A stretch of DNA of 64,000 nucleotides, taken from positions 43,726,990 through 43,790,989 of the forward strand of contig NC_092637.1 in assembly GCF_039555335.1 (NCBI RefSeq), given 5' to 3'. A program made the translations under genes and the position numbers. The notes beneath the pieces are model-generated. The model did no database searches. It was not told where the DNA came from and saw only the letters and a program-made list of their open reading frames with translations. Each line of letters starts with the position of its first letter. Within the stretch, counting starts at the first letter, position 1. This stretch comes from Amphiura filiformis (taxonomy: Eukaryota; Echinodermata; Ophiuroidea; Amphilepidida; Amphiuridae). This document shows, piece by piece, positions 1 to 64,000 of the stretch.

Positions 1-1724
1 GCTTCCTGGACCAGTTTCACAGCCCAATGTTTGGTACCCAGCACAAAAAATCTGTAAAAATGCATACAAGATCCTGGCACAGAGGATGAAATGGCGCTTC
101 TTGCTGCTTTCCACGCACTTTCTTCAATAAACAGGTCTTGTTCCACACTATTCCACTTACTCCTTGGGAATTATCACCTGTGCAAGGATCTTTAACTTAT
201 TCTCACAGATTTCTTGTGCTGGGTGCAAATTATTGGGCTGTGAATGTGGTCCAGGAAGTTTTTCCATGTCAGTGCATTTTGCTGTTGTGTCATTTGGATA
301 ACTGCTTGGTTACTGACATGTGTTTAGAGCAGAGTATTGACGTAATCCTGTGTGTAATTTTGGTTCATTTTGATAGACAGGATTTTAAGATATGACCTTA
401 ATTGTGAAGATTCTTTTTTAGCTCAGTTTAGCTCCTTAATGTTCAACACAAAACAAGGTCACAGATGTACATGAACATGATTGTAATCAACGGGCTGCAG
501 CATCTATTCATCTATTCAATTTGAGCGCTGACATATTGGAAAACGTTGCCAATTAATATTCATGAGAGTGTACATTCAAAGCCTAGTTTTCGAAATTGAA
601 TGACTTGTGTTTGGCAAGTGTGAAAAACATATCTGACTGATCATTTTAATCGTTATACAGTACTATAGACACGTGGACCTGCAGCAGCCTTAACGTAATC
701 GATCAGCATGAGCATTCAATTGATTTAAATGAAGCGCCTAAAGTCAGGTGGGTGATAACGAACTGTACATCGACGGCTAAATTGTGTCTTTTGTGCTTTC
801 GGCTACTAAATCACACCCTTGGGTTGTATGGGAACAAAAGGTACCTCTCTCTCATGTAGGCACTTTCACGTGACTTTCGTTTGAACACTTATTGACAATA
901 GCCTGCCTATTATAGCGTTAATACGTTGTCAGGTCAGTTACCGATTTAAGATTAAATACAATTGATTTTCAAGGCTTGATTCCAGAGGGGCGTAAGTTAG
1001 TAATGGAAACAGCCATGCAGAAAAGAATGTACTCACGCGTACACTAGTGTATCAATCTGAACTAGGGCCACGGACAAACCGCGGCACGTGAGGGGGCGAC
1101 CATGATTATAGGACCATAATTATGGGCTGATGGGGGGGGGGGGGGGATTGTGGGCAGCCGTTTTCGGCAATTTTCCTTTGGATTTTCTAAATTTTCAATA
1201 TTTAAAATATTATCCTGGATGTAGGCCTATTTATACCCTGATTATGCAATATGTAGGCCTACAACAATAACAAAACCAACAACCAATCCAGATATCGATA
1301 ATATAACATAACAGTGTTTTGTGTTACAAGATTCTCAAAAATTGTTCCCAAAATCGGGCTAATAAAATTTAATCGGTACTGCATTTGGTTCTTCCCATGG
1401 CAACATTATTTCTTTGGTCGATTTGTAGTACAATGCAAAAAAAGGAGAAAACAATCACTCGGCGTGGTTTTATACGGAGCGAACATTTGAAAAAAACTGC
1501 ATGGAACGCGTTTTTGATCTTGTGAACATGGCGCGTAAAAATGATTTAAACGAAGGATTTTCAAACGGATTCTAAAAATGTGTATAAACACACAAAACTA
1601 ATGTAAAGATACATCCATGCACCAACATTTGACTCACTGCGATATTTGATTGCTGAGAAAACGCGGTTTTAGAGAACATCTTTATACGTCTTTTATACGT
1701 TTTTTATACGTTTCTTCGTGTAAC
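1..1724. other. non-coding stretch
   Basis: No open frame here looks like a conserved protein and I see no splice-bounded exon. The only notable structure is a run of 15 G at 1132-1146, preceded by a GC-rich patch. TAGGCCTA words occur near 1221 and 1255. I read the stretch as intergenic or intronic DNA. Confidence 0.5.
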
Positions 1725-1980
1725 CTTAATGGCGGAAGCCCTTTGTCCCGAATAAGAGGTACCTCTCGATGAATAGCGTGTCGGCAAATCAGATCGGCGC
1801 AAAGGAACAATGCGTTTATACGTAATCTATTGCCACTCTATGTCTATAAAATAGCTATGCTGTCAGGTCAATTACCGATTTAATGGCGGAAGCCCATTGT
1901 CCCGAACACAGGTAAATCAAATCGGCGCAAAGGAAAACTGCGTTACGTTGCCACTGTATGTTTATAAAAGCTCTTTGGTG
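1725..1980. repeat. imperfect tandem duplication, period about 153 bp
   Basis: Two successive copies begin with TAATGGCGGAAGCCC at about 1727 and 1880. Both continue through TTGTCCCGAA, ATCGGCGCAAAGGAA and TTGCCACT.TATGT. The sequence ahead of each copy (GTCAGGTCA.TTACCGATTTAA) also occurs near 930, so a third, more decayed copy may lie upstream. Nothing suggests coding function. Confidence 0.6.
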
Positions 1981-1992
1981 TAATTTTGATAA

Positions 1993-2150
1993 GGATAATG
2001 AACTGAGTGCAATGCATTCGTCAAGATAATTGCACGCGCCGTGGAGTTATTGCATTTAGCTCGAGAGCCGATAGGCTCAAGAGCTAAATGCAATAACTCC
2101 ATGGCAAGTGCAATTATCTTGACGAATGCATTTGCACGAGTACATTATCC
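1993..2150. repeat. 158-bp near-perfect hairpin
   Basis: The two arms are inverted copies running from GGATAATG at 1993 to CATTATCC at 2150, with only a few mismatches. The loop is a GATA between GAGAGCC and GGCTC near 2064-2078. The arms share TGCATTCGTCAAGATAATTG and GAGTTATTGCATTTAGCTC. This is the form of a short foldback MITE, but I cannot see a clear target duplication. The arms would form a very stable hairpin in single-stranded DNA or RNA. Confidence 0.8.
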
Positions 2151-2569
2151 GTCATACACTTTGAGTGTAGGCCTATTAAAACAATAGGCAATATTAATTG
2201 CTGCATTCATTATATTAGTTTTAATATTAGGGAAAATATCTTACATTTTAAAAACACCGTCAGGACATTGACCAGCTACGTAGTATTTAACTGGTAAAGA
2301 AAATCAATCCCTGTATAAAAAAGTTAGCTATCAATGGTATCGATTGCGCCATACGTCATACTTTAGTAACTTATTCACGCATGGTTTGTAACCAATTGAC
2401 TTTATGTTGTGATCATTTAGAGCACTGAACCAGTTCACGATCGATTTAGATGTCCGACTAGTACTACGGTGAATATCAACTGGACTTTATAGCTCTATAA
2501 TTTGAACTTTAAAATCTACTTATATTAAAACACACGACATTGGGATTTAACAATTTGTTCAGTATTATC

Positions 2570-2603
2570 ATAGGCCTTCAAACACATGTGTTTGAAGGCC
2601 TAT
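2570..2603. repeat. perfect palindrome containing two AGGCCT cores
   Basis: A perfect palindrome of about 34 bp is centred on ACACATGTGT. Both ends carry ATAGGCCTTC or its inverse. It contains the AGGCCT core that recurs over the whole window. Confidence 0.75.
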
Positions 2604-2904
2604 GGTATTATAAAGCATGATCATGATATGATGCGCTAGTGTGTGTTTCCCGGGCCCGGCTATGTTATTTTAGATATAGGCCTACATGTATATCATTTGT
2701 AAAATGCTGAATATTTTGCAATGGTGTCATCTTGTATAATTATGATCCACCTGTTTTTGGCCCTTTTTAATTAATAGAAGCTCGATTATTCTCATTTGAT
2801 GTTTGATTTATTTGAGGTCATTAAAAATAATTTATGACAATGATTGCTTTGCACGAGCGATTGCCGAATAGGGTGCAACTGTACTAGTCTTATTACAAGA
2901 CTGC

Positions 2905-2936
2905 CCTACCCCAACCCTAAACCCTAACCCTAAACT
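2905..2936. repeat. short degenerate telomere-like repeat
   Basis: CCCTAC, CCCAACCCTAAA and CCCTAACCCTAAA follow one another, giving about four imperfect units of CCCTAA, the complement of the animal telomere unit TTAGGG. The tract is far too short to be a telomere. It is either an interstitial telomeric fragment or chance. Confidence 0.4.
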
Positions 2937-2939
2937 CCG

Positions 2940-4037
2940 TAAACGAGGACTGGACTCAAGTCTAGCGAGTTCGGTAATTGTACCCTATTATAGAACACCG
3001 TTTGTAACTATACCATTTTAACACCACAGAATGTATATTCGTACTTTGTTGATGGTATATATATCGAACAGACAATTATATAGTTATGTGACCTCTGTGT
3101 CGAAAGCGTCACCTAACTCTACTATATGGTTATGTGAAAGTAGTATTTCTAGTATTTGAGCGTGCACGTATTATCTAGAATCTATTGTTTAGCGTGCAGG
3201 TTTTAGATAATGCATTGTTTAGCGTGCAGGTTTATATAATTTGAGCTGTGAAGGGTAGTTCGCGAAAATAATGCACGGGAGAAGAATACATAACGATGAA
3301 TAGAAACGGGCACTAGAAGTGTATATTAGCATAAAGTCACTTTATTATCATCATGTATACCTAATGATGTTGTATCAATCAATATCTAAATTATCTTTTT
3401 ACAAGTATGCTTTGATCATGAAGACTGAATGTATTTTTTGGCAACACAGCCCCCCTATTGATTTGTTTTCCTGTCCAAATTGATTTCTTGCTTCATCATT
3501 CCATAACTAGTGTTTTCCTACCCATGTTTTGAGAGCTGCGAGCGCATGGGTATCACATTTTAATTAGCGTGACCCCCAGGCAGCAGTAATATATAAAACG
3601 CACTCGCTGATATATCAAATGTTCTGGCTGAGATACATGAGGATTAATATAACTTAGAAAATATCACTATAAACCGACATGGCGTCACCAATTTTCCATC
3701 AACAAAAACTACCACGCTCGATCTACCTCAACTTGGATGAATATTGGTCAGCATTCAAATCGGGACGAACTAATTTCAAAACGGATCACGGGCAATTTCG
3801 AATCATACGTTGTTAGAATTTTGTTTGAAAGTCTTTGTTATCAAATAAGTGGGCAGCCGTTGCGGGTACTAGGTGTATTGGTACCGGATTTACCAGACCC
3901 CATTATAATTTAAGGCGATAATGTGTGATTTGCATAAAAATATTAATTCCTATTTAATTGTTAGTTTTCACTGATAGCTATTGATCTCAGTGTCCCCTTT
4001 TAATTTCGGTGTCAAACAAAAGAGTTAAAACGAAGAA
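2940..4037. other. non-coding stretch with a short tandem motif
   Basis: No supported gene. ATTGTTTAGCGTGCAGGTTT is repeated at about 3183 and 3213. The remainder is AT-rich sequence without recognisable coding or RNA features. Confidence 0.45.
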
Positions 4038-4284
4038 AATGCGATCAAGCAAAATCAGTCGGAACTCGGAAATAGTGATTTTGAGATATAGCCATACAAA
4101 GGAAATATTTCCTTTTGTTTTCTGTTGTTTTGGAAACTCTTTAATTGCTCATATCTTTGGAACTGATCGTTCAATTTCAATGGGGCTTTCTGCAAAATCC
4201 AGATATGTAAATGCCTTTTACCATCCTATAAGAAACTGAAAATTTAATATTTCCGAGTTCCGACTGATTTTGCTTGATCGCATC
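4038..4284. mobile_element. MITE with about 36-bp terminal inverted repeats
   Basis: The ends are perfect inverted copies: ATGCGATCAAGCAAAATC at 4038 and its complement ending GATCGCAT at 4284. The match continues through AGTCGGAACTCGGAAATA. The 247-bp interior shows no transposase, so this is a non-autonomous element. The target duplication could not be resolved from the flanks. The short open frame at 4009-4239 spans an arm and I do not consider it a gene. Confidence 0.75.
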
Positions 4285-4540
4285 ATACGGCGGATCGTAT
4301 TATTATCATGATTTACGGAAGCTTCACGCAGCTGATGAGATGTACAAACAAGACGTTAGACGAACAACGATATACACACAGTTTATGCGTCAAGTCGACG
4401 TACAGCACCTACAATGCGTGTATAGTATAATCTCGCCGATCGTATTATTATCATGATTATTGGCCGAGCTACACGCAGCTGATGAGATATACAAACAAGA
4501 CGTATAGCGATATGCATACAGTTTATATAGTATTCAATGA
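4285..4540. repeat. tandem duplication, period about 148 bp
   Basis: GATCGTATTATTATCATGAT occurs at about 4293 and 4439. In both copies it is followed by an altered version of CACGCAGCTGATGAGAT and ACAAACAAGACGT. The second copy has small deletions. No coding function is evident. Confidence 0.65.
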
Positions 4541-5370
4541 TTCAATATACACACGCACGGGATGCATCCTGCATTCGATCGGTGAGCTTAGAATAAAACC
4601 GGATATCGTTGTAAATATTAAATCTTACTGTAATTAAAACACTTCAGGCTTAGTCTTTCACGGGGCATATGTACACCAAATTGCCATTACAATGGTGCAA
4701 AAAGTAGAAATTAAATTAAATTTTTAATTTATCTGTCTACCTGGATGATATATTAGTGGGTTAACTCCTTATTTTTCTTAATTTGACTTCCCCCCTCCTG
4801 GACCCCATCCGCTATATGCGTTCGATCGCGCACACGGTCCCTCATACAAAATGCTCCCTAAACATGTTGGCACTTCATCAGAGGATGATTTAAGCACTTC
4901 CCAGCAAGTCTTGCGGTTAGCACAGCTGTGTGAGTGAACATAACACCACTGCCCACCCACTGAATACACACGTGCATGGTGAAATTTGAATTTTGAGAGA
5001 TATATTTACAATAAAAACACCTTCAAAAGGTCAGTCGATTTCACATTTTATGTTATCTACAGCAGGTGTGAATTATCCTTCATGCATACATCACTTTAGA
5101 TTTGAAATCGACCAAGTAATAATGACACACGGGCAATTCTAAAACAACATCTTTTGCACAGAGTTCAATGGGATTTGAAAAGTAAAGTGGCAGTTGAAAC
5201 TCTAGTGATAACACTTTTACAGTGCATGATGGGGCTTCCTTAAATCATCCTCTGGCGCTTCATTATCACTAAAATTTCCCAGTTGGCATTTCAAATAAAC
5301 TAGTTGAGAAGGCCTGTCCTAAATAAAGACAAATATGTCAAAATTAAAACAATCAGCTAATACCTGAACT
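4541..5370. other. non-coding stretch
   Basis: I see no coding, RNA or repeat feature that I can defend. A short open minus-strand frame at 4778-4969 has no recognisable domain or homologue. Confidence 0.4.
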
Positions 5371-6060
5371 CCCCAGCAAACACAAAACGTTTTCGACATC
5401 ATTCGCAAAAGGTTATTAAAGGTTGTCCGAAAACGTTTAAATGTCGGGTTATATAAAGGGTATATTAAGAGTATAAAATGTTTTCATAACCTTAAAATAC
5501 ATTTTTTGATTATCTACTGCTCAGCAAACAAAAATGTTTTACAGAAAACGTTTAAATGTCGGGTTATATAAAGGGTATAAAAACGTTTTAATAACATTCC
5601 AAAAACATTCTTGAAAACTTGATACAAAACATTCTAAACAGAATGTTACTTTGGGGTTGAAAAAATATTTTGCGAAAATGTTTGCCCAAAATATTTTCAA
5701 TAACGTTTAAAAACGTTTTCATGACCTTTTTATTATACGACATTTAAATGTTATTAAAGGTTTTAAAAAAACATTTTAAGAAAATTTCTGTGTTTGCTGG
5801 GTTCAAATATTTTAACATAATGATATTTAAGTGTGGACACAATATTTGGCAAAAATGTTTGCAAAAATAGTTTACAATAACATTTTTTGAAAACATTTAA
5901 AAATATTGTTGTAGTGTGTTTTCATACAAAACGTTTTAAAACGTTATCATGACCTTTACATAACCCGACATTTAAATGTTATTAAAACGTTTTTACCTAA
6001 ACCAAAAGCCAAAATATAACTTATTTAAAATGTTCTTAAAATGTTTTTGTGTTTGTTGGG
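5371..6060. repeat. clustered foldback repeats with CAGCAAACACA ends
   Basis: Terminal motif CCCAGCAAACACAAAACG at 5371 is matched by inverted counterparts GTGTTTGCTGGG at about 5790 and GTGTTTGTTGGG at about 6050. A related CAGCAAACAAAAATG lies at about 5522. The interior is made of AAAACGTTTT, ATTTAAATGTTATTAAA and TCGGGTTATATAAAGGGTAT modules in both orientations. This fits two or more nested copies of one non-autonomous element. A remnant of the same family appears at about 33635 and an internal module at about 46110. Confidence 0.65.
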
Positions 6061-6061
6061 T

Positions 6062-6345
6062 CTTTAGCTCTGATTTAAGATCTAAAACCTACTGAAGAGA
6101 CGAAATCAAAAGTTGCACTTTTGTGTTCTTATCAATGAATGCATGACGCTAGTTTTAACGTGCTAACCAATGGAAGCACGGCGCTAGTTCCCTTGTTCGC
6201 GAACGCGTTGTGTACAAATCAATAGCGCATGCAATGGAAGAAACTGCAACTTTTAAGTTGGCACCTTCCTTGGGGTTTTGGATCGTCGTGTCTTTATTTA
6301 TTGAACAATTTCAACGAATGAGGTCTTAAATTCGAGCTAAAAGAT
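6062..6345. repeat. foldback element, related to 53230-53360
   Basis: CTTTAGCTCTGATTTAAGA near 6062 is answered by TCTTAAATTCGAGCTAAA near 6325. Inside these, AGTTGCACTTTT is answered by CTGCAACTTTTAAG. The right flank (AGCTATTGGCTGCTGGTT, TGACATATCTGTCTTTGTT, GTAAACATAACTGGTACC) recurs in altered form at about 53265-53345. This marks a dispersed repeat family. Confidence 0.5.
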
Positions 6346-6951
6346 GCAGCTATTGGCTGCTGGTTCCAATTATGACATATCTGTCTTTGTTTAGGATATA
6401 CAGGGGGTAAACATAACTGGTACCTTAATTTTTTTTTGGCTTACTGTAGGTCTTTTCATATAAAATGTTTGAAAATATAAAATTTATATCATTAGTTGCC
6501 TATTTAAATGAACACACTTCACAACAACATTTGCTCCAGAGACGTTGGACTTTTAATTGCAACTTCAAATACTAATAAAATAAATAAATAAATTCAAGGT
6601 AAGCTTTCAACAATACCACTAAAGAAAATCACTGCAAATAAAACAGTATGCGTTTTTTAATAAAAATCTTATTTGAAACTAGGTTAGCATAAAAGGTGTG
6701 CTAAAGTATACAGAATGTTGCACTGATTACAAAAATAAATATTTGAATACTGCTAATTGTCCAGAAAATGATCCAATTACGTGAATTAAGTAACAAAGTA
6801 CCAAATTGGAATAACTCAAAACAATAAGTACCAGTAAATTAATATGGACGAGTTACATCAACTTACATGTTGAGTTACAATAACTCAACTAATTGGTTCT
6901 TTGAACCTTGTTTATTTTTCTAAGTTCCCTGAACTTGAATTCAGAAGTTGG

Positions 6952-7001
6952 CATTACTTAAAAAGTTGACGCAACGACTTACATCAACTTTTTAAGTAAT
7001 G
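6952..7001. repeat. hairpin with 18-bp perfect arms
   Basis: CATTACTTAAAAAGTTGA at 6952 pairs with TCAACTTTTTAAGTAATG ending at 7001 across a 14-base loop. It lies in a region rich in AGTTAC/AACTCAA motifs (6740-7140), probably a degenerate foldback element. Confidence 0.6.
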
Positions 7002-7148
7002 CGTAGTTTACGGAACTATTTGAGCCTTTTCAGCATATAGTAAATTCGGATAACTAAAATAAATTTTGTTTTGGCAACTTTTACACTATTTTTGAGTTCT
7101 CCAAACTTACTCCTTTTGAATTGCGCCAATAAGCCGAACAAGTCATTT

Positions 7149-7337
7149 CTATGAGTGTACTGTTAAATGTCAAAATATTAATTTTTAATAATTTGCCATA
7201 AAATTTGTATTATATTGCGAATGTAAAACAAAATTGATATTAGAATGAAATTCCACGTATTCAGAATACGATTCGATGTCTGATGTACTCTCATGTCCCA
7301 CAAAAATACTATGCAAACGTTAATACCCCAGCCCTTA
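7149..7337. mobile_element. half copy of the foldback family seen at 11939-12555
   Basis: The segment aligns with the right arm of the 11939 element. It shares TAATTTGCCATAAAATT, a TGATAT/TCAGAATACGA block, GATGTCTGATGTACTCTCATG and the terminus CCCAGCCCTTA. The second arm is missing, so this is a truncated copy. Confidence 0.6.
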
Positions 7338-9220
7338 TCGAATGAATAATTGTGTGTTCCTTTGATATTAAATAAACTTTAATTATGTATTGCGCTTTCC
7401 TTTGTTACTAAAATATCTTTTACGAGTGAAAAGTGTTTTGCCTTTATTGTTTGCTTCCTTTGATACTAAACATTAGGAAACTAATCAAGTTTGGAGAAAA
7501 CCTTCTGTTAATAAAATACTATGCTGAGCCACCAGCCTGGGTGGCTCACGCTCCAACAATTTCAAATGATTGAGCTCAGTAATACATCAAAGAATGTCTT
7601 CCAATTCATGAAAACAAATATATAATCAGCTAATCGGATTAAAAGCTTAGAGGGAAGGTCTTGCTGCTCAGCGAGTGTTTGTAATTATCAGAAGGTTTTC
7701 TCCAAATTCATTCTCTAATGATAAACATTACAAATGAAATGCGCTTTGCTTTTTATACTTTATAAACTTCACGGATGAAATTTACTTTCCTTTAATACCA
7801 CATAAACGATTAAAATACGTTCTGCTTGGATGCTGAATACACTTTACGAGTAAAACATGGTTTCTTTTGTTACTAAATCAATTTTAAGTGTGTACGTATA
7901 CCTACTCTTGTCGTTAATAGTAAATAAACTTAAATGCAAAAATAGACACAAATTTATCGAGGGGTGTAGTACCCCCTCAAAGAGTGAAATATGCTTTCCT
8001 TTGATATTAAATAAATTTACCGAATGGAATGTACTTGTTAACAAATAAACGTTACAAACGAAATATTTTTTCCCTTTTTTTTCAGAGGAAAAAAACATTT
8101 ATTCAAGTTAAACTTTAAACAGGGGTAAACATTAATCATATACATGATAGGCAATGATATTACATGATACATACGGTGAAATATAATTTCATATACACAA
8201 AGAAGCTCTCACACAACGCTATGCAAGTACAGAACCTCACATTACGAGGTTCTGCCACTACATATCGCTATGCAAAAACCTCGTGTATGAGGGTCTAAAT
8301 CTTATTCTCTACAGAGTGAATTGAAAATACCCCATCTTTTATACAAGATGGGGTATTAGACTGGTTCGTTACAAACGAAATATGCTTTGCTGTACGAATG
8401 AAATGTGCTTTCCTTTGATATATTTCATTTTGCTATTTCATTTTACGAGTAAAGCATGCTTTCCTTTGATACTAAATAAACTATACATTGTATATCACGG
8501 CTGTTTGATGTGATCATTTATTAATATTTCTAACAAAACTATAATGTTCAATATTAGACCTGAATGGATTTTCAAATTATTCATCTTTTCTGCTTTTTTG
8601 TGGTAATTTTAATTCTATAAACTGTGCATTTCTGTGCAAATTGAGGCGCTATTTACATACATTTTAAATTTATATTATCCAAATAATATAATTTCTACCT
8701 CACATTTATGAGTTGTTTTTTTTGAAAATTCCCATGTCATTTGTAAGTCTGTTTGCTGTTTACGTTTTTACCAGGTGGTGGCCGCATTGCATTCCCTAAA
8801 TTCAGTAAATTTTTCGTCGTCAACCGTGTAATTGAATGGGATTAGTTTGAGATGTGAAGACGCTTGGAATGTCAGAAACGAATAGGCCTATGTTGATAAA
8901 TAATATAAATACAAGCTAAAACCGTTGGGGTTCGATAATGAACCCCACAAAACTAACCGACTATATTGGAAAATGCCATACGACCGGGCGGTTTCGCAAG
9001 TTGCCGGCTCGATCATGTCATCCGCCGCCTGGTTTTTACACGTGTCTATTCCTTGTAATAGGGATGCCCACTCTCAATACAGTTTCCACTAGAACGATTT
9101 TTCATTTACTGTGTGCGTGCACTCACACACGTATTGTCTATGGAGAAACTGATCGATACAAGAAATCCCAGGCATGTTAAATGGCGTACATACTTGTTTT
9201 GATCCAAATGTAGGCCTATA
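7338..9220. other. non-coding stretch with repeat ends and two hairpins
   Basis: Holds a solitary terminus of the TTAA MITE family at 7932-7977 (GGGGTGTAGTACCCCC, preceded by AAAAATAGACACAAATTT as at 29300). Two perfect short hairpins lie near 8230-8254 (CAGAACCTC..GAGGTTCTG) and 8329-8355 (TACCCCATCTT..AAGATGGGGTA). A minus-strand AATAAA followed by seven T at 8090-8107 could be the polyadenylated 3' end of a retroposed sequence. No gene is supported. Confidence 0.45.
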
Positions 9221-10400
9221 TCAGGGTGTTTCAAGAAATTCCTGATTCCACCAGAAAACATTCACCAAACTTTTTCCTGTTTGGTCAGTAAATAGAGAGG
9301 ACCTTCCTGCATGAAGAGATCAACTTTTTTAATGAAAAATTTAATGAGATGAGAACTACAACAGGTTGAAGTGACACCATTCCGTGCATCAGGTGTTCAA
9401 ACGCAATTATCTCCGAATTTGGAGTGAATCAGACAAGCAAACTTACATACTCATAAAATTTAACTATTTATGAAGACAAAATGTGTGGGATGTTAAGAAA
9501 TTTAAGAATGTTTAAGCCTACCGCGGCCCATCTCAAATCATGCACTTCCCCGTGCACTTCTCACTACCATGTCCATTTCATAGGGAGTATAAAAACCGGG
9601 GACCATCATGGCTTCCATGCACACAGTGTATTGCTCAATGTAGTAAAGATAACCTTTGAGTTGGAGCAAATTTCTCAAAATTGGTAGTGATTAATGTTAC
9701 CAAACTTATGCCATGATGAAATATAATAATTTTTGAAGATAAAATGTGCTGACCTTAAAAGATTGAACAATGTTTAAGACTACCGCTTTTCATTTGAAAT
9801 AATGCACTTATTGTTCATCTCCTCTATGGAGATATTTTCCATGGCGGCCATCTATGATCATGCTTGAGGTTTCAACAAACAAACCATGGGTTTTGAGGTC
9901 TTATAATTTTTGTTGTATGTCAACAAAATCGATTAAATTTTCAGGATGATCTTATTTTCATGTTGTTATAAGCAAATATAATGTTCCAGATAAGATAGTT
10001 AATAAATACATTAAGAAAAAGTACCTTAAAGTTGCACTTTCTGTTAGTATTCCTTTTGGACTTTAACTTTTTAACATGTTCTAGCAGCCCTATATAAAAC
10101 CGTGACACTCGAAAGGCCATATCTCTGGAATGAAACGTCCGATTAAGATTATTTAAACGCCAAAATGTTTCTTTCATCAATTCCCATCCAATAAGTTAGG
10201 TCTGAATCAATTTAAAAGTACTTCAATTTTTAGTGGACATGCCTACTTGTAAAGATACTAACAAGATTTCAGATGAATAGCGCCATCATTGTTCAACTTT
10301 TCTTTAAAAAAATGACTCAGTTTTACATGCCATCAAACAACCGTGGTATGGGTAACATGTTATTTCATATGATACTAAAATACTTTAAGTGTTTTCCTCT
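9221..10400. repeat. degenerate dispersed repeat shared with 56570-57400
   Basis: The segment at about 10240-10345 is an inverted copy of about 56740-56860. Shared words include AATAGCGCCATCATTGTTC, TGACTCAGTTTTACATGCC and ATCAAACAACCGTG. The left part begins with AGGGTGTTTCAAGAAATTCC, which resembles a transposon terminus. No transposase frame survives. The open frames at 9481-9687 and 9941-10180 show no recognisable domain. Confidence 0.45.
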
Positions 10401-10535
10401 AATAATAAATAATAAACTATAAGACTTTTAAAACACCATTGAAAATTCATTCGCGTAATTAAAAAAAATAGGGTAGGTAGGTCAGGGGATAAATAAATTA
10501 TTTATATTTTTGGTAAAAGACTGTTAAATCTTTAA

Positions 10536-10887
10536 GGGGGTACTACACCCCTGGCCAATTTTGTGCCTATTTTTGCATTTTTCGCAAAAAATTATAGCAC
10601 ATTGGTGACAAGTAAGATATGTATATTATAGGGGCAAGGACTCCAACTACTGTACTGAAAATTCAGCAACTCAAAGCAAGTAGTTATTGATTTATTGATC
10701 AAATATTGGTTTTCCCTCATTTTTGACTGTAACTCCACAACTGTTGTCTGTGCTGATATAAAATTCCCAGTGCAGTAGTTGTAGTCCTTGCCCTATAATA
10801 TACATATCTTACTTGTCCCCAATGCCCTTATAATTTTTGAGAAAATGCACAAATAGGCACACAATTGGGCAGGGGTGCAGTAACCCC
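10536..10887. mobile_element. palindromic MITE with TTAA target duplication
   Basis: The 352-bp element starts GGGGGTACTACACCCCTG and ends with the inverse GGGGTGCAGTAACCCC, flanked on both sides by TTAA (10532-10535, 10888-10891). Long internal inverted blocks (TAAGATATGTATATTATA and its inverse) make it fold back on itself. It is the same family as 28984-29341. A TTAA duplication is typical of piggyBac-type transposition. There is no coding capacity. Confidence 0.85.
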
Positions 10888-11452
10888 TTAATCTGACCTG
10901 TTTTACCATATTAAAGGGCAGTAATACACGAGAGACGGTTGCAGTAGATAATTTCTTTATTTTAACCTTTTTATTTTAACTTCAAACCGTCACAAACTAC
11001 TCTTTAGAGAATTTATTTGGTAGGGTATGTCGGATTACACGAATCAAACAACTGTTTTTAAAAACTTTATGGATGACAATGTATTTATTCTAGTCTAGAA
11101 ATATAAACAACAATTTCAATGCAGAATTTAAGTGTCTTTCTTTTATCATGTTCAAAGCGTGGTCATGTCAACATTGTCAGGGTTATATCGACACAAATGA
11201 AGAATGTGTATAATTTGATTACTTAAAAAATGAGTTGGAAAGGATGATGCATGACCATGCTTTGATATACTGTGGTCTTCCTAAAAGAGCTTAGTAGGTT
11301 TTTATGATGTGATTATTTCTGATAGCCAGACGATGGCGCTTCGGTATATGAAGTAAGATCCAAACCAACCAACTTTCTTCCAAATACTCGTAGTCTTGGA
11401 TGGGAGGAGTTTACTCTGAAAATTAACCAATATACAAACATTGTAATGGATT

Positions 11453-11779
11453 GAAATTGCATACGCTGGCGAAGTTACGTTATTAATCAGATTAATTACC
11501 ATAGCAATAGGTGAAAACAATTTTTAACATATCGCGCTGCACTACAAGCAGGTTACACTCATTACCTGTGTATGACTGCAATCATAGATTGAATGCAATA
11601 CTGGTCTTTTCAAAGATACTAATCTTACAGGTGCAAGTGGTCAGCATAATAAAGGTTCAATGCAGAGGTACCGCGTGAACGTATCAGTGCAGCGCGGTGT
11701 ATTCAAAAATTGTTTTCACCTATTGCTATGGTAGTTAATCCGATTATTACGTAACTTCGCCAGTGTATTATGCAAGTTA
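11453..11779. repeat. foldback repeat with about 90-bp arms
   Basis: The left arm (from GAAATTGCATACGCTGGCG) is answered by the right arm ending CGCCAGTGTATTATGCAA. Shared internal words include GTTACGT, ATTACCATAGCAATAGGTG and TGAAAACAATTTTT. The 11770-11845 flank also resembles about 13566-13640. I could not define the target duplication. Confidence 0.65.
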
Positions 11780-11938
11780 TGTCAGAAGTTATGTCAGGAG
11801 AAGGAGAGTTCATAAGGGCAATGCCAACACAATAGGTCACAAACAATGGCGACAATGGGTAGCTGAATAAAGCCACGACGGTGTTTCTATAATTAAAACA
11901 GCCATTGTCGTTCTTTTTTTGATCGTTTGACCGCTTAA

Positions 11939-12555
11939 GGGTGGGGCATGAACATTTGGACAGTATTTATTGTGGGACATTTGCGCACATCAGACATATC
12001 GAATTGCATTCTGAATACGAAGAATGTCCTTCTAATATCAAATAATTTTTTTAAATTCGCAATGTAATACACATTTTATGACAAATGTTTAAAATCGATA
12101 TTTTTGATATTTAACAGTAATCAAAGTAAACTTTATAAATACATTTATTTATTTATAAATCTGATGATTTATACTTAAAGTGTATGTAGGTGGGATGAAA
12201 AGCCGACGATCAATTGAAAATGCTGACCTTTCGTATTATTCATATCATCAATACGAAAGGTCAAAATTTTCAATTGATCGTCGGCTTTTCCTCCCAGCTT
12301 CATACACTTTAAGAATATGTCATTAGATTTATAAAATTTACTTCGAGGACTGTTATATATCAAAAATGTGACAAATATCAAATTTTAATAAATTGTCATA
12401 AAATTATGTATTATATCTTGAATTTCAAAAAATGAAAATTATTTGATATCAGAAAGACATTCTTCGTATTCAGAAGGCAATTTGATATGTCTGATGTGCT
12501 CTCATGTCCCACAAAAAATACTGTCGAAACGCCCAAAACGCTCATTCCAGAGCCC
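11939..12555. mobile_element. 617-bp foldback element with TTAA target duplication
   Basis: TTAA flanks both ends (11935-11938 and 12556-12559). The arms are nearly full-length inverted copies. Terminal blocks GTATTT.TTGTGGGACAT and CACATCAGACATATC are followed by TGAATACGAAGAATGTC. The centre is a tight palindrome at 12170-12313 (GCCGACGATCAATTGAAAAT and ACCTTTCGTATT..AATACGAAAGGT). No transposase is present. A half copy lies at 7149-7337. Confidence 0.85.
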
Positions 12556-12978
12556 TTAACCATAGAATAGTTCATACGCTGTATTTTGAGTGAGTGCAAT
12601 ATATAGTGGTATCGACAATTGTTTTGTATTTTTGCAATATGTGTTTTAACTTGTTTACCTATTTATTGGTTTTGAACTATTTAATTAGTGATACACGTTT
12701 TGCATCTGGGACTTGTAAAATAACTTAAATACACAGTTACCTCTATTTTATTAATCCATATTAAATTAATCTTAATATTGCCCAAATTGGCGTATACGAC
12801 TTAGGCCTGAAAAAAACTGTTTGATTGGCGTAACATAAAAAAAAAGATTTAGGGCAGGTAGGTTGGTAGGTAGGTATTTGTATCTTTTTAAATGTCAAAA
12901 TGTTATTGGAAAATCTTTTAGCAACAATTGTCTACACAATATTCTGTTAACATTTAATCAAACTATGCCAAACTATAC

Positions 12979-13235
12979 TTTGATCAGCTCGTAATCGGCG
13001 GGCCTTATAACATCGCGTTTTAATATAAAAAAAACCTTTATTTTGACAATTTTCTTGTGACATCTCGCCAGATACATTGCGAATTATTAATTCAAGACCA
13101 ATAATACTTTGTCTATTTTCTTTAACACACAAAATATATACTAGACATGTCAACTAATAGCACTCTTAACCTGGGTCTATTTTTCGGCGTACTGGTAAAA
13201 GCCTAACATTTCCCGCCTATTACGAGCTGATCAAA
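12979..13235. mobile_element. 257-bp element with about 24-bp inverted termini
   Basis: TTTGATCAGCTCGTAAT at 12979 is answered by ATTACGAGCTGATCAAA ending at 13235. The match continues into GGCGGG. The interior includes an open minus-strand frame with no similarity I recognise. The flanks give no clear duplication. Confidence 0.65.
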
Positions 13236-13253
13236 CTATATGTTTTGCATTAA

Positions 13254-13493
13254 GGGACCGATCGTTATTTACGGCAGAGGGGTGGGCGTTTTGGAAAAAT
13301 GTTGCGTTCCCCCCTCGCGTCCGCTCAAAATTTCCGGATTCCCCCTTGTTTTCCCGAATGTCTCAATTTAAAACTTAACAATCCCCAAACCTGGTTAAAC
13401 AAAAAAATTCGCAATCCCCTTTCAAGATCAAAAAAATGTCGGGTTCCTCCTCAAAATGCCCATTCCCCCCTATCGTAATTAACGATCGCTCCC
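13254..13493. mobile_element. 240-bp MITE, possible TAA target duplication
   Basis: The left end GGGACCGATCGTTA and the right end TAACGATCGCTCCC are inverted copies flanked by TAA on both sides (13251-13253 and 13494-13496). The similarity extends into TTACG and G-rich tracts. The interior is rich in runs of C. A 3-bp TAA duplication would fit a PIF/Harbinger-like MITE, but this is an inference from one copy. Confidence 0.6.
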
Positions 13494-13889
13494 TAAGGTT
13501 TCAAAAACGTACTTTGTGGAACTCCGCCTCCTCCTGAAACGTAACCAAAATACGAACATTATTTTAAATTGCACTGTGCAAGTTATAACAGGAGGACGAG
13601 AGATCGTAAGGGAAATGTGGGGACTATTAGGTCACAATATGTGCTTTGCCTGAAAAATTCTCCAGATGGTTCCCTGCCACTGACTATCCATCCTCAATGA
13701 CCCTAAGAAAGCCCCCCTAAAGTCAAGAGCTACAGATAGTTACTCCTGAATCATGCTTAGTATTCTCCTGTCCATCTAGTGATTTGGTTTTGATTCATTT
13801 TTTGTGCGAATGGACGGATGGGAGGGGCTGGTATGATTTGGTAGCCCAAGCCCTTCAGTGCAATTCCTCTCCTGTCATATTATTATATC

Positions 13890-14275
13890 TTTTTTATTAT
13901 GCCGTCACATTGATATTCTATTAGGTTGAGTTTTTGTGCAATGGTAAGTGTAGGAGTGCATCAGTGGATGTTGGTGGGTGTGTATGGGTATGGGAGGGGG
14001 TGTGGGGGGTGTACAGGGATGTGTTTGAGATATGGTGTTGGGGTGAGTTCGGTTGAGTATGAGCTACAGCTATTTATTAATTCTTTGATTGTACCTTTTA
14101 AAATTTTCATTGAGTATGTATTGTGCAATAATTCAAGTTTTTTGTATGTATTTTATTGTTCCCTGCCTTTCTTTATATAAATTTGATTGTAATTATTGTA
14201 ATTCATCATGCAATTCAGCCATTTTGGTTGCTATTTGAGTGTTTTAATAAATTATACCTGAAATAAACAAACAAT
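13890..14275 (+). mobile_element. probable 3' end of a non-LTR retrotransposon
   Basis: A GT-rich stretch is followed by an AT-rich tail with TGTAATTATTGTAATTCATC, CCATTTTGGTTGCTATTTG and TTTTAATAAATTATACC. This layout is typical of LINE 3' ends in invertebrate genomes. The 84-residue frame at 13926-14180 shows no RT motif, so no coding claim is made. It could equally be an unrelated low-complexity segment. Confidence 0.35.
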
Positions 14276-14463
14276 ATTGCGAATGGGTGGATGAATGGAT
14301 CTACGACGGTATTATAAACATCTCAAAAAAAGTAACTACCCCCCTTAAATAAGCAGAAGTTAGTCAATTGCAACAAATGAGGGGACTTTGACCATTTGTG
14401 ATCGAAATATACACAACACCCATGACAGAAATCATCAACAAAAAATTGAACCAAGGACTTGTT

Positions 14464-14692
14464 TCAGAACTAATAATTGTTTTCACAATATTTCAACATA
14501 GCGAGAAGGATGATTTATTAACACGCATTTCGATACCCCATTCGTCAAATGAGAAAAATACCCGAATTTAAAAGTTGCAGTTTACAGCGATCAATGGTTA
14601 AAATGCCAGCACAAATGGGGTATCAAAATGCGCGTAAATAAACCATCCTTCTTTTTATGTTGAAATATTGTGAAAACAATTATTAGTTCTGA
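14464..14692. mobile_element. 229-bp foldback element with about 85-bp arms
   Basis: TCAGAACTAATAATTG at 14464 and its inverse ending TTCTGA at 14692 start two arms. The arms agree over TTTTCACAATATTTCAACAT, AAGGATG.TTTATT and CATTT.GATACCCCAT. It sits just 3' of the EGF exon array. The central 60 bases are unique. No coding capacity. Confidence 0.8.
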
Positions 14693-14797
14693 ATCTATAG
14701 GCGTATTTATAACAGTTGATTTACTTTTTGTGCAGGCTATATTCACACTTAAAAACCATACAGTTTGACAACTTCACTTGCATATTATTGTACTTAC

Positions 14798-14909
14798 TTG
14801 TCTCACAGTTGGTCCCTTAGTAGCCTGGTGGACAATTGCATGAGTAGCCATTGACTAAATATGTGCAACTACCACCATTTAAACACGGGTTAGGGTCGCA
14901 TTCGTTGAT
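14798..14909 (-). pseudogene. decayed EGF exon with nonsense codon and lost acceptor
   Basis: Read on the minus strand, this is a fourth EGF-like exon ([15 protein letters not shown]..., six cysteines in EGF spacing) ending at an intact donor AGTAAGT in phase 1. Two lesions disable it. The acceptor, CTCCAGATATC in the paralogous exons, has become CTCCATC, so the AG is gone. The serine codon TCA, which follows GGCTAC in the intact 15362-15475 exon, is TAA here. It is the most 3' EGF copy I can find. I therefore call it a dead exon of the tandem array. The gene may end upstream of it, or its terminal exon may be unrecognised. Confidence 0.75.
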
Positions 14910-15361
14910 GGAGCGTATAAATATTGAATCTAAACTTATATACTTCTATCAGGACATACTTTTTCGTTATTATTTCTTTTGTCTTTGTTTAGAAGTTATT
15001 TTTGGACAAAACAAAACAATACCCTCCAATGTTTTACTACTTCTGAAGCAATTAATGTTTTTTCCCAAAGAAAGAATCAAGGGTGATTGGAAGTTGATGT
15101 CTAAAATATTTAAATATAATTGTGTTCATTTCCCCTTTATCCAAACTACAACTTATAGATATAGAAATATAAATTAGCTGTGATTAAATTTCCTTATTAT
15201 TTCTTTTGTTTTTGCTTAGAAGTTATTTTTAGACAAAAGAAAACAATACATTTCCCCTTTATCCAATCTACAACTTATAGAAATATAAATAAGCTGTGAT
15301 GAAAATTTTGATATGTTAAAACCATAGAGTTTGACAACTTCACTTGCATATTTGTACTTAC

Positions 15362-15475
15362 CTATCTCACAGTTGGTCCCTGAGTAGCCTGCTGTACATG
15401 TACATGAGTAGCCATTGATCGCATCTGTACATGTACCACCATTCGAACACGGGTAAGAAGCGCATTCATCGATAT
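15362..15475 (-). CDS. internal exon: calcium-binding-type EGF domain
   Basis: A 114-bp symmetrical exon bounded by CTCCAG (acceptor) and AGGTAAGTA (donor), phase 1 at both ends. It encodes a complete EGF module that begins [14 protein letters not shown] and ends with TNCEI. The DIDEC start and the [10 protein letters not shown] segment are the pattern of calcium-binding EGF domains found in Notch-like, fibrillin-like and other extracellular proteins. Six cysteines are present in normal order. The exon can splice in frame to 16203-16316 upstream. The product would be extracellular, with a structural or adhesion role inferred from the family. The identity of the whole protein is unknown because the 3' end of the gene was not found. 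Confidence 0.85.
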
Positions 15476-15503
15476 CTGGAGAGTATAAACATTGAATCTA
15501 AAA

Positions 15504-15604
15504 TTATGCTTGGTAGCCTGGTGGACAATCGCATGAGTAGCCATTGACTAAATCTGTGCAAATACCTGCATTCTCACACGGGGTACTGGCGCATTTGTTG
15601 ATAT
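15504..15604 (-). pseudogene. truncated EGF exon ending in an in-frame stop
   Basis: The minus strand shows acceptor CTCCAG, then [14 protein letters not shown]..., reading through five cysteines to PPGYQA and a TAA at 15504-15506. The last part of the domain and the splice donor are missing. The sequence passes directly into intron-type DNA (TTTTAGATTCAATG) that in other modules lies just upstream of an exon. This is what unequal recombination between two modules would leave. If it were included in an mRNA it would terminate the protein, so it is probably skipped. Confidence 0.75.
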
Positions 15605-15634
15605 CTGGAGCGTATAAACATTGGATCTAAAATT

Positions 15635-15886
15635 GAGTGGCCCAGTATAAAAACGGCCCATGGCACATTTTTCGTCATTGGGAGAAATCGGCACTGTAAA
15701 TGTACGAATGTTCAATAAAATACATAAGAAATTTAATGCTTAAAAGATTAAATTGACAACATTCCCGAGTTACATTCATGATGTGTTATGTTTGTATGGA
15801 TGACCTTTGGTGACCTTTAACATTTTTCAACAGCGCCCTCTATTTTTCAAAAATGTGCCATGGGCCATTTTTATACTGGGCCACTC
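15635..15886. mobile_element. 252-bp MITE with AATT target duplication in an EGF intron
   Basis: The ends are inverted copies of GAGTGGCCCAGTATAAAAA followed by GGCCCATGGCACATTTTT, about 37 bp in total. AATT flanks both sides (15631-15634 and 15887-15890). The paralogous intron at about 16338-16350 reads CTAAAATTATGCTTCTAAG without an insert, so it acts as an empty-site control. The element therefore arrived after the exon/intron module had been duplicated. There is no transposase. Confidence 0.85.
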
Positions 15887-16202
15887 AATTATGCTTCTAA
15901 GTACGACATAATTTTTCGTTATTACTTCTTTGTCTTTGTTTAGAAGTTATTTTAGACAAAATACCCTCCAATGATTTACTACTTCTGAAACAATTAATGG
16001 CTTTAGAATGTTTCATATGTTTTTTCCCAAAGAAAGAATCAAGGGTGATTGGAAGTTGATGTCTAAAATATTTAAATATAATTGTGTTCATTTCCCCTTT
16101 ATCCAATCTACAACTTATAGAAATATAAATAAGCTGTGATGAAAATTTTGATATGTTAAAAACCATACAGTTTGACAACTTCATTTGCATATTTGTACTT
16201 AC

Positions 16203-16316
16203 TTGTCGTACAGCCGGACCCTGTTATGCCTGCTGTACATGTGCATGAGTAGCCATTGACCAGATCTGTACATGTACCACCATTCGAACACGGGTAAGAA
16301 GCGCATTCGTCGATAT
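16203..16316 (-). CDS. internal exon: calcium-binding-type EGF domain
   Basis: A 114-bp exon of the same form as 15362-15475: CTCCAG acceptor, donor AGTAAGT, phase 1-1. The peptide starts [14 protein letters not shown], contains TDLVNGYSC and ends TGSGCTT. It is the first EGF exon downstream of exon 1 and joins it in frame (phase 1 to phase 1). All six EGF cysteines are present. Compared with its neighbour the last segment has diverged (AGITGSGC against AGYSGTNC), so the copies have been separate for some time. Expected location is outside the cell. Confidence 0.85.
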
Positions 16317-16690
16317 CTGGAGAGTATAAACATTGAATCTAAAATTATGCTTCTAAGCAGGACATAATATTTCGTTATGATTTCTTTTGTCTTTGTTTAG
16401 AAGTTATTTTTGGACAAAAGAAAACAATACCCTCCAATGTTTTACTACTTCTGAAGCAATTAATAGAATGTTTCATATGTTTTTTCCCAAAGAAAGAATC
16501 AAGGGTGATTGGAAGTTGATGTCTAAAATATTTAAATATAATTGTGTTCATTTCCCCTTTATCCAAACTACAACTTATAGAAATATAAATATAAATTAGC
16601 TGTGATGAAATTTCCTTAGAAGTTATTTTTAGACAAAAGAAAACAATACTTTCCAATGATTTACTACTTCAATCAAGCAAATTTAAAGGG

Positions 16691-16920
16691 AAGTGTAATG
16701 GGCGTGAACCCGGTTTGGATTCCAGAGGGGGTGTGCCTGTAAAGAGACACAGCCATCAGAAAAGGACCAGCTCAGATCGCGCGCCAAAAAAGATTGCATT
16801 TCAGAAATTTAGCATTTTTTTCTCAGCCTTGAAAAAAACCAGGCAGAGCTGGGAATCGAACCCGGGACCTCACGGTTATAAAACTCGGTGCATACCACTG
16901 AGCCAAGATACTATTAGCTG
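16691..16920 (-). mobile_element. tRNA-derived SINE, copy 1
   Basis: Read on the minus strand, the head has an A-box-like TGGCTCAGTGGTATGC and a B box GGTTCGATTCC, spaced as in a tRNA gene. It is followed by TCTGCCTGG, a body with GATCTGAGCTGGTCC and CTGTGTCT.TTACAGGC, and a tail ending CATTACACTT. The copy at 28070-28292 has the same order. Promoter boxes of this type drive RNA polymerase III. Amplification would depend on a LINE enzyme. The open frame on the opposite strand is meaningless. Confidence 0.8.
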
Positions 16921-17719
16921 CGAGAAGTATGATAGTAATCACTGATATTGCTGAATAGAATATATCAATACTTATAGCCCTGTATATCTAATGACGATGC
17001 AATTTAAATTTAATAGACGTTCCATATAGGCCAGTAAAAATCAGCCCCAAAATCTCTAAAGGTCAAAATAATTGCAACATGAATTCTATTTGCAGAAAAT
17101 GCTGCTATTAAGTCTCTATTTTAACATACTCAAAGTCTACCAAAATCAACCTCTGCGAAAGATGTGTAAAATTGACTTTTTCAAAATGGCAGCCAAAATG
17201 GCGTAAAATAATAACAGTTGTGATTTCAATATATATGAGTGTCCACATGGGAATTGGATAACATTTTGAACTACAAATGCTCTTATGCCCTAACCGTTTC
17301 ATAAATATTTATTTGTCTGCGTAGATTTTCAAAAGAGCATCAATCCATCCGTTTTAATTAAAGCTTGTCTTTTTAAGAGAGCCTATACTCTGTCTAATTT
17401 GCAACTCATTTCAATGGCATGCCTATACCCGGGGCATACGTAATACACGTTCATAATGCTATACATTTTAACAGCCTATTCCCTATAAAAAGTCTACTAT
17501 TAAAATCACAGTCATTTAATAATCTGCAAGTAGTCGCTTTTCAACTACATGTATTTATGCGATCGGCAACATAATATGTGCAAGTGAAATCCATTCAACA
17601 ACCACCTCAAGTTTAACACATTTGAATCGCATTAATTAACAAATCGTCGTTCTTTAAGCCCTTGTCTAATTTGTGTTTAGCCCGGTGTTTAGGTAAAAGA
17701 AGCTTATTATTAAACTTAC
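16921..17719 (-). other. intron 1 of the EGF-repeat gene (5' part)
   Basis: The stretch lies between the donor of exon 1 (17719) and the next EGF exon. It contains no additional EGF-like exon and no element I can name. Short open frames here lack any domain. Confidence 0.5.
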
Positions 17720-18071
17720 TTGTTTCACAGTTGACTCCAGTGAAGCCGGTCACACATGTACAGGTGGCGTCTATACAAGTACCTCCATTTTGACACGGGT
17801 TAGCGCATGTATTTTCTTCAGAACTAGATCCAGAACTAGAACTAGAACTAGACCCAGATCCAGATCCATGTCCTTGTCCTTGTCCTTGTCCATGTCCTTG
17901 TCCTTGTCCTTGTCCTTGTCCGTGTCCGTGTCCGTGTCCTTGTCCTTGTCCTTGTCCTTGTCCTTGTCCTTGCCCGTGTCCACGTCCTCGTCCTCGTCCT
18001 CGTCTTTGAGCCATTACGGAAGTAACAGCTGCTAAAAGTAGTAACAAGATTAAAACTCGTGCGTTGTACAT
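17720..18071 (-). CDS. exon 1: secreted Gly-Gln/Gly-His repeat protein with EGF domain
   Basis: The start is placed at the methionine of MYNARVLILLLLLAAVTSV because it begins a clear 21-residue signal peptide (cleavage after VMA). An upstream in-frame Met at 18188 would bury that signal. Residues 22-31 are Arg/Gly-rich. Residues 32-69 are almost strictly alternating Gly with Gln or His. About residues 70-84 are Ser/Gly-rich, and residues 89-116 form a compact EGF domain (CANPCQNGG...GFTGVNCE). The exon ends at A|GTAAGT in phase 1 and fits the phase-1 EGF exons at 16203 and 15362. The product should be secreted. The low-complexity region suggests a flexible, possibly metal-binding or matrix-associated segment, but that is inference. 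Minus-strand TTTACATTTAG at about 18120 could be the acceptor of a 5' UTR intron. I do not recognise the whole protein. Confidence 0.8.
17868..18006. repeat. coding hexanucleotide repeat (Gly-Gln / Gly-His)
   Basis: On the plus strand the units are CTTGTC, CATGTC and CGTGTC, a 6-bp period giving alternating Gly-Gln and Gly-His on the minus strand. The tract produces long open frames in other frames and on both strands (Lys-Asp, Arg-Thr, Ser-Leu), which are shadows. Hexamer tracts change length easily, so alleles probably differ in the number of dipeptides. Confidence 0.85.
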
Positions 18072-18316
18072 TTTCGAAATGCCGTTCTGATTCCTCCAAG
18101 TCAGTTCAATCCTTGACTCTAAATGTAAAACAAAAGAAACATATGTTCTAACAAGCCATCGGAGAACACTATCTCTACCAAAAAACATTGCAAGAATTCT
18201 TCGTGTCTTTATCCTTTTTCAAACTTGGTCCCATTTATGGAAAGCTATATTTTTGAATTATAATCAATATTTTTTCTCCTACTGAAAGTACTCAGCTTCT
18301 TCATTCTTATTTAATA

Positions 18317-18660
18317 TTGGGAATGAAACACGTTATTTTCAAAAATACGTGTGGTAATGCATATAATGATCACTCCATTAACATCAGAATCGGCATAATG
18401 GAGAGAAAACTGAAATACTTTGGCCATATTATCAGGAAACATGGAGGTGTAGAAAAACAGATTTTGCAAGGGGCTATGGAAGGCAGACGAGGAAGAGGAC
18501 GTCCACCAACATCTTGGACTAATGACGTGAAGCTGGTTTCTAACCAAGGAATGCAAGGTGCAACGCACTTGGCATCAGATCGAGTGAGATGGCGTACTCT
18601 TGTAAAGACCACAGCAGCGCTACACAGAAAACTAATCATAACATTTTGATATCGAGAATG
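18317..18660 (+). mobile_element. 3' end of an RTE-like LINE (RT C-terminus)
   Basis: The frame at 18317-18649 carries the C-terminal signature of RTE/BovB-type reverse transcriptases: RKLKYFGHIIRKHGG, then GRRGRGRPPTSWTNDV, then LASDRVRWRTLVK. The RT catalytic motifs and endonuclease lie upstream in a full element and are absent, so this is a 5'-truncated copy. The sequence after the stop (GATATCGAGAATGTTT.GTA) recurs at 27598-27630, a second remnant of the same 3' end. As the enzyme core is missing it can have no activity. Confidence 0.8.
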
Positions 18661-18790
18661 TTTTGTACATTACATGTATGGGATGTTACAAAATGCAGCT
18701 TTTTTAAAGCATCATTTACGAAACATTGCTTACGATTTTAACCAATATCTGTTTAAAGGCACACATTTTCTTTTAAACAATTTGGTTTAA

Positions 18791-21700
18791 GGGCGTACTA
18801 CACCCATATATTGATTTGATTGGTCTAAAAAAATATTTTATCATTTCAAGCTAGGCGATATATGCACTGATCATTTGAAATAAAAAAAATATGTATAAAC
18901 ATCGCGAAAGTGCCTCTTTTCACCTATTTGTCTTAAAGTTGACTGGTTGTTAAGGACGCTACCACGTAGTCTCCGTCACAACCGGTTTCTGCCGTTTCTA
19001 ACATTCATCGATATTCACATACAGTATTAGACTTGCTACCAGTCCAAAATACGACCTGCCTATGTATGTTTAGGGCTGACACGTCAATTTGTATTACCAA
19101 TAGGAAATACACAGGTCAGACATTTGAGAATAATTCTTTAAGATTTGGTAAAAAAAATTGTAGCCGCCTCATTAATATGCTACCTAATTAAAAATTTTGT
19201 TGAAATAAAATTAAGGATCGAATGTGTTTTAGTGTCAAAAAAGGCAAAATTACCGTCAAACTTTCGCCGAATTCTGCACCCTTGCGAAGCCCTCCGGCGG
19301 GTGCACAGTTAAATCGGGAATAAAAATATCCGACCTTTGCGATCAAAAACAACAAATTACAACATTGGACCATGTTTGGACATACTATAGGCAAAAAAAA
19401 CACTATTGCCAAATAATATAGAATAGAACATTTGACATCAACTTGACAAACTAATGAAGAAAATGTGCTCCATAAACATTAGGTAAGTGCGCTAAACAAT
19501 TCCTATTCAAATGCGTGTATAAAACTGAACAGGGCCGGACGGCTACAAGACTACCGCATAAGTTCAAAGTTGCCAGATTCAAACATGAGCATGTATGCCT
19601 AGCACCTTCTCTTGGTAAAATCCCTGATAAAATCAAGATTGTGACCGTCGTGTTATTAAAATTGAATTTTAAGCGTTGGAACTTAACACAAAAGACCACA
19701 CGGGTATGCTCTCCCGGAAAGACCCCCCTCCATTTTTTGGATTCCGCAGCTCCAAAAGACCCGTGACCAAAATAGAGCTATAGGCGCAGGCGCAGGCATA
19801 CGTAAACACGGAAACTTGACAATTTCAGCTCTAAGACCTACATCGCTCGATCATTCTTCACATGTCTGGGTTTTTTCAGGCGTTATTCACCCAGAAAGCC
19901 AAGAAAGACCCAATTTTGACTATTCGCAGCTCCAAAAGACCACCTTTTATATTTATTGGCAGCTCCAAAAATGATCCCTTTCCGGCATGTAGGCCTACCC
20001 CGGTACGCCGTCAGCACCCCGGGAGATCAGTCCCCGGACCCTTCTAAATTCTGGGGGAGCATACCCCAGGAGCATACCCACCAGAAATGTATGTTGCCCC
20101 CCCCCCGTGAAGTGGCGTCATGGAGGATCATGGGCGTAGCTAGGACTTTTTAAGGGGGGGGGGGGCAAAGGAGTGAAAGGGGAAACCCTCATTCAAGGGG
20201 GAAATCTTTAACGAAACAAAATAGGCTCAAAAGTACAAAAAGACCCTAGTAAAACTCTTCAGGGCGACCGCATCCAAAGGGGGGGCGGACTTTCCACAGG
20301 GGGGTGGGGTAGCTTCCCCCATTGCCCCCCTTATGTACGGCACTGGACGTATGAGAAATTTGCTCATTTCCGCAAATTAAGACATTTTAACAATTCCGCA
20401 ATTTTAGACATTTTAAATGGTAGGCCCTAATAAAGTGAGTAGAAAAAGTGAATAATAAATAATAGTAGACCTATTACACCCCATAGATATTGGCCAATGT
20501 CAATGCACATGTGCACGTGGCATCACTCTGCTACCGGTATTTCTTTTGTGCCAGAAGAGGCATTTTAAAGGAGTATATTAATACTTGGCTTTTGCAATAA
20601 TATAGGCCTACGTGCCAAAACTTGCTTGCCCCTTCTCGGCCTGCCTAAAACTGAATACCGGTTGCCATGTAGGCCTAGGGGGACAATGTTTTGGTAGGCC
20701 TATGTCGATAGAGGGGGTTGGCATGTTAAAAGTGGGGAGGACAAAGATTTGTTGGCATGGGGAAAGAAATTCACCACCCCAGATGGCGAGTTGCGATAAT
20801 ATAAACTTAATCAGCGGTGAAAAGCACGAGTATAGGCCTACAATTCCGCAAAATAATAGGCGTAGGCCTACATTTTAAAGGTAACACGGAAAAATGAAAG
20901 TTAAAGGTTGTAGCCCGGGGCAGTCATATAATTAAAATATTAGATGATGAAATAAGCATGATAAGGGGCTCACTGGGGATTTCCAACTGGTGTAGGCCTA
21001 CAAACTGAATTTCTTATAATCTTACCCCTTCCCCGGCCTTTATAATCGCCTTTGTTGTCCCTGTTTGTTGTTATAGTAGGCCTATTAGTGGTTTAGCCAA
21101 ACGCTGAGTATTAAAGACAAAATCTCATCCCGGGAAAAAATCATCAGACATTTTACACGAATCTGATTACTAGCCGGGATAAGCCTATGATAGGCCACCT
21201 ACATTATATCGGGCTTCAACTTTGTCAATTGGCCTACTGCTGTTAGGATCCTATGCCAAATACATTTCAAAAATATTAAATGACAATTTAAATGACTTAT
21301 CCTTCACTTTTAGACATTTAGGCCTATAAACAATTTTAATTTTTCACACTTTGCTGGGATCACTGGATAGGCCTTTAAAATTGTATAGATGGGAATGTCT
21401 AAATTCGAGCGTAGGGCCTACGTTATATTATAGGCCTGAGCGTGCCGGATAAACGTGCAGGAATTTTTTCATGATTTTGACTGCGTTTCTATTCTGTAGG
21501 CATACCCGTGACGTGATTCCAAAGCCAAAAATTCCCCCCTTCGATCTGCCGAATTTTCCCAAATTCCTGTGCCCCCGGCCCGGCCCGTCTTGGCTTGTCT
21601 AAAATTTGTTTTTTCCTTCTCCGTGGCTCCGTATTGGGATTGCCCCATACGCCGGAATTTGATCTTAAAAATACCTAAATATTACCAAAACTCGGCAACT

Positions 21701-22497
21701 CGTATAACGCAATGGATTGTGGGTGAACACTTGTCAAAATTGTCGTGTGTCAAAATTCGGCTACCGTATATCGTGCAGAACTCTATGGAAATATACACAA
21801 TATTTGATTTTTTGCCTTGGATAGCGACAATCATAGGTAAGTTACAAATGATATGACTCCGCTTAAAATATGCTATCACTGTATCAATTTTGGAGTTCCT
21901 AGTTGAAATGGGTTAGAAAACAAAAGGTAAAATAGTTACCAAAATCGCAAATTTAAGCTTAACGCACTTACGAAATATGGTGGGTATAGGTGACGAGAAA
22001 TGCAATTTTTTCAACATTTCTGTAGTATGGTTGTGGTAACCTGTTACCTATGGCTTAATTAAGTTTCAGTGAAATAATGTCGCTAGTTAAAAATACAAAG
22101 TATAGCTCAACATTGAAAATAGAAGCATTTTAACCAGTTCGTTTTTGATAGATGTGGAGCACTGAAAATCACCAAGTTCATGAAGCCATCAGGAACCACT
22201 TATTCCCATTTTACATATCAACATTATTTCTCTAATGCGTTAGCAACACATATCCAAAATTTTAACGAAATCCGTTGATAGCAAGCTTTCCAAAATGAAG
22301 TGAATTTAAAACATCAGTGATGTACCACCTTTTGGCTTCTACCTTCAAAAGCATGTAAGCTACATTGATACCGATGCCACCAATAGAACGAGAAGATTTG
22401 CCCTTCATTTTGCATACCACTATGTCCAATTTTTTTTTTTCATTTCTTCACAAAATGCAAAAAACCCGTAAAAAAATGCGATGGGTGTAGTACCCCC
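18791..22497. mobile_element. 3.7-kb composite bounded by TTAA-type MITE termini
   Basis: TTAA at 18787-18790 is followed by GGGCGTACTACACCCAT. At the other end ATGGGTGTAGTACCCCC is followed by TTAA at 22498-22501. These are the termini of the family at 10536 and 28984, but 3.7 kb apart. The interior has no transposase frame I can recognise. It includes a G run at 20153-20165 and a very dense cluster of TAGGCCTA words at 20600-21440. It may be one large non-autonomous element, two separate MITE halves, or an element enlarged by later insertions. Confidence 0.4.
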
Positions 22498-22501
22498 TTA
22501 A

Positions 22502-24290
22502 CAGGTTTAAACAGAAAAGTTTAAGATCCGTTAACTTTTCACAAGTTAAAGCCTTTAAGCAAGTGGGTTAGTTACGGAAAAATCCTAGTTGTTTAAAGGG
22601 ACATTTACAGATTTTGTGGGCATGGTCAACGGAATTTTTAGAATGTTAATATTTTGATCTCATGATGTGGCGCAATCAACTTGAAATGACAAATGAAAAT
22701 TGCAACAATATTTATTTTGACAAAACAGCATGACTTGTGAAAGTTATGAATTTCTCATCACTATAGGCCTGTACTCAAAACTATATGTTTGTGTGTGGGG
22801 GGTGTGTGTGTGAATATATCGTTTTGTTGCAAGCGTATTCTGATACAAGATAAAGTAAGTCTAAATTTTATAGCGGCAAATGCCTGCAATCCTAATAAAG
22901 GAATATTAATTAATATGATCAAGGCAGGACCTTGGAACGAACTGGGCATAACAGACATGATCACTTGACGTGCCAAAATAGTTTTCTTCATATTTAACTT
23001 GTCTAGTTTGTACTATAATGGTCGGTTATTATACAAGTCTTTTTGCAAACATTGAAACTTAAAAAATTACCAGAATGTCCCTTTTACGATACATCTCGCC
23101 GATTCTCGCGCCGCGGAATTTTAACCAATTATTGTTTAAAATGACAAAGCATGGCGGGCCACGAGTGAATGCTGGTCGTGCCGCTTATGGTCTCCTGAAA
23201 CTTCGTTCAAATAAGGTAGGTTTGAGTCAATCAGGTTGCACCAAACTCGAGATTCGTTTGATAAGTTATGCATAGACATCTTTGAGACATAAAGTATGGA
23301 TATTTATGGGTTTATTTGCTAGATTTAACAACATCATTGGGATTGACATTCTAGCGATACTGTACTGTACTTTTCTACGTGCACGGTGCATGTATATCAC
23401 CAATGTGTGTACCGCGATGTTCAGTATAGGGCATATATACGTATCCAATAGCTTACAATGTAGACGAGATGGATACCGTATCGAGTGTGTGAATTTATTA
23501 GGGTTGATGCATTGTATTTTAGCACTGTATCGTAATGCATGCGAGAGAGAAAGGCTTATACTAGATTTTAATTTTTTACTCGGATACATTGCCCGGATAC
23601 ATAGCGGGTTGAACTGATAAAAAAAACCCAAAATACTTCATGCTTGAAATTGTATTTTTGAACGAATCTCACAGCTGACCAAGATCTGATGACTTCAAAT
23701 CTATCATGAATTATATTTTAGTATAAAATAAAAGAGAAAGAAAGAAAAAAAGAAAGTCCCAATCATATTGACCTATTCATATATTTAAGCAATTATTGTT
23801 TAAGACGAGCGTCTTTTAAGCAATAAACGTTTACAATCATTAAACAATTGGTTGTTTAAAGTCTTAAACGTGTTTAAAGCATTTAAGCATTGATTGGGTT
23901 AAGGTTTAAGCAATAATAAGATGTTAAACAGTGGTAAAGTTTAAGGCTTTTAACCAATTATTAGAAGAGAGGGCCACGTAAACAATGATTGGTTGAGATT
24001 GGTTAAGGATTTCTATATCGGAGGAAAAGAGTGTACCTGTTCGATCTAGATGGCAAAAAGAGAGAGAGAGTGATCTTACCTTATTTATCTTCAGTGATCT
24101 TCCTTCGGTCTGTACGAGGCAACAATGCTAATCGAAATGAAACATAAGGATACGAACATTTATTAAATAAGGTTATTTGCCAGCTGTTAATACGGCTTAA
24201 TTGACAAGATTGACGTCATATGCTGATGTTGCTCCGCCCATTAGGCGGCGCTAACATGATTTATTTTAAGATGGTCACACGCAGAACGGT
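22502..24290. other. non-coding stretch rich in TTTAA motifs
   Basis: Segments 22500-22570 and 23785-23990 contain many TTTAAGC/GTTTAAA words in both orientations, probably a decayed foldback. Open frames on both strands at 23266-23631 exceed 100 codons but show no domain, no signal and no sensible splice context. I do not call them genes. A GAAA microsatellite lies at 23728-23757. Confidence 0.4.
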
Positions 24291-24299
24291 AGTCAGTCG

Positions 24300-25045
24300 A
24301 TGGCTATTGTTAAACAAGACCCACTCAGTCACTTAAATAGCCGCTTGAAACGAACAAATTCGGTGTTGAAATTAGCAAACGTTTTAGTTACACCTTTTCA
24401 ATTCATAATTAATTTTCTCGCTCAAATGAAACGCAATAATTTTCATTTCTTCGGTAAATGTCAGGATAAAACTATAATGCTTGGTATAACAAGATTTTTT
24501 TAAAAGGTAAATCAAAGCACTATGTTTTTATCTGAAATTACTGAAGAAAATAATATTGCTTAGTGACGTGTCATGTCAAAAGGAGACACTTTTGGGCAGG
24601 ATCGTAAAAGGAGAAATAGCCAAAAATCTGCCCGGGTGTGATTTTTTCACAATTTGGGTTTGTTGCGAATTTGTGATGTTATTAATGTTGAAAATATTGC
24701 CTGGCATCTTGTATTTTTGAGACATTTGTCAAGGTAATTCTTACTCTCAACATTGTCAATAATATTTTTAAAGGCCGATATCTCAATGTCCAATTTTATA
24801 ATACCATAACTTACGAAATCAATATCTTCACTTAGGAATGTCCAGTTTCATTGGGGAAAACGGCATTGTGGAGCAAAATACTTCTATATTTAAGATATGT
24901 AAAAACCGCAAAATTGATTACCTGCCCAAAAGTGTCTCCTTTTGACATGATACGTCACATATTTGACCAAGAAAATGAATTTCATAGCAAAAATGTGTAT
25001 CTGATTTCAACATGTATCGATTGACTTTTAGCGCGACTATACATA
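24300..25045. mobile_element. internally deleted transposon copy, relative of 54528-55744
   Basis: Two parts match the element at 54528-55744 in inverted orientation. The first is 24318-24560 (CCACTCAGTCA, TTAGTTACACCTT, AATTAATTTTCTCG, TAAATGTCAGGA, ATTACTGAAG). The second is 24960-25020 (TTTGACCAAGAAAAT, ATTTCATAGCAAAA, AACATGTATCGAT, GCGCGACTA). The two ends are themselves inverted copies of each other. A 397-bp MITE is inserted between them, and most of the middle present in the other copy is missing here. Confidence 0.75.
24563..24959. mobile_element. 397-bp MITE nested in another element, TA target duplication
   Basis: Left end GTGACGTGTCATGTCAAAAG and right end with inverse CATGATACGTCAC share about 37 bp of inverted repeat, through GGAGACACTTTTGGGCAGG. 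TA flanks both sides (24561-24562 and 24960-24961). The unoccupied target is visible in the related element near 54660 (minus strand ATTGCTTTATATTTGACC). TA duplication is typical of the Tc1/mariner group. The termini carry a TGACGT box. Confidence 0.85.
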
Positions 25046-26765
25046 ACAATAGAAGCTGGTCAGTGGCGTACTGAGTGGTTATTATCCCAGGGAGGATCTT
25101 TTTCAGGCATGTAAAATACCATACCCTGGACAAATTCCAGGGACCCCGGGAGAAAGGGAAAGAAGGAACAACAAAAGAGAGAAGAAGGGAGAGAAAAGTG
25201 GAGAGAACAGGTCGAGAGAAGAGTGAGGAGTGGAGTATACTAAAAATGTACTCTATGTGAAATTTTAAAGGGCATTTTGTGATCCACAGCCTCATCCCCC
25301 CACTTTTCTCCAAAAAAATTAAGATTTTTATACCACTGAATACGTCTGGCTACATAATGTTTATGTACCAAAAATTTCTTGCAGATAAATTCGTTTTGCA
25401 AAAATATGCACAAATTTGAATTTCGTTCTGGTATACCAGAACGAAATTACAACAGTGGTCTATGGAGCAGTGTAATACACATAATCATGCATAACTCGCA
25501 AACGCAAAATCGGAATCAACTGAAATTTTGAGAATAAGCTTTTTTCGTGGATATCCACTGAAAAATGTCATTAAAAGAGGATGCTAGCATCACGAAATCC
25601 TCTAGTGTATATGGTTCTGTGTCACAACCTGGGGTACCTTTGTGTTACATAGTAAAAAAATGAAATGTTTCAAACATTTTACCTACATGTCTTATTTGAA
25701 GTGGTTAATCGTCCTGAGCCTTTTTACGGAAATCGGTTAAAAAAAGAGAGTGCGGGCACAAACAATCACAAAGTAGGTGGGATTTAACCCACCTCTTTTT
25801 TCCACATTTACAATCATTCTGAGCAAGTATTAGTCTTTTAAATTTACTTGGTTTAGATGTCTTGGAGTTCATTTTTTTACCAGATTCAAATTTTTTAATG
25901 GGGGTGTTAAATCAATTTTACGATATGCATCCCTCCCCTAATTCTCCTCCCCCTAATCCTCAACCACCCTTGGCACATTTCATGCCAAACTTCATGAGAA
26001 ATTAATTTAAAAATATTTTAAAACAGGATAAAAACATGAGTAATATAGAATAAATTAGCCACAATTTAATTGAATCTTCTAAGTGAAGGAATACTCAAGT
26101 GACACTGTTTTGAAGTCCAAGCTGCACATCAAAATGTAACAAAGCCACCTTTTTTTTTTTTTTTGTACATGACACAGGATCATATCCTATTTGTACCCTA
26201 GGAAAAGGGGTTCTGCTGTTCTTGTTCAAGAACAACTGGCCCTCAGAAAACTCAGAGTTGATATGCATGTACATATCATTTCAGTACACTCTTGCATATT
26301 GAATATTATGTTTTTGAAAAATTAACCTGTATGAACTGGTAATCTTTTCTTTATTCAAATGCAGACCAAGGCGTTGTATCAAAATACAGAAAATATTTAT
26401 TTTGGTACGCATTTGTCCCAATTACTGTTTTGCCAGTTCACTTAATACTCAATTCCCCCTACCTTTTGGTGTTTAAATTGTTGTATTGCGTACACTCTTT
26501 TACATTAACTTAATTTGATTTAATAATTTTCTACTGTATCTAACGATACAGTTCTTTCAGGAAGACCAAGCACATTATCTGAATTCAATATAGTAAGTAT
26601 CCAAATGTTTATGAGCATTCGTGTAGCAAACCAACTAGATGGATGGATTTTGGAATGAAATGTGATCAGAAAAAAGTTAGAAGCATGGCAACCACTTTAT
26701 CCATATCACTCTGTATGGAATGGAGTGTGGCCAAACATACCAATTTTATTTATCAGTTTTCTTAG
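25046..26765. other. non-coding stretch with one perfect palindrome
   Basis: No gene is supported. The notable feature is a perfect 30-bp palindrome at 25419-25448 (AATTTCGTTCTGGTA and its complement). A poly-T run occurs at 26150-26164. A polypurine open frame at 25075-25260 is low complexity. Confidence 0.45.
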
Positions 26766-26814
26766 TCAATTTGCAAAAGAAAAGTTTTGATTTTGACACA
26801 AAGTCATATGGGGG

Positions 26815-27150
26815 GTGAATGTCATGGGGCAAAATCGACAAATTTTACACAAAATTGCTGCAAAAAGTGGATAATTACGTAATTGGGGGGTTGCCTCAAA
26901 CGTGGGAGGACTGAGGGCAAGAAAAATATGGGGGGGGGAAATACCCCCTTTCCCCACCCACGTAGCGCCGCCACTGATGAAAAAATTTGTTTTAACCCTA
27001 GAACTATTAGGTTGTACCAACCGTTCGTTAGTGGTAATCTTTTACCACAGCATCTTACCCGGGATGAGGATCGGCCGTCAAATATGACCTGTGTTTGGTT
27101 GGGGGGTGGGGTGTGGGTGAGGCCCACCATTTTGTTTATACAGTGAAATC
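26815..27150. repeat. G-tract-rich dispersed repeat
   Basis: Runs of G (26886, 26930) and the words CCCCACCCACGTAGCGCCG and GCCACTGATG resemble the CAGTGGCG...GGGGGG arrangement also seen around 20120-20345 (GGGCGTAGCTAGG, then a G run, then CCCCCCTTATGTACGGCACTG) and around 25062. I believe these are remnants of one repeat family. The overlapping open frames on both strands are a by-product. Confidence 0.4.
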
Positions 27151-27597
27151 AATTCGCTCTTAATCTTGTAAAATTATTCTAAGAGTTACATACATTTTAC
27201 TGGTTAGTCAGGTTTAAATTAGGTTTGTACTTATTTTGGTAGACTCATAGCTATACATTGATACAAAAAATACCCCCCCCCCTTAAAATTACAAAACATT
27301 TGTTTGCAAAGCTTGACATACATTTCATTTATTTGACAAAATTAAAAACGTGTGAATAAAGGAATTGTTTTGCTACCCTCCCAATGTCCTTTCTTCTAAA
27401 AATTCTTTTGTTTTGACCAAAATATAAATTTTCCAAAATATGATGCTATCAGAAAAGGTTGCATTTTTATAACATCCTCATTTATGTTACAACTAGCTTG
27501 AACGAATCATTATTTTACACTACATGATAGTTGCATGGGTGACTATCAGATACAGATGGTGATGGAAAACAAAACAATTAAATCAATCATAACATTG

Positions 27598-27632
27598 ATA
27601 TCGAGAATGTTTCGTAAATTACATGTACTTGC
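27598..27632 (+). mobile_element. fragment of the 3' end of the RTE-like LINE
   Basis: GATATCGAGAATGTTT followed by GTA.ATTACATGTA matches the sequence just downstream of the stop codon of the LINE at 18317-18660. Only the tail survives. Confidence 0.5.
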
Positions 27633-28069
27633 ATCATTTTTGACAAATGTGATTATTTTTTTACCAAAACAACCGCATTTTTGAAAAGGGATATCATTGA
27701 TAGGGTAGGAAAAAGATGCCTCTATTCACATGTTTTCTGTGCCCAACACTACATTATCGTATATTGTTGGGTGGAGGGGGGGGGGGGGTACTTTGATATT
27801 AAAGTTTCAAAAAGTGAGAAAGAAATCATTCACTAGTGATTGTTACTGGCAATTCTTCCCTAAAACTCACAATTTGGACATTTGTTTGTACAAATTTATA
27901 TTTATTAAGTCTGATTATTTGCTCTATTTAGTTTGTGGCAAGCTGACAAGCGTTCAAAATATTCTACATATACCACTTGATATAAAAAAAAAAGAAATTA
28001 TTATAAATATCCGAAGGATTCTATAAACATTCTACGGCGAAAACACGCGACTTGCCGACTGATTAAGTG

Positions 28070-28292
28070 AAGTGTAATGAGCGTGAACAGAGGGATAACA
28101 GAGGGAGTGTGCCTGTAACAGACACAGCCACCAGAAAGGGACCAGCTCAGATCGCGCGCCAAATAATGCAATTTCTGAACTTTCAGAAATTGCATTTTCT
28201 TTTCTCAGCCTTGAAAAAAATAGGCAGATGTGGGAATCGAACCCGGGACCGCATTTTCATAAAACTCTGTGCCTTACCACTAAGCCAACTGA
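28070..28292 (-). mobile_element. tRNA-derived SINE, copy 2
   Basis: Same organisation as 16691-16920: minus-strand TTGGCTCAGTGGTAAGGC (A box) and GGTTCGATTCCCA (B box), body with GCGCGATCTGAGCTGGTCC and GTTACAGGCACACTCCC, tail CATTACACTTC. In this copy the middle holds a perfect hairpin (AATGCAATTTCTGAA / TTCAGAAATTGCATT). The two copies differ by small indels, so they are separate insertions. Confidence 0.8.
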
Positions 28293-28385
28293 GAAGCACT
28301 GGTACACTGGTATGTAATGTGTTGTTTGTATTGTTTACTGCTGATATCTATAAGTACCAGACTTGAGTCCTGTTTATCAGGGACA

Positions 28386-28457
28386 GTCTGTGTAGCTCAG
28401 TGGTAGAGGGCTCGCCCGACAAGCGAAAGGTCTGGGGTTCAAGTCCCCGCACAGGCA
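28386..28457 (+). tRNA. tRNA-like gene or pseudogene, Val(GAC)-like anticodon
   Basis: The 72 bases fold as a cloverleaf. The acceptor is GTCTGTG/CACAGGC (seven pairs, one G-U). The D arm has the A box TAGCTCAGTGGTAGAGG. The T arm is TGGGG/CCCCG with GGTTCAAGTCC as B box. The anticodon stem CTCGC/GCGAA has four pairs and a first-pair mismatch; its loop CCGACAA puts GAC at the anticodon. Position 33, nearly always U, is C, and D-stem pair 10-25 is G-G. A TTTTTT run about 13 bases downstream could terminate RNA polymerase III. The U33 change and GAC, a rare anticodon for eukaryotic valine tRNAs, suggest a pseudogene or SINE head rather than a working tRNA. Confidence 0.6.
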
Positions 28458-28983
28458 GGTATGTCCGTAGTTTTTTCTCTGGTATATCTGCCTATGCATG
28501 TTATGTTTCCATTTGTAATTTCACGTTTAATTTTCCCCTGTATATTGATATATATTAAGAATAACGATTAAGCATCATTAATTTGATTTCGTGCACTAGT
28601 TTGTAATGTTTAAATGTTTCCATGTTCCATGTTCCAATGTATGATGCGTAAGCCTCTTCCCTTGTTTGTATGTAATTTAAAATGAATTAGTCTCTGACGA
28701 AAAAGGGCTGATTTTTGATATGTTTGAAATAATCGAATATTAGTTTGCAGAATAGGTAAATACGCTATATCGCAATTTTGTACCCATCTTTGAAGTGAAG
28801 TGCTAAATTGCGATGTGATAGGGATTAATTCCAGATCTGTGTTTACATAAGATAACATGCATATATTTTGCATGAATTCAAAAGCAAATTAAACATTGAC
28901 AACGTGGATGCTAACGCAGCAGTTGTTGCAAATGATCACAGTAATTACGAAATAATGTGAAGGGTGACATTGAAGTTCCTTAA

Positions 28984-29341
28984 GGGGTACTACACCCCTG
29001 TGGTAAATTTGTGACTATTTTTACATTTTTCTCCAAAAATAATTACACACTGGTAACAAAAGTTATGTATATTATTGGGGCAAGAAATCAAATTACTACA
29101 CTGAAATTTCAGTGACTCAAAACAAGTGGTTCAGTATATATGATAGGAAATGAGGTACATCCTAGCGGTACCTTATTTCTTATCATAAATAACGAACCGC
29201 TTGTCTTGGGTCACTGAAATTCCAGTGTAGTAATTGGATTCTTTGCCCTATAATATACATAACTTTTGTTACCAGTGTGCTATTAGTTTTTGAGAAAAAT
29301 GCAAAAATAGACACAAATTTATCGAGGGGTGTAGTACCCCC
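28984..29341. mobile_element. palindromic MITE with TTAA target duplication
   Basis: TTAA at 28980-28983 and 29342-29345 flank GGGGTACTACACCCCTG and its inverse GGGGTGTAGTACCCCC. Long inverted blocks inside include CACTGGTAACAAAAGTTATG and its inverse, and ACTGAAATTTCAGTGACTC. It is the best preserved member of the 10536 family. There is no coding capacity, so mobilisation would need a transposase supplied in trans, probably of piggyBac type. Confidence 0.88.
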
Positions 29342-29644
29342 TTAATGTTGCTATACATAAAAAATAAATTGATTATTTCAAACAAGTACAGGATCTCGTG
29401 ACTTCAAAATATGTTAAATCTAATGCTAATTGATAACAACATGCAACAGTTGTTTATAATGATCACAGTGAATTTTTGAAAATGAAAATTTCATGTAACC
29501 ATCTCCATCAATGGAAGTTTTGGGCTAACGCGTATCTGCGTATAAGTGTTACAAATCGCTATAGTGACGCCAAAGTTAATAATGCTTTCCTGCTTTTGAT
29601 GGACCAATTAAGAAAAATGTACGTTTTTTTTAAAACGGTTGCAA

Positions 29645-30797
29645 AGTAATAATAATAATAACAGCACTTAATATAGCGCTTTTCCAACCTGATCAAAGCA
29701 CTTTGCAAAGATACAAAAAATATCCAAAAACATATAATACCTGAAAAAAGGCTTAAAAACAGCAACAATCAGAACAAGTGAGTTTTAAGGTTACTCTTGA
29801 AACTATCTACAGTGGGGGAAACTCTGATGTTTAAAGGGATATTGTTCCACAGTTTGGGTCCCTGTACACTGAAAGACCTATCACCAATTAATCTGTTGCT
29901 CCTGGGGACAACTAGACGAGTTGCGTCTAACGCCGAGCGTAAACCCTCTCTGGTTGAGATATAGATCGTCAAACAATCAGACAGGTATATTGGTGACAGA
30001 TCATTCAGTGACTTGTAGATGTATAAGAGGATTTTGAACTTGATGCGTTTTTCGATGGGTAGCCAGTGGAGGGAGTCAAGAAGCTCGGATGACGAGTATA
30101 AGCGGCGAGGGACTTGGAATACAATGCGAGCAGCTCTGTTCTGTAAGCGCTGGAGACGAGCAATATCGGTAGACCTGCAACCAGATAGAAGCGCATTAGC
30201 GTAGTCTAATTTGGAGAGAACAAGTGCTCGCATTGCATTGCTACAAGTATCTTGATCGATATAACGACGAATTCTGGATATATTCAAGAGGAAGAAATTC
30301 AAAGATTTACACAAGGAGGTTATGTGAGATGACATGTTCATTGCTATATCAAATGTTACACCCAGGTTTTTGATTGTAGCTGAAGGTGTTATTACAGTAC
30401 TACCAATGCAAATTGTAGTGTTGAGAAGGCGATGCATGTTATTTGGGGATGCAGCTATGAAAAAATCAGTTTTGGAATCATTGAGTTTGAGTTTGTTTTG
30501 TGTCATCCAACAACGTATTTCTTCCACACAGGATGACAGCTTGAACAGAGCACTAGCTGCTTTACCTGGAATACTGGGATTGAATATGAAATACAGTTGA
30601 ATATCATCTGCGTAGAGATGATATCTAATACCATGATTTCGGATTATTGAGGAGACAGGTTGAGCATACATGTACATAGTAAATGCTTTTGGACCAATGA
30701 CCGATCCTTGAGGAACGCCATAATTCAGAACATAAACATCAGATATTGAACCATGTATACTGACATGAAATGTGCGACCGGTCATATATGATTTGAA
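29645..30797 (-). mobile_element. 5'-truncated CR1/L2-like LINE with RT domain
   Basis: The minus-strand frame 29769-30821 (350 codons) encodes the second half of a reverse transcriptase: YGVPQGSVIGP, the catalytic YADDIQLY, NLGVTFD, LDYANALL, LQNRAARIVF and the C-terminus SFKSNLKTHLF. This pattern is typical of CR1/L2/Daphne-type LINEs. The first nine codons (MLVDGVLRF) are not LINE sequence but read out of the neighbouring MITE, so homology starts at about 30797. Fingers, part of the palm and the endonuclease are missing. The 3' UTR ends AAAAGCGCTATATTAAGTGC and then (TTATTA)n, the usual microsatellite tail. The frame has no stops up to the junction, so the insertion may be fairly recent, but the fragment cannot retrotranspose. 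Confidence 0.9.
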
Positions 30798-31895
30798 CCG
30801 TAAAACCCCGTCTACAAGCATATAGTGTTTTTTATGAAAGCTAAATTAATTCGAAGCAAGCGTTAAGGCCAGAGTAATGGAAGACACATTCGTCCACGCC
30901 CGAATTTGAGATTTCTTGATTTTTATCAACACTAAGATGTATTCTTTCACTTGAAACTGATAAAATACAACTTGTTAATATTTACACGTATTTTTGCTTG
31001 ATTTATTTCACTCTTTTCAACTCTAAAAAGTCACATGGCTCAAGACAGCTTAGTAAATTGGCGGGAAATAATGAGTCAGAAATGCGCGAATGCGAAATAT
31101 TGTGATTACTCGCGCGATTCGCGGCGCGTGACGCGGCGCAACTCTGCGCGTATGTCCAACGCAGTCAAGGCGCATTCGGTATGTTTTTAACGCCGGCAAA
31201 TGCGGTGTAAACAAAACACAAATTTGCAGTCAAAATGCCACTTAGATTTTTTAATTATGTTGAATTTTGGCGGACTAAAAGCAGACATTATAAATTCATT
31301 GTTGCAAAAAGATGCATATTAAGACCATGCACCAGGTACAGCTTTTACAAGCGTGAAAGTCTTGCCGTTTTAAAATATAAGGACATTTTGTGCATAATCT
31401 TGACATTTTTTTACTAAAACGTCAATTTCTCATAGTTCACTTTTGACAATATTGCACGATTTTTGTGACAAGATAACTCGACAAATATGCAAGCAAAAGG
31501 TAAACTTTTTGCACTATCGTTTAGAGTACATCAAAGTCTAGGGAAGGTTTTCTCATTTTTTCAAAATATTTGTTTTAAACAAAAATATACACCATTATGT
31601 GCAATTTTTAGCTGAATCTGACGTCACCATGGGATTCCTTGACTCATTTCCTTTCCAAAAATGTATAGTTTTATATACTTTGGAGATACAATTCAGAAAT
31701 AATGATGCTCGAAAAGGTCCATGTTCTCTCCCATTACTCTGCCCTTAATATGCCAATACTAAGATTGGTCTTAAAATAATACTTGTTTGTATATGCTTGG
31801 ATCCGTAACTTACTTGCTCAAACTCCATAATGGCGCCTGGATTAATGAAGCTTTCATCAGAAGCTCTCTATATGCTTATAGACGGGGTTTTACGG
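30798..31895. mobile_element. CCGTAAAACCCC-type MITE, split by a nested element
   Basis: Left end CCGTAAAACCCCGTCTACAA (30798) and right end GACGGGGTTTTACGG (31895) are the termini of the element seen whole at 57684-57902. Outer blocks 30798-30866 and 31745-31895 are collinear with that copy. An 878-bp TTAA-type element is inserted between them. The right flank keeps the TA duplication (31896-31897), but the left flank is the truncated LINE, so the left TA is lost. Confidence 0.85.
30867..31744. mobile_element. 878-bp element nested at TTAA inside a MITE
   Basis: TTAA duplicates at 30863-30866 and 31745-31748. Termini GGCCAGAGTAATGGAAGA and the inverse of TCTCCCATTACTCTGCCC match at most positions. 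The unoccupied copy at 57751-57754 (GCAAGCGTTAATATACC) has a single TTAA at the same place. The interior holds short open frames (for example 31235-31417), none resembling a transposase. A piggyBac-like enzyme acting in trans is the likely mover. Confidence 0.85.
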
Positions 31896-31897
31896 TA

Positions 31898-33740
31898 TAG
31901 CTATTCAATCACCGTGTAAACGTTGCCGTAGCGTGCGCATAGCTGTGCACGCGATCAATGCCAACACAGTACGACCAATCATAAAAATTCCGTCAGGGGG
32001 ATCATTGTAGGCTTATTAAAACACTCAATTTCTCGCCGTGAATCTCTCTTTTTAGTGCTTTTACGCTATTTTTTTACCACGAAAATCTAGTTTTGTGCCG
32101 CATGTTTGCAGAATTCAACAACCATTTCCACAACTAACTGATAAGCCGTAAGTTTGACCTGATTTTCCGCCGGGGATTTTCCGGGGGATTTTCCAGTCTG
32201 AGTTACAAAAAGCGGACCATTTTCTGGCACATCCAAGTATTATCCTTTATTTTATTTACTACTCAATTCATTTAGGATATTGACCTTTTATAGCTGATTT
32301 ATGACGACAATTAGGCCTATTTGTAATTTTTGGTACACCGGACGGTTCATTTTGTTTATGTCGAAATTCATGTCCAAATAATGTAAATACCAATACCGCC
32401 CTCTATATCAATATATTTTGGGGAATGGCATAAATCTCGCTATGTCTTTTCTATTTTGCTACCTTCTCTTTTTCATTTTCATATCCCCCCCGTTTTTTTT
32501 TTTTCTTTCTTTTTATGATGACCTTTTTGGAATATTACACGTAGTATTTCTATTTTATGTTCACTTTTATTCCTTTCCGTCTTTATTTTCATTTCTTTCT
32601 ATATAGTTTTCTCTTCTCTTTCAATGTCTTCCTTTCCCTTGATGTCGTTTTCAAATTCGGATTTATGCGCGCAAAAGTAACATTTTCCATTTCCGCGCTC
32701 GATTCTTCGAGGGGGTGTGTTCGTGAAGATGTGTGTTGTGTATGGGGGGGGGGGTGAGGGGGGGTGTATGTACGTGGGGGGGGGTGTGTGTGCGGGAGTG
32801 GATGTAGAGAGAACAAATAAACAACCCAAGGTCAATGAGAACGATCTTCGAATATGCCCATGTGTGTTCAATACTGCTCATGAAAGTGTGCGTTATGTGC
32901 AGTATATTTCTTTTTGACATTGGGGGGGGGGGGAGTTGGGAAAACATTCTTGGAAGTATAGTCAACCCAGTTTTTGCCCTCTATCTGTATTTGAATAGCA
33001 CTGCAATCTGTCTAATCTGTTTAACATGCTTAAACGGCCTGTATGTATAATATAGCTTGTTTGTACCATTTAAAACTGAGACTCAAATTTACGAAGTCAC
33101 TTAATCTTTTCATCATTAGAAATATATTCAATAATTATTTCATTACGGTTATTTAAACATAATACTTTTAATCGAAATGTGTCTTTTCTACTTAAAATTA
33201 AAGGCTATTTTAAAAGAGTGACAAGCTCTTTCTTCATTTGCAAGGACTACTATAGGCCTAAAGCATGCCCCTATCTGAAGAAAAAATTGAAAATAATATC
33301 ACATCTTATTTATTTGTGGTATTCGATCAAACTTTGCTCTTTTTCAAAAATGAAAATTATAATTTTTGGTCATTTTCGACTAAAATTTGTTTTGTCCGTT
33401 ACATGCCAACAGGCCAAATGCAACTTTTTAAACATCCTTTTTTAAATGTCCCCCTAAACCATTTCCATGCTAAAAGAATCAAGGATTTATTTGAGTTTGT
33501 CCAAATATTTAAAATTTTGCTTGACACTAACAGACCCCCAGTCTTAAATAACATTCTGTTATGTAGCACGTTTTCAAAAATGGTTCTGAATGTAAAGCGT
33601 TTTATAATACCAAATATTTAAACGCTTCAAGGAAAATATTTTGTGTTTGCTGCGGGGTAAACTTCTGTACATGTTTAAAAGATGTAGGCCTGTAATAATA
33701 AGTATGCCTATCTATATAAGAGACCCGTTTGCCGTCCATA
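31898..33740. other. non-coding stretch with G-rich simple tracts
   Basis: 32744-32810 and 32921-32934 hold long G runs interrupted by TGTG, able in principle to form G-quadruplexes. The matching open frames on both strands (Pro/His/Thr-rich) are low complexity. Frames at 33179-33621 show no domain, and their 3' part (GGAAAATATTTTGTGTTTGCTG near 33628) is a remnant of the 5371 foldback family. Confidence 0.45.
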
Positions 33741-33748
33741 GCTAATGT

Positions 33749-34427
33749 AAAACGAAAGAAAGAAAGAAAAAAAGAAAGAAAGAAAGAAAGAAAAAAAGAA
33801 AGAAAGAAAGAAAGGGTTTCAGTGTTTCAGAGAGCAATATATAAAGGGTTTAAAATTACAATCCTATAAGTGATTTTTTTCAAAATTATGCCTTCATATA
33901 GTTATAGTTTGAAAGTCAGATAAAGTTAATTATTATTATATTTGTATTATTCTAGTCATTATTGTTATTATATATTTTGTATATTTTTGTATGAGAATAA
34001 ATAAACTATGAAACTAAAACTATGAAACAACTTATTTTTATCAATGCTTCACCAATTTCCAACTCTGCAAATTGTCTGTCAATCCACATGATTGACATAA
34101 TAAGAGAATTTAATCCCCTATAATTATAATCAGTTATCGCAATTATTATATTTCGGCATACAGGATAATAATTACCCTAATTATACAGAAAAAGGACGTG
34201 TCGGTGTGTTTGAAGTTGAATATATGTCAATCATATATTACTTGTTCAGCAATGAAAGAAAGACAGAAAGAAAGGAAGGAAGAAAAAAGGAAACAAAAGA
34301 AAAGAAAGAAAAAAAAAGAAAGAAAGAAAGAAAAAGAGAGAGAGAGAGAGAGAGAATAAAACAGGAATCAAGGAAGGAAAGATAAAGAAAGACAGAAAGG
34401 AAGAAAAAGAAACAACAGAAGAAAGAA

Positions 34428-34487
<60 letters not shown>

Positions 34488-34860
34488 AAAGAGAAAGAAA
34501 GAAAGAAAGAGAGAGAGAGAAGAAAACATGAATCAAGGAAGGAAAGATAAAGAAAGAAAAAAAAAAGTAAGAAAGAAAGGAAGAAAGAAAAAGAAAGGAG
34601 AAAGGAAGTAAAAAGGAAACGACAAAAAGAAAGAAAGAGAAAGAAAGAAAAAAGGAAACGAAATTTATATCAGTTATTGCAATTTATATTTCGGCATATA
34701 GGATAATAATTACCCTAATTATACCGAAAAAGGACGTGTCGGTGTGTTTGAAGTTGAAAATATGTCAATCATATATTACTTGTAATGAAAGAAAGAAAGA
34801 AGAAAGGAAGAAAAAGGAAAAGAAAGAAAGAAAGAAAGAAAGAAGTGGCCACTACTGTAA
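33749..34860. repeat. GAAA/GGAA polypurine microsatellite region
   Basis: Plus-strand tracts of (GAAA)n with GGAA and GA variants run at 33749-33813, 34253-34660 and 34788-34845, interrupted by unique segments. The minus-strand Ser/Phe/Leu open frame over 34246-34536 is an artefact of the repeat. The unique interruptions at about 34110-34250 and 34660-34788 are copies of each other (TTTCGGCATA.AGGATAATA, AAAGGACGTGTCGGTGTG, ATGTCAATCATATATTACTT). The repeat has therefore taken flanking DNA into a duplication. Confidence 0.85.
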
Positions 34861-36290
34861 AGCGTTTACAAGTTTTTTCGTGAATCGTCAATCAACATTG
34901 TGAAAGAAAGAAAGAAAGAAGTGGCCACTACTGTAAAGCGTGGCCACTACTGAATTCTTTATAGTCTTTATCGCCAGTCGTTTAGTATTCTTTAATTATT
35001 CTCTTTATTATAAATATAATTTAAATACCGCACTAAAATCAAAAGATAAAATATGACATTTGCGAATGCCAACATCCACAGCCATAATGGACATGGAATA
35101 TGATTGGACCAACTCGGTCTTGGACTGTCCAATGACATGACTTATTGATGAACTAATTCTTTCACGAGCAACCCCAAAAACTGTCGAATACCGTCACAAT
35201 GACTCACCGTGAAGTAAGCCGCAATCCACAAACAGTAAATATGTTAACATGTGATCAGAATTGTTTTAATCCGCTCAGTGAATTGTGCGAGGGAAACTTG
35301 AATGCGCATTTATCTCATCTCGCTGGATCATTTTGCAATGTGATCATCCCCACTATTATCCTACGCAACCTAATCCTACAAAGGGTAAACCGTAATCCAT
35401 AATTCATTATAAACACATAGCTATACTCCCTATTCGTTGTGAATTGTGTATAATATTATAAATCTTCATAATTATATTTAAATTATGAAAGAGAGAAATA
35501 CGTGAATCGTCAATCAACCAGTCGTGTAGTACCGAGTTTAATTATTCTCTTTATCATAATTAATATAATTTAAATAGCGCATTAAAATGAAAAGATAAAG
35601 CAGATCTTAAACATTACAGATCTGTAAACCATTGTAAATTTGACAAAGTTCTGAAAGCTTCTGAAATATTAGTTATTTTGATGTCAGTATTTCAGAAAGC
35701 AATATACAATCCTGTTTTTGACCCTGTTCACATTATAAAAAAGCTTATTATAAATATATTTTATATCATTATTATTAGCTATTATTTAGACACACAGGTT
35801 GGGTAAATAACAAAAAATTGGTAATTTTTCGTCTCAGATTTTGCCGAAAGGTGGGGTGACACACATCCTCCTGTCCCCCGGGATTGACGCCCATGACCTT
35901 ACCGTACACAGGGTCTTAAATTCGAAATATAAATTTATTTATTTATTTATTTATTCGAACATTTACATCAGCGGCACACGCCTACCCGACGGTGCGTTCA
36001 TACAAAACATATTATAAGCAAAGTTAAGATGAATACACAAAAAATATACACAAGAAAAAGCCCTTAGTCCTTACTTTAACCCTATCAAGCATTCAAACGC
36101 ACACCATAGTCTTTATTACCAGTCGTTTTGTACCGAATTTAATTATTCTCTCTATATAATACCGCATTCAAATAAAAAGAAAAAACATAACTTTTGCGAA
36201 TGCCAACACCCATAGCCATAATGGACATGGAATATGATTGGACCAACTCGACCTAGGACTGCCCAATGACATCATATCGTGAAAGTAACT
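34845..36290. repeat. segmental duplications downstream of the GAAA tract
   Basis: GTGGCCACTACTGTAAAGCG occurs at 34847 and 34919. A block with CCAGTCGTTT, TTTAATTATTCTCT, TTTGCGAATGCCAACA and CCATAATGGACATGGAATAT occurs at 34970-35150 and again at 36107-36275. A third, shorter version lies at 35500-35605. A (TTTA)n run lies at 35928-35955. No gene is supported in the interval. Confidence 0.7.
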
Positions 36291-37850
36291 ACTGTTTCCA
36301 GGGTCACTTGTTAATCTTGAAATATCTCCCTTGCAATATCAGGTGATCATATCCCCTATAAATTAATAGGAATAATTTATTAAACGGATACCTGTATTTT
36401 GCGTCTGCCAATCCCCTGCCTCGCCCTGCTACGCTGCCGAACCACCACCCACGCGTAAATCGATTATGATAATGCCTGGGGCTAATGCGCTTCAACTTGG
36501 GATAATTGGTCCGTCCCGCGGCCGCTTTAGCGGCTAACTCAAAGTCGGTAGCGTTTAATGTGCGGTTTAAAGAAAGCGATCGGCGGGAAATTTAAACGTT
36601 GTATTGTATTTGGCCCTATATATACCCTACACCAATCAAACCATTTTTTTACATCATAGCCAGTTCTATGCCCTAAGATTCATATTTATTATGTAAAGAT
36701 TCTTTTATTCGATATAGAGCCTATAATAATGTAATAAGTGCAGCCTAATACACGTATCTACCCAGGCTGTTTTCATGGGTTATTATTAAATAGGCCTACT
36801 TTAATATTTATTGTCATAGGGCCTACTACATGAACTATTATTATGACTTTTTACTGTAAGGAAAAATAATAAACTTGACGCAGACAAGAATAGAAAAGAA
36901 AATGTAATATGTGTGCGTGTGAAATAATAATAATAATGAGGCAAAGTAAAAATAAAAACAAGGATAAAACTACTTTTTAAGCACATCATGCTATCAAAAA
37001 TCACCTAGGGCCTAAGAACATGTAGCTAACATGTCAATACATCCAAACTCGTTTGTAATCGAAGATCTCTTAATACATGTATGATTTTGTTCGGAAGGCT
37101 ATTATTTTGGATAAACATGTGCTCCACTGACATGCGGGATAGTCTTCTGTTTGAAGTTTATAGAACTTATACATTTTAACCCTCTCATGATAGGCCTAAT
37201 GGCTTATAAATATAAAAGTCACGATCTACCTACCGTATGCATATTTTGAATGTTTAGACGCCAATAAAACCATTTTTACATTAACTCTCACGATTCATAA
37301 TTATTAGGGCTAGGCCTATAGAAAGATTCAATTATTAGAGCCTAATATACGCATACATGTATTTATCCCTGTTATAATGGTTTATTATTAAATATGTCCT
37401 GAAGAAGTCACTCCTGAAAGATTGACAGTTCTAAACTTGTCCGACGGCAAACCCGGACCCGCTAAAAACCCACTAATTGTTCGGAATTCCCGTCGTAAAA
37501 GCCTACCCCACAACTTGAATATGTTTTAATATCATTATTGTAGGCATAATACTATTATTATGGATGTATAGGGCCTACCTGTTTGAAAAATATTAACAAC
37601 AAACTTGGTGCAATATGTGGTTGTGTTTGTGGGGTGTGAAATAATAGTCAAAACATTTTAAAAAACGATGTATAAAAATTAATAATAATTTACAAGCACA
37701 CTAAAAATACATCCATGACTGTAGGAATCCACTCGAGAGGTGACACTCTGATAGCGATGGGAGGTCGTATTGATTTTAGCATAATAAAACTGCAAACGAT
37801 TGGAAGTTGTATCATCGAATGACCGCATGCACTGTATTACGATTTACACA
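36291..37850. other. non-coding stretch
   Basis: No exon, RNA gene or bounded element can be supported. TAGGCCTA words are frequent (36793, 36823, 37193, 37313). A NotI-like GCGGCCGC lies in a short GC-rich patch near 36519. Confidence 0.45.
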
Positions 37851-37856
37851 GTGAGT

Positions 37857-37986
37857 CAATTGGGGCGAACTGGTAGTGGTATGTATGTGAATTGGGGCGA
37901 ACTGGTAGTGGTATGTACGTGAATTGGGGCGAACTGGTAGTGGTATGTACGTGAATTGGGGCGAACTGGTAGTGGTATGTACTGGT
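37857..37986. repeat. minisatellite, 32-bp unit, four copies
   Basis: The unit AATTGGGGCGAACTGGTAGT followed by GGTATGTACGTG repeats at 37858, 37890, 37922 and 37954 with one or two differences (ATG for ACG in the first). Because 32 is not a multiple of three, every reading frame is open across it. This explains the overlapping Tyr/His/Pro-rich minus-strand frames at 37837-38191. Confidence 0.92.
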
Positions 37987-39290
37987 GTGGGGTGAAACGT
38001 CCTGATACCAAACCGACATCAATGTGTAGCTCTCCAATCTCCTCATGTAAATATATTAATATCACAGCGAAGGTCGTCAATCCGAAGTTGATCGGGTTTT
38101 TTTTGTGGGGGAGACACAAAATATGACCAAGAAGAAGGCCTCTCGTCGCGCTTGCGCGACGCACGTGGGTAACTGTGGGTGATGTGCCCACTCAGTCGTT
38201 GAAAAATTGGCACCAAATGAAGACATTTGGTGGACAATTTTTGTACTATTATTGTGTAAAATGTTAGTTGGAAAAAAATGAAAAGTTTTAAAAATGAAGG
38301 ACCAATAATGTAGCAGTTTGTAGTTCATTTCTAGTGTCGTGCCCGGACTTTTTGTCGAGAGAGGGGGGGGGGGGGCAAAAGGAAATGGCCCAGTGAGCAT
38401 TATTCCGACCCAGTTTGCTGGGATATATGCGCGCGCGAAAATGTCAGTTCAATACTATTTGAAGTGAAATGTGCTCGTGAAAGTTGATACACATTGATTT
38501 CAAGTGCGCAAAAATTGTGTACGTATTTAAAAAGATTTATTCAGAACTAAGAACATACCAAATGTGTACATATTTAAAAGAACTAAGATTTTTTTTGGGG
38601 GGGTCAAAGAAAGAACTTTAAGAATGATATTTGTAATCCCTGCTGATTTAATCATTATGTAAGTCGGCTTTTTAACGGGTATCGGCGTCTTCACTTTCTT
38701 TAATCCTTCTACTTCCAGGGACATTTACACGTATTGTTCACACAAAACTTTTAATATTATTTCAGCCCCCAATCAATGTGAATCTGAATGTATAGAGGAA
38801 GAAGTGTGTGCGGAGCGCGAAAACATTACAATTTCGTACTATTTTAGCCAAAAATTAACATTGAGTGCATTTTTTACAATAAGCTACAGAGAATTAGAAA
38901 GTATTTTGCTGAAACGGGGGAGGGGGGGGGGGCATATGATATTGTACGGAAAGCCTTTTGGAAGCCCCGCCCACCCGAAATTCCCGCCCGCTAAAAATAT
39001 TTGCCGACCCGGATAACTTTTTTCACATACGATGCGACTTTGAGCCGGCCCCTTAACGATTAATTGCCGACCCGATGCTTATAACTGCCGCCCATCGGCG
39101 ATGAATGGGGCGGGGATGCATTGGTAAATTTTGCCGACCCCTGATCCCCCCTTCAATTTCCAATGCCCACCCCTAATATTATTCATTACTATGATTATTT
39201 TAATGGATGTAATTAGTTCAACAATCACTTCAATGCACGTAACATAGTCTGATGTAGGAAGTAATATGTAGGGTCATTAGTGTTAAATGA
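37987..39290. other. non-coding stretch with G runs
   Basis: G runs at 38366-38376 and 38915-38931 occur in contexts rich in GCCCGAC/CCCGCCC words. Open frames at 38077-38400 and 38527-38724 lack domains. No gene is called. Confidence 0.4.
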
Positions 39291-39294
39291 TAAT

Positions 39295-39953
39295 CTCACT
39301 AACGAAACTAATCGCATTAAGGGTAGACGAGGTATTGTTGGTCGAAGCAACCAAAAAAAAACCAATTTTCATTATCTAGATCAATATATTATTGAAATTT
39401 AACACCCTGATGTTTTGCAAAAGTTCATTCTACAAATCGTATATTTTGCAAACTTGCTTAATTTATTGTTGTTAATGAGTTATGTACGTTTTACAAAAGT
39501 GTTGTTGTTTCAGACCTCTTTACAACGTAACTCAAGAACCGCAGCACCTATAAAAGTATATCTGTGATATTTTAATTCTTCTACACGCTCGCCATGAATT
39601 GAGCAATGCAGGTTTTGCCAAAGCGCACTACAATTCGTAAGATGCTGTGAACTACCAAATCACAACAGTTTAAAATAATTAATAACCTTAAACATGTTAA
39701 ATAGAACATTCACACAGCCAACATATCAGAGCATTTTACGAACCACGGAAAGGCCGTGACCGTGAAAGATAGTAACCGCGAAGTACGGGTGACCCCTAGA
39801 AATGTGGTCCATATCTTGAAGTACTAGCGGTCACCCATGCTTCGCGGTCACAATCTTTAGCGGTCACAGCCTTTCGGCGGTTGGTAAATTGTACTGATAT
39901 ATTGGGTGTGTAAATGTTCTATGTGATTAGTTTCGTTAGTGAGATTATCATTT
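39295..39953. mobile_element. long foldback element, left arm interrupted
   Basis: AAATGATAATCTCACTAACG at 39295 and its inverse ending at 39953 form the outer repeat, continuing through AAACTAATC. Inner arms 39703-39915 are also inverted copies (GAACATT.ACACA.CCAA, AAAGGC.GTGACCG, AACCGCGAAG). On the right, outer and inner parts are contiguous. On the left they are separated by about 385 bp (39318-39697), so a later insertion split the left arm. Confidence 0.7.
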
Positions 39954-40612
39954 AGAAATACAATAGCGAGGTGGATTGTTTGTAAAGTACACATTGTGCA
40001 GCAGAAAGATGCAATCAAAGTCTTCATAAGAGTAGATGAATAATTCAGAAGTCAATAATATCATTGTCATCATGTAATTGATAGGCGTATAAACAATGAC
40101 CACTCACTCCATGTAGTAGTCCGTGTTTATTTCAAGCAGCTGCTGTGTGTTGCATATTAAGAGTAAATTAATGATCCACAGTCAATTATGTACACGTTTG
40201 CACTTTTCTAATGCAGTAATATCTAAATATATAGGAAACAAACACGTAGACGAGTAGACGAATAATTATAATGCCGTTAAAAAAATTTATTTCACGTATT
40301 TCCGGGTCTTACCTTTCATCAGGTGATAGAGGGAGAGACTACACGATAGAAACATTTAAAACATGATCAAAACGCGAGCTTAGGTAAAAGCGTATAAGCG
40401 ATACGCAGTGCGTTTCTTTGGGCCATATTATAACATTTTTATATAAGATAGATTAATATTTCATTGCCATAAAATGTTAGCTTTTACTCTCAGATATATC
40501 CCCTAATTTCTCTAATTTTTCTAATTTTGCGCCGAACAACTAAGGTAAAGCAAAGAAAATTTGTATTTACTACAAGCGCCGATGTCGCCAATATGTATCA
40601 CTCCTTCGGACG

Positions 40613-40692
40613 TGTTTATATAGTCCATACAGGACCAACGCAATATTTAGTACTATAATCAACGCCGTCAGGCGTTGGTCCTTATAGATCCG
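40613..40692 (+). mobile_element. short hairpin repeat, partner of 44690-44768
   Basis: TAGTCCATACAGGACCAACG, then ATATTTAGTACTATAATC, then AACGCCGTCAGGCGTTGGTCC. GGACCAACGC and GCGTTGGTCC are inverted termini about 60 bp apart. The same sequence lies in opposite orientation at 44690-44768. Confidence 0.7.
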
Positions 40693-41724
40693 ACATATCC
40701 TCCCTTGGAAAGTCAAGGGAAATGTCAAACTGACTAACCACGCCTACTGACAGCTACTGAGGATATTTAGCCAATCAGATTAGACTTGCCTTCCACCTGC
40801 CAACTACTAGCTTCCAGCTTTGGATCTAACACCACTATTGCGTAACAATATCGATAATCATGTCCATTCATTCATTCATTCAATTTATCTATGTCCTCTT
40901 CAATCGCGATCAATGTTCATCATCCACGTGAATGAGCATTGATCTGATTTTACTTCTTCACAGGGTTAGTAACCCCGCGAGGTGGTAGGCAATTGGGCAA
41001 CTATTGAAGATTTTCCCCGGGACTTTTGATAATAGAGGTTATCCACTTCACTCATGTGTGACTTCTGGTTCCCGTAAAGCTAGCTTCAGACTCCGAGTAT
41101 GCAACATATCTACGTTATTTTATCTATTGCCATTCTCAGTAATGTTTAAGTTCTAACGAATGTTTGATTCTAGTAGAAATATATTATCGATTTTACGTCA
41201 AACTAATTCAATGCTTAATATTCCTCATTCAAACTAATTCAATGCATCGACCTCGGAGTTACCTGCATGACTTTGGCGGGCTATTTTGAAACAGCCATGG
41301 TTGCACATGCAGGTTTAGAATGTCCTAAACAAGGTATAGCAGTCGTTGATAGGACATGCAGCTTATAGAACATGGATAACCTCTATTCCTGTCCTATATA
41401 AATCAATGGTTAAGAAGATACTTAGCGATTATTTGACCCGTGATTCGGGCTGAAATGTTCTTTTTCAAGTTCTTCACTTTGTAGGTTGCGCACATTATAC
41501 AGGGTTTTTTTTGGGGGGGGGTGGCCATCGTTTCATTTTATCATTAGGCCTCAGTTATTAGTATTTGTTTTACAATAATATAAAAATGGATGACGCCGCT
41601 ATTTTGCATGCTTCGAATAAACTAGGACATGGACATGGTTTTCCGACAGGATATGGGAAGAGCTTTATTTTCCAGTCAGCGCCAATTTGTGTTAATTTTC
41701 TTTAAAATGTCGACATCGCCATAA

Positions 41725-42312
41725 AATGTAGTCATTTACTTGATTTGTAGTTTAGTCCAATTTCTATTAAAGTGAAGTAGGCCTATTCACTTTCTTTACT
41801 AACACATTATTTGAAGAGTTTGTTTCCAAAAGGCATTAGTTCAATAGCTGCCTTGTGTAACATTTTGCTGGAATATTTTTACATTCTAAAGTTTAAATGA
41901 CATTTAACGATTGGAATGGATATGTTTGCGCATCTGGCTTATCATGCTTATTCTCTTTCAATAATAGATTTGTCCCTAAAATTGTCAAATCCATGGTTTT
42001 AAAATGGCTGCCAATGTAGTCATTTACTTGATTTGTAGTTTAGTCCAATTTCTATTAAAGTGAAGTAGGCCTATTCACTTTCTTTACTAACACATTATTT
42101 GAAGAGTTTGTTTCAAAAGGCATTAGTTCAATAGCTGCCTTGTGTAACATTTTGCTGGAATATTTTTACATTCTAAAGTTTAAATGACATTTAACGATTG
42201 GAATGGATATGTTTGCGCATCTGGCTTATCATGCTTATTCTCTTTCAATACGGTTTGGAAATAATAGATTTGTCCCCTAAAATTGTCAAATCCAAGGTTT
42301 TAAAATGGCTGC
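41725..42312 (+). repeat. 288-bp tandem duplication, two copies
   Basis: AATGTAGTCATTTACTTGAT at 41725 and 42013 starts two nearly identical copies that end at AAAATGGCTGCCA (42001 and 42300). The second copy carries a 10-base insertion (ACGGTTTGGA near 42250) and a few single-base differences, so the duplication is recent. No coding frame crosses it. Confidence 0.9.
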
Positions 42313-44689
42313 CATTGCACTTGATGCCTTTTTCTTCTTCGCACGTGGGAAGTTAAAGGGATTTGCAATTATTCGCCAAAATTGTTATAACTATATATTC
42401 TACTACGCCAATGTTATTAGAGTGGCAAGGTTACTGCTACTCAATATTTTCAAATAAAATATCCCACAAAACAGTCTTTGGACTTAATGCCTTTTGGATC
42501 CAAACTCTTCATTTAATGATGTTCAAATCTTTCCATTATTTTAGGACTGAATCAAGGCGATAACAAAAAACCATGGCTAAATTTAATACATTTAATTTAT
42601 GTGTGGGTAAAATGACATTTTTGGTGATTTTTGTTCAGCATTTTGAAAAGAGAACAAATTTTCATATGGGAATTTCTTCATTTTTTGTCCTTCCTAAAAC
42701 ACAAAAGTACGACCCTCTCCAAAAATTGACATATGCGGTTATCAGCGACGTTAAAATGTGTATAACACCAAAGTACGAATATTTCCAAACATCTAAAAGA
42801 TGACATGATAGTTTGGTTATTTTTCACACAGCGACGTTCTAGTCATAAACTGTTAACGTAGGGCTATTTGTAAAGGTCACGCAATAGGAAAACGGACAGT
42901 AACTGCAGTATGTATTTTCAAATAAAATAACACATTTAATTTATGGGTAAAAATGGCATTTTGTGGTGATTTTTGTTCAGTTTTTTGAAAATTGACATAT
43001 GCATCTTGCAAAGTGTATCAGCGATCAAAACGTCAATCATAACAGGACCTTTGACCTATGACCCCTTGGAATTCATAAGTAGGCCTAAAACGGGTGAATT
43101 TTTTTTTTTAAAAAAGGGATCCAAAAATTTTGAATCTATAAAAAAAGTGGTTCTAAAAGTTTAACATATGTAGGGGGGTCAAAAAAGTTTTGACATACCG
43201 AAATCAAAATTTTCCAGCACCGAAGTATTTATGAACGTTCCCTTAGAGTTAAAGAGTTAAGTACTGTATCTCTACCAAATAATGGCCAATTAGGCCTATA
43301 AACATTTAGATTTTGCAGTGTTCCTCTTTTGGACCTCGCCTCATACAAACAGACGGCTGCCAAAAATTGAAAAACGATGAAAGCAGTGCACTTTTTTAAA
43401 TTTTGTCTTGTCTTGTCTTTTCTTGTTTGTAACTTTGAAATAAAACAAAGACCAGGAAAGTATTACTATCAACGGAGCGGAGAGCCGTTGCCTCAGCTCC
43501 GTCCGTGAATGACGTAGTTTAAAGTGGTGAATCCCATGCCCCTCGGTTAAAACGAGAAGACCATGTTTTTTTTTTAAAGATTTGATATTAAAATAGTTTA
43601 AATCAAAACCCTAAATTCAAATAGTAATCACATGCCCTTTCATGCCTTCGGGATTAAAGAAATATACTGTGATTTTTCCGTTCCTTTTTTTTCACATGCA
43701 TTTGAAATATCAACACATTCAACAGTAGGCCTACTTGCGAGTTGTATCGCCTTGTTATTTTATTTTACTCACTCTGTTATTTCCAGTTAGGTGTTAAAGG
43801 CTTAATGTACGGTTTCTTCAAATTTTAAATGTGTCATTATATATTCAAAATGCTGAAATAATACCAGTAATAGGCCCTAATTATCGGGAATGGTTTCTGT
43901 CCATTTTGAACTGAAATAACGAGGTAAACACTGCTTGTTATTTCAGCCGTTTAACACGCAGTTCTATAGGAGGACATAAAGTCATAATTCTTGAATTATG
44001 ACTTTATGTCGAACTTTGCTCTGTTTACCTACAAACACAACAAATTTGGCTGATTACAATTTAGATGCAAGTTGTAACATGTGTATAGGCCCTACATTAC
44101 AAATATGCCATAAAACCAGGTTTGAAAAAAATTAACCAAATTCATATTTTAAGATCGTACATTATGACTTTAATTTAAATCAAAGTTCAGTTCCAAATAA
44201 ACGGTGTGTAGAATTGATGTTCTTTTAGTTTTTTTAATGGTATCACGGTTAGGCCTATCGACAAATGTGACAATATTAAATAAAAAAAGAAAACAAACCT
44301 ATAGAATCATACAAATGACTTTTTGTTAACACTGATTAGGCCTACATTATCTCTGCACTGATATAGCAACAAAAAACTTTCATTTAATTCATACCAGCCC
44401 GATTTACACTGGTCATGGAAATATAGATATCTACTATTTCCATGCACTGGTATAAGCGACCTCAAAAGTTTGTATTGCTTTGATTGCATTATCAAAATCA
44501 ATCGATTGGGATACCAAGTACTTGAGATGACTTGAGAGCCCCAGTTATGTAATAGATGCGGTTGAATGATGGCCCGAATGATGGGCGGGGCTAATTTCCA
44601 TATTTGGATTTATGACGTAACTTATCGACTGGTTTGGTTTTGGTCACTGTTTATTATAATGAGGTGCACTGCTGGGGGTAGCGAACGGC
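42313..44689. other. non-coding stretch
   Basis: Contains several short open frames without domains and one hairpin near 43980-44012 (GACATAAAGTCATAATTC / GAATTATGACTTTATGTC). No gene or bounded element is supported. The whole interval 40613-44768 is bracketed by the inverted hairpin pair. Confidence 0.4.
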
Positions 44690-44768
44690 TTTGTAAGGAC
44701 CAACGCCTGACGGCGTTGATTATGGTGCTAAATATTGCGTTGGTCCTGTATGGACTATGTTTATACGG
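44690..44768 (-). mobile_element. short hairpin repeat, inverted partner of 40613-40692
   Basis: AAGGACCAACGCCTGACGGC starts the inverted copy, which continues to GCGTTGGTCCTGTATGGACT. Relative to the partner there are only a few substitutions (GGTGC for AGTAC). The homology is about 80 bp and stops abruptly on both sides. Confidence 0.7.
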
Positions 44769-44769
44769 T

Positions 44770-46642
44770 ACGATCCCTTGTTGTGTAGATCACCCTCCCG
44801 CACGCCATGTACGTTCTGTGTTATGAACATCGCGGATGCGTTCGATGTTATAATGCAGTATTACTTCGATTTTCACTTGTCATCATTAGCAGAGGAGTGG
44901 AATTTTGATTGAAAGAATTAAACTAGGAAGGTTGGTGTTGGAAGTTATCTAAATGACGAAGAGACCAAGGAGAGCAATCAAATTTGCAAAATGATATTGT
45001 AATATATCCAAATGTGTTTTGTTTTTTCCGTATGATAAAAACATTTATTGTAATTGTTTGATTGAATTACTGCATAGTAAGACTGAATTGCGTGCTAGAA
45101 TTCCACTGTAGGACTATAATGACTGTATAACAACTTTTGACCCCCCTCCTCGTAGACCTACACAGTAAAGGAATCCCACTGTAGGACTATACTGACTGTA
45201 GGACTACTTTTTATGTCACCCCACCGTTTTAGGGCAACAAAATAAAAAATAAAAAACCCTACACCATAGGACTGTACGGTAAAACATGTCTATTAGCAGG
45301 CTACTTTTTAGTAACCCCCACCTTTGTAGGACGACAAATATTAAGGGCGTCCTCCTTTAATGTGCTTATTTCTTACGTTCTGCCCGCTTGCCTGCATATC
45401 ATGTTTTTGGGCGTACGAGTTGCAGCGAGTACGCACCAATTATATTGTCACTTTTGGCCTTTCATGGCGTTTATTATGAGATGAAATTGTGGTCAGATTT
45501 TTTGTAGTTTGAAACGACGCAAGTGATATTGTGCGATGCAGTTCCGATGGAGTATGTGTATACTAATTACTCACTATAACATTAACGATCCATTACATAC
45601 AAGCTAGACACGCACGTACCTCACGGTGATCTTCTGATATAAGTAATAATTATTGGGGATACTAGAATCACTTTTGACCCATACCGGATCTTGCAGAAAT
45701 ATATTATGGTTGGAATCAGCCATTAATGTTTGCACAGTACAATTGCCAGATTTGTGTCAAGGTTTTCTCCCAATTACGGTGTATTGAAACTTCGTTATTT
45801 ATTCTAAATGTAACGTATACTTGTGAAGTCGCGGAGCAATCTTATGATATGCTAATTCTCGCTATTCACAATAAGGGCGCCGCCTGCGGTTTGCGATGTA
45901 ATCGTGATGTATCATGGGAAAAGGTCGACATCCAAGTCCGTGCAATACGAATATTACCATGCTATTACATAGGAACACGTGACAATATTTTTTAGTTTGT
46001 CAAAAAAATAAAGTTGTTACACGCGAATCGATACTTAATAATACTTAATAATGTGATTTGAAATGTGCACAATTAATGTTTTCTCTATCGATTTGCGTGT
46101 AATTTAAATATCGGATGATATAAAGGGTATACAAAACCATCTCATCTTAAATTCGTTGGCCTCTCTTTTTCTAGGACACCCCTATAGCATATTATTACTC
46201 CACCCTTCAGCTAGTCAGCGTTAAGGTTTAGGCGCAGAGATACCCGTATCACAGCTCTTCAGATAGTCGGCTTAGATAGTCCCGGAGACACCCCTATAAT
46301 TAGTATATCATTAAATCACTCCGCCTTTCAACTAATCAGCGTTGAGATTTTCATTTCTGATTACGCCCCGGAGATAGCAGAATAATTAGCATATCATTAG
46401 ATTGCTCCGCGCCTTCACAGGTACCAATGACAGAATAATTCTCGCTATTCACAATAAGGGCGCCGCCAGCGGTTTGCGATGTAATCGTGATGTATCATGG
46501 GAAAATGATATCTCCCTAAACACTGGCTAGTCCTTTTTAAAAATCATACTGCAGTTCCCTAATTTGTTATCTAAATTAACCGTCGAATTCCGTGTGAAAA
46601 ATACCATAATTCGCCTTATTTACTCGGCCCAAATTTGGTCAT
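44770..46642. repeat. non-coding stretch with a 68-bp direct duplication
   Basis: AATTCTCGCTATTCACAATA through GTGATGTATCATGGGAAAA occurs at 45854-45921 and 46437-46505 with one base changed (CGCCTGCGG against CGCCAGCGG). At 45110-45230 the word CCACTGTAGGACTATA occurs twice. No gene is supported. Confidence 0.6.
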
Positions 46643-46787
46643 ATATTGAAAAACACTATAACGCGTTGAAGTGTTTATTCAGTGTTATCAACAACGCGTT
46701 CGTCTTACCGATATAAACATTTTAATGTGTTTTTATGAGCAACATAAACGAGATAACACTTCAATGCGTTATAGTATTTATCAATAT
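46643..46787. repeat. foldback repeat
   Basis: ATATTGAAAAACACTATAAC with GCGTTGAAGTGTT on the left is answered by AACACTTCAATGCGTTATAG and TATCAATAT on the right. The loop is about 75 bases. Confidence 0.65.
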
Positions 46788-49198
46788 GTTATTCCAATAA
46801 CTATTCTGATAATGTAGCTCTGTCATGCTCTGTTGTACTTTGTCAACTTTTAACTATATCTTAGTACAATACTCACCAACCAAACCCAACACATATTACG
46901 TCATATTAAATGATCAAGTCAAGTCAAAACTCATTTGTGGGGTCACAAAAGTAACATTTTCATTTCTTATATATCCGTATAAACGCGTTCAAGTGCATGA
47001 TTAAAAAAGTGTCAACGTTTCTATTTAGAGTCTATAGGCTGCATTCTTGCTTTATGTCACAAATTTACTATTTCGTGTAGGGCCTACACCGTCTTCTGTA
47101 TGTTTCAATAAAGTCATTTCAATGTAATCATACATTATTATTCGAACATTGTCATTCTTTCCACGTGCTCCCAATACTTATATCACATTGGTAATACCCT
47201 ACATCATCGACAGTTTCCTTTGGTACGCCCATTTCCTTTTTAAAGGAATTTTTATTTATCATGTTTTGATCATGATAGACGTTTAAAAATTTCTATCGTT
47301 TAGGCCTCACTCACTGGACGATGCATGGAAATACGATGATTTGTTTGCATGCCATTTGAAAAGACTGCTTTTAAAATCACTGAAATTGTTATAAGTTATA
47401 AGCCAAAAAAGGGACATTTTGGGTTTTGATGCTTCGAAATGGTAATTTTCTTTCACTATAATGACACTTGATTGAGGAATGTGATGTGGCGATGATTACA
47501 GTAGTACTGTTTACGGATCTATACAACCAGGCAATTGCAAAACCAGTAATACACAGGTGGTACAAATGACGTTTATTTCTCAAAGTAAGCTCTATAGCCT
47601 ATAAATTATTGTAAACAGTAATACAAACTTTTACTTAGGGTCTTTATATCTTTTCAGTTTTGGGAGCTCTATTGTTCAGAAACGAAAACGCAAGGGATTA
47701 TGTGAGTTGATCTGTAATTTGAATTCATTGAAGTACCAATCAGCTTAACATTTCAATAGAGAAAAAGGGCTGCTGCCAATCAAGGCTGGATAAGAAAAGA
47801 ACACACACATTGTTGAATTATAGAACACACACCGGTGTTTTAGGTGGTCTAGCGCCCTCTCTAGCGCCCTCTTTTATGTCCTCTAATACCTATGATAGAC
47901 GTTTGATGTCCATAAAGTGGTGACAAATTGTCAATTCGAATGAAAATGTCCACTTTTTTTCTGTAAAAACGTTGAAACTCAGCGGGATCACAAAATGTTC
48001 ACTTTTAAACCGATCGCACCCCAATAAATCCTGGCTACGGGCCTGTCGCCCTTCCCTCACCAGGGACAAGTGATTTGCGCCGAACTTTTTTTCCGCTCAA
48101 TCTCCGCACAATTGGCTTTTTTTTCTATGTGCGGGATAGGCCCTACATGATTTGCACTGAAAAAAGTACCGCGCAATCTCCGCGCAATTGGCTGTTTTTT
48201 TCCGCGCAAATCACTTGTTCCTGCTCATGACTTTTTGTCTCACTGTAGCAATTTTTGACAAACGCTGTTTTTCCGTTCTCCTCTACGATTTCTCGCTAGC
48301 TACGGTTAGCCATGCCTGGTCTTCTTTTTTTTAAACGTTTTTTTTTCAGGCATAAATGTCGCTGAGTTTGTCGCAATTTAAACCGTCGAACTATTATCAC
48401 TTGACATGTGACGCCATTGCCCGACAGCATGCACGCGAATTATGGCGATTTCCATTGTTCTTTGCCATGCAGTGTGCGTACGCATCGAAAGGCATTGAAC
48501 AGTGTAGCGGTTCGTTCAAGCATATCGATAAACCAGTCCTCGCCTTTGTGATAAGAAATGATGTCAAGTGGAATAAAAGAGAAGAAAGTCTTGTTACCAC
48601 AATAATAATATCAATGTTACCAAGCAATCTATATAATGACACTAAGATTTAACACACGTTTGTTACTTTCGGTCATGTAAATGCAATTATCACTTGACAG
48701 CGCGTTGGCCAAATGTCGGCACCAATTATAATCAATCATATCTAATATATACACGATCTAAACAAATATCACTTAGCAACCAATACCAATTTGGCGCTAG
48801 TTAATATGATTGAAATATGACACCTTTACATTGATTAAGCTAAGCTTCATTGTATCTACGTTGCGGTGAGTTACGTTACCGCATTGCAGTCTCTTCCCAT
48901 TTTAAGTTGCGTTGAGTTGCGGGAGAAAGTGATCGATATATCTGTAACGCAGCGCAGATGCAGTGAAGCATGAACGGACCTTTAGACTTGTTGATTGTGT
49001 GGTGTGGGGGTGTTTATTCGGTAGATATTTGAAGAGTCTATTACAACGCATTAGACTCTCCCAATCTCTTAACAATACACTTACAAATGGGTCACCCGGA
49101 AATGACTAAGAACAACTTTTAAGTTGTTCTTAGTAATTTCCGCCGTTATTTCCGCCGTTAAAACGGCTTAACCAAATTCATACTAAAAAACCACATAC
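46788..49198. other. expected location of missing creatinase 3' exons; none found
   Basis: The creatinase homologue on the minus strand should continue into this interval with exons for the C-terminal half of the enzyme. I searched for the continuation after the SGY position and for the later metal-free active-site glutamates by eye and found none. The open frame at 48356-48652 has no recognised domain. The exons may be too short to see, lie below 46.8 kb, or be deleted. Confidence 0.4.
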
Positions 49199-49930
49199 CC
49201 TGATACAATTGGGAATAGATTGATGCTACATACGAGGGGGTATCAAAAAGTTTTAGAAATTGCCCAGAAGTGAAAGAGCTATATCAATGAAATTTTGTCA
49301 GTGCAATCACTGGTCCTTATGTATACTATGATGCAAAGATGGTCTCATAAGAACGTTTACTTTTTTTACAGGCGCTAGATGTCAGTACCTGCCTATGTTA
49401 CCGCATAACCAGCAAACTGGAGAAAATTGAGGCATGTAGAATGATTAAGTTCCATTTTAAGGGTTACAGTGCCCAAAAAATCTGGGATGAAATAAAAATT
49501 TATTTTCCAAAAAGCAACAGTGACAATATCACAATCACCACCGAAGATAAGTTTCATTTCATCATCGATTTTCTAGGCACTGCAACCCTTCAAATGCAGG
49601 ATCTTAATAACGCTGCTTGCCTCAATTTTCTCAATCTTGCAGTTTATGCGCAGTAACTGGGGCAGCAGGTTATTAGCATCTAGCGTCGCCTGGGAAAAAA
49701 AGTAAACATACTTATGAGACCATGATTTTTGCACCATAGTGTGGATAAGACAAAGACCAGTGATTGCAGGTTGACAAAATTTCATTGATATAGCTCTTTC
49801 ACTTCTGGAGCGATTTCTAAAACTTTTGATGAGCGTCCCCTCGTATGTCCCCAAGTTTGTAATCGTCTCGCCGTCGTGGGATTGTGCCCACCATCTGTAT
49901 TGACGGGTCCCGTCTGAATCCACAACCATG
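49199..49930 (-). pseudogene. creatinase-like exon B, interrupted by a transposon
   Basis: On the minus strand, acceptor TTTTTTTCAG precedes CA TGG TTG TGG ATT CAG, which joins exon A (ending GAT A) in phase. Together they read D-TWLWIQTGPVNTDGGHNP and on to TTARRLQT. The TDGGHNP segment matches the region of Pseudomonas creatinase with catalytic His232. There is one extra T (ACTTGGGG at 49853-49854) and then a 611-bp transposon at a TA. Removing one TA and the element gives GDICSINLFPIVSG, the next conserved block, up to a donor GG|GTATGT at 49199. Creatinase hydrolyses creatine to sarcosine and urea in the cytosol. This copy could not make enzyme without repair of both lesions. The identification is strong because both sides of the insertion match the family in order. 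Confidence 0.85.
49233..49843. mobile_element. mariner-derived head-to-head foldback, TA duplication
   Basis: TA at 49231-49232 and 49844-49845 flanks CGAGGGG termini. Arms of about 290 bp are inverted copies (TCAAAAAGTTTTAGAAAT, GTGAAAGAGCTATATCAATG, AAATTTTGTCA). Both arms reach the start of a transposase-like reading frame: KLEKIEACRMIKFHFKGYSA from the left arm and KIEKIEASSVIKILHLKGCSA from the right. That is the helix-turn-helix start typical of mariner transposases. The element is thus two 5' ends joined head to head, without a catalytic domain. It interrupts the creatinase-like exon. Confidence 0.85.
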
Positions 49931-51417
49931 CTGAAAAAAATTAATATCATTTTCAATGAACTATACAGGGTGGTCCAAAAAGAACTTTACCCAATTTTAA
50001 AGCTTCATATATCAGAGTTCAGAGCAGTTATTCCCAATATTGTTACATATTTTTAATTTATATCTGTCTAAGAATATGTGGTGAAAAAATGAGAGAAAAA
50101 AGCTAAATTAGCAAAATGGCAGCAGTTTTACGTCAATGGGTCGAAAATCTCTTTGTCCACACGTAATTCAATGGGATGTATCCGATTATCAGCATTGCGT
50201 TTAATCCTTACCATTCATGCCACGCGTGTGACCGGATTCCGGTCAACAGTTTGGCAAGATTGCGTAATTGGATCACGTGCGATGCATGGTCTTGCAGTCG
50301 CTGCAAGCTGTATTGTTTTTCATGGCCTAGGAGTGTTATGAGGCATATACACGATTAATTTGATTGATCAATATCAAAGACCCTGGATACAAGAAGAGTG
50401 TATACAAAATCTGCCATTGTGCACTGTACATGTACACACAAACATCAATAGTGATTTTATTTTCCAACCGTCAATAAAGTCATGTCTTGTATTGTAAATT
50501 GCCTTATCTTAACACCTTGAAATCCTGTCTAGAAATCCATGCAGCCACAAAATGTAAGCAAAAATCAAATTCAAAAATCGCACCAGGTGAAATCAATGTA
50601 ATTGTGTAATTGCTACATTAGTTTAATATAAATGTTTATGTTAATTTCGGGTACATTGTGCTCTGATATATTTACCATTCTATCATCATTTTTGAAGTGT
50701 ATAACACAGTTTCATCTCTAGCATGACTAGTGAGGATTAAAATTTTAGATTGTAATTCACTCATGCATGAAAAATTTTGAATGACAATTGATGGTGTTTA
50801 CCAATAAGCATGCCTATCGCAATACTCTTGGTAATCGAATACATCCTAATTTCTTCTAGAGTGCATAGTTCTTATACTTAACGTGCGCAAGTCGCCATGT
50901 TTAGGGGTAATGTATAGCGACCATAAATCATAGTTTCTTTTAGTGACCCGTTTTTGTTAGTTTTTATTTTGTTTTTGTTTTTGTTGTTGTTGTTGTTGTT
51001 GTTGTTGTTTTTTTGATGGGAGTAATCATATCAAACAAAATACCGCAAATTTGATTTTTGCGCAATTACCGCATGTTCTTCAGTGACACTCATTACGTTT
51101 TGTTACCTGGAGAGATTTGATCATATGTCTCACCTCCTTTTTCAACCAAATCGACGGTATTAAGTCTTGTAGTGAGGGATCAACATTTAACCACAAATTG
51201 TCTCAGGCAAAACTCGCTTCCTGAAACCAAATACCACAAAAGGTCATTTTTATGTAATTCATTGACCCATGTGTGCCATATACTGCCTCTAGCTATAATG
51301 ACAGCCTGGTGATCTGTCAACTTATTGACAGATACAACCTCAGGAGGGCATTGAATTTGTGATCAATTCTCTTCAGGTAGTAAAACGTAATGCTGGGTCT
51401 GATGTAACTGTACTTAC
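49931..51417 (-). other. intron of the creatinase-like gene
   Basis: The interval is bounded on the minus strand by donor ATAGTAAGTA (51418/51417) and acceptor TTTTTTTCAG (49931). Within it, TATACAGGGTGGTCCAAAAA at 49962 resembles the terminus of another Tc1/mariner-type element. A (TTG)n run lies at 50986-51009. No further exon was recognised. Confidence 0.6.
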
Positions 51418-52032
51418 TATCTCTAAACTCGCTATTAGGATGCTTCCTTTCGATTTCTTCATTCATCTTGCCAATGGCATAGTCTCTCACCACATATTCT
51501 GGCACTCCTTCATCCATCGCTTCTAGAACTGCTGCACCTCCTACTTCCGCAATAGCAGCAATAGACTTTATCAACGCAATCTCTTCATCAGTCTTACGAA
51601 TTCGCTTCAACATAATCGGCTCTGCAATATCCACAATATCTCGATCAGGAACAGATACTTTAAACTTCTTCATGTTATCAACTGACATGGTATCAAACTC
51701 GCAGGCGACTTTACCACGACTTGAAGCAAGTTCCTGAGCTACTGCTCGCCAGAAGTTGTCTTTGTGCCAGTCGGTGTATACTACATTGTCGCAGATATGA
51801 GCGCGACGCCATGGATATGGCCCCAATCGGCAAGAGCAGATATTGTGGTGACTTTGTCCATTGTGACGGCTAAGCCATACGGGCGTCCCATACTGAGGTG
51901 GAGGAAATCTGAATAGTAGTTGATGTTATGGTACGACGTGAACAGGACACCTTCTATATCATTGGTTTTCATGTAATCGCGAAGTGTTGCCAGACGGTTT
52001 TTCATCTCTTGATTGGAGAACGTCGGCTCAAT
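51418..52032 (-). pseudogene. creatinase-like exon A (N-terminal half), frameshifted
   Basis: A 615-bp exon on the minus strand between acceptor CCCTTAG and donor GATA|GTAAGTA. It reads IEPTFSNQEMKNRLATLRDY, then GVLFTSYHNINYYSDFLHLS and MGRPYGLAV. After a frameshift it continues PWRRAHICDNVVYTDWHKDN and later AAIAEVGGAAVLEAMDEGVP and EYVVRDYAI. Each block matches Pseudomonas creatinase in order. The Arg64 counterpart (GRPY) is kept, while Phe62 is Met. The frame break lies at 51811-51818, where CCATATCCATGG seems to contain an extra AT. The M24 peptidase-like fold of creatinase lies mostly in the part not found here. Either the gene is dead or the reference has an error. The 5' exon, probably coding only 10-20 residues, was not found. 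Confidence 0.87.
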
Positions 52033-52770
52033 CTAAGGGTTAACAAACAATGTGTTGTATTCATGAAAAGCAAGAAATCAAACCCAAAAAATATTTTTGC
52101 CGATATATTCTTCAATATTTTACTAAGTTTCCAGCATGTGTATCCTTTTCACCTAGTCTCAGACCTAGATGTAAACACAGAGGCTATTTTAACATGCCTA
52201 CTTCCGTACATCAATGTATTGATATACTTTTTATTTCAAATATCTTATTTTTTTGTAATCAAATCAATTTTTTACCATGTAAAAGTTACTTTTTTGGTGA
52301 AAAGTGAGCAAAATCATTAAAATAATGCATTTCCCTCAAAATATTGCGTCAAGATATAACGATACATTTTTTGTTAACCAATATTGAAAATACATGTGAG
52401 TTGTATTCTCAACAGCAAATATAAAATTCATACTTAATTAATGTCACAGTTATAGCTGTTTTAATATTTTGGAAAAAAAAAAAGTAAAAAACACACCAAA
52501 AACTGCACTTTTCAACCCTAATATCTCAGCTCACGTCACTTTTCAGAAATGCCGGCCGGGTTCAACAGGAAGATGAGACTCTAATGGCACATTTGTCTAA
52601 AAATGATGCAAGAAAATCTTAACCTAATAAGTAGATATGGCCTCTCTACTATTGCAAGTACGTGCAGTGACACAAAAAAAATCCCTGCAGAGGAACCAGA
52701 AATCTGTACTTAAAATTACTAAATGAACAGGAAATTAAAGACATTCCTCCACAAATGGCGTCACTCATGG
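52033..52770. other. upstream of the creatinase-like exon; no exon found
   Basis: An AT-rich stretch in which the first exon or promoter of the creatinase-like gene could lie. I see no in-frame methionine followed by a matching donor. Plus-strand open frames at 51928-52320 have no recognised domain and overlap the exon antisense. Confidence 0.4.
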
Positions 52771-52773
52771 GGA

Positions 52774-53150
52774 AAGCTTCGGGACGGGGTTGTAGTGGTG
52801 GTGGCCCCGGACACCAACTCCATCTACCTGGCAGACATTGCCCATAATTGTGAGGACACGGTGGATCGGTGGACTAATAATCTGATAACTTGCTCGACGT
52901 GCGTGGGTTCGAGTCCCAATCCCACCGCCGTGTTGCGCCCTTAGGAGAGGCGGTTTGCTTCGCTTGCCTCGCCCCACCAGGTGCAATGGGAAGCTGTTAG
53001 GGGTACTAGTCACAGTTGTTGTGATGAAAAACCCTGCGCTATTTGTAGGCAGCAAGCGTGGTTCCGACATATTCTAATGACGGAGGAATAAATGTAAATC
53101 GCTTTGAGACTGTTTACGGCATTAAGCGCTATATAAATAGCTACCATAAT
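52774..53150 (+). mobile_element. SINE with tRNA-like head and L2-like tail
   Basis: The head contains GGATCGGTGGACTAAT (A-box-like) and GTGGGTTCGAGTCCCA (B box) within GGTGG...CCACC pairing, at about 52858-52927. A central domain follows (GCTTGCCTCGCCCCACCAGG, GTTAGGGGTACTAGTCAC). The 3' end TTAAGCGCTATATAAATAGC resembles the tail of the LINE at 29645-30797 (AAGCGCTATATTAAGTGC). A shared tail is how SINEs borrow the LINE enzyme. The sequence before 52858 may be part of the element or flank. Confidence 0.75.
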
Positions 53151-53159
53151 TTTTATTCA

Positions 53160-54527
53160 TTTTTTTTACCTTGCGTATCTTCCTTTAAAGGTCGTTTATA
53201 AACACCTTGATTTTGGATTCATTAATTCGATTAAGACCGAGGTCTTAATTCAGAGCTAAAGAGTACAGGTATTGGTTGCTTGTTTTAATTTTGACATATT
53301 TGTCTTTGTTATATACAGGGGTGAACATAACTAGCGCCTTAATTCGTTTGCGCACTGTATATAGATATTAATTCATAAACAACGTGTTTATGAACTTTTC
53401 CGAATTATATATAATTTACCGGAATCTATTAAGCAACATATCAATTTGTAAGCGCTCTTTATCAAATTCATAGTTCATTTACTTTACAACCGTATGACAA
53501 AACAGGCGAAAAATATTAACATTTTTTGGCCACTGCTCATTCTAATGACGCTAGTATACATGGACAATAAGTGTGCTCTTTCATTTAATGACATAAAATT
53601 TGAAAAATATTGTAAAGAACACTTGAGGTTTTGACTTTTAAAGACTACAAAAAAAAAAAAATCGTGCTTGGAAAGGTCGTTCTCAACAGATTTTAATACC
53701 ATATTCGCTTTGCTATAAACATTGAATTGCGTTATCTGTTGGTTGACCTAGTGAAAAAGTGTTTTTAGGGAAAGTGTTAGCTTTCGTTCGATATAAAAAA
53801 ATTCTAACTGGATAAAGGGAACACTTGAGGTTTTGAGAAAAACCAATCACAGAGGCCTATTTTTCAGCTAGAATCTCACACAGCTCTATGATGCTATGCA
53901 CTCAACGTGTAGTGTAATGAAAGACTGTGTTGAGACAATTCACTGCTAGCTTGGACAAAATTGTGTGCTCAGGTGTATCGAGATGGAAACTGTGCATAGA
54001 TGGTTTATAAGAGAATCCTTTTGTAACCAAACCTTTCCATATGCGTCGTGAAAATTATTATCTCATTTTGAAACTGTTATTTTGAACCATTTTGTGCAAC
54101 TGGGGTGAGCTACAGCTAGGTAAAATATGACAATTCAAATGGATCAACATTTAAAGGAAGAACTACCCTTAAAAATCCCATTTAACATTTTTTCTTCTGA
54201 TTAAAAATTTTACAGATTAAAAGATTATACTTTTATGAAATTGTAAGCACCTGTGTGCACTTTTTGCATCGTGTACTTTCATAGAGCTACAGTTATAGGT
54301 AAAAATGACGACAATTCAGTTATTAAATGGACTGACATTTTGAAGGAAAGCCTACCCTTCTAAATAAATCCAATTATCATTTTCTTTTGTCATTAATATT
54401 TTTTCAGAGATTATACTTTTTTGTATTATGAAAAACATTTTAAAGCATGACACCGCTTAACTTGGTATAAGTGAAACAGGTGTGTTCTTTCAACGAGTTG
54501 TAGTCGATTCATATGCACTTTCAAAGT
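53160..54527. other. non-coding stretch
   Basis: 53230-53360 is a decayed copy of the repeat at 6300-6430 (AGGTCTTAATTCAGAGCTAA, TTTGACATATTTGTCTTTGT). GAACACTTGAGGTTTTGA occurs at 53617 and 53819. No gene is supported. Confidence 0.45.
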
Positions 54528-55744
54528 CTATACAGTTAGCAGCCTGGACAACCGATTCTTTAGAAATGCTTAGTCGCGCTGAAAGTCGATCGATACATGT
54601 TAAAATCAGCACAATTCAGAGATACACCTTTTGCTATGAAATTAATTTTCTCGGTCAAATATAAAGCAATATTTTTTTTCCTTCAGTAATGTCAGTTAAA
54701 AACTTGGTGCTTGGATATACATTTTTTTTACAAATCCTGGTGTTAAAATTAAGCATCAAATTGTGTCTTTATTGTGATATTTTTGATTTTTATAGGCCTT
54801 CAGTTCGCAAGCGAGCTTTTTAAGGAATTCATTTTTAGCGTCTCAAACTAATATAGTTTGCTAAAGAAAGATATTTCCCACCTCTGTAAAGCACATCGTG
54901 TGGGTCTATATATTATAGTTTTGTTAGAATTTCCGTTTTTATTTTACCCTTTTTCCCTTCATACTCGGAAATGTCTAACTCAGTACTTTTATCTCGAGAG
55001 CAACCAACAGAAATAGTCGATATTTCCTTTGTTGTTTATTCAGGTCAATTTTCCATTGAAAGCAAATTGCCCGACCAGCGATTTGGTAGCCCAAATCCCC
55101 AATTGAGTGTTCTGGTTAAACATGATCAGTAGGAGCGCTATAGGCCTGGGAATTTCTTTGCTATATTGAAGTTCTAGCAACACTGTAGCCATGCCGGTAT
55201 TCCTATTAAACCCAGGGATATCGATCCACAATGCTAGTATTAGCCTTAGATTTCACTCGTTGATTTAGAAAAATGGTCAGCCGGCAGTTAAAATAGTGAA
55301 ATGAAAACGCAAATTCTGACAAAACTATGATATATCGCTCACGGTGATGTGCGTTAGAAAGTTGGGAAAAATCCTTCATTAGCGAACTATCTTACTTTGA
55401 AAAGCTAAAAGGTTGATCCAAAAAAAGGCTCGCGGACAGAGTTTAAGCCTATCAAAATCGAAAAGCTTACACTAAATGACTAAATTTCACGCCTAAGTTT
55501 AACACTAGAATTTGAAAAAAAATACAGTATCAAGCACTACAATTTTTCCTGACATTTACTGAAAAAATGAAAATGATTGCTTTTCATTTGGCCGAGAAAA
55601 TTAATTTTACATCGAAAAGGAAGGTGTAACTAAAAATTTAGCTCATTTCAACACCAAATTCGATCGTTTGTATTGCCTCATTAAATGACTGAGTGAGCCT
55701 TGCCAAACAAAAGAATCGGTTGTGCAGGCTGCTAACTGTATAGT
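54528..55744. mobile_element. 1.2-kb transposon with imperfect inverted termini
   Basis: CTATACAGTTAGCAGCCTG at 54528 and its inverse ending CTGTATAG at 55744 mark the ends. The similarity continues through ACAACCGATTCTTT and, further in, AATTAATTTTCTCGG.CAAAT. The central 800 bp lacks a long open frame. A shorter copy lies inverted at 24300-25045. Target duplication and superfamily are unresolved. Confidence 0.7.
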
Positions 55745-56566
55745 TGAATAAGTCACATCGCAAATGGTTTATTATTTGCAGTATTCTTAATCGTTTGACC
55801 AATCGTGTCAAATATTCTTAGAAACCATTGTCCTTATGATGGTACAGACTTTACACAGACCGCACGGGGTAAATACTATTTGGGGTGTGTCGGGAGATGG
55901 TTTTAAGTTTACATTATGGCGCACATAATGTATATAAATGTAGTGGGGGTAAAATTTCTGAATTTGAGAAACATTAATCTGATATTATCAAATTTATGGC
56001 GATATTTACTGAACTTAAATATCAATTAAGTGTTCGTCAGAACTGAAATGTACTTGTAATCTACCAGTTTTTAAAAGCAATATGCCTCTGAAAAGTGGTT
56101 CGCACTCAGAAAGTTTGCATGGCTAAATGTTATAAACTTACTGTACACAAAAAAAGAAACAGCGTGAGTTCATTGGACAACCAAGAATCCGCGCAGTTGT
56201 TTTGTACCGTAAGTTTATAACATTTGACCTCGGGGGGCAAATTTCTGAGTACGTATTACTTTTTAAGAGCAATATTTTAAGCTCCTATATCAGCTGCGAT
56301 GAATGCCAATTGTTGACGAAATTTAGGAAATATCACCTTCAAATCCGTATAAATTTGATAATAACCGAACAATTGTGTCCCCACAAAGTTCAAATTCAGC
56401 CTCCATAATCATAAATTTCCCATCAAACAATTATTTCACACCATCTTCCTACACAGCCCAATTAATATTTAGCCCAGTGCTGTTTATGCAGACCCTTTCC
56501 AGTCTTGAAATTTTGCGAAAAAATATTCCATACTAAAATGTCAAGTCTATAAATGAAGTTGACGTA
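55745..56566. other. non-coding stretch
   Basis: No repeat boundaries, RNA genes or convincing exons. The plus-strand frame 56202-56408 shows no domain. Confidence 0.4.
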
Positions 56567-58295
56567 CTAGGGTCATTCAAAAAGTTCTACCTCCATCATC
56601 ACATCTCTCATATCTTTCGTTCCAGGCAATTGAAATTACCCATGATTAAATTAAACTATTAAATTTAGACTGAAAAATAAAAGTTATTTGATTAAGATGT
56701 GAATGAAAATTACTTTTTGGTTAAAGCGAATACAGATTTGGTACATCGCACGGTTGTTTGATGGCATGTAAAACCGAGTCATTTTTAAGAAAAGTTGAAC
56801 AATGATGGCGCTATTTATCAAAATCTTGCTTGCATCTTTTCAAGGGGTAGACATTTGTAAAATGTTATTAGAACATCAGCAAAGAGACTAAGAAATGACA
56901 AGGGAATTTTCAAAAAACTTTTTACCATGAAATGTAAGGTATAAATCATATTATTTGGCTAATTTAAATTTAAAATATATGTAAAAAGCGCCCTCAATTT
57001 GGACACGAATGTGCATTTTATAGAATTAAAATTACCACAAAAAAGCAGAAAAAGATGAATAATTTGATATAGAAATGAAAATTTATGTTCAAGATTGCAA
57101 CAAATTATATGTGTACATACAGTTTATTGGTGTGATAGCTGTTGGTATTTATTCAGGTCTAGAATTGAGCATTATAATAATGGTTTTTTTTAAATAGTAA
57201 AACATCAAACAACCGTGATCGGAAACTGTTAAAAACTGAGGCCAAAAGTTTAGTAAGCAATAGCATCATATTGTAGCTTTGGATAATGTCTATAAATTTT
57301 TTTTTTAAGATGCGGTTGTCCAACTGCTTACTCATGATAAATATTTTGGTCCTATTTGAGCTCCAAGACATGCCTTAGGACTTCAAAACAAAATGAAACA
57401 TGGTTTATATGAGAAGAAAACATCAAAGGGTTCAACAGACACACAAATGTCAGTGAAATTTACTAGCTTTTGACTAGACCACGTTTAGTGGCAATTGTAA
57501 ATTATGTCCTTTTTTAAGCAATTGATGCATCTTGACGCGGAAATAATATAAACAGTTTGGAAATAAGTATAATATACTTTCAAAATACAAAAACTGTGCA
57601 TACGACTTTCTTGATTTTAACTTATGAAACAGTTAATATGACTTGAACCAACAAGTGCTCAACCGACCGAAGTCAGCAACCTACCGTAAAACCCCGTTTA
57701 CAAGCATATATAGTGTTTTTTATAAAAGCATAATTAATTCGAAGCAAGCGTTAATATACCAATACAATAAATCGGTCTTAAAATAATACTTGTTTGTATA
57801 TGCTTGGATCCGTAATTTATTTGCTCAAACTCCATAATGGCGAATGGATTAATGTAGCTTTCATCAGAAGCACAATATATGCTTGTAGACGGGTTTTTAC
57901 GGTATAGAAAGGGGTCGATATGGAGGCTATTCTGAACATGCGTAAGTTTTTGTGTGCAAAAGACCCGATCGTAAAACTGTTCTATCTGCAAGCATTAGAT
58001 ATTAATTAATTAATTAAATTATTTCAATAAAAATGAAGCAATAATTATGTAATGACTTCCACATAGATGTTGGAAACCTTTTTAAAATTAGCTTTTCTTT
58101 TCAGACCGTTTCTGACGTACCAAATCTGTATACTCACTTCATCCAGCACATCTTAACCAAAAATCACATTTAATCACAAAAAACTTTTATTTTGTAGCCA
58201 AGATTTAAGAGTATAACCATGGGTAATTTCAATATCCGGGCATGAAATATTACAGAGATGTGGTGATGGAAGTAGAACTTTTTGAATGATCCTCG
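56567..58295. mobile_element. mariner-like element with about 80-bp termini, decayed
   Basis: TA at 56565-56566 and 58296-58297. Ends CTAGGGTCATTCAAAAAGTT and CGAGGATCATTCAAAAAGTT (inverted) share about 80 bp, ending in AATTGAAATTACCCATG. The size, about 1.5 kb after removing a nested 219-bp MITE, suits a mariner-type element. No transposase frame survives. A segment at 56740-56860 is also found inverted at 10240-10345. Confidence 0.75.
57684..57902. mobile_element. 219-bp MITE with CCGTAAAACCCCG termini, intact
   Basis: TA on both sides (57682-57683, 57903-57904). CCGTAAAACCCCGTTTACAA on the left and the inverse of CTTGTAGACGGGTTTTTACGG on the right. It sits inside the mariner-like element at 56567-58295 and is the unsplit reference for the copy at 30798-31895. 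The TTAA at 57751-57754 is the unoccupied target of the nested element there. Confidence 0.9.
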
Positions 58296-58297
58296 TA

Positions 58298-59640
58298 GAC
58301 TTTTCAATACAGTATATTTATTTTTCTTGTCTCAGTTTTGATGTGCCCTGAGTAATTTGATTTAATTTAATTATTTAACTTTGTTTACAACCTGAAAGTA
58401 TTTCATGAGATGGGAAAGCCCCTTGTAATTGCAAGATAATGGTGTGGAAAGTCATTTTTGGAATTTCCCCAAATTATTGTAAACAAAGTCAGAGCTATGT
58501 TTGGAACTTGGAAATCCCCAGTTCAGTATTGCACCAACAGAAAAAAAAAACAGGAAGTGATGTAATGTGAAAGGTGAATGTGTATAATTAATCTTGGAAA
58601 ATCCTAAGATTGCAGCAATGTTGTGAAAATGTGATTGAAGTAATGGGTTATTAATAGATGATGGGTTTTTTGCATGAGTACTGATATAAAAGCGTGAGGC
58701 TTTTGTTTGGACTTTACAGAATGCCATGGGAGATTGAGAAACTCCACATGTGTGTGATGGTCTTCATGCTTCAAAAAAGAAGTACATTTTAACCAGTTTA
58801 TATAGCCAATAATTGAGCTAATTTTAATACAGCAACGAAGGAGATTGCGAGCATACAAAAGTGCTCTTCCTCATCAAAGGATTAAAGTTCTTCTGTCGAA
58901 TTGCTGGGTTTGTGAAGGCCACACTTCTATCAAAGAACAGCGGAGCTGTGTTAAAGAAACCTGTTCCCTGGAAAAAGAGTGATTGGTGAAAGAAACACCA
59001 TTTTTGGAGAAAGCAGCGCAAAGAGATATATTGCGGAGAAAGCAGCGCAAGAAGACAAGTAATAGGAGCAAGCAGCATCATTTTCGTGTGAGGATTTCAT
59101 ACGCAAGGATATTTATAAACGCAAGTGTACACTGGACTTCGCTGATTTTCGCAGGACAAGTGAATAAGGATATATTACATCAGTCGTCCAGAACATTAAC
59201 ATTGCAAGAATTCTAGGATCACCAACAAGAAGACCGCTGGTTAAGTACTGATAGAATAAAACTGTAATTGTGTGATTTTATTGTATTGCAATATTGTTGT
59301 TACATGTACCAAGCATACTTTGTTTTCAATTAAAGACTTAGATTTTGTTAGCGTAATCAAACAGTGTATTTGTGTTGTGCATTCGTGTGAGTTCGGGTAA
59401 AAGGTGATTTTGGCCTTGAGTCAAGTGCGACTCGTAACACAGTTTTCTACAATAATGTTAGAATTGTATATGTCCATGACTATATATCTTGTGACTATAT
59501 TTAGAATCATCATGAAAAATGCATTAAAATGAGTACAAACAAGCATTACTTCAGTGATTCTTGAGATAGCTCTTGATATTGCGAGAAAATATCTCAATTT
59601 TTTTTCTGATCCAATAAATGTCTGCTACATGCATGAATAC
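58298..59640. other. non-coding stretch with a short tandem motif
   Basis: GGAGAAAGCAGCGCAA is repeated at about 59007 and 59035. Open frames at 58452-59216 on both strands lack recognised domains. A weak case could be made for a retroposed transcript around 58860-59340, which is purine-rich and ends with AATTAAAGACTTAG. Confidence 0.4.
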
Positions 59641-59650
59641 TCGTACTCAC

Positions 59651-59957
59651 CTTCTGACCATTCTTAATTTTGGTCAAATGTGCCATTGCTGTTGATTCAT
59701 TACTGTATTGTCTTGCAGCATTTGCAGTAAAACAGTGGTCTGCTATTCTTCTAAATTCTCGTAGGCCAACATGTAGATTATTTACACGACCTAAAGCCTT
59801 CAAGAAAGGCATCATTTCAGGAGCAGATATATCGAGAGATTTTTTTACAAAAATGTAGAGTGACACTATTACCAATGATATTAGACTTGTGAATGATATG
59901 AGGCTTGTGAAATTCAACAGCTCATGAAGAGAAAGCAACCTTCTACCACGTTGTCTG
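59651..59957 (-). CDS. possible exon of an unrecognised gene
   Basis: The minus strand is open from about 59957 to a good donor (GTCAGAAG|GTGAGTACG at 59650). It reads QRGRRLLSLHELLNF, a hydrophobic run (SLISLVIVSLYIFV) and then PFLKALGRVNNLHVGLREF up to HLTKIKNGQK. The composition after the hydrophobic run looks like a real protein. The acceptor, a CAG just beside the MITE edge at 59968, is weak. I recognise no family. It could be an exon of a gene upstream of the creatinase-like locus or chance. Confidence 0.3.
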
Positions 59958-59967
59958 AACTGCTTAA

Positions 59968-60424
59968 AGCCATATTATAACATTTGCTGAGGAGAACGCC
60001 CTCAATTTATTTTTAAATTCTGTTTTTACACGATTGTAATGTACTTTAGTCAATAAAGATATTCTGCAAAAATCAAGACTTTAGGTGCTGTACTACAGTT
60101 TTGTCAAAATCTTGATTTGAATAAAACGATTTTGAATAAAACGATGGAACCGGCGTTTTATTATTACGATGGAAATATTAGTCGAACACGTATGCACAGT
60201 ACGTACACGGCGTGCGGGATACGCATACACACACACCCCGAGGATCGTACCGTATTACAACCGCAGGAGTAGCATGCATGGGCGCTATAGTAGTAAATTC
60301 CACAATTGTCTATGCTTTACCTCACTTGTTCGGCTCAAAATTAAAAGGGACATATCTGACAGTAAGCTAACATTTTATGGAAAATAAATACTAATGTTTT
60401 TTACAGAAATGTTATAATATGGCT
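59968..60424. mobile_element. 457-bp MITE with TTAA target duplication
   Basis: TTAA at 59964-59967 and 60425-60428. Ends AGCCATATTATAACATTT and the inverse AAATGTTATAATATGGCT. The interior has no transposase. The word GGCCATATTATAACATTT also appears at about 40420, a likely remnant of another copy. Confidence 0.85.
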
Positions 60425-60954
60425 TTAAGCTATGACAGAGGAAGATGATGCACAGCCAGGGGATGATACTAAATTCGCGTTTTTATATTAGCGAGGCAGG
60501 CACACGTAAACCTGTGCATGTAAATTCCGTTGGTTTGCGATCTACAACGTGAGTATCGACCGGTTATGCAGGGGCTATTTTAACGTGCCTCTTGGCACGT
60601 TTGTGCAGTCAGATTAAAAATCCGTGCAGTGGGAATTAAAAATCCGTGCTTAAATCAGTCTATTCCATTCAACAACAACTAGGGACGCCTTCTGTATACC
60701 CATTTCATTTCAGCATGTTCAGGTAAAATAGAACATGTTAAATTAGATTACGAACCAATAGTAGAATCCCAGCCCTACCCCCACCCATCCACGTTTTGCT
60801 CACGACAGTTTTTACCACCAATACAAGAACACTTTCCATTTACCAACGTGTTAAAAATACCATACTAATTTGAGTATAACAATTGTCGTGCAATCAATAG
60901 AGAAAATAAATTTGAGTATCCTTTGTGTATTTATTATCATTCATATATAATATA

Positions 60955-61085
60955 CCGTAAAGATTCGCATAATGGCACACATGGGCTCCTTTGCGTTTGG
61001 GTAAATTTCATGTAAAAATAAAGAGCTTCATCCTATGAAAATCATGTCAAGGTAATCCATAGCGCCATTAGGCGAATCTTTACGG
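60955..61085. mobile_element. 131-bp MITE with TA target duplication
   Basis: TA at 60953-60954 and 61086-61087. Ends CCGTAAAGATTCGCATAATG and the inverse of CCATTAGGCGAATCTTTACGG. The first bases CCGTAAA are shared with the MITE at 57684, so both probably responded to related Tc1/mariner-type transposases. Confidence 0.88.
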
Positions 61086-61087
61086 TA

Positions 61088-62670
61088 CACAATAGGGGTC
61101 CAGGAATTACACCACAACTGAACCAAGCATGTACAATACACATAGTCCGGCCGCACAAACCATGGTCGTACCAGGTTAATTAGTATTGCCAATTAAAGTG
61201 TTTTCCTTTTTTGTTTTGCTGTATATAATATTATTTTATTATAAAAATAAGATTATGAGTTACCACTGGGCAATTCAAGTTTTCTAAGGTCAAGGTTTAT
61301 ACAGGCTCATAATTACAAAATTAAAAACCGCCGATTTTAAACAAGAAATGTCTTTAAAAAAGACAATGCCTCCAAGATACCAGTGGGCACCTTTTGTTAT
61401 TAGTTAAGGAGACACTTATAATGCTAGCTTTAAGGTAACGCTATTGGATATAGATTTTTGTCTGATTGAAATATGTGAGTCCATTCTCTCCTGATTACAA
61501 GACTGAAAATGTATTTTAATCGGATCTTTTATTTTTGTTATGCAATGTTGTCAGGTAGGCCTATTTTCTAATTATATATGCAAGAATTATACAAAGTAAA
61601 ATGTTCAGATCAGCTACAAAATAAGATATAAAACCCATGGATGCCTTTTTCCATGCAAATTTCCATTTGCATTGTTAATTAGGGCCCTAATCAACTTTTC
61701 TAATAAGTGGCCCTAATTAATTATGCAAATTGAAATTTGCCAAAACGCAACCGTTAATTTGTAGTATAGTGTGTGTTCTACCCATGTACCATGCCTCAGT
61801 ACCATAGCTCTTTTAATTGTATCTAAAATCTTTACTTTGCATAATTCATGCATGTAATTAGAAAATCTTCTGGCAACTGGACTTGTCAAAAATATAGAAA
61901 ATAAAAAGAAAGTTGTTGCCAATTTTTTGTTTTGGTTTCGCGCCATTTTGACAGGCCATATCTCAAGAACCGAATGTAATCTACAGGGCATAAGCTTTAA
62001 CATATTATCTAAATAGAAAGAAAAACTAAATTTGTGCATTAGCCAATAGGGCCACGCTCACCTAAAGCTATCTTGCAATCTTGCAGATAATTCTGATGTA
62101 TGAAATAAGACCTTCAAACTTTCAGATATGAAGAGTTCCAGATGCAAGCAGTCGTTTCTGTTTTTTAAATATAGGCCTAAGTTGTATCAAGAGTCATTTC
62201 TCGTGGATTTTTTGACTGAAAATTACAATTGTAACGTTTCAGAGTAACAAATTTTCGTATCAGATTTTTTTATGCTTGTTTATTATATTTTGTATTCAGG
62301 ACTAAAATAATATTAATTTTATTATATTTAGGGGAGTCTTTTCATAGGCCATTACTCTTTTGTATGTGTAATTGAATAAAAAATCAAAAACATTATTGTT
62401 TTGTTTTGTTTCCTTCATTTGTGCATTGCATCGAAAGGGCCAATATCAACACCTTGTTTGTAAGAAGTATTGTGTGGGGAAAGATGATTCTTGCATTTTA
62501 TTTTTATTTTTATCTTGCAAATTTCTCAGTCAAAGTCTTGAAACGGTCATGGGTATGCATGCACAAATATTGCAACAGTACTCAGTAGAATGTAAAAAAC
62601 TGACATACATACCACCAACATGACCAACCACGCATGGGAATTGGGGAAGCAAATACTTTAAAACGAATTA
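61088..62670. other. non-coding stretch with one hairpin
   Basis: 61655-61740 is an imperfect hairpin (GCAAATTTCCATTTGC.TT..TTAATTAGGGCC and its inverse). The minus-strand frame 61713-62039 and plus-strand frame 62372-62623 have no recognised domain. Confidence 0.45.
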
Positions 62671-62850
62671 TTCGAATTATATCAACGCAATAAAATTGCA
62701 ATACTTTAGTACATGTATTTGAACAGCAATGAAGCTGGCCATATGCGCGTATCAAGAGTCATTTCGAATTATATCATCGCAATAAAATTGCAATACTTTA
62801 GTACATGTATTTGAACAGCAATGAAGCCGGCCATAGGCGCGGCTAGGTGT
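62671..62850 (+). repeat. tandem duplication, period 92 bp
   Basis: TTCGAATTATATCA.CGCAAT at 62671 and 62763 begins two nearly identical copies that extend to CAATGAAGC.GGCCAT. The spacer GTATCAAGAGTCATTTC also occurs at 62187. Confidence 0.85.
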
Positions 62851-63187
62851 ATCATACCATACATTGCAGTTCAAATGCATTATGATTGTGGCCTAGTCGA
62901 GCCTAGCATGCATGCCAATCGGTCTGCTGACTCGCCACGGCACAAAAATACCTCCAATTTTGCACAAAACAATCCATAATGTCAAATTATCACATCCAAA
63001 GTGTCGCCATGAACGTCAGCTTCAACTTCTCCAGCCAAAGTTTTTGCATTGATAATCAGGTTTTATGTATATAATCATGAAAAAAACCTTGTTTGATGTG
63101 TATTCCCATTACCACAGCATAACGGTTTTCCAACTTGTCTTCTACGATAAAGCTGCTGATGAGCGCTGAGGCTACAACCTATAATTA

Positions 63188-63329
63188 AAGACCGAATTAA
63201 AAAAGACTAGTTTGCGTCTGACGTCATGGCAAAGGCGCGCCGTGATTGGTTGCTGATCTGCGCAGTATGGCATTTTTGGTCTGGTTGACAGGACGGCATA
63301 CGCAAGCTAGTCTTTTTTAATTCGGTCTT
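63188..63329. mobile_element. 142-bp MITE with about 30-bp inverted termini
   Basis: AAGACCGAATTAAAAAAGAC at 63188 and its inverse ending TTCGGTCTT at 63329 match at 29 of 30 positions, continuing through TAG.TTGCGT. AATTA lies on both sides but the exact duplication is uncertain. The interior contains TGACGTCA, a perfect CRE-type palindrome. Confidence 0.85.
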
Positions 63330-64000
63330 CAATTATACAACATATGAGTTTGAAAATATTCTAATGCATAATTCATTAACTTGATAGACCCACGCCATTG
63401 GCGCCACGTACTAGGTGTTTCTAGAATCCCTATAGAATAAGATTAATTTTAATGCTAATTTATTGCACATGCTGAGGAAGCGTGATTACCTTTTTGAACA
63501 TTTGGAAATGGCGATAGGCGAATTTATGTATGGCGCAGAGAGGTAGGGGATATATACGGTATTGGGCTCTCAATATTGGGCGGAAATTAGAGTACTTGTC
63601 AGAATATAAATTTGTACATGCCGCGCAATGTGCGGCATTTTAGGTGTCAATTTCAAAGCAAACTACCTCCTGCGGAGGCAGAAAAAGACCTTATTTTGAT
63701 ATCTCATTCAGCAAGATGCGACATTATTTTCCGAAGTTATACCAATAATTATGGATAGAAAGGAGAGCATTTCAAAAGTGTCCAAATGTATATGTCTCTC
63801 AAAACACGCTAATTAAGAGCACGGCTTGTAGATCTGTCACGCTACAATGAGTATGTTATAATAGCCGGTTGGAATCACCCTGAAGGAGGAAATATGCCAA
63901 ATGTGTCACTTTTGAAATGTTCTCTTTTCCCATTCAATTCTGTATAATTTGGGCAAATAAAGTCACATCGTGTCAAAAGAGGAACCAAACGCAGAATAAC
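63330..64000. other. non-coding stretch
   Basis: No supported gene or bounded repeat up to the end of the window. Confidence 0.4.

Follow-up and report, generated by a model that had tools for sequence, protein, structure and literature searches.

An intron-split relic of a creatinase gene, probably disabled, in an animal genome

The window analysed here, a 64-kb stretch of DNA, carries on its minus strand a homologue of creatinase. This had been claimed by the initial annotation, and the peptides quoted there are indeed present on that strand. The parts of the gene that could be recovered are, in the direction of transcription:

59651..59815, minus strand: exon 1, 55 codons, with a phase 0 end at a GTGAGT donor
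52033..59650, minus strand: intron 1, 7,618 bp, GTGAGT...TTAG, phase 0
51418..52032, minus strand: exon 2, encoding the N-terminal domain of creatinase as far as VGGAAV..EFRD (tblastn, phmmer, Pfam)
49931..51417, minus strand: intron 2, 1,487 bp, GTAAGT...TTTCAG
49846..49930, minus strand: exon 3, first part, W-L-W-I-Q-T-G-P-V-N-T-D-G-G-H-N-P..., with the His232-equivalent included
49231..49845, no strand assigned: inserted element, a near-palindrome of 615 bp including both flanking TA copies
49199..49230, minus strand: exon 3, second part, CSINLFPIVS(G), after which comes a GTATGT donor at 49198

Exon 1 lies upstream, 7.6 kb from exon 2 and outside the interval that had been annotated. Its last 12 residues (MAHLTKIKNGQK) align to the N-terminus of bacterial creatinase, and its first 43 form a presequence-like extension. 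The phase 0 end of the exon abuts the start of exon 2 to give NGQK/IEPTFS, which runs without gaps against bacterial NGEK-VKHTFS. A splice-point profile was built from the nine columns preceding this junction in 87 bacterial rows, all of which (87/87) have N-G at the splice-point position. Applied to GT sites with an open frame before them (1,963 on the minus strand and 2,111 on the plus strand), the profile ranked the donor at 59650 first with 19.1; the runner-up among the 4,074 sites on both strands reached 10.5, and that among the 82 GTRAG sites -3.3. In addition, the window has a single N-G-[EQ]-K with GTRAG directly after it, a pattern that turned up in none of 60 simulated sequences. A plain hmmsearch taken by itself did not detect exon 1 significantly (E 16), and our call is based on position, phase and profile combined.

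Exon 2 is similar to bacterial creatinases in two frames (best tblastn E 5.9e-48) and is not one open frame, with a frame change located between approximately 51826 and 51814. An open frame of 134 codons and of such composition arose in 0 of 4,000 simulated stretches. When both frames were searched against the PDB with phmmer, the creatinases 1chm, 7yto and 1kp0 were the only matches at E <=0.001, with E 6.9e-20 to 2e-12 for one frame and 1.1e-24 to 2.2e-21 for the other. The first frame scores 27.3 bits against Pfam Creatinase_N, for which the cut-off is 22 bits, and the second scores 17.6 bits, below that value. The intron that follows (51417-49931, with GTAAGT and CAG ends) has a phase that restores D-T-W, exactly as had been read from the letters. 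Just inside it is a smaller inverted repeat pair (51091-51123/51360-51392; 33-nt arms, 88% complementary), which may be another short element.

The first part of exon 3 was recovered with seven tblastn queries (E 0.005 to 4.8e-6), and its 26-residue piece by hmmsearch (E 7.8e-5); a second frame change is found near 49857. The exon is then split by the inserted element, which aligns to its own reverse complement with 75% identity over 651 alignment columns (self blastn) and has inverted arms flanked by TA on either side. Joining the flanks over the element yields GDI/CSINLFPIVS, in gapless register with bacterial GDILSLNCFPMI, and reading through the element stretch uninterrupted meets 8 to 19 stops across the three frames. 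The element may be a mariner-like MITE, a type marked by terminal inverted repeats, a TA target duplication and no coding capacity; no further copy of the 615-bp sequence was found within the 64-kb window. The second part of exon 3 (14 residues) scores only E 1.4 to 2 in hmmsearch when taken alone, and was accepted because of its collinearity and frame, despite this weak score.

Beyond this point the gene could not be followed. For the last ~140 residues, which we take to hold Glu262, Arg335 and Glu358 and with them most of the catalytic site, the best tblastn match in the window had E 0.61 and the best hmmsearch match E 8.2, both on the wrong strand, and the 49 kb downstream returned chance-level matches only. 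The window thus shows neither the C-terminal catalytic residues nor the pita-bread half of a creatinase. Small C-terminal exons could have been missed, since exons shorter than ~25 residues may escape detection, as the score of the 14-residue piece of exon 3 illustrates. An intron longer than 49 kb is another possible explanation for the absent C-terminus.

Given the frame changes, the insertion in exon 3 and the lack of detectable C-terminal exons, we consider it likely that the locus is an unprocessed pseudogene or a disabled allele of a host-encoded creatinase. The continuous open coding sequence of a creatinase is missing here, being broken by the 615-bp insertion and by one frame change each in exon 2 and exon 3. 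The initial annotation, which had overlooked both frame changes, the element and the lack of detectable C-terminal exons, proposed a gene that would let the animal degrade creatine directly; with two frame changes, the insertion and an undetected C-terminal third, this proposal finds no support at the locus. Past activity of the protein, its transfer from bacteria and its loss in the animal, as opposed to the loss of one allele or one duplicate, would all go a step further than the disabled state itself.

A working host creatinase could look like this if assembly or base errors had misrepresented it, or if the window had captured a heterozygous insertion allele with the other haplotype intact. 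In other respects exon 1 and the two exon 2 frames are open and show good conservation, the splice sites are intact, and frame changes of one to two bases are common assembly errors. However, this explanation needs several independent faults at once, namely two frame changes, a 615-bp TA-flanked insertion and no detectable C-terminal exons in the 49 kb downstream, and we regard it as quite improbable in comparison with a pseudogene or disabled allele.

The family to which the gene belongs was established by comparing its peptide with 87 creatinases and six other M24 proteins, which together with the window peptide make up a set of 94. All 87 bacterial creatinases were matched (87/87; E 6.4e-87 to 2.5e-60, identity 39.0-52.9%), whereas of the six other M24 proteins one gave no match and five had E values from 1.1e-5 to 2.2; even the top scorer of these six trails the creatinases by at least 55 orders of magnitude. 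In the tree, the creatinases and the window peptide fall on one side of a branch supported at 100/100. Best matches to aminopeptidase P, which would have spoken against a creatinase, were looked for, and it is the creatinases that score best; the assignment to creatinase and not to aminopeptidase P or another M24 family is therefore borne out by both scores and tree. A gene of another M24 family (aminopeptidase P, prolidase or ectoine hydrolase) would share the N-terminal Pfam domain, which is common to creatinase and other M24 families, and NCBIfam did return weak matches to the ectoine hydrolase DoeA (E 0.00095 and 0.034) and to PepQ (E 0.0054); all of these lie far below their cut-offs, and the lead of at least 55 orders of magnitude and the 100/100 grouping with creatinases leave this reading a very slight probability. 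Other M24 families were accordingly rejected as candidates.

The residues expected of a creatinase are present in the part that was recovered. The Arg of MGRPYG occupies the invariant column R50 of alignment A1 and represents the N-terminal substrate-binding Arg, presumably Arg64 in P. putida numbering, and the His of NTDGGHNP occupies the invariant column H221 of the same alignment and represents the catalytic His, which we take to be His232 in P. putida numbering. The window gene belongs to the same sequence family as bacterial creatinase (creatine amidinohydrolase, EC 3.5.3.3; 1chm, 7yto, 1kp0), and both have N-terminal TSYHNINYYSDFL, PWRR, YTDW and NTDG-[AG]-HNP. Unlike the bacterial enzyme, the window gene is split by introns, has a 43-residue N-terminal extension, broken frames and an insertion, and lacks a detectable C-terminal third.

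The gene retains 32 of the 36 positions conserved in at least 99% of bacterial rows (89%; lowest bacterial leave-one-out value 95%), 54 of the 64 conserved in at least 95% (84%; lowest 92%) and 66 of the 83 conserved in at least 90% (80%; lowest 86%). Because conserved positions have been kept although overall identity is only ~50%, the comparison points to a gene that was long under constraint as a working protein. Retention below that of every bacterial row implies, in turn, that some of the divergence may reflect decay or altered function.

The gene had also been described as resident in the host genome. This is well supported by the GT-AG introns, which keep the register of the protein, by the palindromic insertion, and by the EGF-like and reverse-transcriptase sequences in the window; introns and flanks are A+T-rich, with 34-36% GC. 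Bacterial contamination or a chimeric assembly, which the ~50% identity to bacterial enzymes might suggest, is contradicted by two canonically bounded introns that preserve the protein register, by the A+T-rich introns and flanks, by EGF-like and LINE-type sequences within the window and by the lack of a close bacterial match (best 53% among the matches listed), and its probability is negligible. Contamination was thus rejected on the introns and the surroundings.

Several other features were observed in the window. Two EGF-like stretches lie on the minus strand at 15369-15449 and 17727-17795; the second, within 17616-18218, is preceded by a long G/Q/H repeat and a signal-like start (EGF PF00008, E 7.5e-5). 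The reverse transcriptase of a retroelement occupies 29772-30845 on the minus strand (RVT_1, E 2.9e-12). On the plus strand, a tRNA-like gene at 28386-28457, scoring 53.5 bits against Rfam tRNA and called Val (gac) by ARAGORN with the bacterial code, is either a gene or the head of a SINE. In the stretch 45818-46505 there are a 79-nt direct repeat (45844-45922 and 46427-46505; 94%) and an inverted pair with 40-nt arms (93%).

As for the origin of this host gene, transfer from bacteria is plausible, as had been suggested, and we infer it with due caution. The top-scoring relatives among the matches listed are the creatinases of Halomonas, Oceanimonas, Marinobacterium, Pseudomonas and Thauera (L008-L018), with 50-53% identity over ~240 residues; these enzymes are intact, intronless and devoid of a presequence, in contrast to the window gene. 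None of them is supported as donor by the tree. Two trees, of 94 and 88 rows, give the window gene no supported place within the creatinases; in the former, saturation affects the outgroup branches (length 10), and the latter has no outgroup and was rooted at its midpoint. The end branch of the window gene is long (2.1 changes per column), and no bacterial subgroup is a supported partner for it. The 80 genome loci compared are the best 80 of at least 588 confirmed relatives, picked by their likeness to the window, and hence form an uneven sample. A genome scan with the second frame of exon 2 alone returned 33 pattern matches, and a scan of viral_contigs 41, in both cases with no relative among them. 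On two bacterial plasmids, creatininase genes adjoin the creatinase genes (L003 379-1155; L004 2751-3405).

The alternative to transfer concerns the origin and not the identity of the locus: the gene could descend from an ancient eukaryotic creatinase inherited vertically. In its favour is the long window branch, which falls in no supported bacterial subgroup. The relatives found were, on the contrary, all bacterial, which says little given that the search covered non-eukaryotic collections. We regard vertical inheritance as rather unlikely, though it carries appreciable weight.

The exon 1 frame has its first ATG 43 codons ahead of the bacterial-like start. Within the first 38 residues of the resulting extension there are five Arg and one Lys against two acidic residues; the helical moment is 0.39, and an R-Q-Y-S motif is present. 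Mitochondrial matrix presequences are basic, amphipathic and N-terminal, and have an Arg-rule cleavage motif; judging from these features, the first 43 residues appear to resemble such a targeting presequence. Under criteria that were picked only once the sequence had been seen, a helical moment of 0.39 was reached by three of the 125 ATG-led frames in the window (exon 1 frame counted), as many Arg with as few acids by five, and the latter plus an R-x-[YFL]-[SA] motif by a single one, the exon 1 frame itself; its net charge is ordinary, being reached by 41 of the 125. An internal ATG with good context is a possible bacterial-like start, and its use would leave no presequence. Because the criteria were chosen post hoc and this internal start is available, mitochondrial targeting is put forward here with reserve.

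The ancestral protein probably had an N-terminal mitochondrial presequence; if so, the enzyme would have worked in the matrix, converting creatine and H2O into sarcosine and urea. Sarcosine dehydrogenase oxidises sarcosine to glycine, and the sarcosine so produced could have been oxidised by it in the same way. We tentatively propose a scenario, to which we give somewhat less than an even chance, in which an animal lineage took up a bacterial creatinase, added introns and a presequence, and ran a direct mitochondrial route from creatine to sarcosine and urea and on to glycine; intact copies may persist in the genome or in relatives, the window copy having been lost.

According to textbooks of biochemistry, animals lose creatine as it turns into creatinine without an enzyme. 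A host-encoded creatinase, if true, would drain the creatine pool enzymatically, yielding urea and sarcosine, and its mitochondrial presequence, if true, would place this enzyme beside sarcosine oxidation; the discovery of exon 1 turns localisation into a testable claim. The relic of the gene is real and unexpected, and the initial annotation was right on the family and on the intron; its broken state is, at the same time, a warning against inferring function from the locus. Automatic annotations may name creatinase-like genes in invertebrates. In the portions of the openly licensed literature covered by our search no report of an animal creatinase gene was found, which is no proof of absence from the wider literature.

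The only report found of creatinase activity in an animal homogenate, within the portions covered, concerns the nematode Teladorsagia circumcincta, whose homogenates showed creatine amidinohydrolase activity (PMC3655251, in the extracts consulted). That activity stands without an identified gene, since, according to the same extracts, neither C. elegans nor the other nematode sequences of that time yielded the authors a homologue (PMC3655251); its rate is stated per hour in the abstract and per minute in the results section. In excerpts of a study of Yarrowia on beetle carcasses, there were no creatinase transcripts. Among echinoderms, creatine itself was measured in sea urchin gonads, as given in the available part of PMC13028831.
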